DNA of 64,000 nucleotides from Marinobacter sp. LA51 (GTDB lineage: Bacteria > Pseudomonadota > Gammaproteobacteria > Pseudomonadales > Oleiphilaceae). Location of the stretch: NCBI RefSeq assembly GCF_030297175.1, contig NZ_AP028070.1:1984001-2048000 (forward strand). Direction: 5' to 3'. A program made the position numbers and the translations under genes. The notes below the pieces were generated by a model. It was given only the letters and a program-made list of their open reading frames with translations. It was not told the DNA's origin and did not search any database. Shown in pieces: positions 1 through 64,000 of this stretch; position 1 is the stretch's first letter, and each line of letters starts with the position of its first letter.

Positions 1-394
1 TGAACTCGAAAGCGCAGGCTACCAAGGGGACCCCGAGCGTGGTGCCCTTCATGGCGACCAGGGCATCCTTCTCGCCAGTTGTTTTCTGGGCGTGTGACAG
101 CCGGTCTTTGTAGCGTTTGCTGTCTTTGAACTTCAGGCGATCCCATGGCTCCAGATCGGCTGCAATTTCATGCCGATCTTCAGGATCCAGGAAAACATCA
201 AGTCGACGGCGGGCGTGGACCCGAAGATGATGATTACACTTGGGGCAGACGTCGAGATTCTTCTCAAGCTCTGGCTTGTACAAAAATGCACCGCACTTGG
301 GGCACTTCTTCCATAGGCCTTCCGGCACACCGGTTCGTTGCTTGGATTCCGAGCGAATCTTGCTCGGCATAATCTTGTCCAGCCAGTTACTCAT
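1..394 (-). CDS. accD: Acetyl-CoA carboxylase carboxyltransferase beta subunit (N-terminal part)
   Basis: Partial gene: 131 codons are present and the C-terminal part lies beyond the left edge. AccD and AccA form the carboxyltransferase that moves the carboxyl group from carboxybiotin to acetyl-CoA, giving malonyl-CoA for fatty-acid synthesis. The start MSNWLDKIMPSKI is typical of the family. A four-cysteine zinc ribbon is visible as CPKC at residues 31-34 and CPKC at 50-53. The gene follows trpA after 44 bases on the same strand and is probably the last visible member of the truA-trpFBA-accD run. Nothing looks damaged. Confidence 0.96.
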   Translation of the reverse strand, partial: MSNWLDKIMPSKIRSESKQRTGVPEGLWKKCPKCGAFLYKPELEKNLDVCPKCNHHLRVHARRRLDVFLDPEDRHEIAADLEPWDRLKFKDSKRYKDRLSHAQKTTGEKDALVAMKGTTLGVPLVACAFEF

Positions 395-438
395 GATTTC
401 ATCCTGTCCTTTGATGCCAGTTGGCCTGTCCCTGTCAC

Positions 439-1251
439 TCAGGAGCTCAGGCCATCCAAAGCCTCACGCATCGGGTGGAGCAGATCCGTCAGCGCTCGCT
501 TAAGCTGGTCGGTATCTGCCTGGTTTCTAGCTATTGTATCTACCAGGACGCTACCAACAATTACACCATCGGATACCCGCCCCACCGCAGCAGCTGTGTG
601 AGCATCCCGAATACCAAAACCTACCGCTACCGGAAGCGCCGTAAGTTTATGGATATGATCCACGCGACTAGCGACTTCGTCGACGTTGATTTTCGCGGCC
701 CCAGTTACACCATTGAATGAAACATAGTACACATAGCCGGATGAGTGCTCGCTGATCGCACGAATACGGTCGTCGGTGGTGGTTGGCGACAGCAGGAAAA
801 TGGCATCCAGGTTGCGCTCAGTAAACAGCGGTGCCACGTCGTCCGCTTCCTCGGGCGGTAGATCCACCGTCAGGACTCCGTCGACACCAGCATCAACCGC
901 AGCGTCGGCAAAGGCTTCATAACCCATCGCTTCCATCGGGTTGAGATAGCCCATCAGAACGATCGGCGTTTCGCTGTCTCTGGTACGGAATTCCTTGACC
1001 ATGGCAATGACCTGGCGCAGCGACGTCCCATGTTTCAGGGCACGCTCACAGGCCAGCTGGATAACCGGACCGTCGGCCATGGGATCGGAAAACGGCACGC
1101 CCAACTCGATGATGTCGGCACCTGCAGCCACCAGGGTGTGCATCAGCCCTACCGTTGCATCGGGATGCGGGTCACCGGCGGTGATGTAGGGAATAAGTGC
1201 CTTGCGACCTTGTCCTTTCAGGGCCTCGAGGGTCCTTTCAATTCGGCTCAT
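439..1251 (-). CDS. trpA: Tryptophan synthase alpha chain
   Basis: A 270-residue TIM-barrel protein, the usual length, that cleaves indole-3-glycerol phosphate to indole and glyceraldehyde 3-phosphate and passes indole to TrpB. The catalytic pair is visible as Glu49 in [11 protein letters not shown] and Asp60 in MADGP. The reading frame is open further upstream to 1299, but the start at 1251 ([11 protein letters not shown]) has an AGGAG ribosome-binding site at the right spacing and matches family N-termini. It lies 19 bases downstream of trpB on the same strand, so the two subunits are almost certainly co-transcribed. Confidence 0.97.
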
Positions 1252-1270
1252 GCCTGCTCCTGTAACTTCT

Positions 1271-2491
1271 TCAGATCTCGATGCCTTCAAGCTTGGCAAC
1301 CGTGTTGATGTCTTTATCGCCCCGACCGGACACGTTGATCACGACGGTTTGATCTTTGTCCATAGTAGCCGCAAGTTTGATGGCATAGGCCACCGCATGG
1401 GCTGTTTCCAGTGCCGGCATGATCCCTTCTACACGGGTCAGTTTACGGAACCCTTCCATAGCCTCATCGTCGGTGACGGACACATAATTGGCACGACCGA
1501 TGTCTTTCAACCAGCTGTGCTCAGGTCCCACACCCGGGTAGTCAAGACCGGCACTAACGGAATGGGTGCCAGCGATCTGGCCATTCTCATCTTCCATCAA
1601 GTAAGTGCGGTTGCCATGAAGGACACCGGGGCGGCCCGCGCACAGGGGAGCAGCGTGCTTGCCGGTTTCAATGCCCAGACCACCGGCCTCAACACCGTAC
1701 AACTGAACAGATTCGTCAGACAGGAATGGGTAGAACATACCGATAGCGTTCGAACCACCACCTACACACGCCACCAGGGCGTCCGGAAGTTTACCGGTTT
1801 TCTCCAGCGCCTGGCGGCGAGTTTCACGGCCAATGACCGACTGGAAATCACGAACCAGCATCGGATACGGGTGCGGACCGGCGACCGTGCCAATGATGTA
1901 GAAGGTTTCGTCTACGTAGGATACCCAGTCGCGCATGGCCTCGTTCATCGCATCTTTCAACGTGCGAGTGCCACTTTCAACCGCGTGCACTTCGGCGCCC
2001 AGCAGCTTCATGCGGAACACGTTCAGCGACTGGCGCTGCACATCCTCGGCCCCCATGAAAACGTGACACTCCAGGCCAAGACGGGCACACACGGTTGCGG
2101 TCGCAACGCCGTGCTGGCCGGCGCCGGTTTCGGCGATGATCCGCTTTTTACCGAGAAAGCTTGCCAGCAACGCCTGGCCGATGGTGTTGTTCACCTTGTG
2201 GGCGCCTGTGTGGCAAAGATCTTCACGCTTCAACCAGATCTGCGCACCACCGGTTTCCCGGGTCAGTCGTTCTGCGAAATACAGTGGCGTGGGCCGACCG
2301 ACATAATCCGCCAGCTCTTTGTCAAAGCGGGCCTGGAACTCGGGGTCGTTCTTCAGCATCTTGTATTCTTTCTCGAGCGTCATCAGGGAATCCATCAACG
2401 TCTCGGATACAAACCGTCCGCCAAAGGCCCCAAAGTGACCCCGTGCATCCGGCAGCGCGCTCAGCATTTCTTCAGTCAATTTCTCAGACAC
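1271..2491 (-). CDS. trpB: Tryptophan synthase beta chain
   Basis: PLP enzyme of 406 residues that condenses indole with serine to make tryptophan. The PLP lysine is Lys99 in [10 protein letters not shown], and glycine-rich phosphate-binding segments such as [10 protein letters not shown] are intact. The frame is open to 2629, but the N-terminal extension is not family-like. A GTG start at 2491 ([10 protein letters not shown]), preceded by AGAGG, fits the family length. With that start, trpB overlaps the end of trpF by 8 bases, which points to translational coupling. It belongs to the truA-trpF-trpB-trpA run. Confidence 0.96.
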
Positions 2492-3101
2492 GGTGAACCT
2501 CTTTGATAAAGTCGGAAATTTTTTGGAAATCCTTGATACCTTTACTGCGCTCCACACCACCACTGACATCAACGGCCCAGGGTTGCACCTGCTCGACAGC
2601 GCGGAACACGTTATCAGAAGACAAACCACCGGCCAATATAAGCGGAAGCGGCCTTTCTGACGGGATCAGATCCCAGTTGAATGACTTCCCCGTTCCTCCG
2701 TAGTGATCGGGGTCCCAGGCATCCACAAGCAGGCCTGCGGCCTCGTGGTACCGGGCAAAGGCCTGAATCACTTGTTCGCGATTCTGAACCCGTATGGCCT
2801 TGATCCAGCGACGCTGAAATTGGCTGCAAAACTCGGGGCTTTCATCCCCGTGAAACTGGAGCAAATCCAGAGGCAGATGAGAAAGCGCCTCTCTCACCTC
2901 CTGCTCCGTCGGATTTACGAACAGGCCGACAATAGAAACGAAGGCCGGAACCGATCGAATCAACCTCTGGGCATCCGCGATGCTGACCGCACGTGGGCTC
3001 GACTCGTAAAAGACAAAGCCCAGCGCATCAGCCCCGGAGGCTACCGCTGATTCCACGTCCTCGGTGCGCGTCAGGCCACAAATCTTGATTCGCGTACTCA
3101 T
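2484..3101 (-). CDS. trpF: Phosphoribosylanthranilate isomerase
   Basis: A 205-residue TIM-barrel enzyme of tryptophan synthesis that performs the Amadori rearrangement of phosphoribosylanthranilate. The catalytic base Cys8 in KICGLTR and the acid Asp127 in LLVDAW are present, with GGTGKSF and LAGGL phosphate-binding turns. The ATG overlaps the truA stop codon as ATGA, and its own end overlaps trpB by 8 bases, so translation is probably coupled through all three genes. Usual length, no anomalies. Confidence 0.97.
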
Positions 3102-4006
3102 GCCTGTTGTACCGGTTGCTTCGGGTGAATGTGGGTTGGCGGTATTGGTCGGTTCTCTGATCGATCAAACCAGGGTCGTAAAAATCCTGGCCCGCACTCA
3201 GCCTGAGGGATACCAAAATGACCGGGGTAACCAACGTCGACAAGGTACAGGCCATGCGGCGGCGCCGTGACCCCCGCCACAGTTCTGTCTCTTGCCCCTA
3301 GTATGTCATGAATCCATTGAGTCGGCTTCTGCCCTGCACCAACCGCCATCAAAGCGCCCGCTATGTTCCGTACCATATGGTGCAGAAACGCGTTTGCCTG
3401 AACGTCTATTACGACAAAGTTGCCTTTACGGGTTACCGCGATCCGCTCCATATACCGGATTGGTGTGCGGGACTGGCACCCCGCCGCCTGGAACGACGAA
3501 AAATCATGCTCGCCCAACAAAGCCTGTGCGGCTTCATGCATTCGGTCAGCATCGAGGGGACGGAAGGTCCAGCTGACCTGACCTCGTTGGATGCCGGGTC
3601 GAACCGGATGATTATAGATAACGTATCGATATCGCCGATAAACGGCAGAAAAGCGGGCGTGAAAATCTTCAGTGCCATTACCGGCCCAATGGACAGCAAT
3701 GTCACTGGGCAAGGCGGTGTTGATGCCCATCACCCAGGAGCGAAGACTCCTGATCGACGGGGTTTCAAAGTGGGCAATCTGGTAGCTGGCATGCACACCG
3801 GCATCGGTTCGCCCGGCACAAACCAGATCCACGGGATGATTCGCAACTTTGGCAACCGCAGCCGCCAGGTTCGCCTCCACCGAGCGTACTCCGGATTTCT
3901 GCTGCTGCCAGCCGTGAAAATCGCGTCCATCATATTCAAATGCAATGGCGACCCGGCCGTTACCAATTTCAATATCCGTGGTGAGTTGTTGAGGTTCGAA
4001 GAACAA
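3098..4006 (-). CDS. truA: tRNA pseudouridine synthase A
   Basis: TruA isomerises uridines at positions 38-40 of the tRNA anticodon arm. The catalytic motif [11 protein letters not shown] carries the nucleophilic Asp68. [13 protein letters not shown] near residues 24-36 is the family N-terminal signature. The start is uncertain: the only plausible in-frame initiators are TTG at 4006 (302 residues) and weaker non-ATG codons just downstream, and no strong ribosome-binding site is visible. The C-terminal tail ([11 protein letters not shown]) is short and variable. The stop codon overlaps the trpF start. A strong fimV terminator lies immediately upstream, so truA needs its own promoter or readthrough. 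Confidence 0.93.
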
Positions 4007-4030
4007 GCGCCTATCCGAAAAAAGTCATAC

Positions 4031-4086
4031 TGAAAAAAACAAAGCGCCGGCTTGTGTCGGTCAAGTACCCGACGGCCGGCGCTTTT
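4031..4086 (-). terminator. Intrinsic terminator of fimV
   Basis: A 10-bp GC-rich stem pairs aagcgccggc (4042-4051) with gccggcgctt (4075-4084). On the minus strand it is followed by a U-rich run (TTTGTTTTTTT, 4031-4043). It lies just after the fimV stop and before truA, separating the two transcripts. Confidence 0.85.
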
Positions 4087-4111
4087 ACCTGAATGACTCG
4101 ATTATAACGAA

Positions 4112-7100
4112 TCAGGACAGATTTTTAAGGAGATCCTGTGCTTCACCTTTCTGCTCGTCATCTCCTTCCAGCGCAACTTCCTCAAGGATGTCGCGGGCAC
4201 CATCACTGTCGCCCATCTCAATGTAAGCGCGGGCCAGATCCAGCTTGGTCGCCGCTTCATCGGTCCCAGCCAGGAAATCGAAGTCATCTTCGTCTCCCAG
4301 CTCACTCTCATCAATATCGATTGCAGCGGATTTAGACGTATCTTCGCCCACGGTTTCTGAAGCCACCGGCAGTTCGATGTTGTCGTCGTCACTCGCCAGT
4401 GACTCAGGCTCACCCAGGTCATCCAAGGCACTCAATTCTTCCAGCTCCTCGGTGCCTGCAATTTCGTCCTCCGGGCTATCCGCTTCGGTCTCCCCAAGAA
4501 CATCACCTTCGGCAAGCGTATCCTCAAGGTTCAGCTCATCATCCAGCGCAGGCGTCTCACCTTCCTGAGGATTGGCCGAGTCTGCGGAATCAGAGAACTC
4601 TTCCATAAGTGCCAGATCCTCATCCGAAACGTCCAGTTCAAGATCGTCGAGGGAAGACTCTTCCATTTCTTCGCCTCCAAGCTCGTCGTCTTCGCCCGCC
4701 ACCTTGTCTAGCTCGGCATCTAGTTCGTCGAGGAAAGACTCGTCGAGGGAGTCAACATCCGACTCGCCGGACTCCGACTCAGTGCTGGACACTTCTTCGC
4801 TTGCACCAACCTCAAGAGCATCTGTCTCAGGCTTTTCATCAAGAGCGCTATCGAGTTCCAGCTCAAGATCGTCAGCTTCATCGCTCTCGCTCAATTCCAA
4901 CGAGCTCTCATCTTCGAGATCGATTTCCAGCGCCGAGTATTCGTCGTCGCTCTCTAGGTCACTCTCTAGGTCACTCTCTAGAGAGGTTTCGAGCGAAGAC
5001 TCCTGGTCTGCATCGACCTTTTCTTCCGAATCCAGAGAAATTCCCGACAGATCGTATTCGATCATGCCATCGTCGTTCTTCTCTTCAGCAGTCTCTTCAG
5101 CTGCCCCTTCAGAAAGGTCTTCAGCAGACTCGTCTGACCCCATGACTCCGGCATCGGCCGACTTTTCAGCAGACTCTACTTCATTGAGATCGAAATCAGC
5201 GAAGTCTGTATCCAGTTCACCAAATTCGTTCTCAATCTGCTCTTCCTGCTCTGAATCGTACTGGTCAGCCAGTAGCTCATCCGACAGTTGCATCTCGTTG
5301 TCATCAGATGCTGCCGTTTCAGTCTCCAGCGACTCCGCGCTGCCAAATGAATCGGATCTGAGTTGTGACTCGAGATCGTCAATGCTCGGCATTGCTTCCG
5401 CTTCGTCCAGTTGAGCTCTCAGCGCTGTTGCAGAAGCCATTGCCTGATCGTCATCCAGCGCAGCGATCTCACCAAACTGCTTTTCAAAAGAAGCGCGATC
5501 CTGACTGTCGGCATAGACTCCCAGCAACTTCAGGCGCAGATCGGTGCGGCTTGGCTCTCGGGAAATCGCAGTCTCGAGAGTCTGAGCGGCCTGATCGTGC
5601 CGGCCATAGGCAATGTAGGTTTCGGCCTCGGCCAGCGGGTCGTCGGCCTGCTCCGGCTCCTCGTCATCCAGGCTCAGTTGGAAGGAGTCGCTGTCATCCT
5701 CGGGCTCACCATTCAGCTGCTCGTAAAACGCCTTTTCACGATTGGCGTTCCTTCGAGCCAAGAGCAGCAACAGCAGCAACAGAACGATCAGGCCACCACC
5801 AACTGCGATCTGATAAATGGCGTTGTTAGTAATGGAGTCGAAGATGTTACCCAATAAGCCTTTGTCGGCAGCTGGTTGCTGATTGGCCGGCTGCGGCTCC
5901 GGCGCCGCTTCTTCGGATGCAGCTTCCGGAGCGACAGGCTGTGCCTCTGCACCCTCTGCCTGCTCAGGCTCAACGTCAACCTTGGAACCTTCATCTGCAG
6001 CTTCGGCTTCAGCGGTTTCGCCTGCTGGCGCCGTAACTGATTCCTCAGTGGCCGCAGCAGATTCGCCGTCCGCGGCATCACCTACCGGCTCCGCTCCACT
6101 TGCATCGGCAACCACCTGATCCTGCCCAGTGGCTTCGGCTTCATCTGCCTCAGGAGTGCCTTCTGTGCCAGCGGCACCCTCGACAACACCTTCCGGCGCA
6201 TCGGCTGCTGCGGTTTCACCAGACTCTCCAGCCATCTCCTGCATTTCTGCCAGCTGACTATTCTTCAGCTCGAGCAATCGCTGCAAAGTCTCAACCTGCT
6301 CTTGCAGATCATCAACGCGGGTGTTCAGCTCTTCATTTTCACGGCGGGCACTTTCAAGCTGCTCCATCGCAACCGCACTACCGGCGTCGGCACCGCCGGC
6401 AAGCTGACCATCGCCACCCGCAGAGCCGCCTTCAGTTGCTTCGCGACTCTCTTCATCCGAGACAAGAAGCTTGAGCTCATCACCGCCAGCTGCTACTGCC
6501 GATTCCGGTGCCGCCTGAGGCTGGCTTGGGGCCGTGGCGTCAACGGTGCGCTTTGGCGTCTGGAATTCAGTGTTCTGCTGGCTGACCGCACGGGTCGCCT
6601 GGGCTCGCGTGCGTGACTGGATCTGATCCAGTGTCGGCACCCGCAGAACCTCTCCCCGCTTCAGGCGATTTATGTTTCCGCCAATAAAGGCATCGGGATT
6701 CAGATCCTGAAGGGCAAGCATCACCTGCTGCATCGACACCGAGTCGTTAGGCCTAACTCGCGAGGCGATGGTCCAGAGGGTATCGGAGGACTGGGTTGGG
6801 CCCAGGGTAGTACCCTGGTAGCCACGGCTCAGGGATTGCTGAGCCTGAGTCTGGCGACGAACAGATTCGTTGCTTCGCGTAGAGGTGGGCTGCGGCTGGA
6901 CTGAAGTAACCGCTGGCGCACTGACCTGCTCCTGAACACCGGAATCTTCAGCGTATACGGGAGGATCCACCAGTACGGCGTATTCCCTCATCAACCTTCC
7001 GCTTGGCCAAGTCATCTCAAGCAGAAAGTTCAAATATGGTTCACGCAAGGGCTCCCTGGACGACACATTGACCGCCAGCGACCCATCGTTTTGTGTAACA

Positions 7101-7351
7101 ACCTGGAACCTGAGTTTACTCAGAAACTGGTTGCGGCTGAGTCCAACCCTTTCATAGGCAGATTCGGGGGCGACGTTCACGAACACGTCCCCGGGATCTA
7201 CTCCTCGACTTTGGGGCAGAACTATCTCTGCATCCAAAGGCTCGTTCAGGTAAGACTGAAGTTCAATTTCTCCCAGCCCCAGGGCTTGTGCGACGCTGGA
7301 GCCAAGCCCTCCCGCCAGAGCCAGGGCAACCGCAAGCTTGCGTACCTTCAT
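4112..7351 (-). CDS. fimV: FimV, polar inner-membrane hub protein
   Basis: A 1079-residue FimV homologue; in Pseudomonas, FimV (TspA/HubP family) organises the cell pole, type IV pilus assembly and type II secretion. A signal peptide spans residues 1-23 (AQA cleavage). It is followed by the FimV N-terminal domain (24-125), a LysM peptidoglycan-binding domain (about 188-241), a coiled coil (328-373), an Ala/Glu-rich linker, one membrane helix (512-532, a leucine run), a TPR-like segment (575-630), a very acidic Ser/Asp/Glu/Leu-rich cytoplasmic region, and the conserved FimV C-terminal helical domain (about 1023-1079). The start has AAGGA upstream. Its position between asd and truA is conserved in related bacteria. 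The acidic region contains a recent tandem duplication at 4951-4986. Confidence 0.96.
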   Translation of the reverse strand: MKVRKLAVALALAGGLGSSVAQALGLGEIELQSYLNEPLDAEIVLPQSRGVDPGDVFVNVAPESAYERVGLSRNQFLSKLRFQVVTQNDGSLAVNVSSREPLREPYLNFLLEMTWPSGRLMREYAVLVDPPVYAEDSGVQEQVSAPAVTSVQPQPTSTRSNESVRRQTQAQQSLSRGYQGTTLGPTQSSDTLWTIASRVRPNDSVSMQQVMLALQDLNPDAFIGGNINRLKRGEVLRVPTLDQIQSRTRAQATRAVSQQNTEFQTPKRTVDATAPSQPQAAPESAVAAGGDELKLLVSDEESREATEGGSAGGDGQLAGGADAGSAVAMEQLESARRENEELNTRVDDLQEQVETLQRLLELKNSQLAEMQEMAGESGETAAADAPEGVVEGAAGTEGTPEADEAEATGQDQVVADASGAEPVGDAADGESAAATEESVTAPAGETAEAEAADEGSKVDVEPEQAEGAEAQPVAPEAASEEAAPEPQPANQQPAADKGLLGNIFDSITNNAIYQIAVGGGLIVLLLLLLLLARRNANREKAFYEQLNGEPEDDSDSFQLSLDDEEPEQADDPLAEAETYIAYGRHDQAAQTLETAISREPSRTDLRLKLLGVYADSQDRASFEKQFGEIAALDDDQAMASATALRAQLDEAEAMPSIDDLESQLRSDSFGSAESLETETAASDDNEMQLSDELLADQYDSEQEEQIENEFGELDTDFADFDLNEVESAEKSADAGVMGSDESAEDLSEGAAEETAEEKNDDGMIEYDLSGISLDSEEKVDADQESSLETSLESDLESDLESDDEYSALEIDLEDESSLELSESDEADDLELELDSALDEKPETDALEVGASEEVSSTESESGESDVDSLDESFLDELDAELDKVAGEDDELGGEEMEESSLDDLELDVSDEDLALMEEFSDSADSANPQEGETPALDDELNLEDTLAEGDVLGETEADSPEDEIAGTEELEELSALDDLGEPESLASDDDNIELPVASETVGEDTSKSAAIDIDESELGDEDDFDFLAGTDEAATKLDLARAYIEMGDSDGARDILEEVALEGDDEQKGEAQDLLKNLS
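4951..4986 (-). repeat. 12-bp tandem repeat in the fimV acidic region
   Basis: The unit tctctaggtcac occurs twice exactly (4951-4962 and 4963-4974) and a third time partially (tctcta, from 4975). On the coding strand it specifies repeats of Leu-Glu-Ser-Asp around residues 789-801, with the same CTA leucine codon in each copy. Nucleotide identity between copies indicates recent duplication, and the 12-base unit keeps the frame. Confidence 0.8.
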
Positions 7352-7663
7352 GCTTTTTCCTTTCCAGTCTCCGTTATTCGTTACTGCTTTAATAAAACAG
7401 AATCGGACGAGGTTGGATGACTTCCGTCTGGATAGTTCTAGTTATTATGTCGTGTTATTAACGTTCGATCCGGCAAGTATTGTTGATAATGTCCCTTTAA
7501 TCAATCAATCAGCCGCATTCCTTGTACCATTTTGTATCAACCGCGCGGAACTCCCTAGCGCCCTTGAAAATAACAGGGGCGAAGACTGAAATCAGCCTTC
7601 GCCCCTCTTCCGGTTCTCAGAAACCGGACACAGTTGGCATTAATCGCCAACCCGTAACATTTC
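7352..7663. other. Non-coding region between asd and fimV
   Basis: A 312-base gap. The left half, upstream of fimV on the minus strand, is AT-rich and must hold the fimV promoter, although I could not identify one confidently. The right half contains the asd terminator hairpin at 7575-7606. I see no convincing small gene here. Confidence 0.7.
7565..7606 (-). terminator. Intrinsic terminator of asd
   Basis: Long hairpin: aggggcgaag (7575-7584) pairs with cttcgcccct (7597-7606), and the inner ctga/tcag also pairs. On the minus strand it is followed by a T-rich stretch (GTTATTTTC). It lies about 60 bases after the asd stop. Confidence 0.75.
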
Positions 7664-8779
7664 TTAACGTTCCTGCAGGATTCGCAGCATGCGCCTCAGC
7701 GGCTCAGCAGCGCCCCACAGCAACTGGTCACCCACCGTAAAGGCAGAGATATACTCCGGCCCCATGGCTAGCTTCCTGATCCGACCGATCGGAACGCTGA
7801 GGGTTCCCGTGACCTTGGCAGGCGTGAGCTCTTCCATAGTGGCATCGCGATCATTGGGAATCACTTTAACCCAATCGTTCGCCTTCGCCAGAATCGACTC
7901 AATTTCCTCGACCGGCACGTCCTTCTTGAGCTTGATAGTCAAGGCCTGACTGTGGGAGCGCATCGCACCGATACGGACACAGATACCGTCGATCGGGATC
8001 GGGTTGTCGCTGCGACCCAGAATCTTGTTGGTCTCAACACCGGCCTTCCACTCTTCCTTGCTCATTCCGTTGTCGAGCTGCTTGTCGATGAACGGAATCA
8101 GACTGCCGGCAAGCGGCACATCGAAGTGCTCAGTCGGGAACTCACCGGAACGCATGGTTTCGGTAACCTTGCGATCAATTTCCAGAATGGCGGACGACGG
8201 ATCGGCCAGCTCGGATTTCACGCTGCCATGCAAATCACCCATCTGGTTAAGCAGTTCCCGCATGTTCTGGGCACCGGAACCGGAAGCGGCCTGATAGGTC
8301 ATGGGAGAAACCCACTCGATCAGATCCTGTTCAAGCAGACCACCGAGAGCCAGCATCATCAGACTGACGGTGCAATTACCACCAACGTAATCCTTAACAC
8401 CCTTATCCAGGGCCGAATCGATCACATTGCGGTTAACCGGATCCAGCACAATCACTGAATGGTCGACCATGCGCAGGGTCGATGCGGCATCGATCCAGTA
8501 GCCCTGCCAACCGGCATCGCGCAGCTTCTGGTAGACCGCCGAGGTGTAATCCCCACCCTGGCAGGTAACGATAACATCGAGCGTTTTTAAGGTATCGATA
8601 TCGAACGCGTCCTGGAGTGGAGGCACCCCGTCCTTGCCAACGTCCGGCGCCGGTTTACCGGTCTGCGACGTTGAGAAAAATACCGGATCGATATCGGCGA
8701 AATCGTTTTCGTCACGCATGCGCTGCATGAGGACCGAGCCCACCATGCCACGCCAACCTACAAGTCCAACTCGCTTCAT
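7664..8779 (-). CDS. asd: Aspartate-semialdehyde dehydrogenase
   Basis: A 371-residue NADP-dependent enzyme that makes aspartate semialdehyde, the branch point to lysine/diaminopimelate, threonine and methionine. It is the gammaproteobacterial type: the N-terminus [17 protein letters not shown] binds NADP, Cys136 in GGNCTVSL is the catalytic nucleophile, and the histidine lies in [10 protein letters not shown]. The frame is open upstream to 8884, but the start at 8779 has AAGG at good spacing and gives the family length. It lies 126 bases downstream of leuB and probably shares its transcript, ending at the hairpin near 7575. Confidence 0.97.
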
Positions 8780-8905
8780 GTGCGACCTTTGAACCTCTTT
8801 TATGCCCGCCCTCAGCCCTTTTCGCTGGCTGGGACAGGATGGGTGATCCCGCGGCAGCCGCATCGTGGTGCCGTCGGGTCTCAAATAATCGGGACAGGCG
8901 CCTGC

Positions 8906-9979
8906 TTACAGGGCAGCCAGTACGGCTTCACCCATTTCACGGGTCGAGACCCGTTTGCCGTCATCGGACATGATGTCAGCTGTACGCAAGCCCTGATCCA
9001 ACACCTTGCTGACCGCTGCCTCAATAGCCTCCGCGGCTGCGTCCTCACCCAAGCTGTAACGCAACATCATTGCGGCACTCAGGATGGTCGCCAGCGGATT
9101 GGCAATGCCTTGCCCGGCAATATCCGGGGCTGAACCGTGGCAGGGTTCATACATACCCTGCTTGTCTGAGTTCAGCGACGCCGATGGCAACATGCCAATA
9201 GACCCGGTCAGCATAGCTGCTTCGTCAGAAAGAATATCACCAAACATGTTGCCAGTCACAATCACGTCGAATTGCTTGGGTGCGCGAACCAGCTGCATGG
9301 CGGCGTTGTCCACATACATATGAGACAGCTCGACATCCGGGTACTCCCGACACAGATCGTTCATGATTTCGCGCCACAGCACGGTCACTTCCAGGACGTT
9401 GGCCTTGTCCACGGAGCACAGTTTCTTGCCCCGCTGCTGAGCCGCCTCAAAGGCCACACGACCGATTCGGCGAATCTCGGATTCGGTATAAGCGTAAGTG
9501 TTATAGCCCTGGCGCTCACCGCTCTCAAGTTCACGAACGCCTCGCGGCTGACCAAAATAGATGCCGCCGGTCAGCTCTCGCACGATCATGATATCCAGAC
9601 CAGACACCACCTCGGGCTTCAGTGACGACGCCGAGGCCAGCTGGGGATACAGGATGGCCGGCCGCAGATTCGCAAACAGCTCCAGATTCGAGCGCAGGCC
9701 CAGCAAGCCCTTTTCCGGTCGCTTTGCCATCGGGAGGCTGTCCCACTTCGGGCCGCCAACTGCACCCAACAGGATGGCATCGGCTTTTCTGGCACTCTCC
9801 AGTGTTTCCGTGGGCAGCGGCGAATCGGTCGCATCGATGGCAGCACCACCGACCAGACCCGATTCAAAGCTGAGCCCCAACCCAAATTTTTCGTTTACTT
9901 TTTTCAGTACCTGTTCCGCTTCGGCAACGATTTCGGGACCGATACCGTCGCCCGGCAGCATTAATACGGTTCTGGACAT
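8906..9979 (-). CDS. leuB: 3-isopropylmalate dehydrogenase
   Basis: A 357-residue NAD-dependent oxidative decarboxylase of leucine synthesis that converts 3-isopropylmalate to 2-oxoisocaproate precursor. The N-terminal [20 protein letters not shown], the central YVDNAAMQL and the Asp-rich metal site in [10 protein letters not shown] are all present. The start at 9979 ([10 protein letters not shown]) is chosen over the longer frame because AGGAAAGG precedes it. It lies 39 bases after leuD in the leuCDB operon. Confidence 0.97.
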
Positions 9980-10018
9980 AATCCTTTCCTGTGTCAGATC
10001 TACTTCAGTCAATAAGAA

Positions 10019-10666
10019 TCAGTTTCCGGCGCCAAACAACCAGGGCGCGGTCTGTCGACGCTGCTCTTCGTAGGACTTGATCACATCGGCTTGCTCGAGA
10101 GTGACGCCGATATCATCGAGGCCATTCAGGAGGCAGTGGCGACGGAAGTCATCAACCTCAAAATTGAAGGCCTCACCGGCAGGCGTGGTGACCGTCTTTG
10201 CCTCGAGATCAACCGCCAGTTGATAGCCCTCTTGAGCTTCAGCCTCAATGAAAAGCTGATCAACAAGTTTTTCTTCCAAAACAATTGGTAACAACCCATT
10301 CTTAAAGCAGTTGTTATAAAAAATATCGGCAAAGCTGGGAGCAATGATCACTCGAAAACCATAGTCTTCCAGCGCCCAAGGGGCGTGCTCACGGCTCGAG
10401 CCACAACCAAAGTTAGTGCGGGCAAGCAGCACACTGGCGTTTTTATACCGATTCTGGTTAAGCACGAAATCCGGATTGATCGGCCGCTCGGAGCAATCCT
10501 GGTCCGGCTTTCCTTCATCCAGATAGCGCAGTTCATCAAACAGGTTCGGCCCAAACCCGGTCCGCTTGATGGATTTCAGAAACTGCTTGGGAATGATCAT
10601 GTCCGTATCCACATTGGAACGGTCCATGGGGGCCACCAGGCCCTGGTGTTGCTTTAATGCGCGCAT
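10019..10666 (-). CDS. leuD: 3-isopropylmalate dehydratase small subunit
   Basis: A 215-residue swivel-domain subunit that pairs with LeuC to isomerise 2-isopropylmalate to 3-isopropylmalate. The family signatures [13 protein letters not shown] near the N-terminus and [13 protein letters not shown] in the middle are visible. A good AGGAG site precedes the ATG. It lies 17 bases after leuC, so the two subunits are co-translated from one mRNA. Confidence 0.97.
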
Positions 10667-10683
10667 GGTCTCTCTCCTGTGGC

Positions 10684-12102
10684 TCAGTTCATCAATTCAC
10701 GGACATCAACGAAATGGCCGGTAACCGCTGCAGCGGCGGCCATGGCTGGGCTGACCAGGTGGGTACGACCACCAAAGCCCTGACGTCCTTCGAAGTTCCG
10801 GTTGGACGTGGACGCGCAATGCTCACCCTGCCCCAATTTGTCGGCATTCATGGCCAGGCACATGGAACAACCCGGGTCACGCCACTCCAATCCAGCTTCA
10901 ATGAAGATCTTGTCGAGCCCCTCTTGCTCAGCTTGAGCTTTCACCAGGCCAGAGCCCGGGACCACCATGGCCTGCTTCAAACCAGCAGCAACCTTGCGCC
11001 CCTTGACCACTGCCGCGGCTTCGCGCAGATCCTCAATACGGCTGTTGGTGCAGGAACCGATAAACACCCGGTCCAGGACAATGCCCGTGATCGGCGTGTT
11101 GGGCTCAAGCCCCATGTACTTCAGAGCCCGAACAATGCCTTCACGCTTGATGGGATCCTGCTCTTTGGCCGGATCCGGCACGAAGCCGTCGACGCCGGCG
11201 ACCATTTCCGGTGACGTACCCCAGCTGACCTGCGGTTTGATCTCAGAGCCCTCGAGCTCAACGACTTTATCGAAGGCAGCATCGTCGTCGCTGTGCAGGG
11301 TGCGCCAGTGGTCTACCGCTGCATCCCACGTTTCACCGGTCGGTGCAAACGGACGGCCACGCACGTAGTCAATGGTGGTGTCATCCACGGCGACCATGCC
11401 CACCCGGGCACCTGCCTCAATCGACATATTGCAGATGGTCATTCGGGCTTCCATGCTCAAACCACGAATGGCTTCACCGCCAAATTCGATGGCATGGCCG
11501 GTACCGCCGGCGGTACCGATCTTGCCGATGATGGCCAGCACAACGTCTTTACCCGTCACTCCTGGCCCGAGCTTGCCGTTCACCTTTACCAGCATGTTCT
11601 TCATTTTCTGCTGCACCAGGCACTGGGTCGCCAGTACGTGCTCAACCTCTGAGGTGCCAATGCCATGCGCCAGACACCCGAAGGCGCCGTGGGTGGAGGT
11701 ATGGGAATCGCCACAAACGATGCTCATACCGGGCAGCGTTGCACCCTGCTCAGGCCCGATAACGTGGACGATGCCCTGGCGTTGGTCCTTGATCTTGAAT
11801 TCGAGGATGCCGAACTCGTCGCAATTCTTGTCGAGGGTTTCCACCTGGGTGCGGGAGACCGGATCAACAATGCCGTCGATGCCCTTGTCTCGATCCGTGG
11901 TCGGAACGTTGTGATCAGGCGTGGCGATGTTGGCATCGATCCGCCAGGGCTTACGCCCAGCCAAACGCAAGCCCTCAAACGCCTGCGGCGAAGTGACTTC
12001 GTGCAGCAGTTGACGGTCGATATAGATCAACGCAGAGCCGTCGTCCCGTTGCTTGACCAGGTGGTCGTCCCACAGTTTGTCGTATAAGGTCTTGCCCGCC
12101 AT
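10684..12102 (-). CDS. leuC: 3-isopropylmalate dehydratase large subunit
   Basis: A 472-residue aconitase-family subunit that carries the [4Fe-4S] cluster. The cluster cysteines are in IGSCTNSR and in [11 protein letters not shown], matching the three cysteines of known LeuC. The frame runs up to 12141, but the ATG at 12102 ([11 protein letters not shown]) gives the standard length and has GAGAG upstream. It is the first gene of the leuCDB-asd run and is divergent from a LysR regulator, the usual arrangement for control of this operon. Confidence 0.97.
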
Positions 12103-12286
12103 GATTACTCTCTCGCTCGTAGGGGGTTCTTGTTTGTTCAATGAATGGGGCTATCTTACTCCCCCGCGCCCGATAACCTCAATTCATGTTTTTTATTCTT
12201 TGCATTCCAAATTGGCATAACTTATTTTTGAGCCTGTAGCGCTCACTGCATGCGCACTTATTACAACCACTACCCCGGTGAAGCCC
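12103..12286. promoter_or_regulatory. Divergent leuC / LysR control region with candidate operator
   Basis: The 184 bases between the two divergent starts must hold both promoters. An AT-rich core includes an imperfect inverted repeat around 12203-12220 (cattccaaattggcataa, with CCAA-A-TTGG at its centre). This resembles the interrupted palindromes bound by LysR-type regulators. The role of the repeat is inferred from its position only. Confidence 0.4.
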
Positions 12287-13177
12287 ATGGACTCCAATTC
12301 CCTTCGCGCCTTTCTGACCATTGTTGATCAGGGCTCTTTCTCAGAAGCCGCCGAGGTTCTGCACCTCACCCAGCCGGCCATCAGTAAACGGCTGGCGACA
12401 CTGGAGCACCAACTGGGCACCACCTTGATTGACCGCAGTCATCGGCAAATCCGGCTGACAGAAGCCGGTACTCGCCTGCTCCCTCACGCACGCCTGATTC
12501 TGGACGAAATCCACAACGCTCGGGTGTCGCTATCCCCAGATAATGAAGCCCTTGCCGGTGAGCTGCAGATCATAGCCAGCCACCACATTGGCTTGCACCA
12601 TCTGCCCAACTGGCTGCGACGCTTTTCCGCAGATTACCCCGACGTGAAGCTGAACCTGCAGTTTATGGAATCGGATGCGGCCTACGCACAGATGCGCAAA
12701 CGAAAGGCGGAACTGGCGTTTGTCACACTCAGTGACAGCATGGAGAGCCATTTCATGGTGTACGAGCAATGGGCAGACCCGATGGCCTTTGCCACTGGAC
12801 CGGACCACGAACTCACCAGCCAAAATCCAGTAGCCCTCGGTGATCTGGCTCGCTACCCGGCACTCCTGCCGGACACCACAACCGCCACCTACCGAACCGT
12901 CAGCCGCCTGTTCCTTGAGGCAAACCTGCCCTTACAGCAACAGATTCCGACCAACTACCTGGAAACCATAAAGATGATGACCAGTGTCGGACTGGGCTGG
13001 AGCGTTCTACCCATCCGCATGCTGGACAACTCTGTTCACAGGCTGGATCTCGGCTTCTCGGTTTCGCGGGTACTGGGTGCAATTGGGCTTTCAGGCCGTC
13101 GGCTTAGCCTTGCGGCCCAGGCCTTGTTGGCAATCGTGCGGGAAGAAGAACTGAACACAGGCCAGACACCGGATTAG
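12287..13177 (+). CDS. LysR-type transcriptional regulator, divergent from leuCDB
   Basis: A 296-residue LysR protein. The winged HTH is at about residues 3-62, with the signature SEAAEVLHLTQPAISKRLATLE, and is followed by a co-inducer domain typical of the family. The ATG at 12287 has GGTGA about six bases upstream; a GTG three codons earlier (12278) is an alternative. Regulators in this position next to leuC commonly act on the leucine operon, possibly sensing a pathway intermediate, but that is inference from context. Its stop overlaps the stop of the convergent transporter gene by 4 bases. Confidence 0.88.
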   Translation: MDSNSLRAFLTIVDQGSFSEAAEVLHLTQPAISKRLATLEHQLGTTLIDRSHRQIRLTEAGTRLLPHARLILDEIHNARVSLSPDNEALAGELQIIASHHIGLHHLPNWLRRFSADYPDVKLNLQFMESDAAYAQMRKRKAELAFVTLSDSMESHFMVYEQWADPMAFATGPDHELTSQNPVALGDLARYPALLPDTTTATYRTVSRLFLEANLPLQQQIPTNYLETIKMMTSVGLGWSVLPIRMLDNSVHRLDLGFSVSRVLGAIGLSGRRLSLAAQALLAIVREEELNTGQTPD

Positions 13178-14346
13178 CCTTCCGTTTGCACAGCAGGTGC
13201 TGGAGGCGGCCTCAACCCCCGCCAGGTAATGACGATGGCAACCAGCATGGCAACGGCACCGCCCCAGAACGCAGCCGAGGTGCTGAAACCATCAACAAGA
13301 AACCCGGACATCCAGGCCCCCAACGCACCGCCTGCGCCAAAGGTCAGACCGCTGTAGAGCGCTTGGCCCTGACCGTGATGATGCTTACCAAAGAAACCCT
13401 GAATGTACTGAACCGAGAGCGCATGCAACGCGCCATAGGAAGCCGCATGCAGACACTGCGCGAAGATCAGCACTGCCAACACATCGGTCACCTCTGCAAT
13501 TAGTACCCAGCGAATCATGGTCAGCGTGAGCGCACCGATCGCAATCTGTCGGAAACTGAACCGATGGGACAGCCGGTGCATGACCAGGAAAAGGCCTATT
13601 TCGGCAATCACCCCCAACGACCACAGCAAACCAATGGAGAGCTTGCCATACCCGTGCTGATCCAGATGGATGCTGAAAAACGTGTAATAGGCCCCGTGCG
13701 ACACCTGCAGCAAGAAGTTCATCAGGAAGAACGCAATCACTGCAGGGTGCGTCACAATCGCTTTCAAACTGCCCTTAGGCGCAGAGGGTTTACGCTCGCC
13801 TTGTTCTGCGGGCAACAGGAACGCAGAGACCGCGATACCTGCGAACACGGGCAGCAGCAGCCAGGGAAGACTCTGTATGGGCACATATTCAAGAATGGCA
13901 CCAACAAGCCCGACGGCGACAATGAATCCTACCGAGCCCCAGAGCCGGACCTTGCCGTACTTATCTTTGCGTTTGCCGAGTGTGCGGAGCGTGATGACTT
14001 CGTAAAGCGGGAGAATGGCATTCCAGAAGAAGGTGAACGCCAGCATGACCAACAGCAATCCGTAAAAGCCGGGCTCCAGAAACACGCCCGCAAAAAACAG
14101 CGAGCCGGTGATAGCTCCGAAACGAACCAGACGTACTCGCTGCCCGGTTCGGTCACCCAGCCAGCCCCAGACACTGGGGGCAACAATCTTGGTCAGCTGG
14201 ATCGTCGCCATCAACGTGGCGATCTGGAGATAGGTGAATCCCTGCCCCTCCAGGTAAAGGGACCAATACGGCAAAAGCCCTCCCAGGAGGGCAAAGAACC
14301 AGAAGTACAGATTTGACAGTCGCCAGTAGATAGCCTGCGCTCCCAA
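13174..14346 (-). CDS. MFS transporter, HcaT/MFS_1-like family
   Basis: A 390-residue polytopic protein with about twelve hydrophobic segments. The N-terminus (LSNLYFWFFALLGGLLPYW) and the segment GWLGDRTGQRVR between helices 2 and 3 are typical of the 3-phenylpropionate-transporter-like (HcaT) branch of the major facilitator superfamily. The substrate cannot be read from sequence. The first usable initiator is a TTG at 14346, 12 bases after the aroC stop, with no strong ribosome-binding site, so the exact start is uncertain. It probably follows aroC on the same transcript. Confidence 0.82.
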   Translation of the reverse strand: MGAQAIYWRLSNLYFWFFALLGGLLPYWSLYLEGQGFTYLQIATLMATIQLTKIVAPSVWGWLGDRTGQRVRLVRFGAITGSLFFAGVFLEPGFYGLLLVMLAFTFFWNAILPLYEVITLRTLGKRKDKYGKVRLWGSVGFIVAVGLVGAILEYVPIQSLPWLLLPVFAGIAVSAFLLPAEQGERKPSAPKGSLKAIVTHPAVIAFFLMNFLLQVSHGAYYTFFSIHLDQHGYGKLSIGLLWSLGVIAEIGLFLVMHRLSHRFSFRQIAIGALTLTMIRWVLIAEVTDVLAVLIFAQCLHAASYGALHALSVQYIQGFFGKHHHGQGQALYSGLTFGAGGALGAWMSGFLVDGFSTSAAFWGGAVAMLVAIVITWRGLRPPPAPAVQTEG

Positions 14347-14358
14347 GCCAGCCGAGGC

Positions 14359-15453
14359 TTACAACTGGCCCAGCACCGGCGTGTCTACCGACACATCACA
14401 GTTTTGTCCCCGGTGACGCAGGTAATGATCCATCAACACGATGGCCATCATCGCCTCGGCAATCGGCGTGGCGCGAATACCAACGCACGGATCGTGACGT
14501 CCGGTGGTGATGATCTCGGCCGGGTTGCCGTGAACATCGATGCCGCGTCCGGGCAGGCGGAGGCTGGAGGTCGGCTTTAAAGCGATACTCGCCGTGATCG
14601 GCTGGCCAGAGGAAATACCACCCAGCACGCCACCGGCGTTGTTCGACAAAAAGCCTTCCGGCGTCATTTCATCCCGGTGCTCAGTGCCCTTCTGTTCAAC
14701 ACTGTCAAAGCCGGCCCCAATCTCCACCGCCTTGACCGCATTGATGCTCATAAGCGCATGGGCAAGATCGGCGTCGAGACGATCGAATATAGGCTCGCCC
14801 AATCCCGGCGGGACACCCTCAGCTACCACGTTGATACGAGCACCGATGGAATCACCCTCCTTTCGGAGTGCGTCCATGTAGGCCTCCATTTCTGGCACCT
14901 TATCGGCATCCGGGCAGAAGAATGGATTCTGGTGCACCTGGTCCCAATCGATCTTTTCGATCTTGATCGGGCCCAACTGAGACAGATAACCGCGAATGGT
15001 AATACCCAGGCGTTGCTCCAGGTACTTCCGGGCGACCGCACCCGCGGCAACCCGCATGGCAGTCTCCCGGGCAGAAGAACGTCCGCCACCACGGTAGTCA
15101 CGCACACCGTATTTGTGCATGTAGGTGTAATCAGCGTGCGCGGGCCGGAACTGCTCGGCGATCTTGGAGTAATCCTTGGAGCGCTGATCGGTGTTCTCGA
15201 TCAAAAGGCCGATCGGCGTGCCAGTAGTCTTGCCTTCAAACACGCCCGACAGAATCCGCACTTCATCCGCCTCCCGACGCTGAGTGGTGTGTCGGGAGGT
15301 GCCGGGTTTGCGAAGATCCAGATCCCGCTGCATGTCCGCTTCTGTTAGCTCCAGACCTGGAGGGCAACCATCAATAATGCAGCCCAGTGCAGCGCCGTGG
15401 CTTTCACCAAAAGAGGTGACCGTGAACAACTTTCCGAAGGTATTTCCCGACAT
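14359..15453 (-). CDS. aroC: Chorismate synthase
   Basis: A 364-residue FMN-dependent lyase that makes chorismate, the last step of the shikimate pathway, and so supplies the trp genes and pabB elsewhere in this window. The family signatures [18 protein letters not shown] at the N-terminus, [20 protein letters not shown] in the middle and the C-terminal [17 protein letters not shown] are intact. ATG start and usual length. It is followed closely by the MFS gene and preceded by prmB on the same strand. Confidence 0.97.
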
Positions 15454-15490
15454 GATTCAGCACTTTATTCAGTTTATATAAGAAAAGGGT

Positions 15491-16393
15491 TTAAGCCTTT
15501 TTCTGCCATTCGCGAAGGGCTTCCGCAGTAATCAGGAACACCCCATCACCACCGTTCTCAAACTCCAGCCAGGTCAGCTGAAGATCCGGATAGGCGTCAT
15601 CCATCGCGCCCCAGCTGTTGCCAACTTCCACAATGAGGAGTCCATCCTGCGTCAGGTGTTCGGCCGCCTTTTCGAGTATCCGATGCGCAATATCCAACCC
15701 ATCAGACCCAGCCGCCAATCCCAACTCAGGTTCGTGATGGTATTCATTCGGCATGTCAGCAAGATCTTCCGCATCGACATAGGGCGGATTGCTCAGAATG
15801 ACATCGTACTGGCCGATTACGTTGCTGAATACGTCTGACTGGATGCATTGGACCCGATCACCAAGCTCGTGCAGGTCAATGTTCGATTCAGCCACCTCCA
15901 GCGCATCTACCGAGATGTCGGCCAGATCAACCAGAGCGTCTTCAAATACGCTGGCCGCGCCAATGCCAATGCAGCCACTGCCGGTGCAAAGATCCAGCAC
16001 ACGGTTCACTGACTTGTCGCCCAACCAGGGCTGAAGCCCGTTTTCAAGCAATTCCCCGAGGGGTGAGCGCGGCACCAACACACGCTCATCGACGTGGAAC
16101 GGCATCCCCATGAACCAAGCCTCACCCAGCAAGTACGCGAGCGGCACCCGCTCAGTAATCCGGCGCTCGATACGCTCGTGAATCAGCTGTCGCTCTTCAC
16201 GGACCAAGCGTGCATCGAGAAAAAGGGTGTTGTTTTCCAGCGGAAGGTTCAGGGATCGCATCACCAATTGCACCGCCTCGTCCCAGACATTATCGGTGCC
16301 ATGACCAAAATACAGCTCGGAAGCCGCAAATTGCGTTGACGCGTATCGCAGATAGTCGCGAACGGTGTGTAGGTCATCAATAGGGCTGGTCAC
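15491..16393 (-). CDS. prmB: 50S ribosomal protein L3 glutamine N5-methyltransferase
   Basis: A 300-residue class I SAM-dependent methyltransferase. The SAM-binding motif [13 protein letters not shown] and the catalytic [12 protein letters not shown], which holds the target glutamine, define the PrmB/PrmC family. PrmB rather than PrmC is indicated by the N-terminal helical part ([13 protein letters not shown]) and the location beside aroC. The frame is open to 16495 but the extension is unlike the family. A GTG at 16393 with AGGA eight bases upstream is the best start. Confidence 0.93.
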
Positions 16394-16491
16394 GGGCACG
16401 GTCCTGCAAGGCAAAATTAACAGCGCGGCATTATACGCCCTTTCGTGCCCACCCTGCAGCCTCTGCGGCGTCCGGTCGTTGCAGACGCCGG

Positions 16492-17700
16492 TCAAATAGC
16501 GAGTGGGCCCGAGCTGTTGCGGTTCTCCTCAAATCTGTCCAGTGCTGCCGACATGCGCTCTCGGCCAAGCTGAATCAACTCCGGCGCCTTGTGGTAGTCG
16601 TAGCTTCTGCTGGCGTTCTTTGGAATGTTGACCAACAGATCCGGCGGATAGCCGGCAAGTTTGTACTGTACTAGAGCGCTCTGCATGGTTTCCACGGTCA
16701 GGTTCATAACATCGAACTTGCCAATCCCCAGCTTGTCCCAATCAATGGTTTCGTGATCTTCCTGAGCCCTTTTCTCAGGGCCGTTTTTTTCTTCTTGCTT
16801 TAACGCGCCTTTCTTCCGCATCTCCCGGGAAATCTTATCCTCCGGGGTTTCATCACCATCGCCCTTTCGCGCCGTCAGGGATTTGAGAGTATCCCAATCA
16901 AACCAGCGGGACGCCTTTTCCCGAATCGTGTCCATCCATTCATCCACGTCCGCACCTTCGTCATCCGGGCTGAACGCCGCGTCCGGGATTCGGCGACGCC
17001 GTTCGTCTTCGCCGCTGAGATTCACCGCGACAATCAGATCAGCGTGGGAGGAGATGGTGGGGATGATCGGTAGCGGATTCAGTAGCGCGCCATCCACCAG
17101 AACCCGGCCATTCAGCACCAACGGGGTAACAACACTGGGAATTGCCACGGAGGCCCGTATGGCCTGGTCGAGCGGGCCTTCCTGGAACCAGATCTCTTTG
17201 TGAGCGAGCAAATCGGTGGCCACCGCGGTAAAAGCAATGGGCAGGTTCTCGATTCTGGTATCGCCCAGCATCTCCCGGACAACCGAGAAAATTTTCTCAC
17301 CGCGTATTGCACCGACCGAGTTGAACGTGACATCCAGCAGCTTCAGGACATCAAACTGGCCCAAACCGGTTACCCAGTCCTTGTAAGCCTGCATTTTGCC
17401 TGCCGCATACATTCCGCCGACAAGCGCGCCCATGGAGCAACCAGACACTGCAATGATCTCGTAGCCGCGTTCGACCAGGACTTCAATCGCCCCGATATGG
17501 GCATAGCCTCGGGCGCCACCACTGCCCAGCGTCAGCGCCACCGTTTGCCGTTTGGCAGCTGGCTTTGGCTGACTTGATGATGTCTCCGATGCGGCCGCGG
17601 AGACATCAGAGCTTTTTACAACCGCCGAGGCACCGTCTTCAGTGCCAGACGTCACGCTCTGTTCAGGGTCTGACCCCGGCTTACTCGTGGAATCACCCAT
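16492..17700 (-). CDS. Patatin-like phospholipase, RssA-type
   Basis: A 402-residue patatin-family protein. After a Ser/Ala-rich, low-complexity N-terminus of about 50 residues, the oxyanion motif [12 protein letters not shown] (59-70), the nucleophile elbow GCSMG (Ser89) and the catalytic Asp in [11 protein letters not shown] are present, so the Ser-Asp dyad is intact. A charged insert rich in Lys/Glu (around [13 protein letters not shown]) distinguishes it from the shorter E. coli RssA. Substrate unknown; lipid acyl hydrolase activity is the family expectation. No signal peptide is evident. It lies between prmB and a DUF4892 gene. Confidence 0.85.
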
Positions 17701-17704
17701 TTAC

Positions 17705-18616
17705 CTACCTCGTGATAACCGTCACTTCCACCCGATCGCCCTGGCGATTGGGGTCGGCGATGGGAACGCCCGGACCAACAATGATAAGTTTCTGGCGCGA
17801 CGCCGGCACCCCGGTCTTGGACAGGACCTCCGACAACGACTCCATTGCCTCGGCAGCCCGGGACATCGCATCTTCTAACGTTTCATCGGCACCAAGAGCG
17901 GCGAAACCCGTGAGAATAACGGTAGCCGCATCGTCACTGGCCCACTCTGAAATCTGGCGACGCTCTGTGGCAGACCAGTCGAAACGATAGGTGACCCCGC
18001 CTTTCCAGGGTACGACAACCGGCCCACGAATCCTGTTATTCACACTGCCCAAGCCCGGAACCATTGCCCCCGGGTCCACAGCGAGGTGTTCAATCCACAC
18101 GTATTCCCTGAGGTTGCCCCGGGTTACCGTGTAGACCAAGGTTAACCACCGGCTGCCATCATTTTCGATGGTTCCTGCAACCAGGTAATCCTGAGTAGCA
18201 TCCCGGCCATAGAGAACGCGCTGATCAAAGATCTGATTGGCCCAGACGTTACTGCGCCCGCAGGCAACCCCTGAACATTCGAACAGCACCTGGGCACCGC
18301 GAGCCTGCAGCAAGCGCCGGTAATGATCCCGGGCCTTGGCCCGACTGGAATCGCGGGCAATTTCGTACAGCCGACCCTCCCCCTGGACCGGAAGCCGGGC
18401 CAGGGTCTCGGAGCGTATTTCATCATTCACTTCCCGAACCGGGCTAAAAAGCACTAGATGTCCGGGTGACCGGATGGTCGTTGTGGTCTCAAGCGAAGAC
18501 TGGGGAAAAGGGTCAGGCACTACCTCTGGAGTAGCAGCCGTCGCCATAGGCGAAAGGCCGAATGCTGACAGTAGCAAGCAAACAGAGAACAGTTTTTTAG
18601 GAAAGATATTATTCAT
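17705..18616 (-). CDS. DUF4892 domain periplasmic protein
   Basis: A 303-residue protein with a signal peptide (residues 1-27, ATA cleavage) and a DUF4892 core, recognised by CSGVACGRSNVWANQIFDQ and LYGRDATQDYLVAG. The last 75 residues (FAALGADETLEDAMSRAAEA to GDRVEVTVI) have the pattern of an OmpA-like peptidoglycan-binding domain, although shortened. The function of the family is unknown; a cell-envelope role is likely. It overlaps the upstream hydrolase gene by 8 bases and ends 4 bases before the patatin start, so the three form an operon. Confidence 0.78.
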   Translation of the reverse strand: MNNIFPKKLFSVCLLLSAFGLSPMATAATPEVVPDPFPQSSLETTTTIRSPGHLVLFSPVREVNDEIRSETLARLPVQGEGRLYEIARDSSRAKARDHYRRLLQARGAQVLFECSGVACGRSNVWANQIFDQRVLYGRDATQDYLVAGTIENDGSRWLTLVYTVTRGNLREYVWIEHLAVDPGAMVPGLGSVNNRIRGPVVVPWKGGVTYRFDWSATERRQISEWASDDAATVILTGFAALGADETLEDAMSRAAEAMESLSEVLSKTGVPASRQKLIIVGPGVPIADPNRQGDRVEVTVITR

Positions 18617-19529
18617 CGCTCAGAAAGTGTTTGATGGCCTCGGAAACCGGGCAAGTATCACCATCCAGGTGGCAATGGTGTCCGCCCGGGACATGGGCAA
18701 CCTTCAGGTTTTCTATGGCTTGGCCCCGCTCATCCAACCCACTATGATTGGCCAGCAGGCCAGATTCAGCGCGCACGAATAGGGTCGGCGTAGTAATTGC
18801 CCGCAGCGAGGCCATAACCTGATCCTCACTCATCATCAAAGGCGTTGGATGGCGCAGACGCGAATCGGTCCGCCAGACATAACCGCCCTGCTCCTGCCTC
18901 ATGTTGCGTGGGATCAAGGTCAGCGCGGCCTCCGGACTCAACGGGCTCAGCCCCCCTTCCCTGGCTTTCGCAGCGGTTTCGATATCCGGGTAAACAGTTG
19001 GTCGACCCGAACCTGCCAGCCGCTTGTGAATGGCTCGCCGAAGCTGCGGAATCGTCTGATCAACCGGGCGACTCATGGCGCCAAGACTGTCGATCATAAT
19101 CAGTTTCCGGACCCGCTCCGGGAATGCCGCTGCATAAAGCGCACAGGCAATACCACCGAGGGAATGCCCCACCAGATCGACCTGACCTTTCTCGTTGGTG
19201 AGCAGGTGATTTTCTACCAGCTCGGCCACGTCTGCGACGTAATCCATCAATAGATAGCTCTGACCAACCGGGCGATGTCCGGATTTGCCGTGACCGGCCA
19301 TATCGACAGCATACACCTCGGTCAGAGCAGCCAATTCAGGGGCCAGCTTAATAAACGTCAGGCTATTGTCCAGCCAACCATGCAGCATAAGCACTGGCAC
19401 GTCGCCCGTGACTTTGCGTTCGGAATGCCAGTGCAGGCCTGACAGGCGAATGTTCCTGAGTTGCCAATCCACCTCCCGGAAATCGGTCAAACTCTGAAAG
19501 ACCTTAGGAGGCAAGGCGGTATCGTTCAT
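18609..19529 (-). CDS. Alpha/beta hydrolase
   Basis: A 306-residue alpha/beta-hydrolase fold protein. The oxyanion motif HGWLDNSLTF, the nucleophile elbow GHSLGG and a late His in VPGGHHCHLDGD give a complete Ser-Asp-His triad pattern. It resembles the MhpC/serine-hydrolase-like branch, but the substrate cannot be stated. It lies 12 bases after pilZ and overlaps the DUF4892 gene by 8 bases, so it is part of a compact minus-strand operon. No signal peptide, so cytoplasmic. Confidence 0.85.
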   Translation of the reverse strand: MNDTALPPKVFQSLTDFREVDWQLRNIRLSGLHWHSERKVTGDVPVLMLHGWLDNSLTFIKLAPELAALTEVYAVDMAGHGKSGHRPVGQSYLLMDYVADVAELVENHLLTNEKGQVDLVGHSLGGIACALYAAAFPERVRKLIMIDSLGAMSRPVDQTIPQLRRAIHKRLAGSGRPTVYPDIETAAKAREGGLSPLSPEAALTLIPRNMRQEQGGYVWRTDSRLRHPTPLMMSEDQVMASLRAITTPTLFVRAESGLLANHSGLDERGQAIENLKVAHVPGGHHCHLDGDTCPVSEAIKHFLSDE

Positions 19530-19541
19530 GCTTGGGTCGCC

Positions 19542-19901
19542 TTACATCGTGTGCGTGGGACGATCAGAACTCAGCGACCCCGCCAGATAAGATTCAATTT
19601 TGGTGCGGGCGGTCTCGTCGTCGCCATTGAACTGGACGCCGATGCCGGCGGCCCGATTGCCTTGGGCACCTTTCGGGGTAATCCAGATCACTTTGCCCGC
19701 CACCGGAATCTTTTCGGGTTCATCCATGAGGTTCAATAGCAGGAAAACCTCGTCGCCCAGCTGATACTGCTTCTGGGTTGGGATGAACAATCCGCCCTGG
19801 CGGATGTACGGCATATAGGCGGCATAAAGAACCGCCTTGTCTTTAATGGTCAGGGTGAGAATGCCACTGCGTGCACCAAATCCGGGCCCCATAACTGACA
19901 C
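19542..19901 (-). CDS. pilZ: Type IV pilus protein PilZ
   Basis: A 119-residue PilZ-domain protein required for type IV pilus biogenesis in Pseudomonas and Xanthomonas. The core GGLFIPTQKQYQLGDEVFLL and NRAAGIGVQF is characteristic of the founding PilZ branch. As in that branch, the N-terminal RxxxR c-di-GMP motif seems absent, so it probably does not bind the nucleotide. The start is a GTG at 19901 preceded by AAAGGA; an ATG three codons on is the alternative. The holB-pilZ linkage is conserved in related bacteria. Confidence 0.93.
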   Translation of the reverse strand: MSVMGPGFGARSGILTLTIKDKAVLYAAYMPYIRQGGLFIPTQKQYQLGDEVFLLLNLMDEPEKIPVAGKVIWITPKGAQGNRAAGIGVQFNGDDETARTKIESYLAGSLSSDRPTHTM

Positions 19902-19999
19902 CTTTCCTTTGTGATCTCAATAGGTTGTTGCAGGGACAAAAATCCCTGTCTTTTCGCAATCATAGCAGTTGTTTGTCAGGAAGGCGCTATCAGGGATCA

Positions 20000-21031
20000 T
20001 CAACCCGCCCGACGTTTTACCGGCATCAACTTCTGCCAGGCAATCAATAATCGGCTCGCTTCCAGTTCGGGGTTGGCATTGTAGACTCCAGCCTCCCGAG
20101 CCTCCTTGACCATATCCAACAGCGCATGAGCGCGCCACGCGGGATTTGACCGGGCAAGGAAGCCAAGCATTTCCTCAGCCTCTGTATCGATCGCTGAGCC
20201 GCCAAGGCTGAGCCTTGCCAGGTCAGCTGCCCAGCCTTCGAACAACCAGAGGCTGTCTTCCAGTCCCAACGCCTTGAACGCCTTGGCCGCTTCCGCTACC
20301 GGCACCCGCCCCTTCATGAACTGCTTGAACTGCTCAAACGCCTTATCACGCAATCCGATAAACTCACCCGTGGCATATTCCAGTGCCAGCCTCGGCGCAT
20401 TGCCGGAGAGCATTAACGCTTTTGCCAGTACCTGAGCGGAGGGCCGGGCCGTCTCGTCCATGGTCTGAACCTCATTCACCAGCCAGTTGTTGGCTGACTC
20501 CATGTCCGGCGTAGGTATGGTAACGGTCTGGCACCGGGAACGAATCGTCGGCAAAAGTGGCCGCCCGCTCTCCTGCAGGAGCAAAAGAGTGACATCCGGC
20601 TGCGGCTCTTCCAGGGTTTTTAGCAACGCATTGGCCGCGTTGATGTTGAGCTGGTCAGCACGATCAATAATCGCGACTTTTCGCTGGGCCACCTGGGGCG
20701 ACGCCACTGCAAAGGTCGACAACGCTCTCACCTGATCAACCTTTACCATCCGGGACTTCTCCGGTGCGTATGCACGAAGATCCGGGTGGGTGCTGGCCGC
20801 GAAAAGCTCACACTGTTTACAGCGTCCGCAAGCCGCAGGCTCACCCGCCTTATCGTTAGCCGGGGTATCACACAGCAGCAATTCCGCCACTGCCTGGGCC
20901 CAGGCACGTTTACCCACACCACGTTCACCCGTAATGATCAGGGCATGGGGCAACCGGCCGTCAGACCACTGGCTTCGAACCGTGGCCCAGGCCCTTGAGT
21001 GCCAGGGCATATTGCGTGCGTTATCGGTCAA
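20000..21031 (-). CDS. holB: DNA polymerase III subunit delta'
   Basis: A 343-residue AAA+ clamp-loader subunit. The modified P-loop GERGVGKR (about 35-42), a zinc module with Cys54, Cys68, Cys71 and Cys74, SRCQTVTIP (the SRC arginine-finger motif) and NALLKTLEEP are visible. The initiator is probably TTG at 21031, overlapping the upstream stop as TTGA with GGGA in front; ATG at 21010 (MPWHSRAW) is the alternative. The usual upstream partner tmk is absent here; a transglutaminase gene takes its place. Confidence 0.95.
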   Translation of the reverse strand: MTDNARNMPWHSRAWATVRSQWSDGRLPHALIITGERGVGKRAWAQAVAELLLCDTPANDKAGEPAACGRCKQCELFAASTHPDLRAYAPEKSRMVKVDQVRALSTFAVASPQVAQRKVAIIDRADQLNINAANALLKTLEEPQPDVTLLLLQESGRPLLPTIRSRCQTVTIPTPDMESANNWLVNEVQTMDETARPSAQVLAKALMLSGNAPRLALEYATGEFIGLRDKAFEQFKQFMKGRVPVAEAAKAFKALGLEDSLWLFEGWAADLARLSLGGSAIDTEAEEMLGFLARSNPAWRAHALLDMVKEAREAGVYNANPELEASRLLIAWQKLMPVKRRAG

Positions 21032-23103
21032 GAACGTGTTCCCATGGTTGAATGTCGACGCCGAAGCTGTTTTTTCATGGTCTGCAACAGGCGCCGCAGG
21101 CGTTTGAGCTCGCGATCGCGCCCCACAGACGAGCCATCGCTATAGTAATGGCTGTTAATGCTGTGGGCAAAAAGCCTGGCGGATTCGGCAATGGCAGGTT
21201 CAGCCGTTGCCAACCTGGCAGCCAAGGTTGATGGTGTTTCGCCCACTCGCACCGGCACCCCCGCCCTGGCGCTCAAGTGGTGCCATCCGCCAATGATGCG
21301 TAGAAAGGCATCGCGGGATCCGCCGCGACGCATCTGCCAGGCGGAAAACAGTCCGGCTATCAGCAAGCCCGCACCGACAATACCGGCGGTCAGATAGCCG
21401 AGCTCCCGCATGCCAATGCCACCGGGAAGACGGGACATCAGATTCATCTGGGTTTGCCCCTGATACCCCACAACCCAGCGCTGCCACTGATAATTGATCC
21501 GATCCAGCTGAAGGCTGGCCCATTGAATCACAGCGATGTCAGCATATCGCTGGGGCGATGCCCAATTGTTTTCAAGGAACGAGCCTTCGTCCGCAACCGC
21601 ATCACGCAACCCCGACTCAATTCGGCTAGGGGCTATGGCAGCGGTCGGATCAATCCGGACCCAGCCTCTGGTATCAATCCATGCCTCAACCCAGGCATGG
21701 GCATCGTACTGGCGGACGATCAGGTAATCCCCACCGGCGCCAGGTGCCCCGCCCTGATAACCGACCACAACCCTCGCGGGAATGCCGGCGGAACGAAGCA
21801 AGAACGTAGTGGCGCCAGCGTAGTGGGCACAGAAACCGCGCCTAGAATCGAACAAGAGGTTATCGATGCCGTTATCACCCATGGTGGGCGGCCTGAGCGT
21901 GTAAAAATAAGGTTGCTCCCGGAATCGGGTTAACAGCGCCTGAACCAGCTCGATGTCACCATATTGGCTGCGCAGCTGACGAGCGAACTGGCGGGCACGG
22001 GGGTTTCCCGTCGCTGGCAGCTGGAGGTATCGCCGCCGCTGCTCATACGTCAAGAATTCGCGACCCTGATTACCAACGTCTTCGCGAGCCAGGCGATACC
22101 GTACAGAGGTATCTGCCGGCCTCTTAAACCGGAACAGATCCTCCGCCTCCTCAATAACATTGCTCGAGACGGCCCGCGACTCTTCCAACGCGAAGGCCCA
22201 ACGCTGGTCCGTGGGCTCGAGAAGCACGTCGTACTCACCGGTCTCCAGTTCACCGACACCGCCATCCAGAGCGACGCGCCCCGGACGCTGAAAAGGATCG
22301 CGCTCACTCTGTCTCCAGGTTTCGCCGTCTAAATAGTCAAGGATCAACCCACGCCAATACCGATCCCTGTAAGCCGGCATCGATCCGCCAAAGGTGGCTC
22401 GGAAGGCGCGCTCACTGCTCTGAGCCAGATTGGAGATATCGCCAGGCCGCATGGTGTCACTAATGCCGGTCCTGGCCTGGCCGGACACCAGGGGCACGCT
22501 CCAGAGCGGCTCCATTCGCGGGAAAAACACAAACAGCAGAACGACAATGGGCAGGGTTTTCAGCAACATCATACCCAGCCTTTTCCAGCCTGCCTTCACG
22601 CTGCCGGGAAGATCCGGCGCGTTGATGATCTGCAAACCAACCAATAGCAAGGCGACCGCGAGGATATTGACAAGGCTCCAATGAATTTCCTGGTGAAACA
22701 GGAAGTTCACGGTGCCCAGATAGGCAAGGATGAAAAACAGCACGTAGAAATCACGCACAGTTCGGGTTTCAAGCCACTTCAGCCCCACCGCCAGCACGAA
22801 AAACGATGCCGCCGTATCCACGGTAAAACGCCCCTGAACGGTGGCGATATAGACCGCAACCAATACCAACATAATGCCGGTTCGCAGCCACCGTCCTGGC
22901 AGACGAACATGGCCGAACTGCGCCGCCCCGCGCCATCCGGCCAGCACCAGGCAGGCCGCCAGCAGCCATATGGGCAGGCGATCCAGTTGCGGCGTGAGCA
23001 AAATTGCAAAACTGCCGAACAGCCACAACAAGGCCCGAGACGGCAATCCTGTTTCAGCACCCTCTGCGGCCACCAACACAGAGCTTTTGCCAGAGACACT
23101 CAT
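21028..23103 (-). CDS. TgpA-type membrane transglutaminase (DUF3488)
   Basis: A 691-residue inner-membrane protein. An N-terminal DUF3488 block has about six membrane helices (25-195). It is followed by a large periplasmic region with a transglutaminase core (Cys425 in RRGFCAHYAG, His469 in YDAHAWVEAW, Asp485 in RIDPTAAI, a complete triad), one C-terminal helix (about 562-585) and a short cytoplasmic DUF4129-like tail. It resembles P. aeruginosa TgpA, an essential periplasmic transglutaminase of unknown substrate. It overlaps the DUF58 gene (ATGA) and holB (TTGA). The gene is full length. Confidence 0.9.
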   Translation of the reverse strand: MSVSGKSSVLVAAEGAETGLPSRALLWLFGSFAILLTPQLDRLPIWLLAACLVLAGWRGAAQFGHVRLPGRWLRTGIMLVLVAVYIATVQGRFTVDTAASFFVLAVGLKWLETRTVRDFYVLFFILAYLGTVNFLFHQEIHWSLVNILAVALLLVGLQIINAPDLPGSVKAGWKRLGMMLLKTLPIVVLLFVFFPRMEPLWSVPLVSGQARTGISDTMRPGDISNLAQSSERAFRATFGGSMPAYRDRYWRGLILDYLDGETWRQSERDPFQRPGRVALDGGVGELETGEYDVLLEPTDQRWAFALEESRAVSSNVIEEAEDLFRFKRPADTSVRYRLAREDVGNQGREFLTYEQRRRYLQLPATGNPRARQFARQLRSQYGDIELVQALLTRFREQPYFYTLRPPTMGDNGIDNLLFDSRRGFCAHYAGATTFLLRSAGIPARVVVGYQGGAPGAGGDYLIVRQYDAHAWVEAWIDTRGWVRIDPTAAIAPSRIESGLRDAVADEGSFLENNWASPQRYADIAVIQWASLQLDRINYQWQRWVVGYQGQTQMNLMSRLPGGIGMRELGYLTAGIVGAGLLIAGLFSAWQMRRGGSRDAFLRIIGGWHHLSARAGVPVRVGETPSTLAARLATAEPAIAESARLFAHSINSHYYSDGSSVGRDRELKRLRRLLQTMKKQLRRRHSTMGTRS

Positions 23104-24131
23104 GCGCGCCTCCTCGGTGATTCACCAGACCCATCGGACTTCGGTTGCCTGCTACCGTGTCTTTCCGTCATCGCGTCCCGCGGGCGCTCCTCGCCCCATA
23201 CCGCCAACGCACGGAGACAACGGTTTACATGGGTGGAACCAGAGTCCGGTTCGATGACCTGACCAGGCAGACTCAAGCCAAAACGGGCACCGGTTCGTTC
23301 GCGCTCGTTGACAAGCCACGCCAGATAGCTAAGCCGCATTTCGTAATCAGCGCCGGGAAAGGCATTAAAGTCCAGCCAATGAGGGCTGCCCCGTTCGCCT
23401 TCCCAATCGGCAACGACCATCTGACCGTTCCTGGCGAACCGTTTCCACATAACGCGCTGGCTCGGGTCGCCCTCACGCCAAGGCCTCAGGTCCGCATGAT
23501 CATTACCCATGGCCGGGCTGGCCTGCTCGGTTTCGTCCCCGGCTTCGATGGTACTGGTCACCTCTGGTGCCGCCAGTGGTCTGGGCGAAACAATGCCGGG
23601 TGATACCGGCCTGATCCAGGACCAGGCCTTGAGAAGACCAAACGGAAAACGAGTTTCGACACGGATTCTGTCGGGCCGGAGGTAACCCCGAAATACAGAA
23701 GGTACAGGTAAGGTCATGTCCTTCGACTGGCCTGCCTTGATATGCGTGGCACCCAGACTGAACTCTTCGCACGACAACAAGATGGCAACAGCATCATCGC
23801 GCCCTGCCGTTGCACGAAACCGGAACGGCACCTCGTCACCGGCCACTCCCTCTCCTGGCCGAACTAATGCCAACTGCAGCCCTGACAGATTACGATGGGT
23901 CTGATGCATGGCACCGACAAAAACCGCTCCGAGCAAGAACGTTACCAGGTAGATCAGGCTGTTCTGATAATTGATGCCGGTGATGAGCATGATCAACAGC
24001 AGAATGCCGAACACCACTCCAGCCCCGGTCGGCAAAATGAAAATGTTCTTCTGACTGAATATCTGGACGTCGGAACGGGGAAGCCTCCGATTCACCCAAC
24101 GTTGCCAGCGCTTTGATACTTGGTTTTTCAT
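23100..24131 (-). CDS. DUF58 domain membrane protein
   Basis: A 343-residue protein with two N-terminal membrane helices (about residues 28-75) and a C-terminal DUF58 domain whose signature DLRPWREGDPSQRVMWKRFAR is clear. DUF58 proteins are VWA-like partners of MoxR ATPases and transglutaminases. The start at 24131 (MKNQVSKRWQ) has AAGGG five bases upstream; a longer open frame to 24230 is unlikely. It overlaps the transglutaminase gene by 4 bases. The MoxR gene that normally precedes this pair is not adjacent here. Confidence 0.88.
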   Translation of the reverse strand: MKNQVSKRWQRWVNRRLPRSDVQIFSQKNIFILPTGAGVVFGILLLIMLITGINYQNSLIYLVTFLLGAVFVGAMHQTHRNLSGLQLALVRPGEGVAGDEVPFRFRATAGRDDAVAILLSCEEFSLGATHIKAGQSKDMTLPVPSVFRGYLRPDRIRVETRFPFGLLKAWSWIRPVSPGIVSPRPLAAPEVTSTIEAGDETEQASPAMGNDHADLRPWREGDPSQRVMWKRFARNGQMVVADWEGERGSPHWLDFNAFPGADYEMRLSYLAWLVNERERTGARFGLSLPGQVIEPDSGSTHVNRCLRALAVWGEERPRDAMTERHGSRQPKSDGSGESPRRRA

Positions 24132-24370
24132 GGTGCCCTTGAGGCGACAAAATGCATAAAAAGTTCCGACAACATCCTCTGGATTGCCGCTCCTCCCTAA
24201 CAATACCCGATTTGAGTCGAATCTGATCACAAAGCAACAAAAACCAACTTGAAAACCTGTCGGACAAACCGAATACTGACTATGGAGCGGACGGTTTCTG
24301 TTGTGATGTCAGAAGCCTGCTTTCGCAGCCTTCAATTCTGCAAGCCTGCAAGCCTAAAAAGGACCTGACT

Positions 24371-24988
24371 ATGAAACGCTTGAACCTGCTTGCCGCCGCA
24401 GTTGCCGGAATCACAGCTTCCCTGCCCGCCTTGGCGGGTGTCCAGGCTCTCACCTCAGATGAAATGGTAGAGACATACGTCAAGGACTCTGCCGTTATCA
24501 TCGTGCCAAAGAAACAGCAGAAATCGGAAGCAAACCGCCAGCGCATAATCCGCGCACTGACCATTTCTCCGGGCGAACCAGTTTTAACCGAGGCCGAAGA
24601 AGAGTCGTACCGGGAAGCCCTGCAGCGATATGTGGAAGAAGGCAGAAAGGACGCGCTGGCAAGTGCCGAGGAGGAATTCCTTAGACGCGCACTACTCCTC
24701 CCTCAGGATGAGCTAGCCCGAGCCCAACCGCCAGCCGAGTTCACACCTACCATCCCGCCTATTATTTTCGGGCAACGGGCGGAGATTCCCGATGAGCCCT
24801 TCACCCAGACTTTCCTGAACGATCAACTGGGTATCGGCTTCGACGGACAGAACCTGAACTTCTCAATTGGCAACCCACCGGGTATCGATCGGGTCCAGAT
24901 TCCACAGGCCATAAACGAGGGGCCAATCAGCCTGACCCCGAGACCAGGTGGCGGATTTGATCTTTCAATTGCAGTACCGGATCAATAA
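24371..24988 (+). CDS. Secreted protein with degenerate DUF6160-like N-terminus
   Basis: A 205-residue protein with a signal peptide (1-22, ALA cleavage). The mature N-terminus GVQALTSDEMVETYV resembles the opening of the two downstream DUF6160-like proteins (QALNDATMGTVTGQNG), but without the glycine pair. A charged helical middle (rich in Glu/Arg) and a C-terminal part with IDRVQIPQAINEGPISLT follow; the latter has the beta-strand periodicity of the family. AAAGGA precedes the ATG. It is on the opposite strand to its relatives. Function unknown; probably periplasmic or surface-exposed. Confidence 0.7.
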   Translation: MKRLNLLAAAVAGITASLPALAGVQALTSDEMVETYVKDSAVIIVPKKQQKSEANRQRIIRALTISPGEPVLTEAEEESYREALQRYVEEGRKDALASAEEEFLRRALLLPQDELARAQPPAEFTPTIPPIIFGQRAEIPDEPFTQTFLNDQLGIGFDGQNLNFSIGNPPGIDRVQIPQAINEGPISLTPRPGGGFDLSIAVPDQ

Positions 24989-25121
24989 TTGGCATCGCGA
25001 CTGCTGACCCTAAATACTCAGGCTAAAAAGAGCTAGTCTGCAGGTAGAGTTTAAGATGCTGAAAGGGATTAAGATTTAAGACTGAAGAAATCTAAGTGTG
25101 CGGTGTTAATGGTGCGGGGAG

Positions 25122-25913
25122 TTAGTGGTTTAGCGTAATGGCCGTATCGGTCACCCGCACATTGTCCAATGTGACTCCACCAAGACCCACGCCGCCTATC
25201 GACAGATTGCTCATTCCAATGTCGGCTGCGAAGTTATGCACTTCTACGGTCACAGTGTCCCTGCCGATGCCTGACTGTGCAGCCGAGAGAGGTCGGAAGG
25301 TGGAATCCAGCACTGCAAATCCCGCCGGCTCCATTCCCTTAACGTATCCACCCTCAATCCCCACGGTATTAGCGCTGGCATCCGCTGTCAGATTCTCGAT
25401 GGTGAATTCTGAGTAGGTACTGACACCTTGTGATGAACCGTCAGCGGCAGGCGGATTAACTCGACGGCGAATTTCTTTCAGCAACCCCCAAGCCTCGAAA
25501 TTGGTAAAGAGGGCGGTTTGTCTGGCACCGGCACTCTCCAGGGTGACGTCATCGGCGCGGAAACCCCAGTCGATTTTGTCAGAGATTCCAGGCTGCCAGG
25601 CCACACCCAATACGCCATCGGAATCGATGTCCAAGGTCATTCTGGCGTCATCGAAATTTACGCCATAACCTTCACTCAACCCTGCCTGAGTAATACCTGC
25701 ACCGCCCATGGTGATGCCATCTACCTGATAGGCGCCTGCATTTTCGAATCGGTATTGGCCAAGGGTGGTTTGACCGGAGTACTCGACGGTAAGGCCCGCC
25801 TGAGCCACAACACCCGACAACTCATCGTCCGCAACCGGTTTCAGGTCTGCAAATGCCCCAACTGAACCCGAAACCACAGCGGCCAGAACGCCAAACCTCA
25901 GCAGTGAAACCAT
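25122..25913 (-). CDS. DUF6160-like secreted protein
   Basis: A 263-residue protein with a signal peptide (1-22, AFA cleavage) and a mature N-terminus DLKPVADDELSGVVAQAGLT that matches the module of putative FilF-like proteins. The rest alternates short hydrophobic and Gly/Asn/Asp-rich stretches (IGMSNLSIGGVGLGGVTLDN), suggesting a beta-solenoid or beta-sandwich. A very strong ribosome-binding site (GGAGGTGAT) precedes the ATG. No cysteine, no lipobox, no membrane helix. It lies just downstream of its larger paralogue (26035-26931), from which a terminator separates it. Function unknown. Confidence 0.75.
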   Translation of the reverse strand: MVSLLRFGVLAAVVSGSVGAFADLKPVADDELSGVVAQAGLTVEYSGQTTLGQYRFENAGAYQVDGITMGGAGITQAGLSEGYGVNFDDARMTLDIDSDGVLGVAWQPGISDKIDWGFRADDVTLESAGARQTALFTNFEAWGLLKEIRRRVNPPAADGSSQGVSTYSEFTIENLTADASANTVGIEGGYVKGMEPAGFAVLDSTFRPLSAAQSGIGRDTVTVEVHNFAADIGMSNLSIGGVGLGGVTLDNVRVTDTAITLNH

Positions 25914-25980
25914 ATCACCTCCGGACAGACTGTAAGCAGGGTCGATAGAAACGCAATTTCAGAATGAAAACAGGAAAGCT

Positions 25981-26007
25981 AAAACGACGCCCTCACCGAG
26001 GGCGTCG
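25981..26007 (-). terminator. Intrinsic terminator after the 26035-26931 gene
   Basis: A 10-bp stem pairs cgacgccctc (25985-25994) with gagggcgtcg (25998-26007) around a 3-base loop, followed on the minus strand by TTTT. It lies 28 bases beyond the stop codon. Confidence 0.8.
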
Positions 26008-26034
26008 CCGGTCTTCTTGTCACGAAGGCAAAGC

Positions 26035-26931
26035 TTAGTGACCGTAGATGACCATGTCGGCACGAACAGCCAGGTCGGTCATGTATACGTTACCGATGTT
26101 TTCGGCACCACCAGTGTTGATGTTCAACAGGTCGAGGTCACCAGAGAAGTCCTGAACGTTTACACGCAGGGCGTCAATGGTAGTAGTGCCAGTGTTGTAG
26201 CCCTCGGCTACGCTTACGTCCACCTGGGCGTGAGCGAAACTGATTGGACCTGCAGACACGGTCGCACCGCGACGGTTGTGCAGCTCGAAGTCCAGGCTAG
26301 TGCCAATAAACGGCATGGTCAGGTTACCGTTGGCGTTGAAGTAAGCGTTGATGTTCAGGCTGTTGCTTTCTTCATTGATCAGAACGTCGATCGGACCCAA
26401 CAGACCGTCAATGCTCAGGTTGGAAACCAGAACGGTACCCGCATCGCCAGCGGAGTTGAGGTTGCCAACTGTGCCGGTAGATTTACCCAGGGCGATCTCA
26501 CCAATGCTCAGGTTAAAATCAACTGGCGTACCGCTCTGCGAGCGCAGCGCGATAACCAGGTCACCGTCGGTAACGGCCTGAGGGGTTTCATTAGCACCAC
26601 TTACGTCAAAACCAGCGCCCGCCAGGTAAGTTGCGCCCAGTGCAGGAACGCCCAGGTCGGTACCGTCGCCAGCAACGTCGATGGTCAGACGGATATCGTC
26701 AAGGTCAGTACCAGCCTGACCAGAGAGGCTTACGCCAGAGAAAGCCAGGAAACCCTGGTCCTGGTAAGCAATCTCGCCGATGGTCACGTTGGCGGACAGG
26801 TCAATGGTGATACCATTCTGACCAGTCACGGTGCCCATGGTGGCATCGTTCAGAGCTTGCATTTCCGCGTTAGCGGCAAAAGGAGCTGCGGCTACGGCGG
26901 CTACCAAAGCGATTTTTTTCAGGCCTTTCAT
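26035..26931 (-). CDS. DUF6160-like secreted protein, probably abundant
   Basis: A 298-residue protein with a signal peptide (1-22, ANA cleavage). Its mature start EMQALNDATMGTVTGQNG is the clearest copy of the module shared with the two neighbouring genes. The remainder is rich in Gly, Asn, Asp, Thr and Val with repeated strand-like segments (ITIDLSANVTIGEIAY, VSNLSIDGLLGPIDVL) and no cysteine. A strong TAGGAGATC site, a good terminator and restricted codon use suggest high expression. It probably forms a surface or periplasmic beta-rich structure. Similar proteins are annotated as putative pilus-related FilF-like, but the function is not established. Confidence 0.78.
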   Translation of the reverse strand: MKGLKKIALVAAVAAAPFAANAEMQALNDATMGTVTGQNGITIDLSANVTIGEIAYQDQGFLAFSGVSLSGQAGTDLDDIRLTIDVAGDGTDLGVPALGATYLAGAGFDVSGANETPQAVTDGDLVIALRSQSGTPVDFNLSIGEIALGKSTGTVGNLNSAGDAGTVLVSNLSIDGLLGPIDVLINEESNSLNINAYFNANGNLTMPFIGTSLDFELHNRRGATVSAGPISFAHAQVDVSVAEGYNTGTTTIDALRVNVQDFSGDLDLLNINTGGAENIGNVYMTDLAVRADMVIYGH

Positions 26932-27093
26932 ACTAGATCTCCTAGAATTTTATTTTTTTCTTCAACAGCCATTTCCTCTGGCTGCGAGATCAGTCTGTCA
27001 GACCGTGACACCCCAAACTGCGAGGTAAAGCACATTTCGGTAACGGATTGTCACACAAACTTACGATCCGATAATTTTTGTGACGAACTCCGC

Positions 27094-27720
27094 TTACTGG
27101 GGTGAACCGGTTCCGTTTCCGGCAAAGACCATAGGCGAATACTTCTTGGCTGCACCCTCATGGAAAGTCACGCCGCTGGACGACAGCGTATATTCCGTTG
27201 CCACCACTTCGGCGTGGCCACCTAAATACTCCAGCTCGATATTGACCTGGTCGATCTCTGAATCCGGGCTCGGTTTGTAGTCGTAAACCACGGCCGAGCC
27301 CAGGATTCGCCCTTGCTGGGCTTGCATAGATAGCGCCTTTCGAACGGAGTTCAGTACCAGTTGGCCATTGACCCCGATCAGCGGTTCTCCCGGAGGGACG
27401 GCCCAAACGTAACGAACGCTGCCATCTGGCATCAGTGCCGCCCCGAATGGTGCGAAATCGTCATGGTTTTCGATGATGTTTTTGGTTTTGTTGGTGACAT
27501 GCTGCAACAGATACTGAGTATTCGCGCGGATTTCTGTCGCAATCTGCTCAGGGCTAGGTTGTTTAACCTCTTCAGCGCTTAGCACCGGTTGACTGAACCC
27601 AATCACGATGGCTGACAGGCACAAACCGAAGGCGCGCCGAAAATTTGTCCAAGGCGTCAACCAAACCTGAGTCGATGAATGCAGGAGGGATAAAAGGGAG
27701 GGCTGGAAGCCGAGCATCAT
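27094..27720 (-). CDS. Secreted protein of unknown function
   Basis: A 208-residue ORF with an internal hydrophobic segment (about 31-49, LSA cleavage) that looks like a signal peptide after a long N-region. A TTG at 27660 with AGG in front would give 188 residues and a normal signal peptide, so the start is open. The mature part begins EEVKQPSPEQIATEIRAN and includes GSVRYVWAVPPGEPLIGVN and ILGSAVVYDYKPS. I do not recognise the family. It is the first gene on the minus strand of the DUF6160-like cluster, 162 bases before the abundant paralogue, so co-regulation is plausible. Confidence 0.65.
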   Translation of the reverse strand: MMLGFQPSLLSLLHSSTQVWLTPWTNFRRAFGLCLSAIVIGFSQPVLSAEEVKQPSPEQIATEIRANTQYLLQHVTNKTKNIIENHDDFAPFGAALMPDGSVRYVWAVPPGEPLIGVNGQLVLNSVRKALSMQAQQGRILGSAVVYDYKPSPDSEIDQVNIELEYLGGHAEVVATEYTLSSSGVTFHEGAAKKYSPMVFAGNGTGSPQ

Positions 27721-27890
27721 AGTTCTTATTCCTTTTGCTGAGCGTAATAAATGCCTGAACCCTGCTCAGTGAAGTAAAATGCGCTTCAGAGCTCAGGGAA
27801 TGAGCACTATTAGATCAGCGTGACTTACCCGGAAACAACGTGCTAACTGTGCACGGCTTATCACTTCAGAGATTATTTAAGGAATTCATT

Positions 27891-29231
27891 TTGACCTCGC
27901 CATCGTTAGCGACCCTGTCCCGAGAAGCCTATGAGCGCCTATTGAGGCATGCCTCCCGCGCGGAGGACTTTGCTTACATCGGTAGCGAAGGCGCAGGAAA
28001 CGCGCGGGGCAAGATGAGAGGGTTCACTGCTCTGGCGCAGCAACATCTTCGGCTACATGATCTTGCGCAAGCACCCGTGGACTCAATCGCTTCTGAGATG
28101 ACGGAGCCAATGGACAAGCACGCCATTGCAGGGACCAGGAGCGGCAAGTACTTGCTGGGAGGCTGGTACGGAGTGCTGGCCTATGAATTCGGTTTACAAC
28201 GGGAATCAAAACTCAGCGGGCTGGGTAAGGACATGGCGTTTCCGGTACTCTTCGCCGGCTTCTACCTGTGGGCCGCAAGCTACGATGCCGAATCAGACAC
28301 CCGCTACCTCTGGATTCATCCGGACTGCCCGCAGCATACCCGCGACACGCTTACCGACTGGATGTCCAAAGACGACTGCGGAAAAGATCGCCCATGGCAT
28401 ATTGTTAATCGGTTCACGCCCAGCCAGACCAAGGCCAGCTTCATTGAAAATGTCAGCAGGGTTCGTCGGTACATTCACGCCGGAGACTGCTATCAGGCCA
28501 ATCTGTCTCAGGAATTCACCGCGCAGTACACCGGAGAGCCCTGGGCGGCATTTCAGTCTCTAGCCGAAGCCTACGCTACGCCCTACAGCGCATTCATCAG
28601 AGTTGGACGTTTCTCTGTACTCTCCTTGTCTCCAGAGCGTTTTTTTGAGATCCAGGGCAGCACCATTTCAACCAGTCCGATCAAAGGTACCCGCCCCAGA
28701 GGAGAAAGCGAGGAGCAAGACAACGCGTACGCCGAGGAATTACAGGCCTCAGAAAAAGATCGTGCCGAAAATCTGATGATTGTCGATCTGCTGAGAAATG
28801 ACTTAAGCGTAAACGCCAAGGTGGGCAGCGTGCAGGTGGAGAAACTCTTCGCTCTCGAGTCCTACCGCAACGTCCATCACCTGGTCAGCCACATTCGGGC
28901 CGATCTGGCGGACAATGTCTCACCAATTAAAGCGCTGATGGATGCCTTCCCCGGAGGGTCGATTACGGGGGCGCCAAAGATACGGGCAATGGAAATCATC
29001 GACGAACTTGAACCCCATTGGCGGGGCCCTTACTGCGGTTCGGTATTCTACTGGGGGCTGGACGGCTCACTGGACAGCAACATCGCGATCAGAACCATGC
29101 TGTGCGATGGCGAGGGCACCATTCGCTGCTGGGGCGGCGGCGGGATCGTTGCCGATTCCACCCCTGAAAGCGAGTACCAGGAAACCCTGACGAAAGTTAA
29201 GCCGCTGATGGATTTCCTGGAGAATCTCTAG
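27891..29231 (+). CDS. pabB: Aminodeoxychorismate synthase component I
   Basis: A 446-residue chorismate-binding enzyme that makes 4-amino-4-deoxychorismate for folate synthesis, using ammonia from a PabA partner not present here. PIKGT with Lys265 identifies PabB rather than anthranilate synthase, which has PIAGT. LSPERFF, LMIVDLLRNDL and GSITGAPKIRAMEIIDEL are intact. The frame extends to a GTG at 27840, but TTG at 27891 has TAAGGA seven bases in front, and the shorter product matches the family length. Confidence 0.93.
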   Translation: MTSPSLATLSREAYERLLRHASRAEDFAYIGSEGAGNARGKMRGFTALAQQHLRLHDLAQAPVDSIASEMTEPMDKHAIAGTRSGKYLLGGWYGVLAYEFGLQRESKLSGLGKDMAFPVLFAGFYLWAASYDAESDTRYLWIHPDCPQHTRDTLTDWMSKDDCGKDRPWHIVNRFTPSQTKASFIENVSRVRRYIHAGDCYQANLSQEFTAQYTGEPWAAFQSLAEAYATPYSAFIRVGRFSVLSLSPERFFEIQGSTISTSPIKGTRPRGESEEQDNAYAEELQASEKDRAENLMIVDLLRNDLSVNAKVGSVQVEKLFALESYRNVHHLVSHIRADLADNVSPIKALMDAFPGGSITGAPKIRAMEIIDELEPHWRGPYCGSVFYWGLDGSLDSNIAIRTMLCDGEGTIRCWGGGGIVADSTPESEYQETLTKVKPLMDFLENL

Positions 29232-29252
29232 GGGGCCGATAGCAGCCCCCTA
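29229..29252. terminator. Hairpin between convergent pabB and thrH
   Basis: An 8-bp stem pairs taggggg-c (29229-29236) with g-ccccc-ta (29245-29252), starting inside the pabB stop codon. U-runs on either side are weak, so it may be a modest bidirectional terminator. Confidence 0.45.
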
Positions 29253-29270
29253 ACCTTTACCAATGCTCGA

Positions 29271-29885
29271 CTACGCGTCGTGCACCGCACTCGCCTTCAA
29301 AAACTCCTGCCGCAGATCATCAAAGTTATGCACCGCAGGATACTGCGGAAACTCTTCGATCACGTTCTTGGGGGCATGAAACAGAATCCCCGCTTCGGCC
29401 TGGCCCAGCATGGTCGTGTCGTTGTAGGAATCACCGGCTGCGATTACCCGGTAGTTCAGCAACTGGAAAGCCCGCACTGACTGGCGCTTGGGATCGCGCT
29501 GACGCAGCAGGTAATCGGTGATCTGGCCGTTTTCGGCTACTTCCAGCTTGTGGCACAACAGCGCGGGGAAGCCGAGTTTGGCCATCAACGGCATGGCGAA
29601 CTCATAGAAGGTGTCGGAGAGAATCACCACCTGGAAGCGCTGGCGCAGCCAATCGAGGAATTCACGTGCACCGGGCAGCGGGTCCAGCTCACCTATTACT
29701 TCCTGAATCTGCGGAAGGCCATAGCCATGCTGATCCAGGATCTTCAGACGCTGGGTCATCAGCACGTCGTAATCAGGAATATCCCGTGTGGTCGCCTTGA
29801 GCTCTTCGATGCCAGTTTTTTCGGCGAATGCGATCCAGATTTCCGGAATCAGTACTCCTTCAAGGTCAAGGCATGCGAGTTCCAC
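29271..29885 (-). CDS. thrH: ThrH phosphoserine phosphatase / homoserine kinase
   Basis: A 204-residue HAD-superfamily protein, the same length as Pseudomonas ThrH, which has phosphoserine phosphatase activity and can transfer the phosphate to homoserine. Motif I is LDLEGVLIPE with nucleophile Asp7, motif II is VILSDTF, and motif IV is AAGDSYNDTTML. The start is a GTG at 29885 with AGGAG seven bases upstream. It is convergent with pabB and divergent from cysH. It links serine and threonine metabolism but is not in an operon. Confidence 0.93.
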   Translation of the reverse strand: MELACLDLEGVLIPEIWIAFAEKTGIEELKATTRDIPDYDVLMTQRLKILDQHGYGLPQIQEVIGELDPLPGAREFLDWLRQRFQVVILSDTFYEFAMPLMAKLGFPALLCHKLEVAENGQITDYLLRQRDPKRQSVRAFQLLNYRVIAAGDSYNDTTMLGQAEAGILFHAPKNVIEEFPQYPAVHNFDDLRQEFLKASAVHDA

Positions 29886-30066
29886 AGTGGTCTCCTGATA
29901 AACAGTTGAGTGCGCAAGAGCGGGTGCTCTGGCTTGGTTAGCGCCGTATGATAAAAAAAACCGCCGGGGAATGCATCGGGCATATCCATATAGATCCTCA
30001 TTCCTTCAAGCTATGAGGCATTTAATGGTAGCCTTTTCACTCATTTAGATCAGGTACTGAAAAGCA

Positions 30067-30789
30067 ATGACTGACATTCAGCAGCTCCGGGACGACCTTG
30101 AAGGCCAGAGCCCACGCGCCATTCTCAAGGCCGCACTGAACAAATACGACAACATCGCCATCTCGTTCAGCGGCGCCGAAGACGTCGTGCTGATTGAAAT
30201 GGCGCATCGTTTAACCGACAACTTGCAGGTATTCACACTGGATACCGGTCGCCTACATCCGGAAACCTACGAATTCATTGAGCGTGTGCGTAAACATTAC
30301 GGCATTAACATCGAAGTCCTGTTCCCCGATTCGGCCGAAGTACAGGATCTGGTGAACCGGAAGGGGCTTTTCAGCTTCTTCGAAGACGGCCACTCTGAGT
30401 GCTGCGGTATTCGAAAGGTCAATCCACTGAGGCGCAAGCTGGCCACCGTGGATGCATGGATCACCGGTCAACGCAAGGACCAGAGCCCGGGCACCCGCAA
30501 CGACGTGCCTGTGATTCAGGAAGACACCGCCTTCTCGACAGAATCCAAAACCCTGATCAAGTTCAACCCGCTGGCAAACTGGACATCAAAAGAAGTGTGG
30601 GACTACATCCGGATGTCGGAAGCGCCCTACAACGAGCTGCATGAGAAAGGATTTGTCAGTATTGGCTGCCAGCCCTGCACGCGCCCTGTCCTGCCGGGCC
30701 AGCATGAACGCGAAGGACGTTGGTGGTGGGAAGAAGCGACCAAGAAGGAATGCGGGCTGCACGCCGGTAACGTGATCGCCAAAGAGTAA
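30067..30789 (+). CDS. cysH: Assimilatory APS/PAPS reductase, iron-sulfur type
   Basis: A 240-residue reductase that turns activated sulfate into sulfite using thioredoxin. The [12 protein letters not shown]-loop-like motif and the catalytic Cys228 in KKECGLH are present. Unlike E. coli CysH, it has the cluster ligands Cys112-Cys113 (SECCGIRK) and Cys200/Cys203 (GCQPCTRP). This pattern marks [4Fe-4S] enzymes that reduce adenylyl sulfate (APS), as in Pseudomonas. The start has only a weak ribosome-binding site. It is convergent with cysB, the regulator expected to activate it. Confidence 0.95.
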
Positions 30790-30820
30790 GTTGCCTTGGA
30801 AACCTGCTAAGGCAACTTTC
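30788..30820 (+). terminator. Terminator of cysH
   Basis: A 10-bp stem pairs aagttgcctt (30788-30797) with aaggcaactt (30809-30818), beginning at the cysH stop, with a short T tract after it. Confidence 0.65.
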
Positions 30821-30830
30821 CCCGCCTATT

Positions 30831-31869
<1,039 letters not shown>

Positions 31870-32066
31870 TCAATCCGCTTTGCCCAAGCGTACGCATAAA
31901 AAAGGTATTTTTCATTCTTTTTTAGAATAGGCGGTCCTTGTCTTTTAGTTTAGACCAAAAATGCATTACCACTGCTCCAGACAGGGCTTTCTGTGATTTT
32001 GGCGCTTGACTTGGCTGTGACAAAGCACACAATCCGTTATCGACACTTGTTGTAACCGGGACCCCC

Positions 32067-34802
32067 ATGCTGTTGACCACCAAATTCCTTCGGCCAACGA
32101 CGGACCGGCGCGCGGTCCATCGCGATCGGTTGAGTTCATTGCTGAAGCCTGCGAGCCCCAAGAGGCTGAATCTGGTGATCGCCCCTGCCGGTTTCGGGAA
32201 GACTACCCTGGCAAGCCAGTGGTGCGCCGAAACACCCTCCCCCACAGCGTGGTTGTCGCTGGACGAACACGACGACGAACCCCGACGGTTTTGGCAGTAT
32301 GTAATAGGAGCTTTCGAATACGCAGGGCTGGCTGGGTTAGCAGACTGCCGAAAACAACTCAGCCAAGTCGACGGTGATACCGCAACTGGTGCAATAACCG
32401 GTTTACTGAATCTACTGTCGGCGGATGCCAGTCCCTGGCTGCTGGTACTGGATGACTTCCACTTCATCCGGCATCCCCAGATTCTTCGGGATTTCGCCTA
32501 CTTTATCGACTACCTGCCGCCCGAAATTACGGTCACCCTGGCATCCCGAACAGAACCCGCACTGCCACTGTCGCGCTGGCGGGTTCGGCGCTGGGTGCAA
32601 GACGTTCATCCCGGTTTGCTGGCGTTCTCAGAGGATGAGTGTCGTCGTTTCTTTCAGGACACCATGGGGCTGAGCCTATCAGAAGCCGATGTCCGGTCCA
32701 TTTGTCGAAGAACCGAGGGCTGGGTTGCGGCTATGCAACTCACAGCCCTGTCTGGCAACAGTGCCAAGAGCGCTGACCTATCAGCAGGAACAGGTTCGGG
32801 GATACCGGAGCCACAACTGGATGTCGACGAGCGACAGATCAGCGATTACGTTCTAACCGAGGTATTGGAACAGCAGCCCGAAGAACTGACTCAGTTCCTT
32901 CTGGATACCGCCTGTTGTCCTCGCCTGAGTGCGTCCTTGTGCGATGCTATTCGGGCAACCACAGACAGCCAGAAACTGCTGGAGAGATTGCTCAGCCAGA
33001 ATCTATTCCTGATCCCCCTGGACACCGACAACCAATGGTTCCGCTATCACGACCTGTTCAGGGACGCGCTGCTCCAACGTCTAAAGCAAACGGATCCGAA
33101 GCGATCAGAGGCGCTGTGGCGCAGCACCGTCGAGTGGCTCCTTGATCATGGCCACGTCCAGGACGGCATCAGCCAGATCGTGCATCAGGATGACCGGCAA
33201 TGGCTTGCGGCTGTATTAGCCGAGCATGGCAACAACCTCATCCATAGCGGCTATCACCTGCCGGTACTCGATTGGCTTGAGTTTCTGCCAGAATCACTGA
33301 TTGAAGAGAGCCCCCAACTGCAGATGCTCCGAATCTGGGGCCGTTTCTTTGCCAACCGGCTTGATACCCTGGACCCGCTTCTTGGCAGCCTTGAGGACTT
33401 GCTTGACCGACGAGTTGCCGACTCTCATCCGGACGCCGAAGGTGCCCTCGGATTGCAGAGCGAAATTTCCCTGGTGCGCTCGTACCTTGCGCGCACTCGC
33501 AGTGATGATAAGAGCGCCAGCGATCTGACCCGGCAGGTACTTGAGGACATCGACCACACACGCATTCCCCTGAAGTCTGTCACTTATTATGGCGTCGGGC
33601 TGGACTACTTCGGGAAAGGGCTGTTGATGGACGCCGAAGATGCCCTGCAATCGGCCGTCCGTTATGGTCAGATCGAGCGCAAGCCCAGCACGGTACTGTC
33701 CAGTGGCGGCTTGTTGGCGTGGATTCAGTACAACCGCGGCGACATTGAGCTGGCCCTGGGCAGCTGCACCGACATCCGCAGATGGGTGGACAAACATTAC
33801 TCTGATCCAAGCCAGCCCCGGCTGATCTCGTGTTGGCAAAATAGCGCCTTGGCCGAGATCTACCGGGAACGCAATCAGCACTCACTGGCGGCCACCCATC
33901 TTGCGCCACTTCTGGAGCATGTACATCGCGGCACCGAGCCGGGGCAACACGTCATCATCCAGTACGTGCGTGGGCACCTCGCATTCAGTGAAGGTCGATT
34001 TACCGATGCCATCGAAGCGCTGGAGGATGCGGCCCAGGTGGGACGCAAGCGCAGGGAGCACATCGTCTTTGAGCCACCCGCGAGTTCGGCCCTGCTAGCC
34101 AGATGCCACCTCGCCCTTGGCGACCTCGAAAAAGCCGAGGCCTGCCTGATCGCGACGGAGACAGAGCCTACGTCCAACCCGTTGAACCGCGAACAGAACC
34201 TGATCAGCCTTGCTCGCCTGAGAGTCGCCCAGAATCAGCCAGAACGGGCCCAGGAAATTCTCAGTGCTCTGTTACCCGCAGCCGAGCGCAATGCCCACAA
34301 TCGTCACCTTGTTGAGATTCTGCTCGTTTATGGTGAAGCACTGGACCTTCAGGACCGGGCACAAGAGGCGTGTGAAATGCTGAATCGGGCTGTACGAAAG
34401 GCGTCAGAGGCAGGATTCATGGGCCTGTTTATTGAGGAGAGCCCGCACCTGCGTTCCATGCTTAGGCAGCTTTCCCTACTAAAGACACCCGGCAGCTGGT
34501 TCCGGGAACTCACCCAAGTCCTCGACAAACTGACTGACGGTGTAGAGGCGCCAGAAGCCCAACCAGTAGCCGCATCAGCCGGAAGCGCAGCCACTGTTTT
34601 GCAGGAACCGCTTAGCCAACGGGAAATGGAAGTTCTGGCTCTGATTCACGAGGGGCACGCCAACAAGCAGATTGCCGCTCGTATGGACGTCGCACCCGCC
34701 ACCGTGAAAGCCCATATCCGCAATCTTTACGGTAAGCTCGGCGTGGGCAGACGCACCGAGGCGCTGGCAAAAGCACGGGATCTCGGCTTGCTCTCGGGCT
34801 GA
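32067..34802 (+). CDS. MalT-like LuxR-family ATP-dependent regulator
   Basis: A 911-residue signal-transduction ATPase (STAND type). The Walker A motif APAGFGKTTL (39-48) and Walker B WLLVLDDFHF (124-133) are intact. They are followed by a long TPR-like helical sensor domain and a C-terminal LuxR HTH (about 847-905, LSQREMEVLALIHEGHANKQ and the recognition helix VAPATVKAHIRNL). Relatives include MalT and AlkS, which sense a small molecule through the TPR-like part. No target gene is adjacent on the same strand, so inducer and regulon are unknown. The ribosome-binding site is weak. The transcript probably runs to the terminator at 35012-35043. Confidence 0.88.
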   Translation: MLLTTKFLRPTTDRRAVHRDRLSSLLKPASPKRLNLVIAPAGFGKTTLASQWCAETPSPTAWLSLDEHDDEPRRFWQYVIGAFEYAGLAGLADCRKQLSQVDGDTATGAITGLLNLLSADASPWLLVLDDFHFIRHPQILRDFAYFIDYLPPEITVTLASRTEPALPLSRWRVRRWVQDVHPGLLAFSEDECRRFFQDTMGLSLSEADVRSICRRTEGWVAAMQLTALSGNSAKSADLSAGTGSGIPEPQLDVDERQISDYVLTEVLEQQPEELTQFLLDTACCPRLSASLCDAIRATTDSQKLLERLLSQNLFLIPLDTDNQWFRYHDLFRDALLQRLKQTDPKRSEALWRSTVEWLLDHGHVQDGISQIVHQDDRQWLAAVLAEHGNNLIHSGYHLPVLDWLEFLPESLIEESPQLQMLRIWGRFFANRLDTLDPLLGSLEDLLDRRVADSHPDAEGALGLQSEISLVRSYLARTRSDDKSASDLTRQVLEDIDHTRIPLKSVTYYGVGLDYFGKGLLMDAEDALQSAVRYGQIERKPSTVLSSGGLLAWIQYNRGDIELALGSCTDIRRWVDKHYSDPSQPRLISCWQNSALAEIYRERNQHSLAATHLAPLLEHVHRGTEPGQHVIIQYVRGHLAFSEGRFTDAIEALEDAAQVGRKRREHIVFEPPASSALLARCHLALGDLEKAEACLIATETEPTSNPLNREQNLISLARLRVAQNQPERAQEILSALLPAAERNAHNRHLVEILLVYGEALDLQDRAQEACEMLNRAVRKASEAGFMGLFIEESPHLRSMLRQLSLLKTPGSWFRELTQVLDKLTDGVEAPEAQPVAASAGSAATVLQEPLSQREMEVLALIHEGHANKQIAARMDVAPATVKAHIRNLYGKLGVGRRTEALAKARDLGLLSG

Positions 34803-35011
34803 GTGACAGAGTTCATTTTGTGACGCACGTCGCGTTTGCTCGCCACAAACAACCCGGACTACGCCCTTTGGACGATCCGTTTACGCCCCCTAAGCCCCTA
34901 TTATGGTTTCAACGGTGAGGGAAACCTCTCCTTGAATTCTGAAACTTCAGGCCTTCAGATTTCTTGCTCCGCGTTGTTTCGACGCCCTGGGTTCGAGAGA
35001 ACCCTTTTAAT

Positions 35012-35043
35012 AAGAGCCACCCCTACGGGCTGGCTCTTTTTTT
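35012..35043 (+). terminator. Strong intrinsic terminator
   Basis: An 8-bp stem pairs aagagcca (35012-35019) with tggctctt (35031-35038), with seven T at 35037-35043. A second, smaller hairpin with four T follows gggttc/gaaccc at 34989-35008. Both read in the plus direction, 190-240 bases after the MalT-like gene. Confidence 0.85.
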
Positions 35044-35047
35044 ATGG

Positions 35048-37249
35048 TCAGTATTCGATCACACGGCGAAACGGCGGCAGCGCGTCCAGCAACAACTGGC
35101 CATAGCGCCGGGCAATGATGCGGCGGTCAAGGATGGTGACACGGCCAGTGTCCTGCTCTGTTCTCAACAGTCGGCCGACCGCCTGAACGAGTTTGATCGA
35201 CGCATCGGGAACGGTAATTTCCATGAACGGGTTTCCGCCTCGCTGGGTCACCCACTCGGCCAGGCTCGCTTCAATCGGATCGTCTGGCACCGAGAATGGC
35301 AGCCGGGTAATAACCACGTGATGCAGGTACTTGCCCGGCAGGTCAATGCCCTCGGCAAAACTGGCCACACCGAAGAGGACACTCGGGCGTCCCTCATCTA
35401 CCCGGCTGCAGTGCTGCCGCAGAACCTCGCCCTTGGCCATGTCGTCCTGGGTGATGATCAGGTCCGGATACTCGGGCGCCAGTGCATCGCGCACCTGCTG
35501 CATCTGCCGACGTGAGGTAAACAGCACCAGCGTTGCCTTCTCGCCCGCCCACAGATCGGGCAAACGCTCCACCAGGGCATCGGTGAAGGTATCATCGGTT
35601 GGCATGGTGGACATGGCGGGAACTTCCACCGTGGCCATTTCTCCATAGCGGAATGAACTGGGCACCACCAGATAGCGGCTGGATTCGGGCAGTCCGGCAC
35701 GGGCCCGTAGACGATCAAAGCGTCCCAGCGCGGTCAGCGTGGCACTGGTCAGAACTGAACCGTAAGCTCTGGACCAAAGCCTGGAGTACAACAGACTGTC
35801 CGCTAGCACTGGCGAACTGTAGAGGGTAATGTCCTCGGCGTGGTCCCAGCGCTGTCTGACCGCCCAGCGAGCCGGGGCCGGACTCTTGTAGCCGGTGCGC
35901 TTTTTGGCAGCACCATCGGCTTCATCCGATTCCGTTTCGTTCCCAGTCGGCTTGGCCTCGCCCTGCTCGCACCAGGCAACCCAAAGCCGGAGCTGGTCCT
36001 CCGCCCGACTGTGGAATGACCCGATCACCGGATACCAGGCCTCTGCGGTATCCCGGTCAATCTCATGGTCTTTGCGTTCATCGAACGCGCCCTGGAGCTC
36101 ATCGGCCAATGCCCCCAAGTGACGCACCAGATTGGCCGTGGCAATGCGTGCTTCGGCGGAAAGATCAGCCAATGCCTCGGGCAATGCGCCTTCCGGATAA
36201 CGCCATTGGGCGGTGCGGCGTTCTTCGTTGAATTCCCAACCGGTGTTCTGTTCCGCCTCGTCGTATACCCGGGTCAACACCTGATCGACTTCGCGGGAGG
36301 CACCGCTGATCCGATCCAGGGTCTTGGTGCCTTGTGTTCCTGGCGCCAGAAACGGCTGCATTTTGGTCAGGGCCTGAGACAACTGTTTCAGCCACTGGCG
36401 CGTGGAGTTCAACGGAACCGACGCGGCAAAGTGATTCAGCGCCTTGTCCGGCAGATGGTGGGCCTCATCGAAAATGAACAGGGCGTTTTCTGGTTCAGGC
36501 AGGATAGCTCCGCCACCCAGGGCCAGATCAGCCAGTACCAAGTCGTGATTGGCCACGACTATATCGGCGTCATCGAGGTCCTTACGGGCGTCGAAAAAGG
36601 CACAGCTGTCGAAATAGCTGCAATGGCGGTTGGTACACTGGCGGTGATCGGTGGTGACCTGCCGCCAGACATCGTCCGGGATTTGTTCGGGCCAATGGTC
36701 CCTATCGCCGTCCCATTTACGGGATCCGTAGCTCGCCAGCATTTCTTCAAAAAAGGCACGGGTGCCCGGCTCCTCGCCTTTGGGGCCGTCGAGCAGGAAC
36801 AGCGGCATGGTATCGCTATCGCCATTGCCCTCGTCGTGAAGCCGTGCCTCCAGTCTCGACATACACAGGTAGCGCCCCCGGCCCTTGGCCAGGGTCCAGC
36901 TGAAATCCATGTTGCTGTGCTTTCGCAGGTCCGGGAGATCTTTGAGAACAATCTGATCCTGCAAGGCTACAGTGGCAGTGGAAATCACCAACGTCTTGCC
37001 CAAGGCCTTAGCCACGGGTATTGCGGCAATCAGGTAGGCCAAGGTTTTACCGGTACCGGTGCCGGCCTCGACCACACAAGCCGAGGCTGGCGATGTCCTC
37101 TGGCCATCATTCTCGGTGATATCACCCATGTACCGGGCAATCTCGGCGATCATGAGCCGCTGACCATAGCGCGCCCGCACGTCCTTGCCCGCAAGAACGT
37201 CCCGATAACCCTGCTGAATCTGCTGTTTGATCTCGTCAGTTAAAGCCAT
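35048..37249 (-). CDS. dinG: DinG-family ATP-dependent DNA helicase
   Basis: A 733-residue XPD-like superfamily 2 helicase that unwinds 5'-overhang substrates and R-loops. Walker A AGTGTGKT (62-69), four iron-sulfur ligands (Cys129 in GRYLCMSR, Cys205, Cys210, Cys216) and DEAHHL (261-266) are visible, and the C-terminal motif VQAVGRLLRTEQD is intact. Its ATG overlaps the gspB stop by one base (TGATG), implying translational coupling to a type II secretion pair, an unexpected partnership. Length matches E. coli DinG. Confidence 0.93.
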   Translation of the reverse strand: MALTDEIKQQIQQGYRDVLAGKDVRARYGQRLMIAEIARYMGDITENDGQRTSPASACVVEAGTGTGKTLAYLIAAIPVAKALGKTLVISTATVALQDQIVLKDLPDLRKHSNMDFSWTLAKGRGRYLCMSRLEARLHDEGNGDSDTMPLFLLDGPKGEEPGTRAFFEEMLASYGSRKWDGDRDHWPEQIPDDVWRQVTTDHRQCTNRHCSYFDSCAFFDARKDLDDADIVVANHDLVLADLALGGGAILPEPENALFIFDEAHHLPDKALNHFAASVPLNSTRQWLKQLSQALTKMQPFLAPGTQGTKTLDRISGASREVDQVLTRVYDEAEQNTGWEFNEERRTAQWRYPEGALPEALADLSAEARIATANLVRHLGALADELQGAFDERKDHEIDRDTAEAWYPVIGSFHSRAEDQLRLWVAWCEQGEAKPTGNETESDEADGAAKKRTGYKSPAPARWAVRQRWDHAEDITLYSSPVLADSLLYSRLWSRAYGSVLTSATLTALGRFDRLRARAGLPESSRYLVVPSSFRYGEMATVEVPAMSTMPTDDTFTDALVERLPDLWAGEKATLVLFTSRRQMQQVRDALAPEYPDLIITQDDMAKGEVLRQHCSRVDEGRPSVLFGVASFAEGIDLPGKYLHHVVITRLPFSVPDDPIEASLAEWVTQRGGNPFMEITVPDASIKLVQAVGRLLRTEQDTGRVTILDRRIIARRYGQLLLDALPPFRRVIEY

Positions 37250-37965
37250 CAGCGCGGGCTCACCCAGTCGCGGACGATCCCGACCCGGAAGCGCTGACCC
37301 TGCTTGCTGAGTACCACGCCATCCTGGGTGATACTTTCCACACGTAGCCCCGAGAAGCTATCGCCCCGGCGCAGGTAATTGCTGTTGATCATGACGCGGC
37401 TGGCGAAAGGATCGGAGGCGTAGATGTGGCTATTGAAGGTCAAGTCAGGAACGCTCTTTTGGAAAGAAAGGGGGAGTTCAACCAGGTGCGGTACCCTGCC
37501 AGCCGGCGCCGGTGCTCGCAATACCGAATTGTCGCGGGCTCCTTCCGCAGCAGGAACAATGATCGTCGGTCGCTCTCTTGGGCTGGAGTTCGACGCGACA
37601 CTGCCACTTTCCGCGAGCGGTTCATCCGCTTGTGCCTTGACGGGACTGGGGGCAGCTTCGGGCACAGATTCGGAAACCTCGACCTGAACTGATTTCTTCT
37701 CAACATCCGTCGTCGATGCCATCTCGCTGACGACATTCGCCGGCTGCTCGGAGGCCGGCACTGCGCCCACGGGGGACCCCTGCGGCAAGAACAGAACGCC
37801 CAGAACCCCGGCATTTACAACCAGTGCAAGTGCAAGCCAGACAACAGGCGATGCCTTTCTTTTCTTCGGACGATGGATCAGTTGAACCTGATGCCCCAGA
37901 TCAGGAATCTTGCCCTGCCGACGTTCTGTCTCAGATTTCCTGAGTGCGTCCAGTATGTACGACAT
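37249..37965 (-). CDS. gspB: General secretion pathway protein B
   Basis: A 238-residue inner-membrane protein with the GspB N-terminus MSYILDALRKSETERRQGK, one membrane helix (41-61), an Ala/Pro/Ser-rich periplasmic linker and a C-terminal GspB domain (LTFNSHIYASDPFASRVMIN, YLRRGDSFSGLRVESI). GspA and GspB remodel or bind peptidoglycan so that the type II secretin can be placed in the outer membrane. It lies 2 bases after gspA and overlaps dinG by 1 base. Confidence 0.93.
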   Translation of the reverse strand: MSYILDALRKSETERRQGKIPDLGHQVQLIHRPKKRKASPVVWLALALVVNAGVLGVLFLPQGSPVGAVPASEQPANVVSEMASTTDVEKKSVQVEVSESVPEAAPSPVKAQADEPLAESGSVASNSSPRERPTIIVPAAEGARDNSVLRAPAPAGRVPHLVELPLSFQKSVPDLTFNSHIYASDPFASRVMINSNYLRRGDSFSGLRVESITQDGVVLSKQGQRFRVGIVRDWVSPR

Positions 37966-37967
37966 GT

Positions 37968-39686
37968 TTATTGACCTTCCGACGGGGCTGGTGGCGTCAA
38001 CCGGGGGAATGGCCCACCCAGATCGTTGTTGATCTGGATTATGGTCATGGCGCCTGCGATGCCATCAACCGTCAGTCCCTTCAGATCCTGGTACCAGCGG
38101 ATTTGCTTTTCCGTCGGCATCCGGTTGATTCGACCCGCCTCAACACTCGCCTCGCTGTGCCTGTCGGCAAGCTCCATCATGCGGGCGCCAATCCACAGCT
38201 GCTCTTCGCGGCTGCCGCTGTCCGCCGGCACATCCAGAAAGTCCGGGCGCCGCCAGAGGATGCGAAAATCACCAAACCAATACCGCTCGATACTGGTAAA
38301 AGTAACCTCCCGAGAGCCCTCAGGGGAAATGATTGTCGCCGTGCCTCCGTCCAAGCTTTTCATCACGGCATAGCCGCGTTTGCCGGATTGATCCCGAAGC
38401 TCGAGGATAGCGGGCCTGTTCAGGAACTCGAGGCTGCGACGGGCGCCTTGCCGCTCGAGGCAGGCCATGCCCTCGGCACGGGCATACTGACAAGCGGTTG
38501 GGAAGTCTTCTGGCCGGTAATCATGCTGCCAGAGCTTGAACAAAGAACGGAATGCGTCCACCAGTTCAATGGAGTCCGACGAAAACTCAAAAGTCTCGAC
38601 CACCGGGACAGCGTTCGACGGCCCTTGCTGATCCTGCTGTGCCGAACTCGAAGCTGACGCCAAGCCGCCGGATTGGTCGGCGTTCTCTGAGTCCCCTCGC
38701 TCCACTATGCCAGCTTGCACGGATGTGGACGAAAATCCTGCCTGGATGTCAGTCACGGTCACCGGCCAACGATCTGCTAGCCAAACCGTTCCCACTACCG
38801 CCACCAGGAGCGAAGCTGTGAGCAGCAGGTAATGGGATGATTTGCTGACCCCGGCGGGCTGCCTGGCCTGCATGTTGGAGGTATCGCCCCTGACTTCCCG
38901 GGCCGCTTGGCGAATGTGTGCTGTGGTGATTTCATGCTCGCCTTCAGCGTAAGCACCCAGCAGAGCGCGATCACTGATCAGGTTGATCAACCGGGGAATG
39001 CCCTGGCTTTCCTTGTACAGCCGGGAAACTGCGCCGGAATTGAAAATATCTCCGCGCATACCGGCAACACTCAGGCGGTAGCTTAAATAGTTCGGTAACT
39101 CCGGGCGACCGATAGCATCCAGGTGATAGCGTGCGGTTACCCGCTGATTCAGCTGTCGCAACTCTGGCATTGCCAATATCTGCTGCAATTCAGGCTGACC
39201 CAGCAGCACGATCTGCAACAGCTTTTTCTCGGCGGTCTCCAGATTGGTCAAAAGGCGCAGCTGCTCAAGCACATCCGCGGAAAGATTCTGGGCCTCGTCA
39301 ATCATCAGGACCTTATGTCGCCCGGCAGCATGAGCACTGAGCAGATCCTGGTTAATCAGATCAACCAACTCTTTAATGGTTGCGTTGGCGGGATGCGACA
39401 CGCCCATTTCATCGCAAACGGATGAAAGCAATTCACGAGCGGAAAGTCGTGGATTGAGAATAAGCGCAATGTCGACATTTTCCGGAGTGTTTTCTATGAA
39501 ACACCGGGACACCGTGGTTTTTCCTGTTCCCACCTCTCCCGTGATCACAATAAAGCCGCCCTGCCCCTGAACGCCGTACATCAGGTGCGCCAGGGCTTCC
39601 TTGTGGCGTTCACTGAGGTACAGGTAGCGGGGATCGGGCGCAATGGAAAACGGCGGTTCCCGAAAGCCGAAAAAGTCGTAATACAT
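37968..39686 (-). CDS. gspA: General secretion pathway protein A (ExeA-type ATPase)
   Basis: A 572-residue protein. It has an N-terminal AAA ATPase of the ExeA/MSHA-MshM family (MYYDFFGFREPPFSIAPDPR start, P-loop TGEVGTGKTT at 49-58, Walker B VLMIDEAQNL), one membrane helix (about 284-305), a periplasmic region with a C39-like segment, and a C-terminal peptidoglycan-binding domain (KQIRWYQDLKGLTVDGIAGA). It supplies energy for secretin insertion with GspB. No other gsp gene is in the window. Confidence 0.93.
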   Translation of the reverse strand: MYYDFFGFREPPFSIAPDPRYLYLSERHKEALAHLMYGVQGQGGFIVITGEVGTGKTTVSRCFIENTPENVDIALILNPRLSARELLSSVCDEMGVSHPANATIKELVDLINQDLLSAHAAGRHKVLMIDEAQNLSADVLEQLRLLTNLETAEKKLLQIVLLGQPELQQILAMPELRQLNQRVTARYHLDAIGRPELPNYLSYRLSVAGMRGDIFNSGAVSRLYKESQGIPRLINLISDRALLGAYAEGEHEITTAHIRQAAREVRGDTSNMQARQPAGVSKSSHYLLLTASLLVAVVGTVWLADRWPVTVTDIQAGFSSTSVQAGIVERGDSENADQSGGLASASSSAQQDQQGPSNAVPVVETFEFSSDSIELVDAFRSLFKLWQHDYRPEDFPTACQYARAEGMACLERQGARRSLEFLNRPAILELRDQSGKRGYAVMKSLDGGTATIISPEGSREVTFTSIERYWFGDFRILWRRPDFLDVPADSGSREEQLWIGARMMELADRHSEASVEAGRINRMPTEKQIRWYQDLKGLTVDGIAGAMTIIQINNDLGGPFPRLTPPAPSEGQ

Positions 39687-39786
39687 GAGTATCCAGTCTG
39701 GTGCTCAGGTGCCGGGCCTGGCGGTGTTACACAAGCCCCGGCTCTCTATCGCGGTATCATACCGCTGGCTTCGCAGGCCTGTCATC

Positions 39787-41274
39787 TCACGATTCGCTGG
39801 AATCCGAATTGCTGACCAGGCGCAGGTCGGTGGTTCGACGATTTTGCTGCTTCAGGCGACGAACACAGCGCTCGAGGGTCTTGGATATGCGGGCGTGGGA
39901 TCGGATCATCGAGATTTTCGGCCAGGTGGCGCGCTCGCCGGCCAGGATCATTTCTCTGACGTAGGCGGGTTCAGGATTGGCGAGCATCCGACGATAGTCT
40001 TTAAACGAGTACGATGGCGCAATGGTCACGTCGCCGGAATAACGTTGCGCCATAATGGTGTGAAGTTGACCAGACACCTGCCTCAGCAATTCCGGTTTAA
40101 GCCGCTTGCGCAAATAATCAAAAATGCCCTGACCGTGGAACTGAACCTCCGATTTCAGCAGATGCATCGGCAGGCTCGGAATCGAGAGTTTTTCATCCAT
40201 TCCACGGTCGTTGAGAAACGGCACAACGTGCGGATTGGTCTGGCTGACTATGGTGAAGTTTACATCGTAAAGATGCATCAGGCGTTCGATAGGCAGATCA
40301 CTCACCACCGATCCATCCACAAACTTCAGTCTTGGCATGTACGGCAGCGCATTACCGTGAATGTCTTTCTTCATCAGCGTGACCGGGGGGAATATACCGG
40401 GCACCGCGGCGCTGGCGAGGACAGCACTCCATACCATCAGGTAAGGCGAGGTATAGCCACACAGCAATCGGGCTTTCTGGTGCGCCTGGATTGGCGAGAC
40501 ACTCACGTTGATGGAGCGTCCTGTGCGCAGATACGCCTCTTCAAAGGTGTACTCGCCGATATTGGCGCGCACACAGGACTTAAGCTGGTCCTGGTCCATC
40601 AGGCCGTCGCCGCGCACGGCACTGAGCAACCCGCGCCACTTCCAGGCCTTCAGGTTGTGATTCTCCGGCACCAGCATTTCCGGGATCTCGGCATCGGTAT
40701 GGACACCCAGAATGCCCGCAATAATAGCGCCGATACTGGAGCCGGCTATGACCTGAGGTAAAAGCCCCTTCTCCCACAACGCCTTGATCACACCAAAATG
40801 GAACATGCCTAGTGTCGCGCCGCCGCTGAGCAGGAGCGAGGGACGGCCGTAACTGGTCAGGGTGTCGCGAAAGAACTGCAGCTTTTCCGAAATGGGGAAA
40901 CCTGGCACCGGATGGTCACACAGGTAATCCAGCGACTCACAGACCTGGGTGATGTACTCCTCAACCAGGTGTTTGGTGCCGACCCGCGAGTGAGTGTACA
41001 GGGCCGGATTACCCATATTGCCAAGATCATGATGCAAGCCTTCGCGGAGTGCCCGCTTCAGACGCTCAAAATCGTTTTGCTGGCGGTACTGTTTCAGGTT
41101 ACTCAGGCGGTCGTAAATCAGTTCGTAGTGGTAGAGATCGGAGGCAAAGTCTTCTTTCCACTCGGCGCTGCCCTCAAGAAAATCGAGTTCCAGAGCCGCC
41201 GCCTTCCAAACTTCGTAATTAGGTGCCTCGGCAAGCATTTTTCGGAACTTTTTTATTCTTGGATCCCTGATCAC
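39787..41274 (-). CDS. DUF3336/patatin lipase
   Basis: A 495-residue protein with an N-terminal DUF3336 region (1-130) joined to a patatin domain. The oxyanion loop SGGATLGMFHFG (150-161), the nucleophile motif GSSIG with Ser180, and Asp in FVDGSVVSDLP complete the dyad. The same layout is found in yeast triacylglycerol lipases Tgl3-5 and in bacterial homologues. A lipase acting on storage or membrane lipid is likely. The start is a GTG at 41274 with a strong AGGAGG in front. It is probably co-transcribed with mlaA upstream (36 bases apart). Confidence 0.85.
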   Translation of the reverse strand: MIRDPRIKKFRKMLAEAPNYEVWKAAALELDFLEGSAEWKEDFASDLYHYELIYDRLSNLKQYRQQNDFERLKRALREGLHHDLGNMGNPALYTHSRVGTKHLVEEYITQVCESLDYLCDHPVPGFPISEKLQFFRDTLTSYGRPSLLLSGGATLGMFHFGVIKALWEKGLLPQVIAGSSIGAIIAGILGVHTDAEIPEMLVPENHNLKAWKWRGLLSAVRGDGLMDQDQLKSCVRANIGEYTFEEAYLRTGRSINVSVSPIQAHQKARLLCGYTSPYLMVWSAVLASAAVPGIFPPVTLMKKDIHGNALPYMPRLKFVDGSVVSDLPIERLMHLYDVNFTIVSQTNPHVVPFLNDRGMDEKLSIPSLPMHLLKSEVQFHGQGIFDYLRKRLKPELLRQVSGQLHTIMAQRYSGDVTIAPSYSFKDYRRMLANPEPAYVREMILAGERATWPKISMIRSHARISKTLERCVRRLKQQNRRTTDLRLVSNSDSSES

Positions 41275-41310
41275 TGGGAAACCTCCTGTTATTGAGCGAA
41301 ACGTACAGGG

Positions 41311-42096
41311 TCAGAAATCTTCGAGCATCAAATCCTCATCGTTGCCGCTGGAAAAGGGATCTTCCACCATTTCACCATCCTTGATCAGGTACTCACGGCG
41401 CTGGAGAAATGCATTTCGGACAAAGATGTAAGTGTCACCCGAAATGAAACTCTCGGCCGGGATTAAATCGGCCCGCTTGTCGACAATCTGAACACCCCTG
41501 GCATACAGATCGGTCGGACTCTCGACCGCGTCCCACGCTGATGGCAACACAACGATGTCCGTCACCATACCACCGAAATGGCGCGGGCTCGAAGGCCCCA
41601 GCAACGGCAACATCAGGTAGGGTCCTGAACCGGCGCCCCAGTAGCCGAGGGTTTGGCCAAAGTCTTCAGGGCGCTCGGGGAGCTCAAAAGCCGTGGCAAC
41701 GTCGAAAAAGCCAGCCAGTCCAAACACCGTGTTGTAGGTAAATCGACCGGCAGCCACTACGGCCGATTCGCCCTTGAGCTGCAACAGACTGTTGGCGAGG
41801 TTGCGAATTTCCTGGAGGTTATTGAAGAAGTTGGTGATGCCACGGTCGATGATATTGGGCGTTACCGTGCGATAGGTTTGCGCGACCGGCTTTAAAACCC
41901 ACCGATCAAGGGTCTCGTTGAACCGGAACACCTTGCGGTTCCAGCCCTCATAGGGATCTGAAGCCCGGACCTCAGCCGCCCCTTCCGGTGCCGGCTCCTG
42001 CATAGCCTGGGCCGACGCCTGGCCAACTGGCAGCCCTACCAAAAGCGCCGTCGAGAGCAGAAAAACATACCAGCGCCGAAAAAAAAGTTGTCTCAT
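41311..42096 (-). CDS. mlaA: MlaA/VacJ-like phospholipid transport protein without lipobox
   Basis: A 261-residue MlaA-family protein. DPYEGWNRKVFRFNETLDRW, YNTVFGLAGFFDVAT and GAGSGPYLMLPLLGPSSPR are the family signatures. MlaA removes phospholipids from the outer leaflet of the outer membrane. Classical MlaA is a lipoprotein, but here the signal peptide (1-30) ends ASAQA and has no cysteine, so a type I signal peptidase substrate is predicted. The C-terminus ends in an acidic tail (GNDEDLMLEDF). The start has AAGAG at normal spacing. Other mla genes are not in the window. Confidence 0.9.
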   Translation of the reverse strand: MRQLFFRRWYVFLLSTALLVGLPVGQASAQAMQEPAPEGAAEVRASDPYEGWNRKVFRFNETLDRWVLKPVAQTYRTVTPNIIDRGITNFFNNLQEIRNLANSLLQLKGESAVVAAGRFTYNTVFGLAGFFDVATAFELPERPEDFGQTLGYWGAGSGPYLMLPLLGPSSPRHFGGMVTDIVVLPSAWDAVESPTDLYARGVQIVDKRADLIPAESFISGDTYIFVRNAFLQRREYLIKDGEMVEDPFSSGNDEDLMLEDF

Positions 42097-42206
42097 TGTG
42101 TGCTCTTGGCTTGTAAAAGGGGTTGTGAAAGTCGTTTCGATCCGTCAAAAATACCGACGCTTTTATTTATTACTTTTATTCTGCTCGTTGTTTCGGAGGA
42201 ACTCTT

Positions 42207-42614
42207 ATGTCTGTACCGGGAAATCACGTTGCCACACTACCCGTGCCGCTCCGCTGGGGCGATATGGATGCGTTTGGCCACGCTAACAATACGGTTTATT
42301 TCCGCTTTTTCGAAGAAGCCCGTATCGTGTGGCTTAGCTCCCTGGATCTCGGTGGTCCGGAGGAACCAACCGGTCCGGTCATTATAAAGACCAGCGCGAC
42401 ATTTCTGAAGGAGCTGAATCACCCAGCGACCGTCGTGGTCGAAACATACGCAGACAAGGCAGGAAATACCAGCCTTGATACTTACCATGTGCTAACCGAT
42501 GCCGAAACAGGCGATGTTTACGCGGAGGGATACGCCAAGGTTGTCTGGTTCGACCGCAAGACGCGGACCTCGACCCGGCTGCCAGATACCCTTCGAGCAC
42601 TGGCAACCGAATAA
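42207..42614 (+). CDS. Acyl-CoA thioesterase, hotdog fold
   Basis: A 135-residue 4HBT-family protein. RWGDMDAFGHANNTVYFRFF contains the Asp-His pattern of 4-hydroxybenzoyl-CoA/YbgC-type thioesterases. GGAGGA precedes the ATG. It ends 7 bases from the convergent KASIII gene. It probably hydrolyses acyl-CoA or acyl-ACP in the cytoplasm; the chain length preference cannot be read. Confidence 0.85.
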   Translation: MSVPGNHVATLPVPLRWGDMDAFGHANNTVYFRFFEEARIVWLSSLDLGGPEEPTGPVIIKTSATFLKELNHPATVVVETYADKAGNTSLDTYHVLTDAETGDVYAEGYAKVVWFDRKTRTSTRLPDTLRALATE

Positions 42615-42621
42615 CGAGAGC

Positions 42622-43743
42622 TTATCGGCGGCGTACCACTACGCTGCCGATTGAGTAGCCGGCACCAAAGGAGCAGATCACCCCGATGTCTCCGGACTCC
42701 AGGTCAGCCTTGTGCTTGTGAAACGCAATGATCGATCCAGCCGAGCTGGTATTGGCGTACTCGTCCAGAATAACCGGCGCTTCATCCTCGGAGGCGTCGC
42801 GACCCAGCACCTTTCGGGCAATTAGCTGGTTCATGTTCAGGTTGGCCTGGTGCAGCCACATGCGACGCAGGCCATCCGGCGCCAGCGCCAGGTCCTGAAG
42901 CTGATTTTGAATGGTCTCAGCCACCAGCGGGGAAACTTCCTTGAACACTTTCCGGCCCTGCTGGATGAACAGCTTGTCGGGCTTGCCAACGCCCGATTCA
43001 TCGGCACGGTTCAGGAAGCCGAAGTTGTTGCGGATATTGTTCGAAAACTGGGTTTTCAGACGGGTATCGAGGATCTCGAATCCCTGGCCCGCGCTGGTGT
43101 CCTCTTCCCGCTCAACCAGGATGGCTGTGCACGCGTCACCAAAAATGAAGTGGCTGTCGCGATCACGGAAATTGAGATGACCAGAACAGATCTCAGGGCT
43201 GACGACCAGAACTGAGCGGGCAGCACCGTTCTCAACCGAGTTGACCGCCGCCTGGAGACCAAACGTCGCGGAACTGCAGGCCACGTTCATATCATAGGCA
43301 AAACCGTTAACGCCGAGCGCCTGCTGCACCTCAATGGAAACCGCCGGATAGGCCCGCTGCAGGTTGGAGCAGGCAACGATCACTGCATCCACGTCAGCGG
43401 CAGTTTTGCCAGCTTGCTCCAGGGCTTCTTTACAAGCGGAAAGCGCCATTTCGCACTGCACCGAATATTCGTCGTTGCTGCGGTCGGGAATGAACGGCGT
43501 CATCCGATGCGGATCAAGGATTCCATCTTTGTTGATCACGTGCCGACGTTTGATGCCGGACGCCTTCTCAATGAAGGCCGAAGAGGACGGCTGCAGGGCA
43601 GTAACGTCACCGCTGGCGATGGCATCGGCATGCTCTGAATTGAAAATCTCAACGAACTGGTTGAAAGCTTCAACCAGTTCGTCATTGTCTATGGTCGCCG
43701 GTGGTGTATAGAGACCGGTTCCGCTAATGACGGCTTTAATCAC
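42622..43743 (-). CDS. Beta-ketoacyl-ACP synthase III (FabH family, long type)
   Basis: A 373-residue thiolase-fold condensing enzyme. The triad is Cys156 (NVACSSATFG), His298 (LHQANLNM) and Asn331 (EYANTSSAGS). It is about 55 residues longer than E. coli FabH because of an N-terminal insertion (around residues 30-60). This resembles the Pseudomonas PA3286-type synthase, which takes fatty-acid degradation intermediates into synthesis. The start is a GTG at 43743 with GGGG upstream. The context, with a thioesterase, fadD and a MaoC hydratase nearby, fits fatty-acid metabolism. Confidence 0.88.
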   Translation of the reverse strand: MIKAVISGTGLYTPPATIDNDELVEAFNQFVEIFNSEHADAIASGDVTALQPSSSAFIEKASGIKRRHVINKDGILDPHRMTPFIPDRSNDEYSVQCEMALSACKEALEQAGKTAADVDAVIVACSNLQRAYPAVSIEVQQALGVNGFAYDMNVACSSATFGLQAAVNSVENGAARSVLVVSPEICSGHLNFRDRDSHFIFGDACTAILVEREEDTSAGQGFEILDTRLKTQFSNNIRNNFGFLNRADESGVGKPDKLFIQQGRKVFKEVSPLVAETIQNQLQDLALAPDGLRRMWLHQANLNMNQLIARKVLGRDASEDEAPVILDEYANTSSAGSIIAFHKHKADLESGDIGVICSFGAGYSIGSVVVRRR

Positions 43744-43877
43744 GCTAACCCCACGTCTTGGTTATTAAAACTGAAGACTTGTCTGATATGCTGCCGGAAA
43801 TACTAACACAGTCTCCGACGTTTGCCCGTCAGCAAAAGGTACCGTACGCACCGGACAGGGGCGCTCGGAGAATTGCC

Positions 43878-46800
43878 TTAAATGCGGGTCTGCGCCCACT
43901 GCCTTTCCAATCGTTTGACGGAAACCGTCATCGCCGTGCCCAGTTGTTGTGCAAAAAAGGACACCCGAAATTCCTCCAGCATCCAGCGATAGACTATCAG
44001 CTCCGGATCCCGAACGCCCTGGCGAAGCAGTTCGTCCCGCTTGCTGGCGTAGCGGGACCAGAGGGGCTCTATGGTGTGCAGGAATTCCCGTTCCCGTCCC
44101 ATTTCCCGGGGCATCTTTTCCAGCCGAACCAGCGCTGCTTCGAAGTAACGGCCAAATTCCGCGAGCCACTCCGGCGGTGTCGCCACCAGGAACCCGGGAT
44201 ATATCAGGTTCGCCAGCTGAAACTTGAGATCGGCCATGCTTGAGGCCAGGGCCAGGCTGATCTTGCCCTTCAGTCGCTTCGCCACTTTCTGATAGCCCGT
44301 CATCGCCTGATATAACCGCTGATCCGCCTCTTCGAGCGCCGGGATAAAATCACCTCGGTGACGATCAAACAGGGCGTCAAACGCCTCGGCTGTCCTTGGT
44401 ACGCCGTCGGCGAGAAAATGCTGCATTGCCGTGGCGAGTAACAGATCATCGAGCAGTACGCTGGCGCGACCAATCGGGGCAAACATGAGCGCAGACTGTT
44501 TGAATTTCGGCAGCTTACGCTCCAGATCATCCAGGGTCTTGCCGAACCGATTCAGAATCAGACGGGCCACGGCCTTACGGGTGGTGTCTTCTGCGGTCAA
44601 TCGATCGAGGCAGCGAATCTGACGGACCGATTTCCCCTGGTCTTCCAGCGCGGGATAAACCGTTACCTGCATGCCGCCCTTTTCGGTCTGCACCTGTTCC
44701 GGCAAGGTGCCAAACTGCCAATCGGCGTGCTCAGCCGTGGGCTCAGCAGTTTTTGATTCACTGGTGGCTGAGGCCAGCGCCTCCTCTGCCTTTCCCTCCA
44801 GCTGGTCCTGCAGTTGGAAGGTCTCACGTCCCTCAGCCATGACCTTGCCACCATCCCCCATGACCCGTAGGTTCATGCGCAAATGCCGGGGCAATTCGTA
44901 CTCCGGCCAAGCCTCTGGCTCAATCCGCACCCCGGTCATGCGCCTCAGTTGTTCGGCCAATTGCAGGGCAAGAGGTTCATTCGAAGGCTGCATATTTGCC
45001 AGCGCTGCATCGACAAAATCCGGAACCGGCACAAAATTACGCCGCAGGGACTTCGGCAACCCCTTCACCAGCGCGACACATTTTTCTCGCAGCAAACCAG
45101 GCACCAGCCATTCGAGTCGGCGGGAGGGAATCTGTTTCAGCGCCATGAGAGGTACTTGCAGAGTCACCCCGTCTCGCTCGCTGGTGGGTTCAAACTCGTA
45201 GCTCAGCGGATAGCGAACACCTTCCCACTCCAGGTAATCGGGGTACAGCTCTCCCGCCTGAGCGTCTACCGGGCGTTGCAGAATGTCCTCTTCCGTCAGC
45301 TCAAGGTGCTTGAGCTCTTCGCCAGACAGGCTTTTCCACCAGGTCTCGAAGTGCCGACCGCTGACAATATCCGCCGGAAGGCGCTCATCGTAAAAGGCCA
45401 CCAACGCCTCATCATCCACCAGGAGGTCGCGGCGCCGGGTTTTCTTTTCAAGATTTTCAACGGTGTCGAGCATAGCCCGATTGCGGGCAATAAATGGCGC
45501 CTTCGAGCGATAATCCCCTTCCACCAGAGCGCGGCGGATAAAAAGATTCCGGCACTCCGCAGGATCAACCTTGCTGTAGGCAATCCGTCGCTTGGGTACT
45601 ACGTCCAGGCCGTAGAGGGTCACCTTCTCGTAGCCCATCACCTGGGCCCTTTTCTGCTCCCAGTGCGGCTCGAAATAGTTGTGCTTGACCACATGCCCGG
45701 CTAGAGGCTCGATCCACTCGGGCTGAATGGCCGCGACCATGCGCGCAAATACCCGACTGGTCTCCACGATTTCGGTTGCAACGATCCACTTCGGGCCGGT
45801 TTTGGACACCTTGGAGCCTGGGAAAATCAACACTTTCCGGTTGCGCGTTGCCAGGTATTCCTTCTTTTCAACCTTCACGGCGACCTGCCCAAGCAGACCC
45901 GCCAGGATGGCCTGGTGCAGCGCCTCGTAACTGGCGGCATCTTTATTCGACGACAGTTTTTGCTCACGACAAATCAGGGTAAGCTGACGATGAATGTCAC
46001 GCCATTCGCGCATGCGCATCCAGCTCAGGAAACTCTTCTGACAGACCTTCTTCATCTGGTTCTGGGACAGCTCCTGGCGTTGCTCCTCGTAGAAGTTCCA
46101 GATGTTCAGAAGGGTAACAAAATCCGATTCTTTGTCGTTAAAGGCCGCGTGCGCCTGGTCCGCGGCCTGCTGTTTTTCCTGGGGCCGCTCGCGAGGATCC
46201 TGCACACTCAGCCCGGCGATGATGATCAGGGTTTCGGCCAGACTGCCCTTGTCGGCCGCGGTGACCAGCATCCGGGCCAGCCGTGGATCCAGTGGCAGCC
46301 GGGACATGGTACGGCCAAGTTTAGTGACCCGACGCTTGTCGTCAACCGCGCTCAGCTCTTCGAGCAGCTTGTAGCCATCGTTGACCTGACGGCGATCCGG
46401 CGCTTCAAGGAACGGAAAGTTTCGGATCTCACCCAGACCAGAGGTCGCCATCTGCAGAATAACCGAGGCCAGGTTGGTGCGCAGGATTTCCGGGTCGGTG
46501 TATTCCGGGCGATTGATAAAGTCAGTTTCATCATACAGCCGGAAACAGATGCCCGGCGCAACCCGCCCGCATCGCCCTGCCCTCTGGTTCGCACTGGCCT
46601 GGGAGATGGGCTCGATGGGCAGACGCTGGATCTTGGAGCGCACGCTATAGCGACTGATCCTCGCAACACCGGTGTCGATCACGTAGCGGATTCCCGGCAC
46701 CGTCAGTGAGGTTTCTGCCACGTTAGTGGACAGCACAATTCGGCGGCCCCGGTGTGACTGGAACACCCGATTCTGTTCCTGATTGCTCAGGCGCGAGTAC

Positions 46801-47813
46801 AGCGGCAGGATTTCCGTGTGTTTCAGGTCTACGTGACGAAGCACCTTACTGAGATTCCGAATTTCCCGCTCACCCGGCAGGAACACCAAGACATCCCCGG
46901 GCGGTTGTTTCTCGGAGCGTTCGTGCTGCTCAATTTCATCGAGGGCGGAAATCACACCATCGGTCCAGCCCTGATCGCGATCGTCCTCGTCCCCAGTCAG
47001 TGGCCGGTAGCGAACATCCACCGGAAAAGTCCGGCCGCTGACTTCAATAACCGGTGCCTGGTTAAAGAATTCACTGAATCGGTCAACTTCGATGGTCGCC
47101 GAGGTAATGATTACTTTCAGGTCGGGGCGTTTGGGCAGAAGTTGGCGCAGGTAACCCAGTATGAAGTCGATGTTGAGGCTGCGCTCGTGCGCCTCGTCGA
47201 TGATCAGCGTGTCGTACCGGTCGAGGAAACGATCATGCTGAATTTCCGCCAGCAGTATGCCATCAGTCATTACCTTGACCCGGGACTGCTCTGAGGTGGT
47301 GTCGGTGAATCGAACCTGATAACCAATTTGCTGACCAGTCTGTTCGCCAAGCTCATCGGAAATTCTGGCGGCAACACTGCGAGCGGCGATCCTCCGGGGT
47401 TGGGTATGACCAATGACACCCCGAATACCCCGGCCGGAGTTCATGCAGATTTTCGGGATCTGGGTGGTCTTACCGGAGCCGGTTTCACCGGCGATAATCA
47501 CCACCTGATTGTTCTCGATGGCCTGCTGGATGTCATCTACGCGCTCCGACACCGGCAGGCCTTCCGGAAAACCGGCCGTTCTGTGCAACGCCTGACGCTG
47601 CTGAACTTTTTCGAGGCCCCGCTCCAGCCACCGTGCCATTTTCTCAAGATCCTTCTGGCCCGGGTCCCCCTTGGTTCGGGCCACGGCCTTCAGGATCCGG
47701 GCGGCTTCCTGCTGATTGCAGATCTCCAGCTGGCTCATCATGGCTTTCACGGCCGCCTTGCCATCAGGCGGCGGATTGACGGCGCTGGTTCGATCAGTGG
47801 TGGTGTTTGTCAT
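43878..47813 (-). CDS. hrpA: ATP-dependent RNA helicase HrpA
   Basis: A 1311-residue DEAH-box helicase of the full HrpA length. GETGSGKTTQ (109-118), DEAHERS, the SAT motif TSATIEVDRF, and QRAGRCGRVAPG (motif VI) are present, followed by the OB-fold domain and the long DUF3418 C-terminal region. HrpA acts in mRNA processing and in rescuing stalled or collided ribosomes. ATG start at 47813. It is monocistronic, with terminator hairpins of fadD just upstream. Confidence 0.96.
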   Translation of the reverse strand: MTNTTTDRTSAVNPPPDGKAAVKAMMSQLEICNQQEAARILKAVARTKGDPGQKDLEKMARWLERGLEKVQQRQALHRTAGFPEGLPVSERVDDIQQAIENNQVVIIAGETGSGKTTQIPKICMNSGRGIRGVIGHTQPRRIAARSVAARISDELGEQTGQQIGYQVRFTDTTSEQSRVKVMTDGILLAEIQHDRFLDRYDTLIIDEAHERSLNIDFILGYLRQLLPKRPDLKVIITSATIEVDRFSEFFNQAPVIEVSGRTFPVDVRYRPLTGDEDDRDQGWTDGVISALDEIEQHERSEKQPPGDVLVFLPGEREIRNLSKVLRHVDLKHTEILPLYSRLSNQEQNRVFQSHRGRRIVLSTNVAETSLTVPGIRYVIDTGVARISRYSVRSKIQRLPIEPISQASANQRAGRCGRVAPGICFRLYDETDFINRPEYTDPEILRTNLASVILQMATSGLGEIRNFPFLEAPDRRQVNDGYKLLEELSAVDDKRRVTKLGRTMSRLPLDPRLARMLVTAADKGSLAETLIIIAGLSVQDPRERPQEKQQAADQAHAAFNDKESDFVTLLNIWNFYEEQRQELSQNQMKKVCQKSFLSWMRMREWRDIHRQLTLICREQKLSSNKDAASYEALHQAILAGLLGQVAVKVEKKEYLATRNRKVLIFPGSKVSKTGPKWIVATEIVETSRVFARMVAAIQPEWIEPLAGHVVKHNYFEPHWEQKRAQVMGYEKVTLYGLDVVPKRRIAYSKVDPAECRNLFIRRALVEGDYRSKAPFIARNRAMLDTVENLEKKTRRRDLLVDDEALVAFYDERLPADIVSGRHFETWWKSLSGEELKHLELTEEDILQRPVDAQAGELYPDYLEWEGVRYPLSYEFEPTSERDGVTLQVPLMALKQIPSRRLEWLVPGLLREKCVALVKGLPKSLRRNFVPVPDFVDAALANMQPSNEPLALQLAEQLRRMTGVRIEPEAWPEYELPRHLRMNLRVMGDGGKVMAEGRETFQLQDQLEGKAEEALASATSESKTAEPTAEHADWQFGTLPEQVQTEKGGMQVTVYPALEDQGKSVRQIRCLDRLTAEDTTRKAVARLILNRFGKTLDDLERKLPKFKQSALMFAPIGRASVLLDDLLLATAMQHFLADGVPRTAEAFDALFDRHRGDFIPALEEADQRLYQAMTGYQKVAKRLKGKISLALASSMADLKFQLANLIYPGFLVATPPEWLAEFGRYFEAALVRLEKMPREMGREREFLHTIEPLWSRYASKRDELLRQGVRDPELIVYRWMLEEFRVSFFAQQLGTAMTVSVKRLERQWAQTRI

Positions 47814-47886
47814 CGCAATAGGGAGTCGTTCTCAATCGGTATCGGTTACTGGCTTGGCGACAGTCTATCGGGAAAGCCATACGCTT

Positions 47887-47948
47887 AAAAATGGAAAACC
47901 CCGCCGAAGCGGGGTTTGTATTCACACCGGCCCCGATGAACGGGGCCG
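47887..47948 (-). terminator. Tandem terminator hairpins of fadD
   Basis: First hairpin: cggcccc (47928-47934) pairs with ggggccg (47942-47948). Second: aaccccgc (47897-47904) pairs with gcggggtt (47909-47916) around a cgaa loop, with a T-rich tail on the minus strand. Both lie between the fadD stop and hrpA. Confidence 0.8.
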
Positions 47949-47971
47949 CAGACCGGCAGTGCCCTGGCCAG

Positions 47972-49648
47972 TTAACTGGCGTTGGCTTCGTCTCGCAATT
48001 CGCGACGGAGGATCTTGCCGACGTTGGTCTTGGGCAATTCCTCGCGGAACTCAAAGTGCTTGGGCACTTTGTACGCCGTCAGACGCTCGCGACAGAATTC
48101 CTTCAGCTCATTAGCGCTGACACCTTCGGCCGTTGCTACCAGGTATACCTTCACCGCCTCACCGCTCTTCGGGTCAGGGATGCCAACCGCGGCGCACTCA
48201 ACCACTTTCGGATGGCTGCTTACCACGTCTTCTATTTCATTCGGGAACACGTTGAAGCCAGACACGATGATCATGTCCTTCTTGCGGTCAACGATACGGA
48301 TGTAACCGTCCTCCTGGACCAGTGCAACGTCGCCAGTTTTCAGGAACCCGTCTTCGGTGAACGACTTCTGGGTATCTTCCGGGCGCTGCCAGTAGCCACG
48401 CATTACCTGCGGCCCCTTAACGCAAAGTTCGCCCGGCTCGCCGACCGGCGTTTCGTTGCCGTCATCATCAATGGTCTTGATTTGGGTAGAGGGAATCGGC
48501 AGGCCAATGGTGCCCAACTGGATGGCAACGTGGGGATTGAAAGTTACCACCGGTGAGGTTTCGGTCATACCGTAGCCTTCGGAAATTTCGCAACCGGTAA
48601 CCTTCTCCCACATCTTTGCGGTATCGCTGGTCAGGGCCATGCCACCGGACGATGTCAGCTTGAGGCTGCTGAAGTCCAGGTTCCGGAACTCTTCGTTGTT
48701 GCACAGAGCCACGAACAAAGTGTTCAGACCAAGGAAAGCGGAGAACTTGTGGTTCTTGAGTTCCTTAACAAAGCCTGGAATGTCACGCGGGTTCGGGATC
48801 AGAACGTTGTGCGCACCGGCTTCCAGCATGATGCCGCAGTTCAAAGTGAAGGAATAGATGTGATACAGCGGCAGAGGCGCTATTACCACTTCCTGACCTT
48901 CGACGACAATATCGCCCATCATTGGGCGGGTTTGCAGCAGGTTTGCCACCAGGTTGCCGTGGGTCAGCATTGCCCCTTTGGCCACCCCCGTGGTGCCACC
49001 GGTGTACTGCAGCACAGCGATATCGTCTTTCTTGCACTCAACCGGCGTATATTTCTCACGTGCGCCAGCGCTCAGGACCGCCGGCAATTTATGGGCGCCG
49101 GGGATACTGAAAGGAGGCACCATCTTCTTCACGTGCTTGATCACGGCGTTCAGCAGCGTTCGCTTGATCGGCGAATGCATGTCCGCAATCTCAGTCACAA
49201 TCACGTGCTCAATGCCGGTATGCGGCAGGACTTTCTCTGCGTTCTCAGCCATGTTGGCCAATACGACCAAGGCCTTGGCACCCGAATCGTTGAACTGGTG
49301 CTCCATTTCGCGGGTGGTGTACAGAGGATTGGTGTTCACCACGATCAAGCCGGCGCGCATGGCACCGAATACCACAACAGGATATTGACTAACGTTCGGC
49401 ATCTGGACGGCAATACGATCGCCTGGTTTCAGGTCCGTCTTATTCTGCAGCCACGCCGCAAAGTTGCGGCTCTGTGTGTCCAGATCACGGTAGGTGAGAG
49501 TTGCGCCAACAGCACTAAAGGCAGGACGGTCCGCGTATTTCTTAACAGACTGGTCAAATACTTCAACCATGCTGCTGTACTTGTTCAGGTCGACCTCACG
49601 AGGTACGCCGGCAGGGTATTTATCCTGATAGAACTGCTCGAAATCCAT
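47972..49648 (-). CDS. fadD: Long-chain fatty acid-CoA ligase
   Basis: A 558-residue adenylate-forming enzyme that activates fatty acids at the inner membrane. The AMP-binding motif YTGGTTGVAKGAMLTHGN, EGYGMTETSPV and the hinge DRKKDMIIVSGFNVFP are complete. The frame also offers an ATG at 49654, but AGGAG abuts that codon, whereas the ATG at 49648 is six bases from it and is the better start. It is divergent from a MaoC-type hydratase across 186 bases, suggesting shared control of fatty-acid use. Confidence 0.95.
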   Translation of the reverse strand: MDFEQFYQDKYPAGVPREVDLNKYSSMVEVFDQSVKKYADRPAFSAVGATLTYRDLDTQSRNFAAWLQNKTDLKPGDRIAVQMPNVSQYPVVVFGAMRAGLIVVNTNPLYTTREMEHQFNDSGAKALVVLANMAENAEKVLPHTGIEHVIVTEIADMHSPIKRTLLNAVIKHVKKMVPPFSIPGAHKLPAVLSAGAREKYTPVECKKDDIAVLQYTGGTTGVAKGAMLTHGNLVANLLQTRPMMGDIVVEGQEVVIAPLPLYHIYSFTLNCGIMLEAGAHNVLIPNPRDIPGFVKELKNHKFSAFLGLNTLFVALCNNEEFRNLDFSSLKLTSSGGMALTSDTAKMWEKVTGCEISEGYGMTETSPVVTFNPHVAIQLGTIGLPIPSTQIKTIDDDGNETPVGEPGELCVKGPQVMRGYWQRPEDTQKSFTEDGFLKTGDVALVQEDGYIRIVDRKKDMIIVSGFNVFPNEIEDVVSSHPKVVECAAVGIPDPKSGEAVKVYLVATAEGVSANELKEFCRERLTAYKVPKHFEFREELPKTNVGKILRRELRDEANAS

Positions 49649-49834
49649 CACCATCTCCTGTTTGGCATTTTTGATTGTAATGATCCACTAGTGCAGCGCT
49701 GATCAAAATCAACCCTACAAAAGTATCAGAGTCAAAAAAGTGGGGAGAGAATAGCAGTTTTGTGAACGATGAGGTAGTTTTCAGGGAGCGAGCCTAAACA
49801 CTTGTACTCAAATCGAATTCGTCCGGAGCACACG

Positions 49835-50320
49835 ATGAGCGATATTCTGGATACCCTGGAAAATATCACCTACAACGAGCTAAACGAAGGCGACAGCGCC
49901 ACCTATGTAAGAACCCTTTCGGAGGACGAGTTGGTGTTGTTTGCGGCGGTAACCGGAGATTTGAATCCGGTCCACCTTGATTCCGAATATGCCGCCGAAT
50001 CCATGTTCAAGGAACGCGTCGCGCACGGAATGTGGAGTGGATCACTGATTTCTGCTGCGCTGGCTACCGTTATGCCAGGCCCGGGCACCGTCTATTTGGA
50101 ACAGAGCCTGTCGTTCAAACGCCCGGTTAAATTGGATGACACTCTCACCGTCACGCTCAGCGTGCTGCGCAAAGAGGCCCAAAACCGCGTCGTCTTCAAG
50201 TGCGACGTACGCAACCAGAACAACCAGCGGGTGGTCACTGGTGAGGCCAGGGTGATTGCCCCCACAGAAAAGGTGTCTTTGAACAAACCCCGCCTCCCCA
50301 AAATCACCATTGAGAGCTAG
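49835..50320 (+). CDS. MaoC-type enoyl-CoA hydratase
   Basis: A 161-residue hotdog protein with the (R)-specific hydratase motif: Asp42 and His47 in VTGDLNPVHLD, followed by FKERVAHGMWSGSL. PhaJ-type enzymes of this kind hydrate trans-2-enoyl-CoA to (R)-3-hydroxyacyl-CoA. The ATG at 49835 has GGAG eight bases upstream; an earlier ATG at 49802 has no such site. Divergent from fadD and convergent with the TonB-like gene. Confidence 0.87.
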   Translation: MSDILDTLENITYNELNEGDSATYVRTLSEDELVLFAAVTGDLNPVHLDSEYAAESMFKERVAHGMWSGSLISAALATVMPGPGTVYLEQSLSFKRPVKLDDTLTVTLSVLRKEAQNRVVFKCDVRNQNNQRVVTGEARVIAPTEKVSLNKPRLPKITIES

Positions 50321-50328
50321 TTGGCCAC

Positions 50329-51288
50329 CTACCCCGGAAGGAAATCAATGGGAAACCGGACTTTTCTGGTTTCCACATCATCTGCGCCAAAGTTGAACAG
50401 CCGCACTCTCATGGCGATACGCTGCTCCAACGGCGGGTTACCCAATTCCGAGCTCACGACCTGACAGGCCGATACTGAGCCATCGGGTTCGATGATCAGC
50501 TCTAACAGGAGTTTGCCCTCGAGCGTCGGGTCCTGCCTCAGCTCCCGGCGATACAGGGAATAAAGTGCGGTTTTCTGGGCATCAAAGACTTTGCGGATGT
50601 TGCTCATGGCCCGCTCACCCACCGACGATTCTTGCCTGGCCTCGCCCTTGGCCACCTTGGATACCCCCTTGGCCACATTTTTAACCTCCTTCACCCGGTG
50701 CCCCTGCACCGCAACCTTAGCCTGAGGTGTCGCGGAATCCGTCACGCCACCACTACCCTGCAAAACTTCCGATGGGGGGGTGACGCTCTGCGCTGCCATT
50801 TCAGCACTGGTGTTTGCTCGAAGCCCTTCAGGCTCACTTGCTGCTGGCGCCCTTAACGAGGCGAGCCGGTCCTTCATGGCAAGCAACCCGGAACGGGAAG
50901 CCTTTTCCCGTGCCTGCTCCGCAGTCTGGCGCTTGACAGCGACTGGTTCAGGTTTAGGCGCCAGTTCAGGCGCAGGCTTAGCAACATTGGGTTTTGGCTG
51001 GGTTTCAGGCACCGGCTCTTCTTTAGTGACTGGTTCTGGCTCCGGCGGTTTGGGTTCGGGAGCCACTATCGGTTTGGGCCGTTCTACCAAACGAGCCAAT
51101 TGTGGTGGAACCTGTTCAGCCTCGGAACGTTCAATCTCGGGAACGTGAAGGGATGGAATCCAGAGTGCAACAGGAAGGAAAATAACGGCGACCAGAGCGG
51201 CTACAATAGCAAACTGGCGATCTTCTCTGGCAGTGGAACTCCAGGGCAGCTCCCCACTGGTTGCGCTCCAATGACGAGGGTCAGCCAT
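50329..51288 (-). CDS. TonB-like protein with AgmX/PglI-type C-terminus
   Basis: A 319-residue inner-membrane protein with one helix (26-45), a Pro/Glu/Lys-rich periplasmic spacer (60-130), an Ala/Ser-rich linker and a C-terminal domain (about 225-319). The domain's pattern (ALYSLYRRELRQDPTLEGKL, LIIEPDGSVSACQVV, LEQRIAMRVRLFNFG) is that of the AgmX/PglI TonB-like family of Myxococcus. Its start overlaps the second ExbD gene by 8 bases. It is the last gene of the nine-gene operon and probably connects the ExbBD motor to an outer-membrane or TPR partner. Confidence 0.85.
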   Translation of the reverse strand: MADPRHWSATSGELPWSSTAREDRQFAIVAALVAVIFLPVALWIPSLHVPEIERSEAEQVPPQLARLVERPKPIVAPEPKPPEPEPVTKEEPVPETQPKPNVAKPAPELAPKPEPVAVKRQTAEQAREKASRSGLLAMKDRLASLRAPAASEPEGLRANTSAEMAAQSVTPPSEVLQGSGGVTDSATPQAKVAVQGHRVKEVKNVAKGVSKVAKGEARQESSVGERAMSNIRKVFDAQKTALYSLYRRELRQDPTLEGKLLLELIIEPDGSVSACQVVSSELGNPPLEQRIAMRVRLFNFGADDVETRKVRFPIDFLPG

Positions 51289-51769
51289 TGCGCACCTCCG
51301 CCTCAACGGCCAGGCGGACCTGCCGGAATTGCTGGTCAACACAGGTTTGCATGATCTTACGCAACAGCCGGTAGTTGGTATCCCGCCCTACCATGATGGT
51401 CACCTCGAAGCCCATTTCAGGGACGGCAGATAGCCGCTGACGACGGTACGCAAGCTCGTCGGCCAACCCGGCGATGTGAGAGTCGCTCACTTCGATCCCA
51501 TCCAGCCGGGCAACCTCCCGGCCCTGGACCAGGATCACTCCGCTGGCCACCTGAACGACCAGGGAGTCATCTGCCTCGTGCTCTGCCGTGGATTGGGGCA
51601 ATGCTACATCGGCCGTGCTCTGCATCACTTTGACGTCGGACGAATTCACCATCAGAAAGAAGACAAGGATGGTAAAAATGTCCATCAGAGAAACCAGATT
51701 GAGCCCGCCTGCCCGCTGCACTCGACCATGATGACGTCGAATCCTTCCAGCTCTGCGTGACGATTTCAT
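51281..51769 (-). CDS. ExbD/TolR-family protein (second copy, Asp retained)
   Basis: A 162-residue TolR/ExbD protein: a basic N-terminus, one helix (23-44) with the functional Asp30 in LVSLMDIFTILVFFLMV, and a periplasmic domain (VTIMVGRDTNYRLLRKIM). In TolR and ExbD this aspartate carries protons that drive the motor. It overlaps the first ExbD gene (ATGA) and the TonB-like gene (8 bases). Confidence 0.9.
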   Translation of the reverse strand: MKSSRRAGRIRRHHGRVQRAGGLNLVSLMDIFTILVFFLMVNSSDVKVMQSTADVALPQSTAEHEADDSLVVQVASGVILVQGREVARLDGIEVSDSHIAGLADELAYRRQRLSAVPEMGFEVTIMVGRDTNYRLLRKIMQTCVDQQFRQVRLAVEAEVRNG

Positions 51770-52296
51770 ACGTCCTCCCTCGCCGCGACACCGCTGGCAT
51801 CCGAGAGCTGTCGATCTGCCGGCGCATCCATCAACGCAACATCGGGGAAGAGCTCGCCTTCAACCACACTCGCGGCAACAACGGCCGGGTACGAACGCAC
51901 CGTATCCATGGCGTGCACCAGTGTCTGGTAATCGATATCCGGTCCCACTTCCAGAATGACGTCGGTCTTGTCAGGAGCACGGCGTTTTATTTCCTTTAAT
52001 ACCTGCCTCAGGCCGTCAAAATCCTGCTCATTCTTGTTCGCTGGCAATGCCACGATGACGCCGCGCTCACTGTCCGCAATTTCGAGGCCAGCCGGAATCA
52101 ACGTTACCACCAGCCTGAGTTCCTTAAGCTCCGCTGAACCCGCAGTGTCTTGCCCGGGAAAATTAAGCTCAATCATGCGCACCTGGCTGAACACCATGCC
52201 CAGCAGCAAAACCGGGACCAGCACAATCATCAGATTCATGAACGGCGTGATGTCCAGGTCCGGTGAAGCAGCCATTTTTCGATGTCGGCGTCTCAT
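51766..52296 (-). CDS. ExbD/TolR-family protein (first copy, Asp replaced by Asn)
   Basis: A 176-residue ExbD-family protein. The helix LDITPFMNLMIVLVPVLLLG aligns with ExbD INVTPFIDVMLVLL, and the residue in the place of the proton-carrying Asp is Asn21 (codon AAT, checked in the DNA). The periplasmic domain (LDGL-like, ILEVGPDIDYQTLVHAMD) is normal. The start is probably ATG at 52296; a GTG two codons upstream is possible. It overlaps the second ExbD by 4 bases. Confidence 0.88.
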   Translation of the reverse strand: MRRRHRKMAASPDLDITPFMNLMIVLVPVLLLGMVFSQVRMIELNFPGQDTAGSAELKELRLVVTLIPAGLEIADSERGVIVALPANKNEQDFDGLRQVLKEIKRRAPDKTDVILEVGPDIDYQTLVHAMDTVRSYPAVVAASVVEGELFPDVALMDAPADRQLSDASGVAAREDV

Positions 52297-52342
52297 ACAC
52301 ACTTACTCATGAGTTGATGGACATGTCAGAACCATTCCTGAA

Positions 52343-52990
52343 TTAAGCCGGGGCGGCTTGGCTGCGTTGATCCGAGATGATGTTCAACAATTTGACGCCT
52401 GCCATTTCGAAGCTGTCGACAATCTCGTTGGTCCGGGTTTGCAACAGCGCATGAAACATCAGCAGTGGAATGGCGGACATAAGGCCAAATGCCGTGGTGT
52501 TCATCGCGATTGAAATACTCTCTGACAACAGGCTTGCCTTCTGCGAAGGGTCGGCAGCGGCTACCGCGGTAAACGCAGCAATCAGGCCAATAATCGTGCC
52601 CAGCAGACCCAGCAAGGTTGCGATGTTCGCAAGGGTGGCCAGGTATTGGGTCCGCTTTTCCAGGCGAGGCAATACCTCCATCAGCCCTTCTTCCATCGCG
52701 TATTCGATATCCTCGCGCCGGCTATGATTCAGTAGACGCGCAATGCCTGCACCCATGATGGAGGCAATCGCGCTGTCGGAGTTACTGGCGGCCTTCATCG
52801 CACGCTGGTAATCACGCTTCTGCAGCAGCGGTAAAATCCCCCGCTCGAAGGCCACCCGGTTTCTGCGGCGAACCGAGGCAAGGTAAAAAAAGCGCTCGAG
52901 GGTAATAGCAAGCCCAATGGCGAGCACCACCGCGATGGGGTACATAAACGGCCCACCTTCCTGAAAAAATCGAACCATCGTGTCCAGCAT
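52343..52990 (-). CDS. MotA/TolQ/ExbB proton-channel protein
   Basis: A 215-residue TolQ/ExbB protein with three membrane helices (about 16-36, 115-140, 160-182) and the family core LATLANIATLLGLLGTIIGLIAAFTAVA. In ExbB-ExbD and TolQ-TolR motors this subunit forms the pentameric channel. It is followed 46 bases later by two ExbD genes, so the stator would hold one ExbB and two different ExbD types. Confidence 0.9.
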   Translation of the reverse strand: MLDTMVRFFQEGGPFMYPIAVVLAIGLAITLERFFYLASVRRRNRVAFERGILPLLQKRDYQRAMKAASNSDSAIASIMGAGIARLLNHSRREDIEYAMEEGLMEVLPRLEKRTQYLATLANIATLLGLLGTIIGLIAAFTAVAAADPSQKASLLSESISIAMNTTAFGLMSAIPLLMFHALLQTRTNEIVDSFEMAGVKLLNIISDQRSQAAPA

Positions 52991-53018
52991 GAGTCTGCTC
53001 TCCGTATTTACTGCTTGG

Positions 53019-53390
53019 TTACTGTGTTGTTATTACCGAGCCCTCGTTGGGGCTCAGAAGCGATGGATTGAGGGTTTCGCGGAATAGTCGATGACCCTCA
53101 AAAATGACCGGATCCACAGGTTGCGTCAGCGCCGGAAACTGATCCTGTAGTTTTTCCCGTGGTCGGCGCGGCAAGGTGGGCGCCTGCCAGGGCAGAATAT
53201 AGAGCACGCGCGGATTGTCCTCTCCCATGCTAGCCGACAGCCCCTCCACGTTTAGGCTTATGCCCTGCACTTCGTTACTCTGGCCTGGTGCCGAGGCCAA
53301 TGAAGCTTGAGCAGTAAGGCCGAAAAAGACCGCAACCAGGCTACATACCAGGCGCCTAACCGTTGCTGTCCAACCGCCGATTTCAATCAT
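53019..53390 (-). CDS. Small secreted protein of the TPR-motor operon
   Basis: A 123-residue protein with a signal peptide (about 1-33, ASA cleavage) and no recognised domain. The mature part contains VLYILPWQAPTLPRRPREKL and FEGHRLFRETLNPSLLSPNEG. It starts immediately after the stop of the TPR lipoprotein (TGA then ATG) and lies 28 bases before exbB, so it is clearly an operon member. Probably periplasmic; function unknown. Confidence 0.7.
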   Translation of the reverse strand: MIEIGGWTATVRRLVCSLVAVFFGLTAQASLASAPGQSNEVQGISLNVEGLSASMGEDNPRVLYILPWQAPTLPRRPREKLQDQFPALTQPVDPVIFEGHRLFRETLNPSLLSPNEGSVITTQ

Positions 53391-53864
53391 TCAGTCCAAC
53401 CTCCGTTCGAGGTCCGCGATCCAGCCGGCCACTGCCTGATCCTCAGCTTCAGAAAGCTCTCGATAACGCTGGTAATGCACCAGTGCTTTCTGAAGATCGA
53501 GGAGATACAGCTCGGCAATCACCGCCAGGTTGTAATGAAGCTCCGCTACCCTGGGTGAATGCTCCAGCCCACGCTCCAGCAGTGACGTGGCTTCCACGAA
53601 GCTGCGATCCTCGACCAACAGCAACGCCAAATTGTTTACCACCACAGGATCTGCGGGATTTAACTCCACTGCCTGCCGCCAGGCTCTTTTGGCTGCCCCC
53701 GCATGGCCCTGCTCCAACGCTTGCCTGCCCTGCTCTGCCAGGGTCGCGGCGAGTGCTGGATCGACTTGGGCCTGCGGCTTTACCACGGGGCCAGAGCAAC
53801 CCGCTACCATGGCCAGGCACACACCAAACAACAGAGCGCAAATGTCACTTCGGCTACCCATCAT
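53391..53864 (-). CDS. TPR lipoprotein
   Basis: A 157-residue protein with a lipobox (MVAGC, Cys about 23), so probably outer-membrane anchored. Two to three TPR repeats (GHAGAAKRAWRQAVELNPAD, FVEATSLLERGLEHSPR, LQKALVHYQRYRELSE) follow. The ATG at 53864 overlaps the upstream TPR stop (ATGA) and has GGAGG six bases upstream, which excludes the longer frame to 53909. In the Myxococcus comparison it is the counterpart of the TPR lipoprotein GltE/AglT, by architecture only. Confidence 0.82.
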   Translation of the reverse strand: MMGSRSDICALLFGVCLAMVAGCSGPVVKPQAQVDPALAATLAEQGRQALEQGHAGAAKRAWRQAVELNPADPVVVNNLALLLVEDRSFVEATSLLERGLEHSPRVAELHYNLAVIAELYLLDLQKALVHYQRYRELSEAEDQAVAGWIADLERRLD

Positions 53865-56665
53865 CCAGGCCCTCCAGTAGATGCATGTTGATCTTTCCAC
53901 GTCATCCACCGTACCGAACGGCTATAACGCCCAGGGTTGAGTTGAGCCAGAACGCCCAGGCTCTTGCCAATCCAGGCATCGTAACCGTGGTCTGTCACTC
54001 GGCGATGATTATCGGAGTGAATGGCAATCGCCTTTTCCTCAAAGGGAAACGCCTCTTCCTCCAGCAACATCTGATACTGCATGGCCTCGAGTCCATTCAG
54101 GTCCGCAGGAACCGAAGACGTCATCAGATCCTCAGCCAAAACCCGGTAAAGTTCGGCACGACGGAACAGCGTCTCCGAACGCACGGTCTCCCCTCCCAGC
54201 TGCTCAGCCTCAAGAAATCGCGTTCGGGCACTCTCAAGGGCGCGCTGTTTTTTATCCAGCGAGTCCGCCAGTGGCTGGCTCAGGGGAATTGAGGTGAAAA
54301 TCGCGGCATCCCTGGCACCGAGCACCAAGGCAGCCCGGGCTGACCAGGCAAGGGACTCTTCAGAGTGCCACGGACTGGCCAATTCACTTGCCACCATAGT
54401 CGACCGAAGATTTCCGGCCCGCTCACCAGACTTGATTAACCGATGTCGCATGGTTTGTAGTTGCAGGTGTTGTCCGGCGTCTTCAGCGCTCGGATTGGTC
54501 TTCAGGTAGGACAAGTAGAGCCGGTCTCGGTTAGCCTGATCTCCGGCTACGTGAAAAAGCTCGGCGGCTTTTAACTGCAAAGGCCAGTGCTCGGCCGCGG
54601 TCGACGCGGCGCCGAGCAACTCATTGGCGGCCAATAGAGGCTGATCCGAGGCCACGTAAGCATGGACCAGTTTGTCGCTGATTCCGGCCGTCAGTTCATG
54701 GTCAGAAAATCTGGTGCGGAAAAGGCGGAGTTGTTCGATGGCCGGCGCCCACTGGCCAGCTTTCAGCAACGAGTTGGCGGCATCGAAGCGCCCTTTGACA
54801 GCAATTTCCGATCCCGGCAGAACGGCTTCTATCCGGGTAAAATGCTCGACCGCACTGGTTAGGTCACCCCGCGCATTGGCCGCTTCACCCTGGCGGTAAA
54901 TGGCCAGTGCCAGCTGTTGTTTTGCATTCGACTCCGAATTGTTCTTATTAGGATCCGGCATTTCCTGCAATACCTGCTTCCAGGCCCGTTCGGCTAAGGC
55001 ATACTCGCTTTGGCTCTGGCGAACCTTGGCAATCACCAACCAGGCAGCATAGCGTTCCTCAGCAGAGGCGTTGGCGTTGGTGACAGTCCGGCCTGCATAG
55101 GTCAGTGCCGGTTCCGGATTGCCTGATGCCAACCACCGGGAAGCCAGATCCGCAGCAAGTCCGGGAAGGCGAGAATCGTCAGGAAAGCTCTGTTCAAATC
55201 GATCGGACTCGGCAGAAATCGTTGCCAGTTCAGGCCGGAACTCGGCGGTTCGACGGTTGCCCTCAAGACCATCGCGCAGCAGGACCAGGGCTGCCCAGCC
55301 AGAATCCGCCGCCTCCGGGTAATCGTCAGTCTGATAAGCCGCTCCCTGGTAGTCCGACAGCGCCCCGAGATATTCACCCGCCTGCAACCGCGCGTCGCCG
55401 GCAAGGCGAAGTATCTGACCTGCAGACGCAGTGCGTGATGCCAGGGATTCATAGTAGGTAGCTGCTGCGGAGAACGCGCCGTGACCGCGAATCTTATCGT
55501 TTTTGGCGAACGCCAGGGTTCCTTGGTTGTAGTGGAAATCGGCGAGCGTCCGACTGTACAACTGCCATCGCGCCTGGTCCTGCTCAGACAATGCCTGGTA
55601 ACTCGATGGGGCAGCATACATCGCAATATAATCTGCCTTGGCGGCACGGACTTGGTCATGTTTGTCGGCCCGTTCCCACACAGCGGCAACCTGGGCCATG
55701 AACGCAGGGTTCTTGGGGTGGTTCGGGTGAAAACGGACAAACCACTGGTTGGTGGCAACGCTTGCCTCGTAATCACCTTGAACCGCATGGAAATCGGCAA
55801 GACGGTCGAATAACAGATACGCCCAGTGTCGCGGTGCGTCGACTTCAAGCCAGGCAGCCAACGTATCCGGCCCCTCTTTCCGTGCAGCCATCAGAGCCAG
55901 GGCCCGGAATGTGTCATCAATGGCGTCGACCGCTGAGGTCTGTGGATTCTGAAGGCTTTGAGTGTCCGGAAGAAACTCGTCCAACACGGACAGAAAAGTA
56001 AGGCCTGCGCGCTCCCAGGCAGACGGGCCCTGTTTAAACTGACTCCATCCCAGCATGTATTGAGCTTTTGTACGGAGAGCACTGGCGTCTTCGGTGTTTA
56101 TCAAGGCCCGATAGCCGGACTCTGCTTCGGCAAACCGACCCGCCGAAAAGTCGGATTCCGCTATCCTGAAGCGCGCCTCCTGCACGAGTGGGGACTGGGG
56201 ATAAAGGCCTACCAGTTGTTTTAGCCGATCTATAGACTGTTCCGACTGCCCAGTGAGAGCATAAGCCTTGGCCATCTGGTACAACAGTTCGTCGAGTCGA
56301 CCTCCGAATGAACCCTGCCCCAGTATGGCTTCGTAACTGCTGAGCACTTCTCCATAGACACGCTCTTCTTCTTCGGGTGAAAAACCCAGGTCTTGACCAG
56401 AGCGATCACGAATATTGGTTAGGCGGTTGAGCGCGTCAATCCGCACCGCTGGTTCATCGGACGACTGGAACAATTGCTGATACCGGCGGGCGACTTCAGC
56501 CGGGGAAATGGCCGCCATCGGCCTGGATTCGAATTTGAGGTACACCGGCCGCATATCGGCAATGGTCTCGCCGTCGCGACCGAGCTCGACCCTGAACGAT
56601 TCCTGGGCCGCCGCCGATAACGGCATCAGAAATGAAGACACCAGCGCGCAAACGAACCCTCTCAC
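53861..56665 (-). CDS. Large periplasmic TPR protein
   Basis: A 934-residue protein with a signal peptide (1-20, AAA-Q) and many TPR/SLR-type helical repeats along its length, such as LLYQMAKAYALTGQSEQSID, FRIAESDFSAGRFAEAESGY and LAIYRQGEAANARGDLTSAV. No membrane helix after the signal. It uses a GTG start overlapping the upstream stop (GTGA). A long solenoid of this kind suits a periplasmic scaffold spanning between the motor and the outer membrane. By size and position it resembles GltD/AgmU-like proteins; homology is not proven here. Confidence 0.82.
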   Translation of the reverse strand: MRGFVCALVSSFLMPLSAAAQESFRVELGRDGETIADMRPVYLKFESRPMAAISPAEVARRYQQLFQSSDEPAVRIDALNRLTNIRDRSGQDLGFSPEEEERVYGEVLSSYEAILGQGSFGGRLDELLYQMAKAYALTGQSEQSIDRLKQLVGLYPQSPLVQEARFRIAESDFSAGRFAEAESGYRALINTEDASALRTKAQYMLGWSQFKQGPSAWERAGLTFLSVLDEFLPDTQSLQNPQTSAVDAIDDTFRALALMAARKEGPDTLAAWLEVDAPRHWAYLLFDRLADFHAVQGDYEASVATNQWFVRFHPNHPKNPAFMAQVAAVWERADKHDQVRAAKADYIAMYAAPSSYQALSEQDQARWQLYSRTLADFHYNQGTLAFAKNDKIRGHGAFSAAATYYESLASRTASAGQILRLAGDARLQAGEYLGALSDYQGAAYQTDDYPEAADSGWAALVLLRDGLEGNRRTAEFRPELATISAESDRFEQSFPDDSRLPGLAADLASRWLASGNPEPALTYAGRTVTNANASAEERYAAWLVIAKVRQSQSEYALAERAWKQVLQEMPDPNKNNSESNAKQQLALAIYRQGEAANARGDLTSAVEHFTRIEAVLPGSEIAVKGRFDAANSLLKAGQWAPAIEQLRLFRTRFSDHELTAGISDKLVHAYVASDQPLLAANELLGAASTAAEHWPLQLKAAELFHVAGDQANRDRLYLSYLKTNPSAEDAGQHLQLQTMRHRLIKSGERAGNLRSTMVASELASPWHSEESLAWSARAALVLGARDAAIFTSIPLSQPLADSLDKKQRALESARTRFLEAEQLGGETVRSETLFRRAELYRVLAEDLMTSSVPADLNGLEAMQYQMLLEEEAFPFEEKAIAIHSDNHRRVTDHGYDAWIGKSLGVLAQLNPGRYSRSVRWMTWKDQHASTGGPG

Positions 56666-58314
56666 TGTGCCGCCTCCGCAAGGTTTTCCAGCGCAAGGTA
56701 TTCGTATAGATGGGCGATCTGTTGCGCGGTTTTGTCGATAGCATTAGCCATTTCATTGTCCTGTTCACTGACGTAATCCAGCGCCAATTGATCCAGGTGT
56801 TTCTCAGCCCGCTGCGCCAGGGATAGAGTCTGAGCTGACAGCCGCTCAGTCTGGTTGCTCAGTGTCCGGGTTTGATCGAGCTGTTTTCGAATTGTGGACG
56901 GCCGAGCGCTAACTCGGCGCTTAAGTTTCTGCAGGCTGTCGGTGGAGGCTGAGAGGGTTTCCGAGACACTGCGAAGGACCTCCGCCTGTGCAGTATTCAG
57001 CGGCTCCGCGGTCAGCTCCGCCAGCCACCGAGCCAGTGTCATTTGGCGCTCGCGATGCTCAGTAGCCTCGCCATCATCCTGGCCATCAAGCAATACCAAC
57101 TGATCGGCCAATGACTGGGCAAATATGTCGAGATCCCTTTGCTGCTGCGCCAGCCCCTGGCCCAACTCCCTCACCGCGGCCACTCGGCGCACGGCCCTCT
57201 GGGCCTCTGGCTGGGCCAAAAAATCCAGTAAATAAGCCATTCTTGGCTGTGTCAGCGTGCGGCTGTCTGCCAGGAACCACTCGAGATCGGATGCCCGTGC
57301 ATCTTCGACCAAGGACTTGTACGCGCCCTGCTCGCGTATTCCGGTAGCCAGCTTGCGCAGGGTGACGCGTTCGCTTTCAAAGGCGGCATTGGCCGCAAGA
57401 TAGGCCTCTCCCGCCTGGCCCAAGTAGCCGGACAGATCGAATCCGCGACCCATGGCAATCCACGCGTCCGCCACGCCGGAAAACGCCAGCGGAAATTTTT
57501 TGGCCCGATGCCAGCTTTGCATGGAGGCGCGATGGTTGCCTTTTTCAGCAAGCGCCAGCCCGTGCAGGTACAGTGCCTGGGGGGTGTTGTCGGACTCTAG
57601 GGACACTTTCTCCAGAAATCCGATTGCTTTGTCGGGGTCGTCATTTTGCAAGGCCAGATAGCCGGCCCGAACCCGAAGCCTATTCACCAGATGATCTCTG
57701 CGATCAGTATCCGAATCATTCTCTGCCATCGCCATGGCGACGCGGAGGGCAACTAACGCGCGGGTGGGATTAAGATCCGAGCGTACGTATTCGCTGGACA
57801 GGTTCAAATAACCGTTGGCGGCCCAAAAACCTGATTCCATCTTTGCCAATACCTGCCCGGCCCTCTCGGCGTTGCCTGAATTCAGCTCCAGCTGGGCCAG
57901 CCGGTAGCCAGCCTCCTGCCGCGTTTCTCCGAAGCCAACTCGAATTGCATGCTCAAACCATTGCCTTGCTTCCGGAGTAGCGCCTTGAGCAAGCTGATAA
58001 CGACCCAGCAACAGTGCGGCGTCAGCGCGGTGGTGATGGCTTTCAGCCACATTCCTCAGCGCATCCAGACCCTCGGCGGTTCTTCCCGTAGCCATAAACA
58101 CCTGCGCTCGGAGAAACTCTGCTGATTCCCCGCTCATCTGCTTAGAGAGCGTTACCACAGGCGTAAGCTCACCGGTTGCCAAGGCAAAGCGAGTCAAGCC
58201 AGCTTTCAGCTCATTCGGTGTCTGGCTAGTAGCTGACGCGGCAAAAGACCTGCCCGCACAAAGCACTAACACGCAGAAAGTTAACCGCAGGGATGCCAAC
58301 ACTCGGAACATCAT
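56662..58314 (-). CDS. Periplasmic TPR protein with C-terminal coiled coil
   Basis: A 550-residue protein with a signal peptide (1-25, SFA cleavage), N-terminal TPR repeats (ADAALLLGRYQLAQGATPEA, YRLAQLELNSGNAERAGQVL, YLALQNDDPDKAIGFLEKV) up to about residue 290, and a C-terminal region (about 340-545) rich in Glu/Gln/Leu heptads that looks like coiled coil. ATG ATG start with AGG six bases upstream, 6 bases after the previous gene. Its stop overlaps the next start. Probably another scaffold of the same complex. Confidence 0.8.
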   Translation of the reverse strand: MMFRVLASLRLTFCVLVLCAGRSFAASATSQTPNELKAGLTRFALATGELTPVVTLSKQMSGESAEFLRAQVFMATGRTAEGLDALRNVAESHHHRADAALLLGRYQLAQGATPEARQWFEHAIRVGFGETRQEAGYRLAQLELNSGNAERAGQVLAKMESGFWAANGYLNLSSEYVRSDLNPTRALVALRVAMAMAENDSDTDRRDHLVNRLRVRAGYLALQNDDPDKAIGFLEKVSLESDNTPQALYLHGLALAEKGNHRASMQSWHRAKKFPLAFSGVADAWIAMGRGFDLSGYLGQAGEAYLAANAAFESERVTLRKLATGIREQGAYKSLVEDARASDLEWFLADSRTLTQPRMAYLLDFLAQPEAQRAVRRVAAVRELGQGLAQQQRDLDIFAQSLADQLVLLDGQDDGEATEHRERQMTLARWLAELTAEPLNTAQAEVLRSVSETLSASTDSLQKLKRRVSARPSTIRKQLDQTRTLSNQTERLSAQTLSLAQRAEKHLDQLALDYVSEQDNEMANAIDKTAQQIAHLYEYLALENLAEAAQ

Positions 58315-58320
58315 GGCTGC

Positions 58321-58869
58321 CTACTTCCACTCACGAAACGACACACGAGGCTCGAATTCGGGCCCCTTGGCGTCCAGAGTCATCTGAAGCCGCAAACTTC
58401 CCGGACGCTTTTTAAAACGGTAGCTCGATTCCCGGCGCACAAAACGATCATTGCCCGATCGAGCCGTGACTACCGCCTTCAGCGAATGGCTACCGTTGGG
58501 CAGATTGCCAATAAACAACTGCTGAACACCGCCTTCCTCCAGAGCCTCCTGCTCTCGCTCGGAGTACAAGTAAGACACCACCGGTTTGTCATTGACGAAC
58601 AGCTCAACCGAATCAAGCCCCAGGGCATCCGGACTGACCAGCGTCAGAAAAACTGACAGGCGACTATCAGCCGGGTGTAGCAGCCGTTGTTCCAAAGCAA
58701 AAACTCGGGCCGAATGTTCAGAAACCTGCGCCCTAAGCACATCAATGGCCTGATCAATGTCTGCCCCAAGCGCTGCCGAGGGCAGTAAAGGAAGGGAAAA
58801 GTAGAAACCGAGAAGCAACCCAAGTGTTGGGTGTATCCGGCCCGGAATTATAGATTTTGTGCCGAACAT
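58321..58869 (-). CDS. Secreted beta-rich protein, first gene of the TPR-motor operon
   Basis: A 182-residue protein with a signal peptide (about 1-35, ALGA cleavage), a short coiled stretch (VLRAQVSEHSARVFALEQRL), and a domain with Ig-like periodicity (VELFVNDKPVVSYLYSE, GNLPNGSHSLKAVVTAR). The AGGAGG site is about 12 bases from the ATG at 58869, longer than ideal, so the start is uncertain; the frame stays open to 58974. I do not recognise a named family. Periplasmic or membrane-associated function in the same complex is inferred. Confidence 0.68.
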   Translation of the reverse strand: MFGTKSIIPGRIHPTLGLLLGFYFSLPLLPSAALGADIDQAIDVLRAQVSEHSARVFALEQRLLHPADSRLSVFLTLVSPDALGLDSVELFVNDKPVVSYLYSEREQEALEEGGVQQLFIGNLPNGSHSLKAVVTARSGNDRFVRRESSYRFKKRPGSLRLQMTLDAKGPEFEPRVSFREWK

Positions 58870-58990
58870 AATGCCGTTTTGCCTCCTGCCGTCCTGGTAC
58901 GGGTCTTTTCCTGTTACAAGCTGACAGGAAGCGTAACACTCGGTAACTCGCAAGAACGGTATGCAGATCACCAATTGGAAAAGTCCAAAA

Positions 58991-59019
58991 TTGAAACTTA
59001 CAGTGTCGGAATTTTTAAC
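58991..59019 (+). promoter_or_regulatory. Candidate sigma-70 promoter for an orphan transcript
   Basis: ttgaaa (58991-58996) and tttaac (59014-59019) are spaced 17 bases apart: five of six and four of six matches to the consensus boxes. It would drive a transcript of roughly 180 bases ending at the plus-strand terminator at 59179-59210. Prediction by eye only. Confidence 0.35.
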
Positions 59020-59126
59020 AGGGATAGGAGTGACGATCGAGGCGCCAGAGGGAGGTAAGTCAGCTGGCCATGTTAGCTGGCTGTTTAATAGAAGTTTTTT
59101 GTTGGTGGCCCTTTATTTGCCTATAG

Positions 59127-59163
59127 AAAAAAAGCGGGGACGCCTTTCAGGGCACCCCCGCTT
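59127..59163 (-). terminator. Intrinsic terminator of the MoxR-VWA operon
   Basis: aagcgggg (59132-59139) pairs with ccccgctt (59156-59163) and the inner gcc/ggc also pairs. Seven U follow on the minus strand. It lies 46 bases after the CoxE-like gene. Confidence 0.85.
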
Positions 59164-59178
59164 GATATGCCGAGCTTT

Positions 59179-59210
59179 GCCGATGCTCTCAACCGCATCG
59201 GCTTTTTTTT
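59179..59210 (+). terminator. Plus-strand intrinsic terminator without an upstream gene
   Basis: A perfect 8-bp stem pairs gccgatgc (59179-59186) with gcatcggc (59195-59202), followed by eight T (59203-59210). It reads in the plus direction, and no annotated plus-strand gene lies upstream within 8 kb. Confidence 0.8.
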
Positions 59211-60387
59211 ACTTGCTCAGATGCTTCATGGCCGATTCAAGACCATCAATAGTGAGCGGATACATGTGATCATTCACCAGTTGCTTGGCCATGCCCAGAG
59301 AGCCGCCATTGCCCCAGTAACTTTCCGGTAGCGGGTTCAGCCAGACTACCTTGCGGAAATGTTCCGAGATGCGCTGGAACCAGGTGGCGCCGGCCTCCTC
59401 ATTCCAGTGCTCTATTGAGCCACCGGGATGGGAGATTTCATAGGGCGCCATGGTTGCGTCGCCGACGAAGATCACCTTGTAGTCCGGCGAATACTTGTGA
59501 AGGATATCCCAGGTACTCGTCGTCTCGTTCATCCGCCGAATATTATTAGTCCAGACACTCTCGTAAACGAAGTTATGGAAGTAGAAATACTCCATGTGCT
59601 TGAACTCGAGCCGGGCCGCAGAGAACAGCTCTTCGCAAACCCGAACGTGCGGGTCCATGGAGCCGCCCACATCGAAGAAGATCAGGACCTTCACAGAATT
59701 GTGCCGCTCCGGGACCATCTTCAGGTCAAGATAACCTGCATTTCGGGCAGTTGAACGAATAGTATCGTCCATATCAAGCTGGTCTGCAGCACCTTGGCGA
59801 GCGAACTTGCGCAGGCGACGCAGTGCTACCTTGATGTTGCGAATGCCCAGCGTGATGCTGTCATCAAGATCCTTGAAAGCGCGCTTTTCCCACACCTTGA
59901 CTGCACTGCCGTGGCGACCGTTTTTTTGACCGATACGGAACCCTTCCGGGTTGTAACCATCGGCACCAAACGGAGAGGTTCCGCCGGTTCCAATCCACTT
60001 GTTACCACCGGCATGGCGTTCGTTCTGCTCTTCCATGCGCTGCTTGAAGGTCTCGATCAGCTCTTCAAGCCCCCCCAGAGAGTCTATCTTCGCCTTGTCT
60101 TCCTCGGACAGATGCTTCTCGAATTCGGCACGCAACCAGTCGTCCGGAATCAGCATCTCCATGAGGTCTTCAAGGTTCTCGATACCCTCAAAGTAAGCCT
60201 TGAACGCGCGGTCAAACTTGTCGAAGTGGCGCTCGTCCTTTACCAGACACAAGCGTGCCAGGTAATAGAACTCCTCCATGTCGGCAAACGCCAGACGATT
60301 CTGCAGCGCCTCCAGGAGGTCCAGAAACTCACGCAGGCTGGCGGGCACCTTTGCCCGCCGAACTTCGAGAAAAAAATCAATCAACAT
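59209..60387 (-). CDS. CoxE-like VWA domain protein
   Basis: A 392-residue cytoplasmic protein. The N-terminal half is helical and acidic, with a Gly-rich segment (GGNKWIGTGGTSPFGADGYN, 128-147), and the C-terminal half is a VWA-type domain. The metal-site motif is DVGGSMD (239-245), with Gly replacing the first Ser of a classical DxSxS. It is the usual partner of a MoxR ATPase, whose gene lies 22 bases upstream. The start at 60387 (MLIDFFLEVRRAKVP) is preferred over the longer frame. Function of the pair: chaperone-like insertion or activation of a target, not known here. Confidence 0.85.
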   Translation of the reverse strand: MLIDFFLEVRRAKVPASLREFLDLLEALQNRLAFADMEEFYYLARLCLVKDERHFDKFDRAFKAYFEGIENLEDLMEMLIPDDWLRAEFEKHLSEEDKAKIDSLGGLEELIETFKQRMEEQNERHAGGNKWIGTGGTSPFGADGYNPEGFRIGQKNGRHGSAVKVWEKRAFKDLDDSITLGIRNIKVALRRLRKFARQGAADQLDMDDTIRSTARNAGYLDLKMVPERHNSVKVLIFFDVGGSMDPHVRVCEELFSAARLEFKHMEYFYFHNFVYESVWTNNIRRMNETTSTWDILHKYSPDYKVIFVGDATMAPYEISHPGGSIEHWNEEAGATWFQRISEHFRKVVWLNPLPESYWGNGGSLGMAKQLVNDHMYPLTIDGLESAMKHLSK

Positions 60388-60409
60388 AAAACGAGACTCT
60401 TGCTGAGTA

Positions 60410-61252
60410 TCAGCTGCGACGACGGGCCATGAAGGCCAGCTTCTGCAGCAGGTGAACATCCTGCTCGTTCTTGACCAGAGCACCGTACAACGGCGGCAAT
60501 GCGGAACTCGTGTCTTTCTCTTGAAGCATTTTGGCAGACAATTCGTCCGCCATCAGCAGTTTCAGCCAATCGATCAATTCCGATGTCGACGGCTTTTTCT
60601 TCAGCCCAGGAACCTTGCGCACGTCGAAGAATACTTCAAGGGCATCACGGACAATTTGCTGCTGCAAGCCGGGGAAGTGAACATCCACGATGTCCTGCAT
60701 GGTTTCGTGATCCGGGAAGCTGATGTAGTGGAAGAAGCACCGGCGCAGGAATGCATCGGGCAGTTCCTTTTCGTTGTTGCTGGTGATCACAACGATCGGG
60801 CGCTGCTTGGCCTTCACGAACTGCTGGGTTTCGTAGACGTAGAACTCCATCCGATCCAGTTCCAGCAGCAGGTCGTTCGGGAACTCGATGTCTGCCTTGT
60901 CAATTTCATCAATTAACAACACGACCTGCTCATCGGCATCAAACGCTTCCCACAGTTTGCCTTTGACAATGTAGTTGCTGATGTCCTTGACCTTTTCGTC
61001 ACCCAGCTGAGAATCGCGCAGGCGGGATACGGCGTCGTACTCATAAAGCCCCTGCTGGGCCTTGGTGGTCGACTTGATGTGCCAGGGAATCAGCTTCTTG
61101 CCGAGCGCGGCCGCCATTTCCTCCGCCAGCAAGGTCTTGCCGGTGCCGGGCTCGCCTTTGATCAGAAGCGGACGCTGGAGCGAAATCGCCGCATTCACGG
61201 CCATTTGCAGGTCATCGGTGGCTACGTACTTGTCGGTACCGGTAAACTTCAT
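60410..61252 (-). CDS. MoxR-family AAA+ ATPase
   Basis: A 280-residue MoxR/CbbQ-type AAA+ ATPase with Walker A GEPGTGKT (33-40), Walker B LLIDEIDKAD, sensor 1 ITSNN and an arginine-containing LRRCFFHYISFP segment. MoxR proteins act as chaperones that mature or assemble VWA-containing partners. It lies between two VWA genes (18 and 22 bases), making a three-gene core. The ATG has AGGAA upstream. Confidence 0.92.
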   Translation of the reverse strand: MKFTGTDKYVATDDLQMAVNAAISLQRPLLIKGEPGTGKTLLAEEMAAALGKKLIPWHIKSTTKAQQGLYEYDAVSRLRDSQLGDEKVKDISNYIVKGKLWEAFDADEQVVLLIDEIDKADIEFPNDLLLELDRMEFYVYETQQFVKAKQRPIVVITSNNEKELPDAFLRRCFFHYISFPDHETMQDIVDVHFPGLQQQIVRDALEVFFDVRKVPGLKKKPSTSELIDWLKLLMADELSAKMLQEKDTSSALPPLYGALVKNEQDVHLLQKLAFMARRRS

Positions 61253-61270
61253 CGCGTTGGTTCCTGTTGG

Positions 61271-63361
61271 TTACTTTTTCTGGTCTGAATCATCGGTGTC
61301 AGGCTTTGGCTGGTTATCCGATTGATCAGAATCAATATCACTATGGCCTGGAAGATCATCGAATTCGGACAGATCAAAATCATCCAGCCCGAATTCTTCC
61401 TCGTCGCTTTCCGCATCCTGCAGGATAGGAGCTTCTACCGGGTCGTCACTTTCTTCTTCGCCGCCGACTTCCTCCGGTACCACACTCTCTGCGATCGGAA
61501 TTTCCTCTTCAGGCACCTCATCGACATCTGTCTCCAGGGCAGCGGAATCGTTCGCAGTGTCCAGTTCTTCTGTTTTCTCCGGAATGTCATCAGAGGCCTC
61601 TTCGTCTTCAAGCTCTCTGGCAACGGCCGCTTCCGGTTCCTCTTCCAGTTCTTCTTCCGGCGCCTCGGGCTCTTCAGATTCCATTGGCACAGATTCATTC
61701 GCCTCAGCAGAGTCAGTATCTTCGGAGGCTTTGGCCTGCTTCTTTCTCAAGGCCAGCCAGACCAGGGCCATCAGGCCAATGCCGCCGGCGCCCGCGCCGA
61801 ACACCCACATGGGGGGCATCGGTGACGCGCTTTGATTGTTGTCGGCAGCGTCCCCGGTTTCTATCGGCTCGGCTTCCGTCTCCGGAGCTTCTGCAATCTC
61901 TGGCGTTTCAACCTCACTGACGTCAATCGGACTGGTGATGCCATTAACGCTTGCGGGCACTGTCACCGAATCCGGCTCGGGCGTTGACTCCTCGGGCATG
62001 GGTTCCGGCTGAGTCCCAGCTTCGGCTTCGTCGGTTACCGCAACTTCGGCCTCTTCCACTTCACCTGCCGGCTGGTCCAGCACCGGCGAGACGGCCGTGA
62101 ACACGGTGGTTGTGCTGAATTTGCGACCGAAGGTCTGCCCATCGGCAACTACCTCGATCTGGTAAACCCCATCCTCGGGTAGCCGACCGATGGTGTCAGT
62201 GAACATCCCATCTACCGGGGGTTCTGCCGACAAGTCCTTGGTCCCACTACGGCCATCCTCGGAAATCACACTGACCTTGATATCAAGAACCTGCAAAAAA
62301 TCCGGGTCTGTAATCTTCTCGCCTTCCTCATAGAACGCGATATTCAGATCAATGGGCGTTTCTTCGGAAAACCTTGCCGGTACCGGGCTCACTGCCATTC
62401 GCAGATCACTGACGACTGTCACGCGACTGCCCTCACCCAATTCACCTTCAATACGCCACCGGCCTGCCACTGGTTCGGTGATGGTCATCAGGTCATAACC
62501 TGCTTCCCGGTTCCAACGCACGTTTTCCGGGAGGCTCGTGAGCGCCACCGAGCTGCCATCAGGCTTCTCAAGTGTCAGTTCCCGGGTATCCCGTGTTTCC
62601 TGCTCGCCCCAGAAAACCAGTGCGGTGAATTCGGAGACGCCTTCATCAACGGTAAAGCCATCCCCTTCGATGGGAATCTGTTCCTGCGGGACTGCTGCAT
62701 TCAATGCTTCCAGAAATGCCCGACTAAGGGCCTCGGCGGTCTCCGCAACCTGAAACCGGCCACCGGATTGAAGCGCAAGTTGTCTCAGGAATTCGGCGTC
62801 CGCTTCGGCGGAAAGCGCAATGGGGTGGAAGGTGGCGCCCTGTTTGGCCAGCTCGGGAACAAGAGTCCCGAGAATCCGGCGTTCTTCTTCCTGATTCTTG
62901 CCAGCATCGTCCGACACATCGACTTTGCCGTCAGTCAGCAAAATGAAGTGGGTGTTTTCGAGAACACCGCCGGTGTAGTAGCCGTCGCCCGCCACCTCGA
63001 TGGCTTTGCCGAGGTTTGTTCTGAGGGCAACCGAATTGATCTGGGCTGACTTGTCCCTGGCCACAGCCCGCCACTGGTCGGTCACCTCACGATGAGGCAC
63101 CAGCATGTTGACGTACTGTCCGAAGGTCCAGAGCCCGGCCATTGAACCTGCCGGAAGCATCTCAGCCAGCAGCCTGACCGCCGGCTGACGCAAGTTGTCG
63201 GGGTCATTACTTTTCATTGACCCGGAAATGTCCACGATGATCCGGACATCGGATTTGTCAGCAAGGACCAACTCCGGAGCTTGCTGAGCCTGCACCACAG
63301 TCGGGAGCACCGTCTGCAGTACCAAGGCAATAACGAACATCAACGTGTGAAATCTGGGCAT
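61271..63361 (-). CDS. Membrane-anchored VWA protein with acidic cytoplasmic tail
   Basis: A 696-residue protein. It has a signal peptide (1-25, VQA cleavage), a periplasmic VWA domain with an intact metal site (DISGSM, 44-49), beta-sandwich segments, a Glu/Pro-rich linker, one membrane helix (about 517-538) followed by RKK, and a cytoplasmic tail of about 156 residues that is extremely acidic and contains FGLDDFDLSEFDDLPG. The topology puts the VWA domain in the periplasm and the tail facing MoxR. ATG at 63361; a TTG four codons upstream is possible. The acidic tail resembles part of FimV. Confidence 0.85.
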   Translation of the reverse strand: MPRFHTLMFVIALVLQTVLPTVVQAQQAPELVLADKSDVRIIVDISGSMKSNDPDNLRQPAVRLLAEMLPAGSMAGLWTFGQYVNMLVPHREVTDQWRAVARDKSAQINSVALRTNLGKAIEVAGDGYYTGGVLENTHFILLTDGKVDVSDDAGKNQEEERRILGTLVPELAKQGATFHPIALSAEADAEFLRQLALQSGGRFQVAETAEALSRAFLEALNAAVPQEQIPIEGDGFTVDEGVSEFTALVFWGEQETRDTRELTLEKPDGSSVALTSLPENVRWNREAGYDLMTITEPVAGRWRIEGELGEGSRVTVVSDLRMAVSPVPARFSEETPIDLNIAFYEEGEKITDPDFLQVLDIKVSVISEDGRSGTKDLSAEPPVDGMFTDTIGRLPEDGVYQIEVVADGQTFGRKFSTTTVFTAVSPVLDQPAGEVEEAEVAVTDEAEAGTQPEPMPEESTPEPDSVTVPASVNGITSPIDVSEVETPEIAEAPETEAEPIETGDAADNNQSASPMPPMWVFGAGAGGIGLMALVWLALRKKQAKASEDTDSAEANESVPMESEEPEAPEEELEEEPEAAVARELEDEEASDDIPEKTEELDTANDSAALETDVDEVPEEEIPIAESVVPEEVGGEEESDDPVEAPILQDAESDEEEFGLDDFDLSEFDDLPGHSDIDSDQSDNQPKPDTDDSDQKK

Positions 63362-63404
63362 AGTCGCGCTCAAGGCATTGTCCGTTTTGTTGTTGGCCCC
63401 TCCG

Positions 63405-63749
63405 CTAGCGTCGAACCAGACGGTAGCGAACGAGATCGAGTATCCATACCAGTAGCATCACCAGGCCGGCAATACCGAGATTGAACAGAGCCCGGCCAGC
63501 GGCCTCCGCTTCACCAAGCACCAATTCATAGCCGCCGTACAGCCACGCCGGGATCCACCAGTCTGCAAGCTCTGGAGACTCCACCGGGGTAAGCAGTAAC
63601 GCCACCAGGGCAGCGGATAACAGAGTTCTTACGCCGTACAGGGGGAAGTATCGGAACAGCTGCTTCATCATGTAAAAGAACACAACGAAGGCAATTGCGT
63701 AGGCTGACCAGAAAATCCCGTAGGCCACTTGTGCGTCAGTATCGATCAT
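63405..63749 (-). CDS. Small inner-membrane protein
   Basis: A 114-residue protein with about three membrane helices (WSAYAIAFVVFFYMMK, TLLSAALVALLLTPV, LGIAGLVMLLVWILDLV). Its ATG overlaps the ycgN stop by one base (TAATG), and the VWA gene starts 43 bases later. I do not recognise a family. Context suggests that it belongs with the VWA-MoxR set or is a conserved neighbour of ycgN. Confidence 0.72.
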   Translation of the reverse strand: MIDTDAQVAYGIFWSAYAIAFVVFFYMMKQLFRYFPLYGVRTLLSAALVALLLTPVESPELADWWIPAWLYGGYELVLGEAEAAGRALFNLGIAGLVMLLVWILDLVRYRLVRR

Positions 63750-64000
63750 TACAGTATCCAATGAATGATGTGTTCTTCCCATTGATCTTCAGGCACCTCG
63801 GCTTCCGAGACCACCTTGTCACGAATTGAGACCCCGGCCCGATGCACCGTTTCTGGATCGCCGCTTCTCAATGGGTGCCAATCGGCAAGCGGCCTGCCTT
63901 CAGCCAGGGTGCGATAGGCGCAGGTCTGCGGCAGCCAATGGTAGTCGTTAACGGTGTCCGATGTCAGTACGGTGCAGCCCGGCACTTTTTTCAGGCGCTC
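63749..64000 (-). CDS. ycgN: UPF0260 protein YcgN (C-terminal part)
   Basis: Partial: the N-terminus lies beyond the right edge and 83 codons are visible. GCTVLTSDTVNDYHWLPQTC and YRTLAEGRPLADWHPLRSGD, then SIRDKVVSEAEVPED, match the C-terminus of the YcgN/UPF0260 cysteine-cluster family. Function unknown; the family is thought to bind a metal or Fe-S cluster through conserved cysteines. It is the first visible gene of the operon that runs into the VWA-MoxR genes. Confidence 0.88.
   Translation of the reverse strand, partial: ERLKKVPGCTVLTSDTVNDYHWLPQTCAYRTLAEGRPLADWHPLRSGDPETVHRAGVSIRDKVVSEAEVPEDQWEEHIIHWIL

Follow-up and report, generated by a model that had tools for sequence, protein, structure and literature searches.

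A nine-gene Marinobacter operon of the Agl-Glt core type whose AglQ-type subunit carries asparagine in place of the canonical aspartate

Introduction

The window, a 64,000-nucleotide stretch of the genome of Marinobacter sp. LA51, contains nine consecutive genes that resemble parts of the Agl-Glt machinery of Myxococcus, and the question raised by this locus is what kind of machine they encode in a gammaproteobacterium and what that machine might drive. The operon as such is not new, because the core set was published for Gammaproteobacteria in 2011: Luciano et al. (PMC3169522) describe in this class, two Marinobacter included, a core complex whose function that report gives as unknown, composed of the Group B genes gltC, gltD, gltE, and gltG together with aglR, aglQ, aglS, and one more gene. 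The core has been called a possible basal transport machinery (PMC3858216), and our literature searches found no function for it in Gammaproteobacteria.

A conserved nine-gene operon

All nine open reading frames, g1 to g9, are found on one strand within 50329..58869 (Table 1). Their coordinates and spacing bear out the earlier note, which had described an operon of nine overlapping or nearly touching genes: g8/g7 and g3/g2 overlap by 4 bp, and the remaining spacings include 0 bp for g6/g5, 6 bp for g9/g8, 28 bp for g5/g4, and 40 bp for g4/g3. Pfam and NCBIfam matches likewise agree with its list of products, one TolQ/ExbB, two TolR/ExbD, TPR proteins, and an AgmX/PglI-type C-terminus. Comparison with relatives, made by eye, places the likely starts of g9, g6, g3, and g1 at 58869, 53861, 52296, and 51288 rather than at the beginning of the longest frame, 58869 being also the g9 start in the earlier note; the signal-peptide-like starts of g5, g7, g8, and g9 were also judged by eye.

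Gene order in Marinobacter-like genomes, which the earlier note had singled out for checking, holds throughout: g9-g8-g7-g6-g5-g4-g3-g2-g1 is the order in 21/21 genus sets (the window and 20 fetched loci), with g8 assigned via position and length in the 13 sets from the paralogous copies B and C described below. Across the class, none of 94 loci has a conflicting gene order, and all nine genes are visible in 52 of them. The nine-gene arrangement is real and not the product of chance.

The operon is probably a transcription unit of its own, because a terminator-like hairpin separates g9 from the CoxE gene upstream (a search of the region found 2 hairpins, against 0.8 expected in shuffles). The CoxE-MoxR-VWA genes were considered as operon parts and rejected; we exclude them from the machine because they are retained in relatives that lack the operon (17/17 tested) and lie behind this terminator.

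Table 1. Features of the operon and its upstream boundary, in window coordinates.
Feature	Position	Strand	Assignment	Supporting detail
Hairpin	59163-59132	minus	terminator-like	between CoxE gene and g9; 13 pairs, 9 G-C, T tail
g9	58321..58869	minus	small secreted protein	signal-peptide-like start; first gene of the operon
g8	56662..58314	minus	periplasmic TPR protein, GltC-like	signal-peptide-like start; TPR_16 6.1e-7
g7	53861..56665	minus	large periplasmic TPR protein, GltD-like	signal-peptide-like start; TPR_6 8.8e-12
g6	53391..53861	minus	TPR lipoprotein, GltE-like	lipobox; longest ORF from 53909
g5	53019..53390	minus	small secreted protein; resembles GltF in position and, weakly, by profile	signal-peptide-like start
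g4	52343..52990	minus	TolQ/ExbB-type channel subunit, AglR ortholog	PF01618 (MotA/TolQ/ExbB) 5e-29
g3	51766..52302	minus	TolR/ExbD-type, AglQ place	PF02472 3.7e-11
g2	51281..51769	minus	TolR/ExbD-type, AglS place	PF02472 9.5e-15
g1	50329..51288	minus	TonB-like energy transducer, GltG-like	AgmX/PglI-type C-terminus; longest ORF from 51342

Kinship with the Agl-Glt and Nfs machinery

Judged by profiles and a tree, the nine-gene operon is homologous to the Agl-Glt/Nfs machinery. In a Myxococcus genome, operon-derived profiles recover eight of the nine genes; for g5, the tie is to proteins at the GltF position and comes from a weaker profile match. Those of g4, g3, and g2 find AglR, AglQ, and AglS in the same order (4.4e-48, 4.1e-14, and 1.5e-21), and those of g8, g7, g6, and g1 find a Myxococcus cluster, again in the same order (2.6e-12, 2.2e-36, 1.4e-29, and 3.5e-14). 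In a tree of g4 the window protein joins AglR of myxobacteria and is separated from five TolQ/ExbB rows, this genome's own among them, with support of 99/95; in 100% of 200 bootstrap trees a single branch sets the outgroup to one side, and long branches were flagged.

The earlier note had derived the kinship of the TPR and small proteins with the Glt set from architecture and had allowed that the TPR proteins might show no profile similarity to it; family profiles now match them to GltC, GltD, and GltE, and g5 more weakly. The g8 profile reaches three Myxococcus ORFs (3.9e-14, 1.6e-15, and 2.4e-4), two of which were scanned and both match NCBIfam GltC under its cut-off (2.5e-18 and 3.9e-26), while the window g8 protein alone has no direct match to that family. 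The g7 profile finds four long Myxococcus ORFs (best 2.9e-98; 1.5e-34 in a whole-genome search), and a PDB profile search with g7 returned TPR proteins only. The g6 profile finds two Myxococcus ORFs (5.7e-40 and 4.8e-68) that match NCBIfam GltE at 3.5e-35 and 2.5e-30, under its cut-off, a family that the window g6 protein alone does not reach; the lipobox-like motif of g6 is present in 21/21 genus and 62/79 class sequences. For g1, the AgmX/PglI C-terminal domain (NF033768) scores 58.4 bits, above its cut-off of 40 (5.8e-16), and the family profile finds GltG-type ORFs in Myxococcus (2.8e-24 and 1.2e-24); the NCBIfam GltG equivalog scores 40.9, under its cut-off of 650, and the protein lacks the cytoplasmic FHA domain of GltG, starting by alignment about 30 residues ahead of the TM helix.

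The two small secreted proteins are more divergent. Aligned by hhalign with the proteins at the GltF position, g5 gives P 1.2e-4 and a score of 28.6, whereas 20 column shuffles reach no more than 15.7 and four other families no more than 18.5. Its only hmmsearch match, at 2.7e-3, is to a Hyalangium protein in the same place. No Pfam or NCBIfam match was found for g9, which is conserved in all three paralogous copies and whose family profile has matches in Myxococcus, beside an mglA/mglB-type contig (1.0e-7), and in Hyalangium (1.6e-5). A single-sequence AF2 model of its mature part is a beta-sandwich (pLDDT 70.8); Foldseek against the PDB gave nothing at E <= 0.001, the best rows being transthyretin- or fimbria-like sandwiches with a TM of about 0.4 (best E 1.4e-3), and the best PDB profile match has E 0.19. 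The additional gene of Luciano et al. is probably g9, with g5 as the alternative.

An asparagine in the AglQ-type subunit

In g3, Asn23 (codon 52236-52234) stands where AglQ has Asp28, and g2 retains its aspartate, Asp30 (codon 51682-51680). Asparagine is found at the g3 position in 113 of 115 aligned sequences, the exceptions being Asp in locus L287 and Ser in L299, and the g2 position is Asp in 115/115; myxobacterial proteins have Asp in both the AglQ-type (6/6) and the AglS-type (6/6). In Myxococcus, the AglQ D28N substitution abolishes proton conductance and paralyzes the machine (PMC3858216). Among the literature matches listed we found no description of an Asn variant of the AglQ-type subunit, and this AglQ-type Asn, with Asp in the AglS-type partner, appears to be new as far as the literature was searched.

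The g3 loci were gathered with a profile of Asn-bearing sequences, for which the g7 search is an independent check: all 84 genomes with g3 fall among the 88 with g7, a co-occurrence of motor and GltD-like genes. The two TolR-type genes occur together in 94/94 loci, counts that omit one 80-aa fragment (G141) of 95 matches outside this genome. Covariation between g3 and g2 is strongest for a pair of positions in the two TM helices (0.335, where shuffling reached at most 0.232), a value that includes any contribution from shared ancestry.

Two side observations concern the same subunits. The missing canonical Asp in g3, the first TolR, does not appear in the earlier note. A candidate N/D swap motif, with Asp instead of Asn at −6, was rejected as a general feature, as that position is Asp in 56/115 and Asn in 56/115 sequences and the motif thus holds in some lineages only.

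If the axle were a homodimer of the AglS-type g2, with two Asp, then g3 would be a paralogue that conducts no protons and has a structural or regulatory role, such as anchoring to peptidoglycan or braking. Such an arrangement would also work, and it would accommodate both the nearly universal loss of the proton-carrying Asp from g3 and the retention of its ExbD-like periplasmic part, g3 matching solved ExbD over the TM segment and periplasmic part. Against it, g3 stands beside g2 at every locus and has a highly conserved TM segment, including in the seven motors linked to type VI secretion described below, and a mere anchor is disfavored because a conserved channel-facing helix would then be unneeded. 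We therefore regard the g2 homodimer as unlikely, while still a serious contender to an axle that pairs AglQ(Asn) with AglS(Asp). Whether AglQ and AglS each pair with themselves or with one another is described as not known, with a conserved Asp in both (PMC9389320), and a hand-over-hand mode of action has been proposed as a possibility for the two (PMC9120999). A large natural family in which one TolR lacks the Asp while its partner has invariably kept it bears on this question.

Paralogous copies and genomic neighborhood

The genus holds three paralogous nine-gene operons, copies A, B, and C, the window carrying copy A. Among 61 genus genomes, A is found in 40, B in 26, C in 11, and no copy in 11, these counts being bands of profile scores that were sequence-checked in 8 (A), 6 (B), and 7 (C) sets. 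The window copy acts like a cassette, its location being an empty site in 6 of 17 relatives tested, drawn from the 21 genus genomes that lack a full copy A (G027, G032, G051, and G057 were left out). One sequenced relative has copy A minus exactly g4-g3-g2 with copy B elsewhere, and gap length (6.9-7.2 kb) points to the same motor-less state in four further relatives. Because this relative lost exactly the three motor genes yet keeps a second operon, these sequences suggest that the motor may be shared between operons, much as AglRQS serves both Glt and Nfs (PMC3858216). The third copy and the cassette states are new as far as the literature was searched.

Motor and transducer genes lie inside a type VI secretion cluster at 7 of the 94 loci. 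No report of a proton motor in such clusters was found among the literature matches listed, and this linkage is likewise new within the literature searched. Outer-membrane barrels of the DUF3570 and OMP_myx_plus types adjoin paralogous copies; TIGR04565, an outer-membrane barrel that is myxobacterial by name, has four matches in this genome, two beside copy B and none near the window copy, whose neighboring genes include no outer-membrane partner or cargo gene. Upstream of the 94 loci, DUF3570 occurs in 14 and ApbE in 16. A general flavinylation reading was rejected, the [ST]GA[ST] motif being present in only 8/14 upstream DUF3570 proteins and absent from that of this genome's copy B. The two barrel families and type VI secretion are candidate partners for the core machine described in 2011.

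A putative proton-driven machine and its output

On balance, we favor a reading in which the nine products form a trans-envelope machine of the Agl-Glt/Nfs core type that is powered by protons, probably has an AglQ(Asn)/AglS(Asp) heterodimer as its axle, and serves transport rather than gliding. Its predicted parts are an AglR-like channel, TolR subunits in the AglQ and AglS places, a GltG-like transducer, periplasmic and lipoprotein TPR partners like GltC, GltD, and GltE, and two small secreted proteins. An AglR pentamer would surround a dimeric axle; if this is an AglQ/AglS heterodimer, protons would be carried only by the AglS-type Asp, and with a single proton-carrying Asp there would therefore be half as many proton steps per turn as with a two-Asp axle. 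The motion would pass through GltG and the TPR scaffold to an outer-membrane or surface cargo, and the output is more likely to be transport or assembly of envelope cargo, as in Nfs, than gliding.

Surface motility, by gliding or other means, would be the direct parallel to Agl-Glt, whose core parts are identical in kind, but we consider it very unlikely: this genome gave no MglA match at E <= 0.001 (one protein query, with no positive control), the operon is patchy in the genus, with 11 of 61 genomes holding no copy, and the core alone is insufficient for motility (PMC3169522). That same patchiness counts against a Tol-Pal-like role in envelope upkeep, a slightly poorer prospect still, to which the TolQ/TolR kinship and the CpoB/YbgF-like TPR stretches in g7 might point but for which the genome has a separate TolQ/TolR-like pair (L001, named by likeness). 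Least probable of all is an ordinary TonB-ExbB-ExbD system serving an outer-membrane receptor, an outcome that the earlier note had allowed for and that the TonB-like layout of g1 and the ExbB/ExbD kinship of g4, g3, and g2 might suggest, against which the TonB_C domain of g1 is under cut-off (Pfam 14.7 against 24.6 bits; TIGR01352 19.4 against 27.1) where the AgmX/PglI domain is over its own, the tree parts g4 from this genome's ExbB/TolQ, the TPR partners are fixed, and no receptor-like gene was noticed among the ORFs of 47-62 kb.

A trans-envelope transport machine of this type would have a motor that is a separable module, able to serve several machines per cell. Extended to the class, we tentatively propose, at somewhat less than even confidence, that gammaproteobacterial Agl-type motors are asymmetric, with an axle of one AglQ(Asn) and one AglS(Asp) that has a single proton-carrying carboxylate and turns in an AglR pentamer, and that they constitute a portable power module shared by paralogous machines in one cell and also acquired by type VI secretion systems. 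Since one TolR-type subunit naturally carries the change that paralyzes the Myxococcus motor in the laboratory, the working of this motor class is directly testable, and the motor is purifiable. A laboratory Marinobacter amenable to genetics has been reported (PMC4503921).

Comparison with known systems

The operon shares with the core of Luciano et al. (PMC3169522) the same genes clustered in one region, the same bacterial class, and a genus named in that report. It differs from the core as described there in its count of nine genes, among which g5 is compared to GltF and g9 has homologues in myxobacteria, and the AglQ-type Asn, the third copy, the cassette states, and the type VI linkage are added here. 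With Agl-Glt of Myxococcus xanthus it has in common homologues of AglR, AglQ, AglS, GltC, GltD, GltE, and GltG, as well as the order of the motor genes and of gltD-E-F-G, whereas the system here has Asn for Asp28 in the AglQ-type subunit, a g1 without the FHA domain, all genes in one operon, and no MglA match to the one protein query. The Agl-Nfs spore-coat machinery of the same species offers a likeness in the standalone transport use of a Glt-like complex; there one motor works with two transducers (PMC3858216), whereas here the second operon mostly comes with a motor of its own. The ExbB-ExbD-TonB and TolQ-TolR-TolA systems also combine a channel, a TolR-type axle, and a TonB-like transducer, but the Marinobacter machine would differ from them in having two dissimilar TolR subunits, of which one lacks the Asp, in the AgmX/PglI-type C-terminus of its transducer, and in its fixed TPR partners.

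Operon structure and homology to the Agl-Glt/Nfs machinery

The nine genes g9 to g1 form a compact single operon. A terminator-like hairpin separates g9 from the CoxE gene upstream, and the neighbor downstream is convergently oriented.

Features of the operon and of associated loci, with genes in transcription order
Feature	Location	Strand	Description
Operon	window 50329-58869	minus	nine ORFs
g9		minus	small secreted protein; first transcribed
g8, g7		minus	periplasmic TPR proteins
g6		minus	TPR lipoprotein
g5		minus	small secreted protein
g4		minus	TolQ/ExbB
g3, g2		minus	TolR/ExbD
g1		minus	TonB-like, AgmX/PglI C-terminus
Upstream genes	window 59209-63373		CoxE-like VWA, MoxR ATPase, second VWA protein
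DUF3570 barrel beside own-genome copy B	L039:14561-15784		without [ST]GA[ST] flavinylation motif
977-aa lipoprotein after copy C	L055:4294-7227; corresponding position in other copy C loci		PD40 propeller repeats, HZS_alpha domain
Phosphoribulokinase-family gene	L225, L210, L263, L229, L250, L272, L282, L286		upstream of core operon, 8/94 class loci

Profiles of the window families were searched against Myxococcus sp. CA023, a genome found through an MglA query. Three adjacent genes match g4, g3, and g2 in order (4.4e-48, 4.1e-14, and 1.5e-21), and the first two have the lengths given for AglR (245 aa) and AglQ (162 aa) in PMC3169522. A second cluster matches g8, g7, g6, and g1, in order, and a third matches g9, g8, and g7 on a contig that also carries MglA. 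Best values with larger profiles were 2.9e-98 for g7, 4.8e-68 for g6, 2.8e-24 for g1, 1.6e-15 for g8, and 1.0e-7 for g9. The matched cluster proteins score under the NCBIfam equivalog cut-offs of GltG, GltE, and GltC; the clusters therefore contain paralogues, both Nfs-like and other. The small protein g5 resembles the secreted protein whose gene separates those of GltE and GltG type; hhalign gives P 1.2e-4 and a score of 28.6, and none of 20 column shuffles exceeds 15.7. By its place this protein is GltF, which PMC3169522 groups with the later additions. In a g4 tree with long branches flagged by the program, the window, 45 other gammaproteobacterial, and 6 myxobacterial rows separate from 5 TolQ/ExbB rows (99/95). 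The window operon belongs to the published core complex, and we infer that it functions in proton-driven transport or assembly of envelope cargo.

Distribution, cassette behavior, and a probable shared motor

The g3 query matched in 50 of 61 genus genomes. Three paralogous sets emerge from the window together with 20 retrieved loci, of which 19 come from relatives and one is the own genome's second copy: A (the window type, n = 8), B (n = 6), and C (n = 7). All have the same nine genes in identical order, g8 in B and C being assigned by place and length. Copies A and B, both present in the own genome, are sisters in the g4 tree (98/94). By our banding of g3 search scores, A occurs in 40/61 genomes, B in 26/61, C in 11/61, and none in 11/61. 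Across 369 genomes of the class, profiles matched g3 in 84 and g7 in 88, the former all included in the latter; in 3 of the 4 with g7 alone, the contig ends 0.1-1.6 kb past g7. Among 94 of the 95 non-own g3 matches, 52 loci have all nine genes in order, 10 have only g4-g3-g2-g1, and none contradicts the order.

Copy A is flanked by the CoxE gene on one side and a MaoC-like gene on the other, and its site was compared in 17 genus genomes lacking a type-A g3, all of which retain the CoxE gene. The site is empty in six, with the flanks 17-330 bp apart; three have no MaoC match and three only a weaker one elsewhere. In the other five the gap is 6.85-7.24 kb, four of these being assessed by length only; the one fetched contains g9, g8, g7, g6, g5, and g1, with g4-g3-g2 cleanly absent and g5 overlapping g1. 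Copy B is present in all five, which makes it probable that the transducer of motor-less copy A runs there on the copy B motor, by analogy with the Myxococcus AglRQS motor, described in PMC3858216 as binding both GltG and NfsG.

Neighboring genes

Own-genome copy B adjoins the DUF3570 barrel and two OMP_myx_plus-type proteins, and copy C loci carry OMP_myx_plus proteins, SH3-barrel proteins, and the 977-aa PD40/HZS_alpha lipoprotein, which, with a 225-aa membrane protein likewise encoded after copy C, is possibly a redox cargo. CxxCH motifs were read by eye in the lipoprotein. Recurrent neighbors in the class are a thioredoxin-like gene (21/94 loci), ApbE (16/94), and DUF3570 (14/94). No partner gene of these kinds adjoins the window copy, so its cargo is not readable from its neighbors.

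An Asn/Asp split between the TolR-type subunits

Aligned to myxobacterial AglQ, g3 carries Asn at the position of Asp28, whose replacement by Asn abolished proton conductance and paralyzed the Myxococcus machine, according to PMC3858216. Across 115 sequences (the window, 20 genus, and 94 class loci), g3 has Asn in 113, Asp in one (L287), and Ser in one (L299), and g2 has Asp in all 115. These g3 sequences vary widely, with a median pairwise identity of 0.42; since Asn-bearing sequences were used to collect them, strongly diverged Asp-type g3 could be under-represented. An independent g7 search, compared at genome level over 88 genomes, added no genome in which an intact locus lacks g3. A crude covariation analysis of g3-g2 pairs placed the top pair in the two transmembrane helices (0.335 versus at most 0.232 in shuffled pairs), a signal that could also arise from shared ancestry. 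L287, the sole class locus with Asp in both subunits, has no detected g6 and has an SH3-barrel gene nearby.

Linkage to type VI secretion

Seven of the 10 motor-only loci (L240, L243, L244, L251, L259, L269, and L271; 7/94 class loci) place an Agl-type proton motor and its transducer within T6SS gene clusters. There, g4-g3-g2-g1 come after genes for TssM, TagF, a PP2C phosphatase, and a kinase-type product, the neighbor families being checked on single members. In L259 the motor and its TonB-like transducer are followed by TssA, TssB, two TssC, TssE, and TssF; the downstream side of L240 is not T6SS. In the g4 tree the seven motors group as a single clade within the core-operon motors (100/98; 100/96 with sister rows), derived from the Glt-core motor. 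All seven keep the Asn/Asp split. Among the open-paper matches listed, no title concerns an Agl-type motor in T6SS clusters.

The core complex has already been published; to our knowledge, the new elements here are the Asn that g3 carries naturally, the cassette and motor-less states of copy A, and the linkage of the motor to T6SS. In contrast to g3 here, the myxobacterial motors have Asp in both subunit types (AglQ-type 6/6 and AglS-type 6/6).
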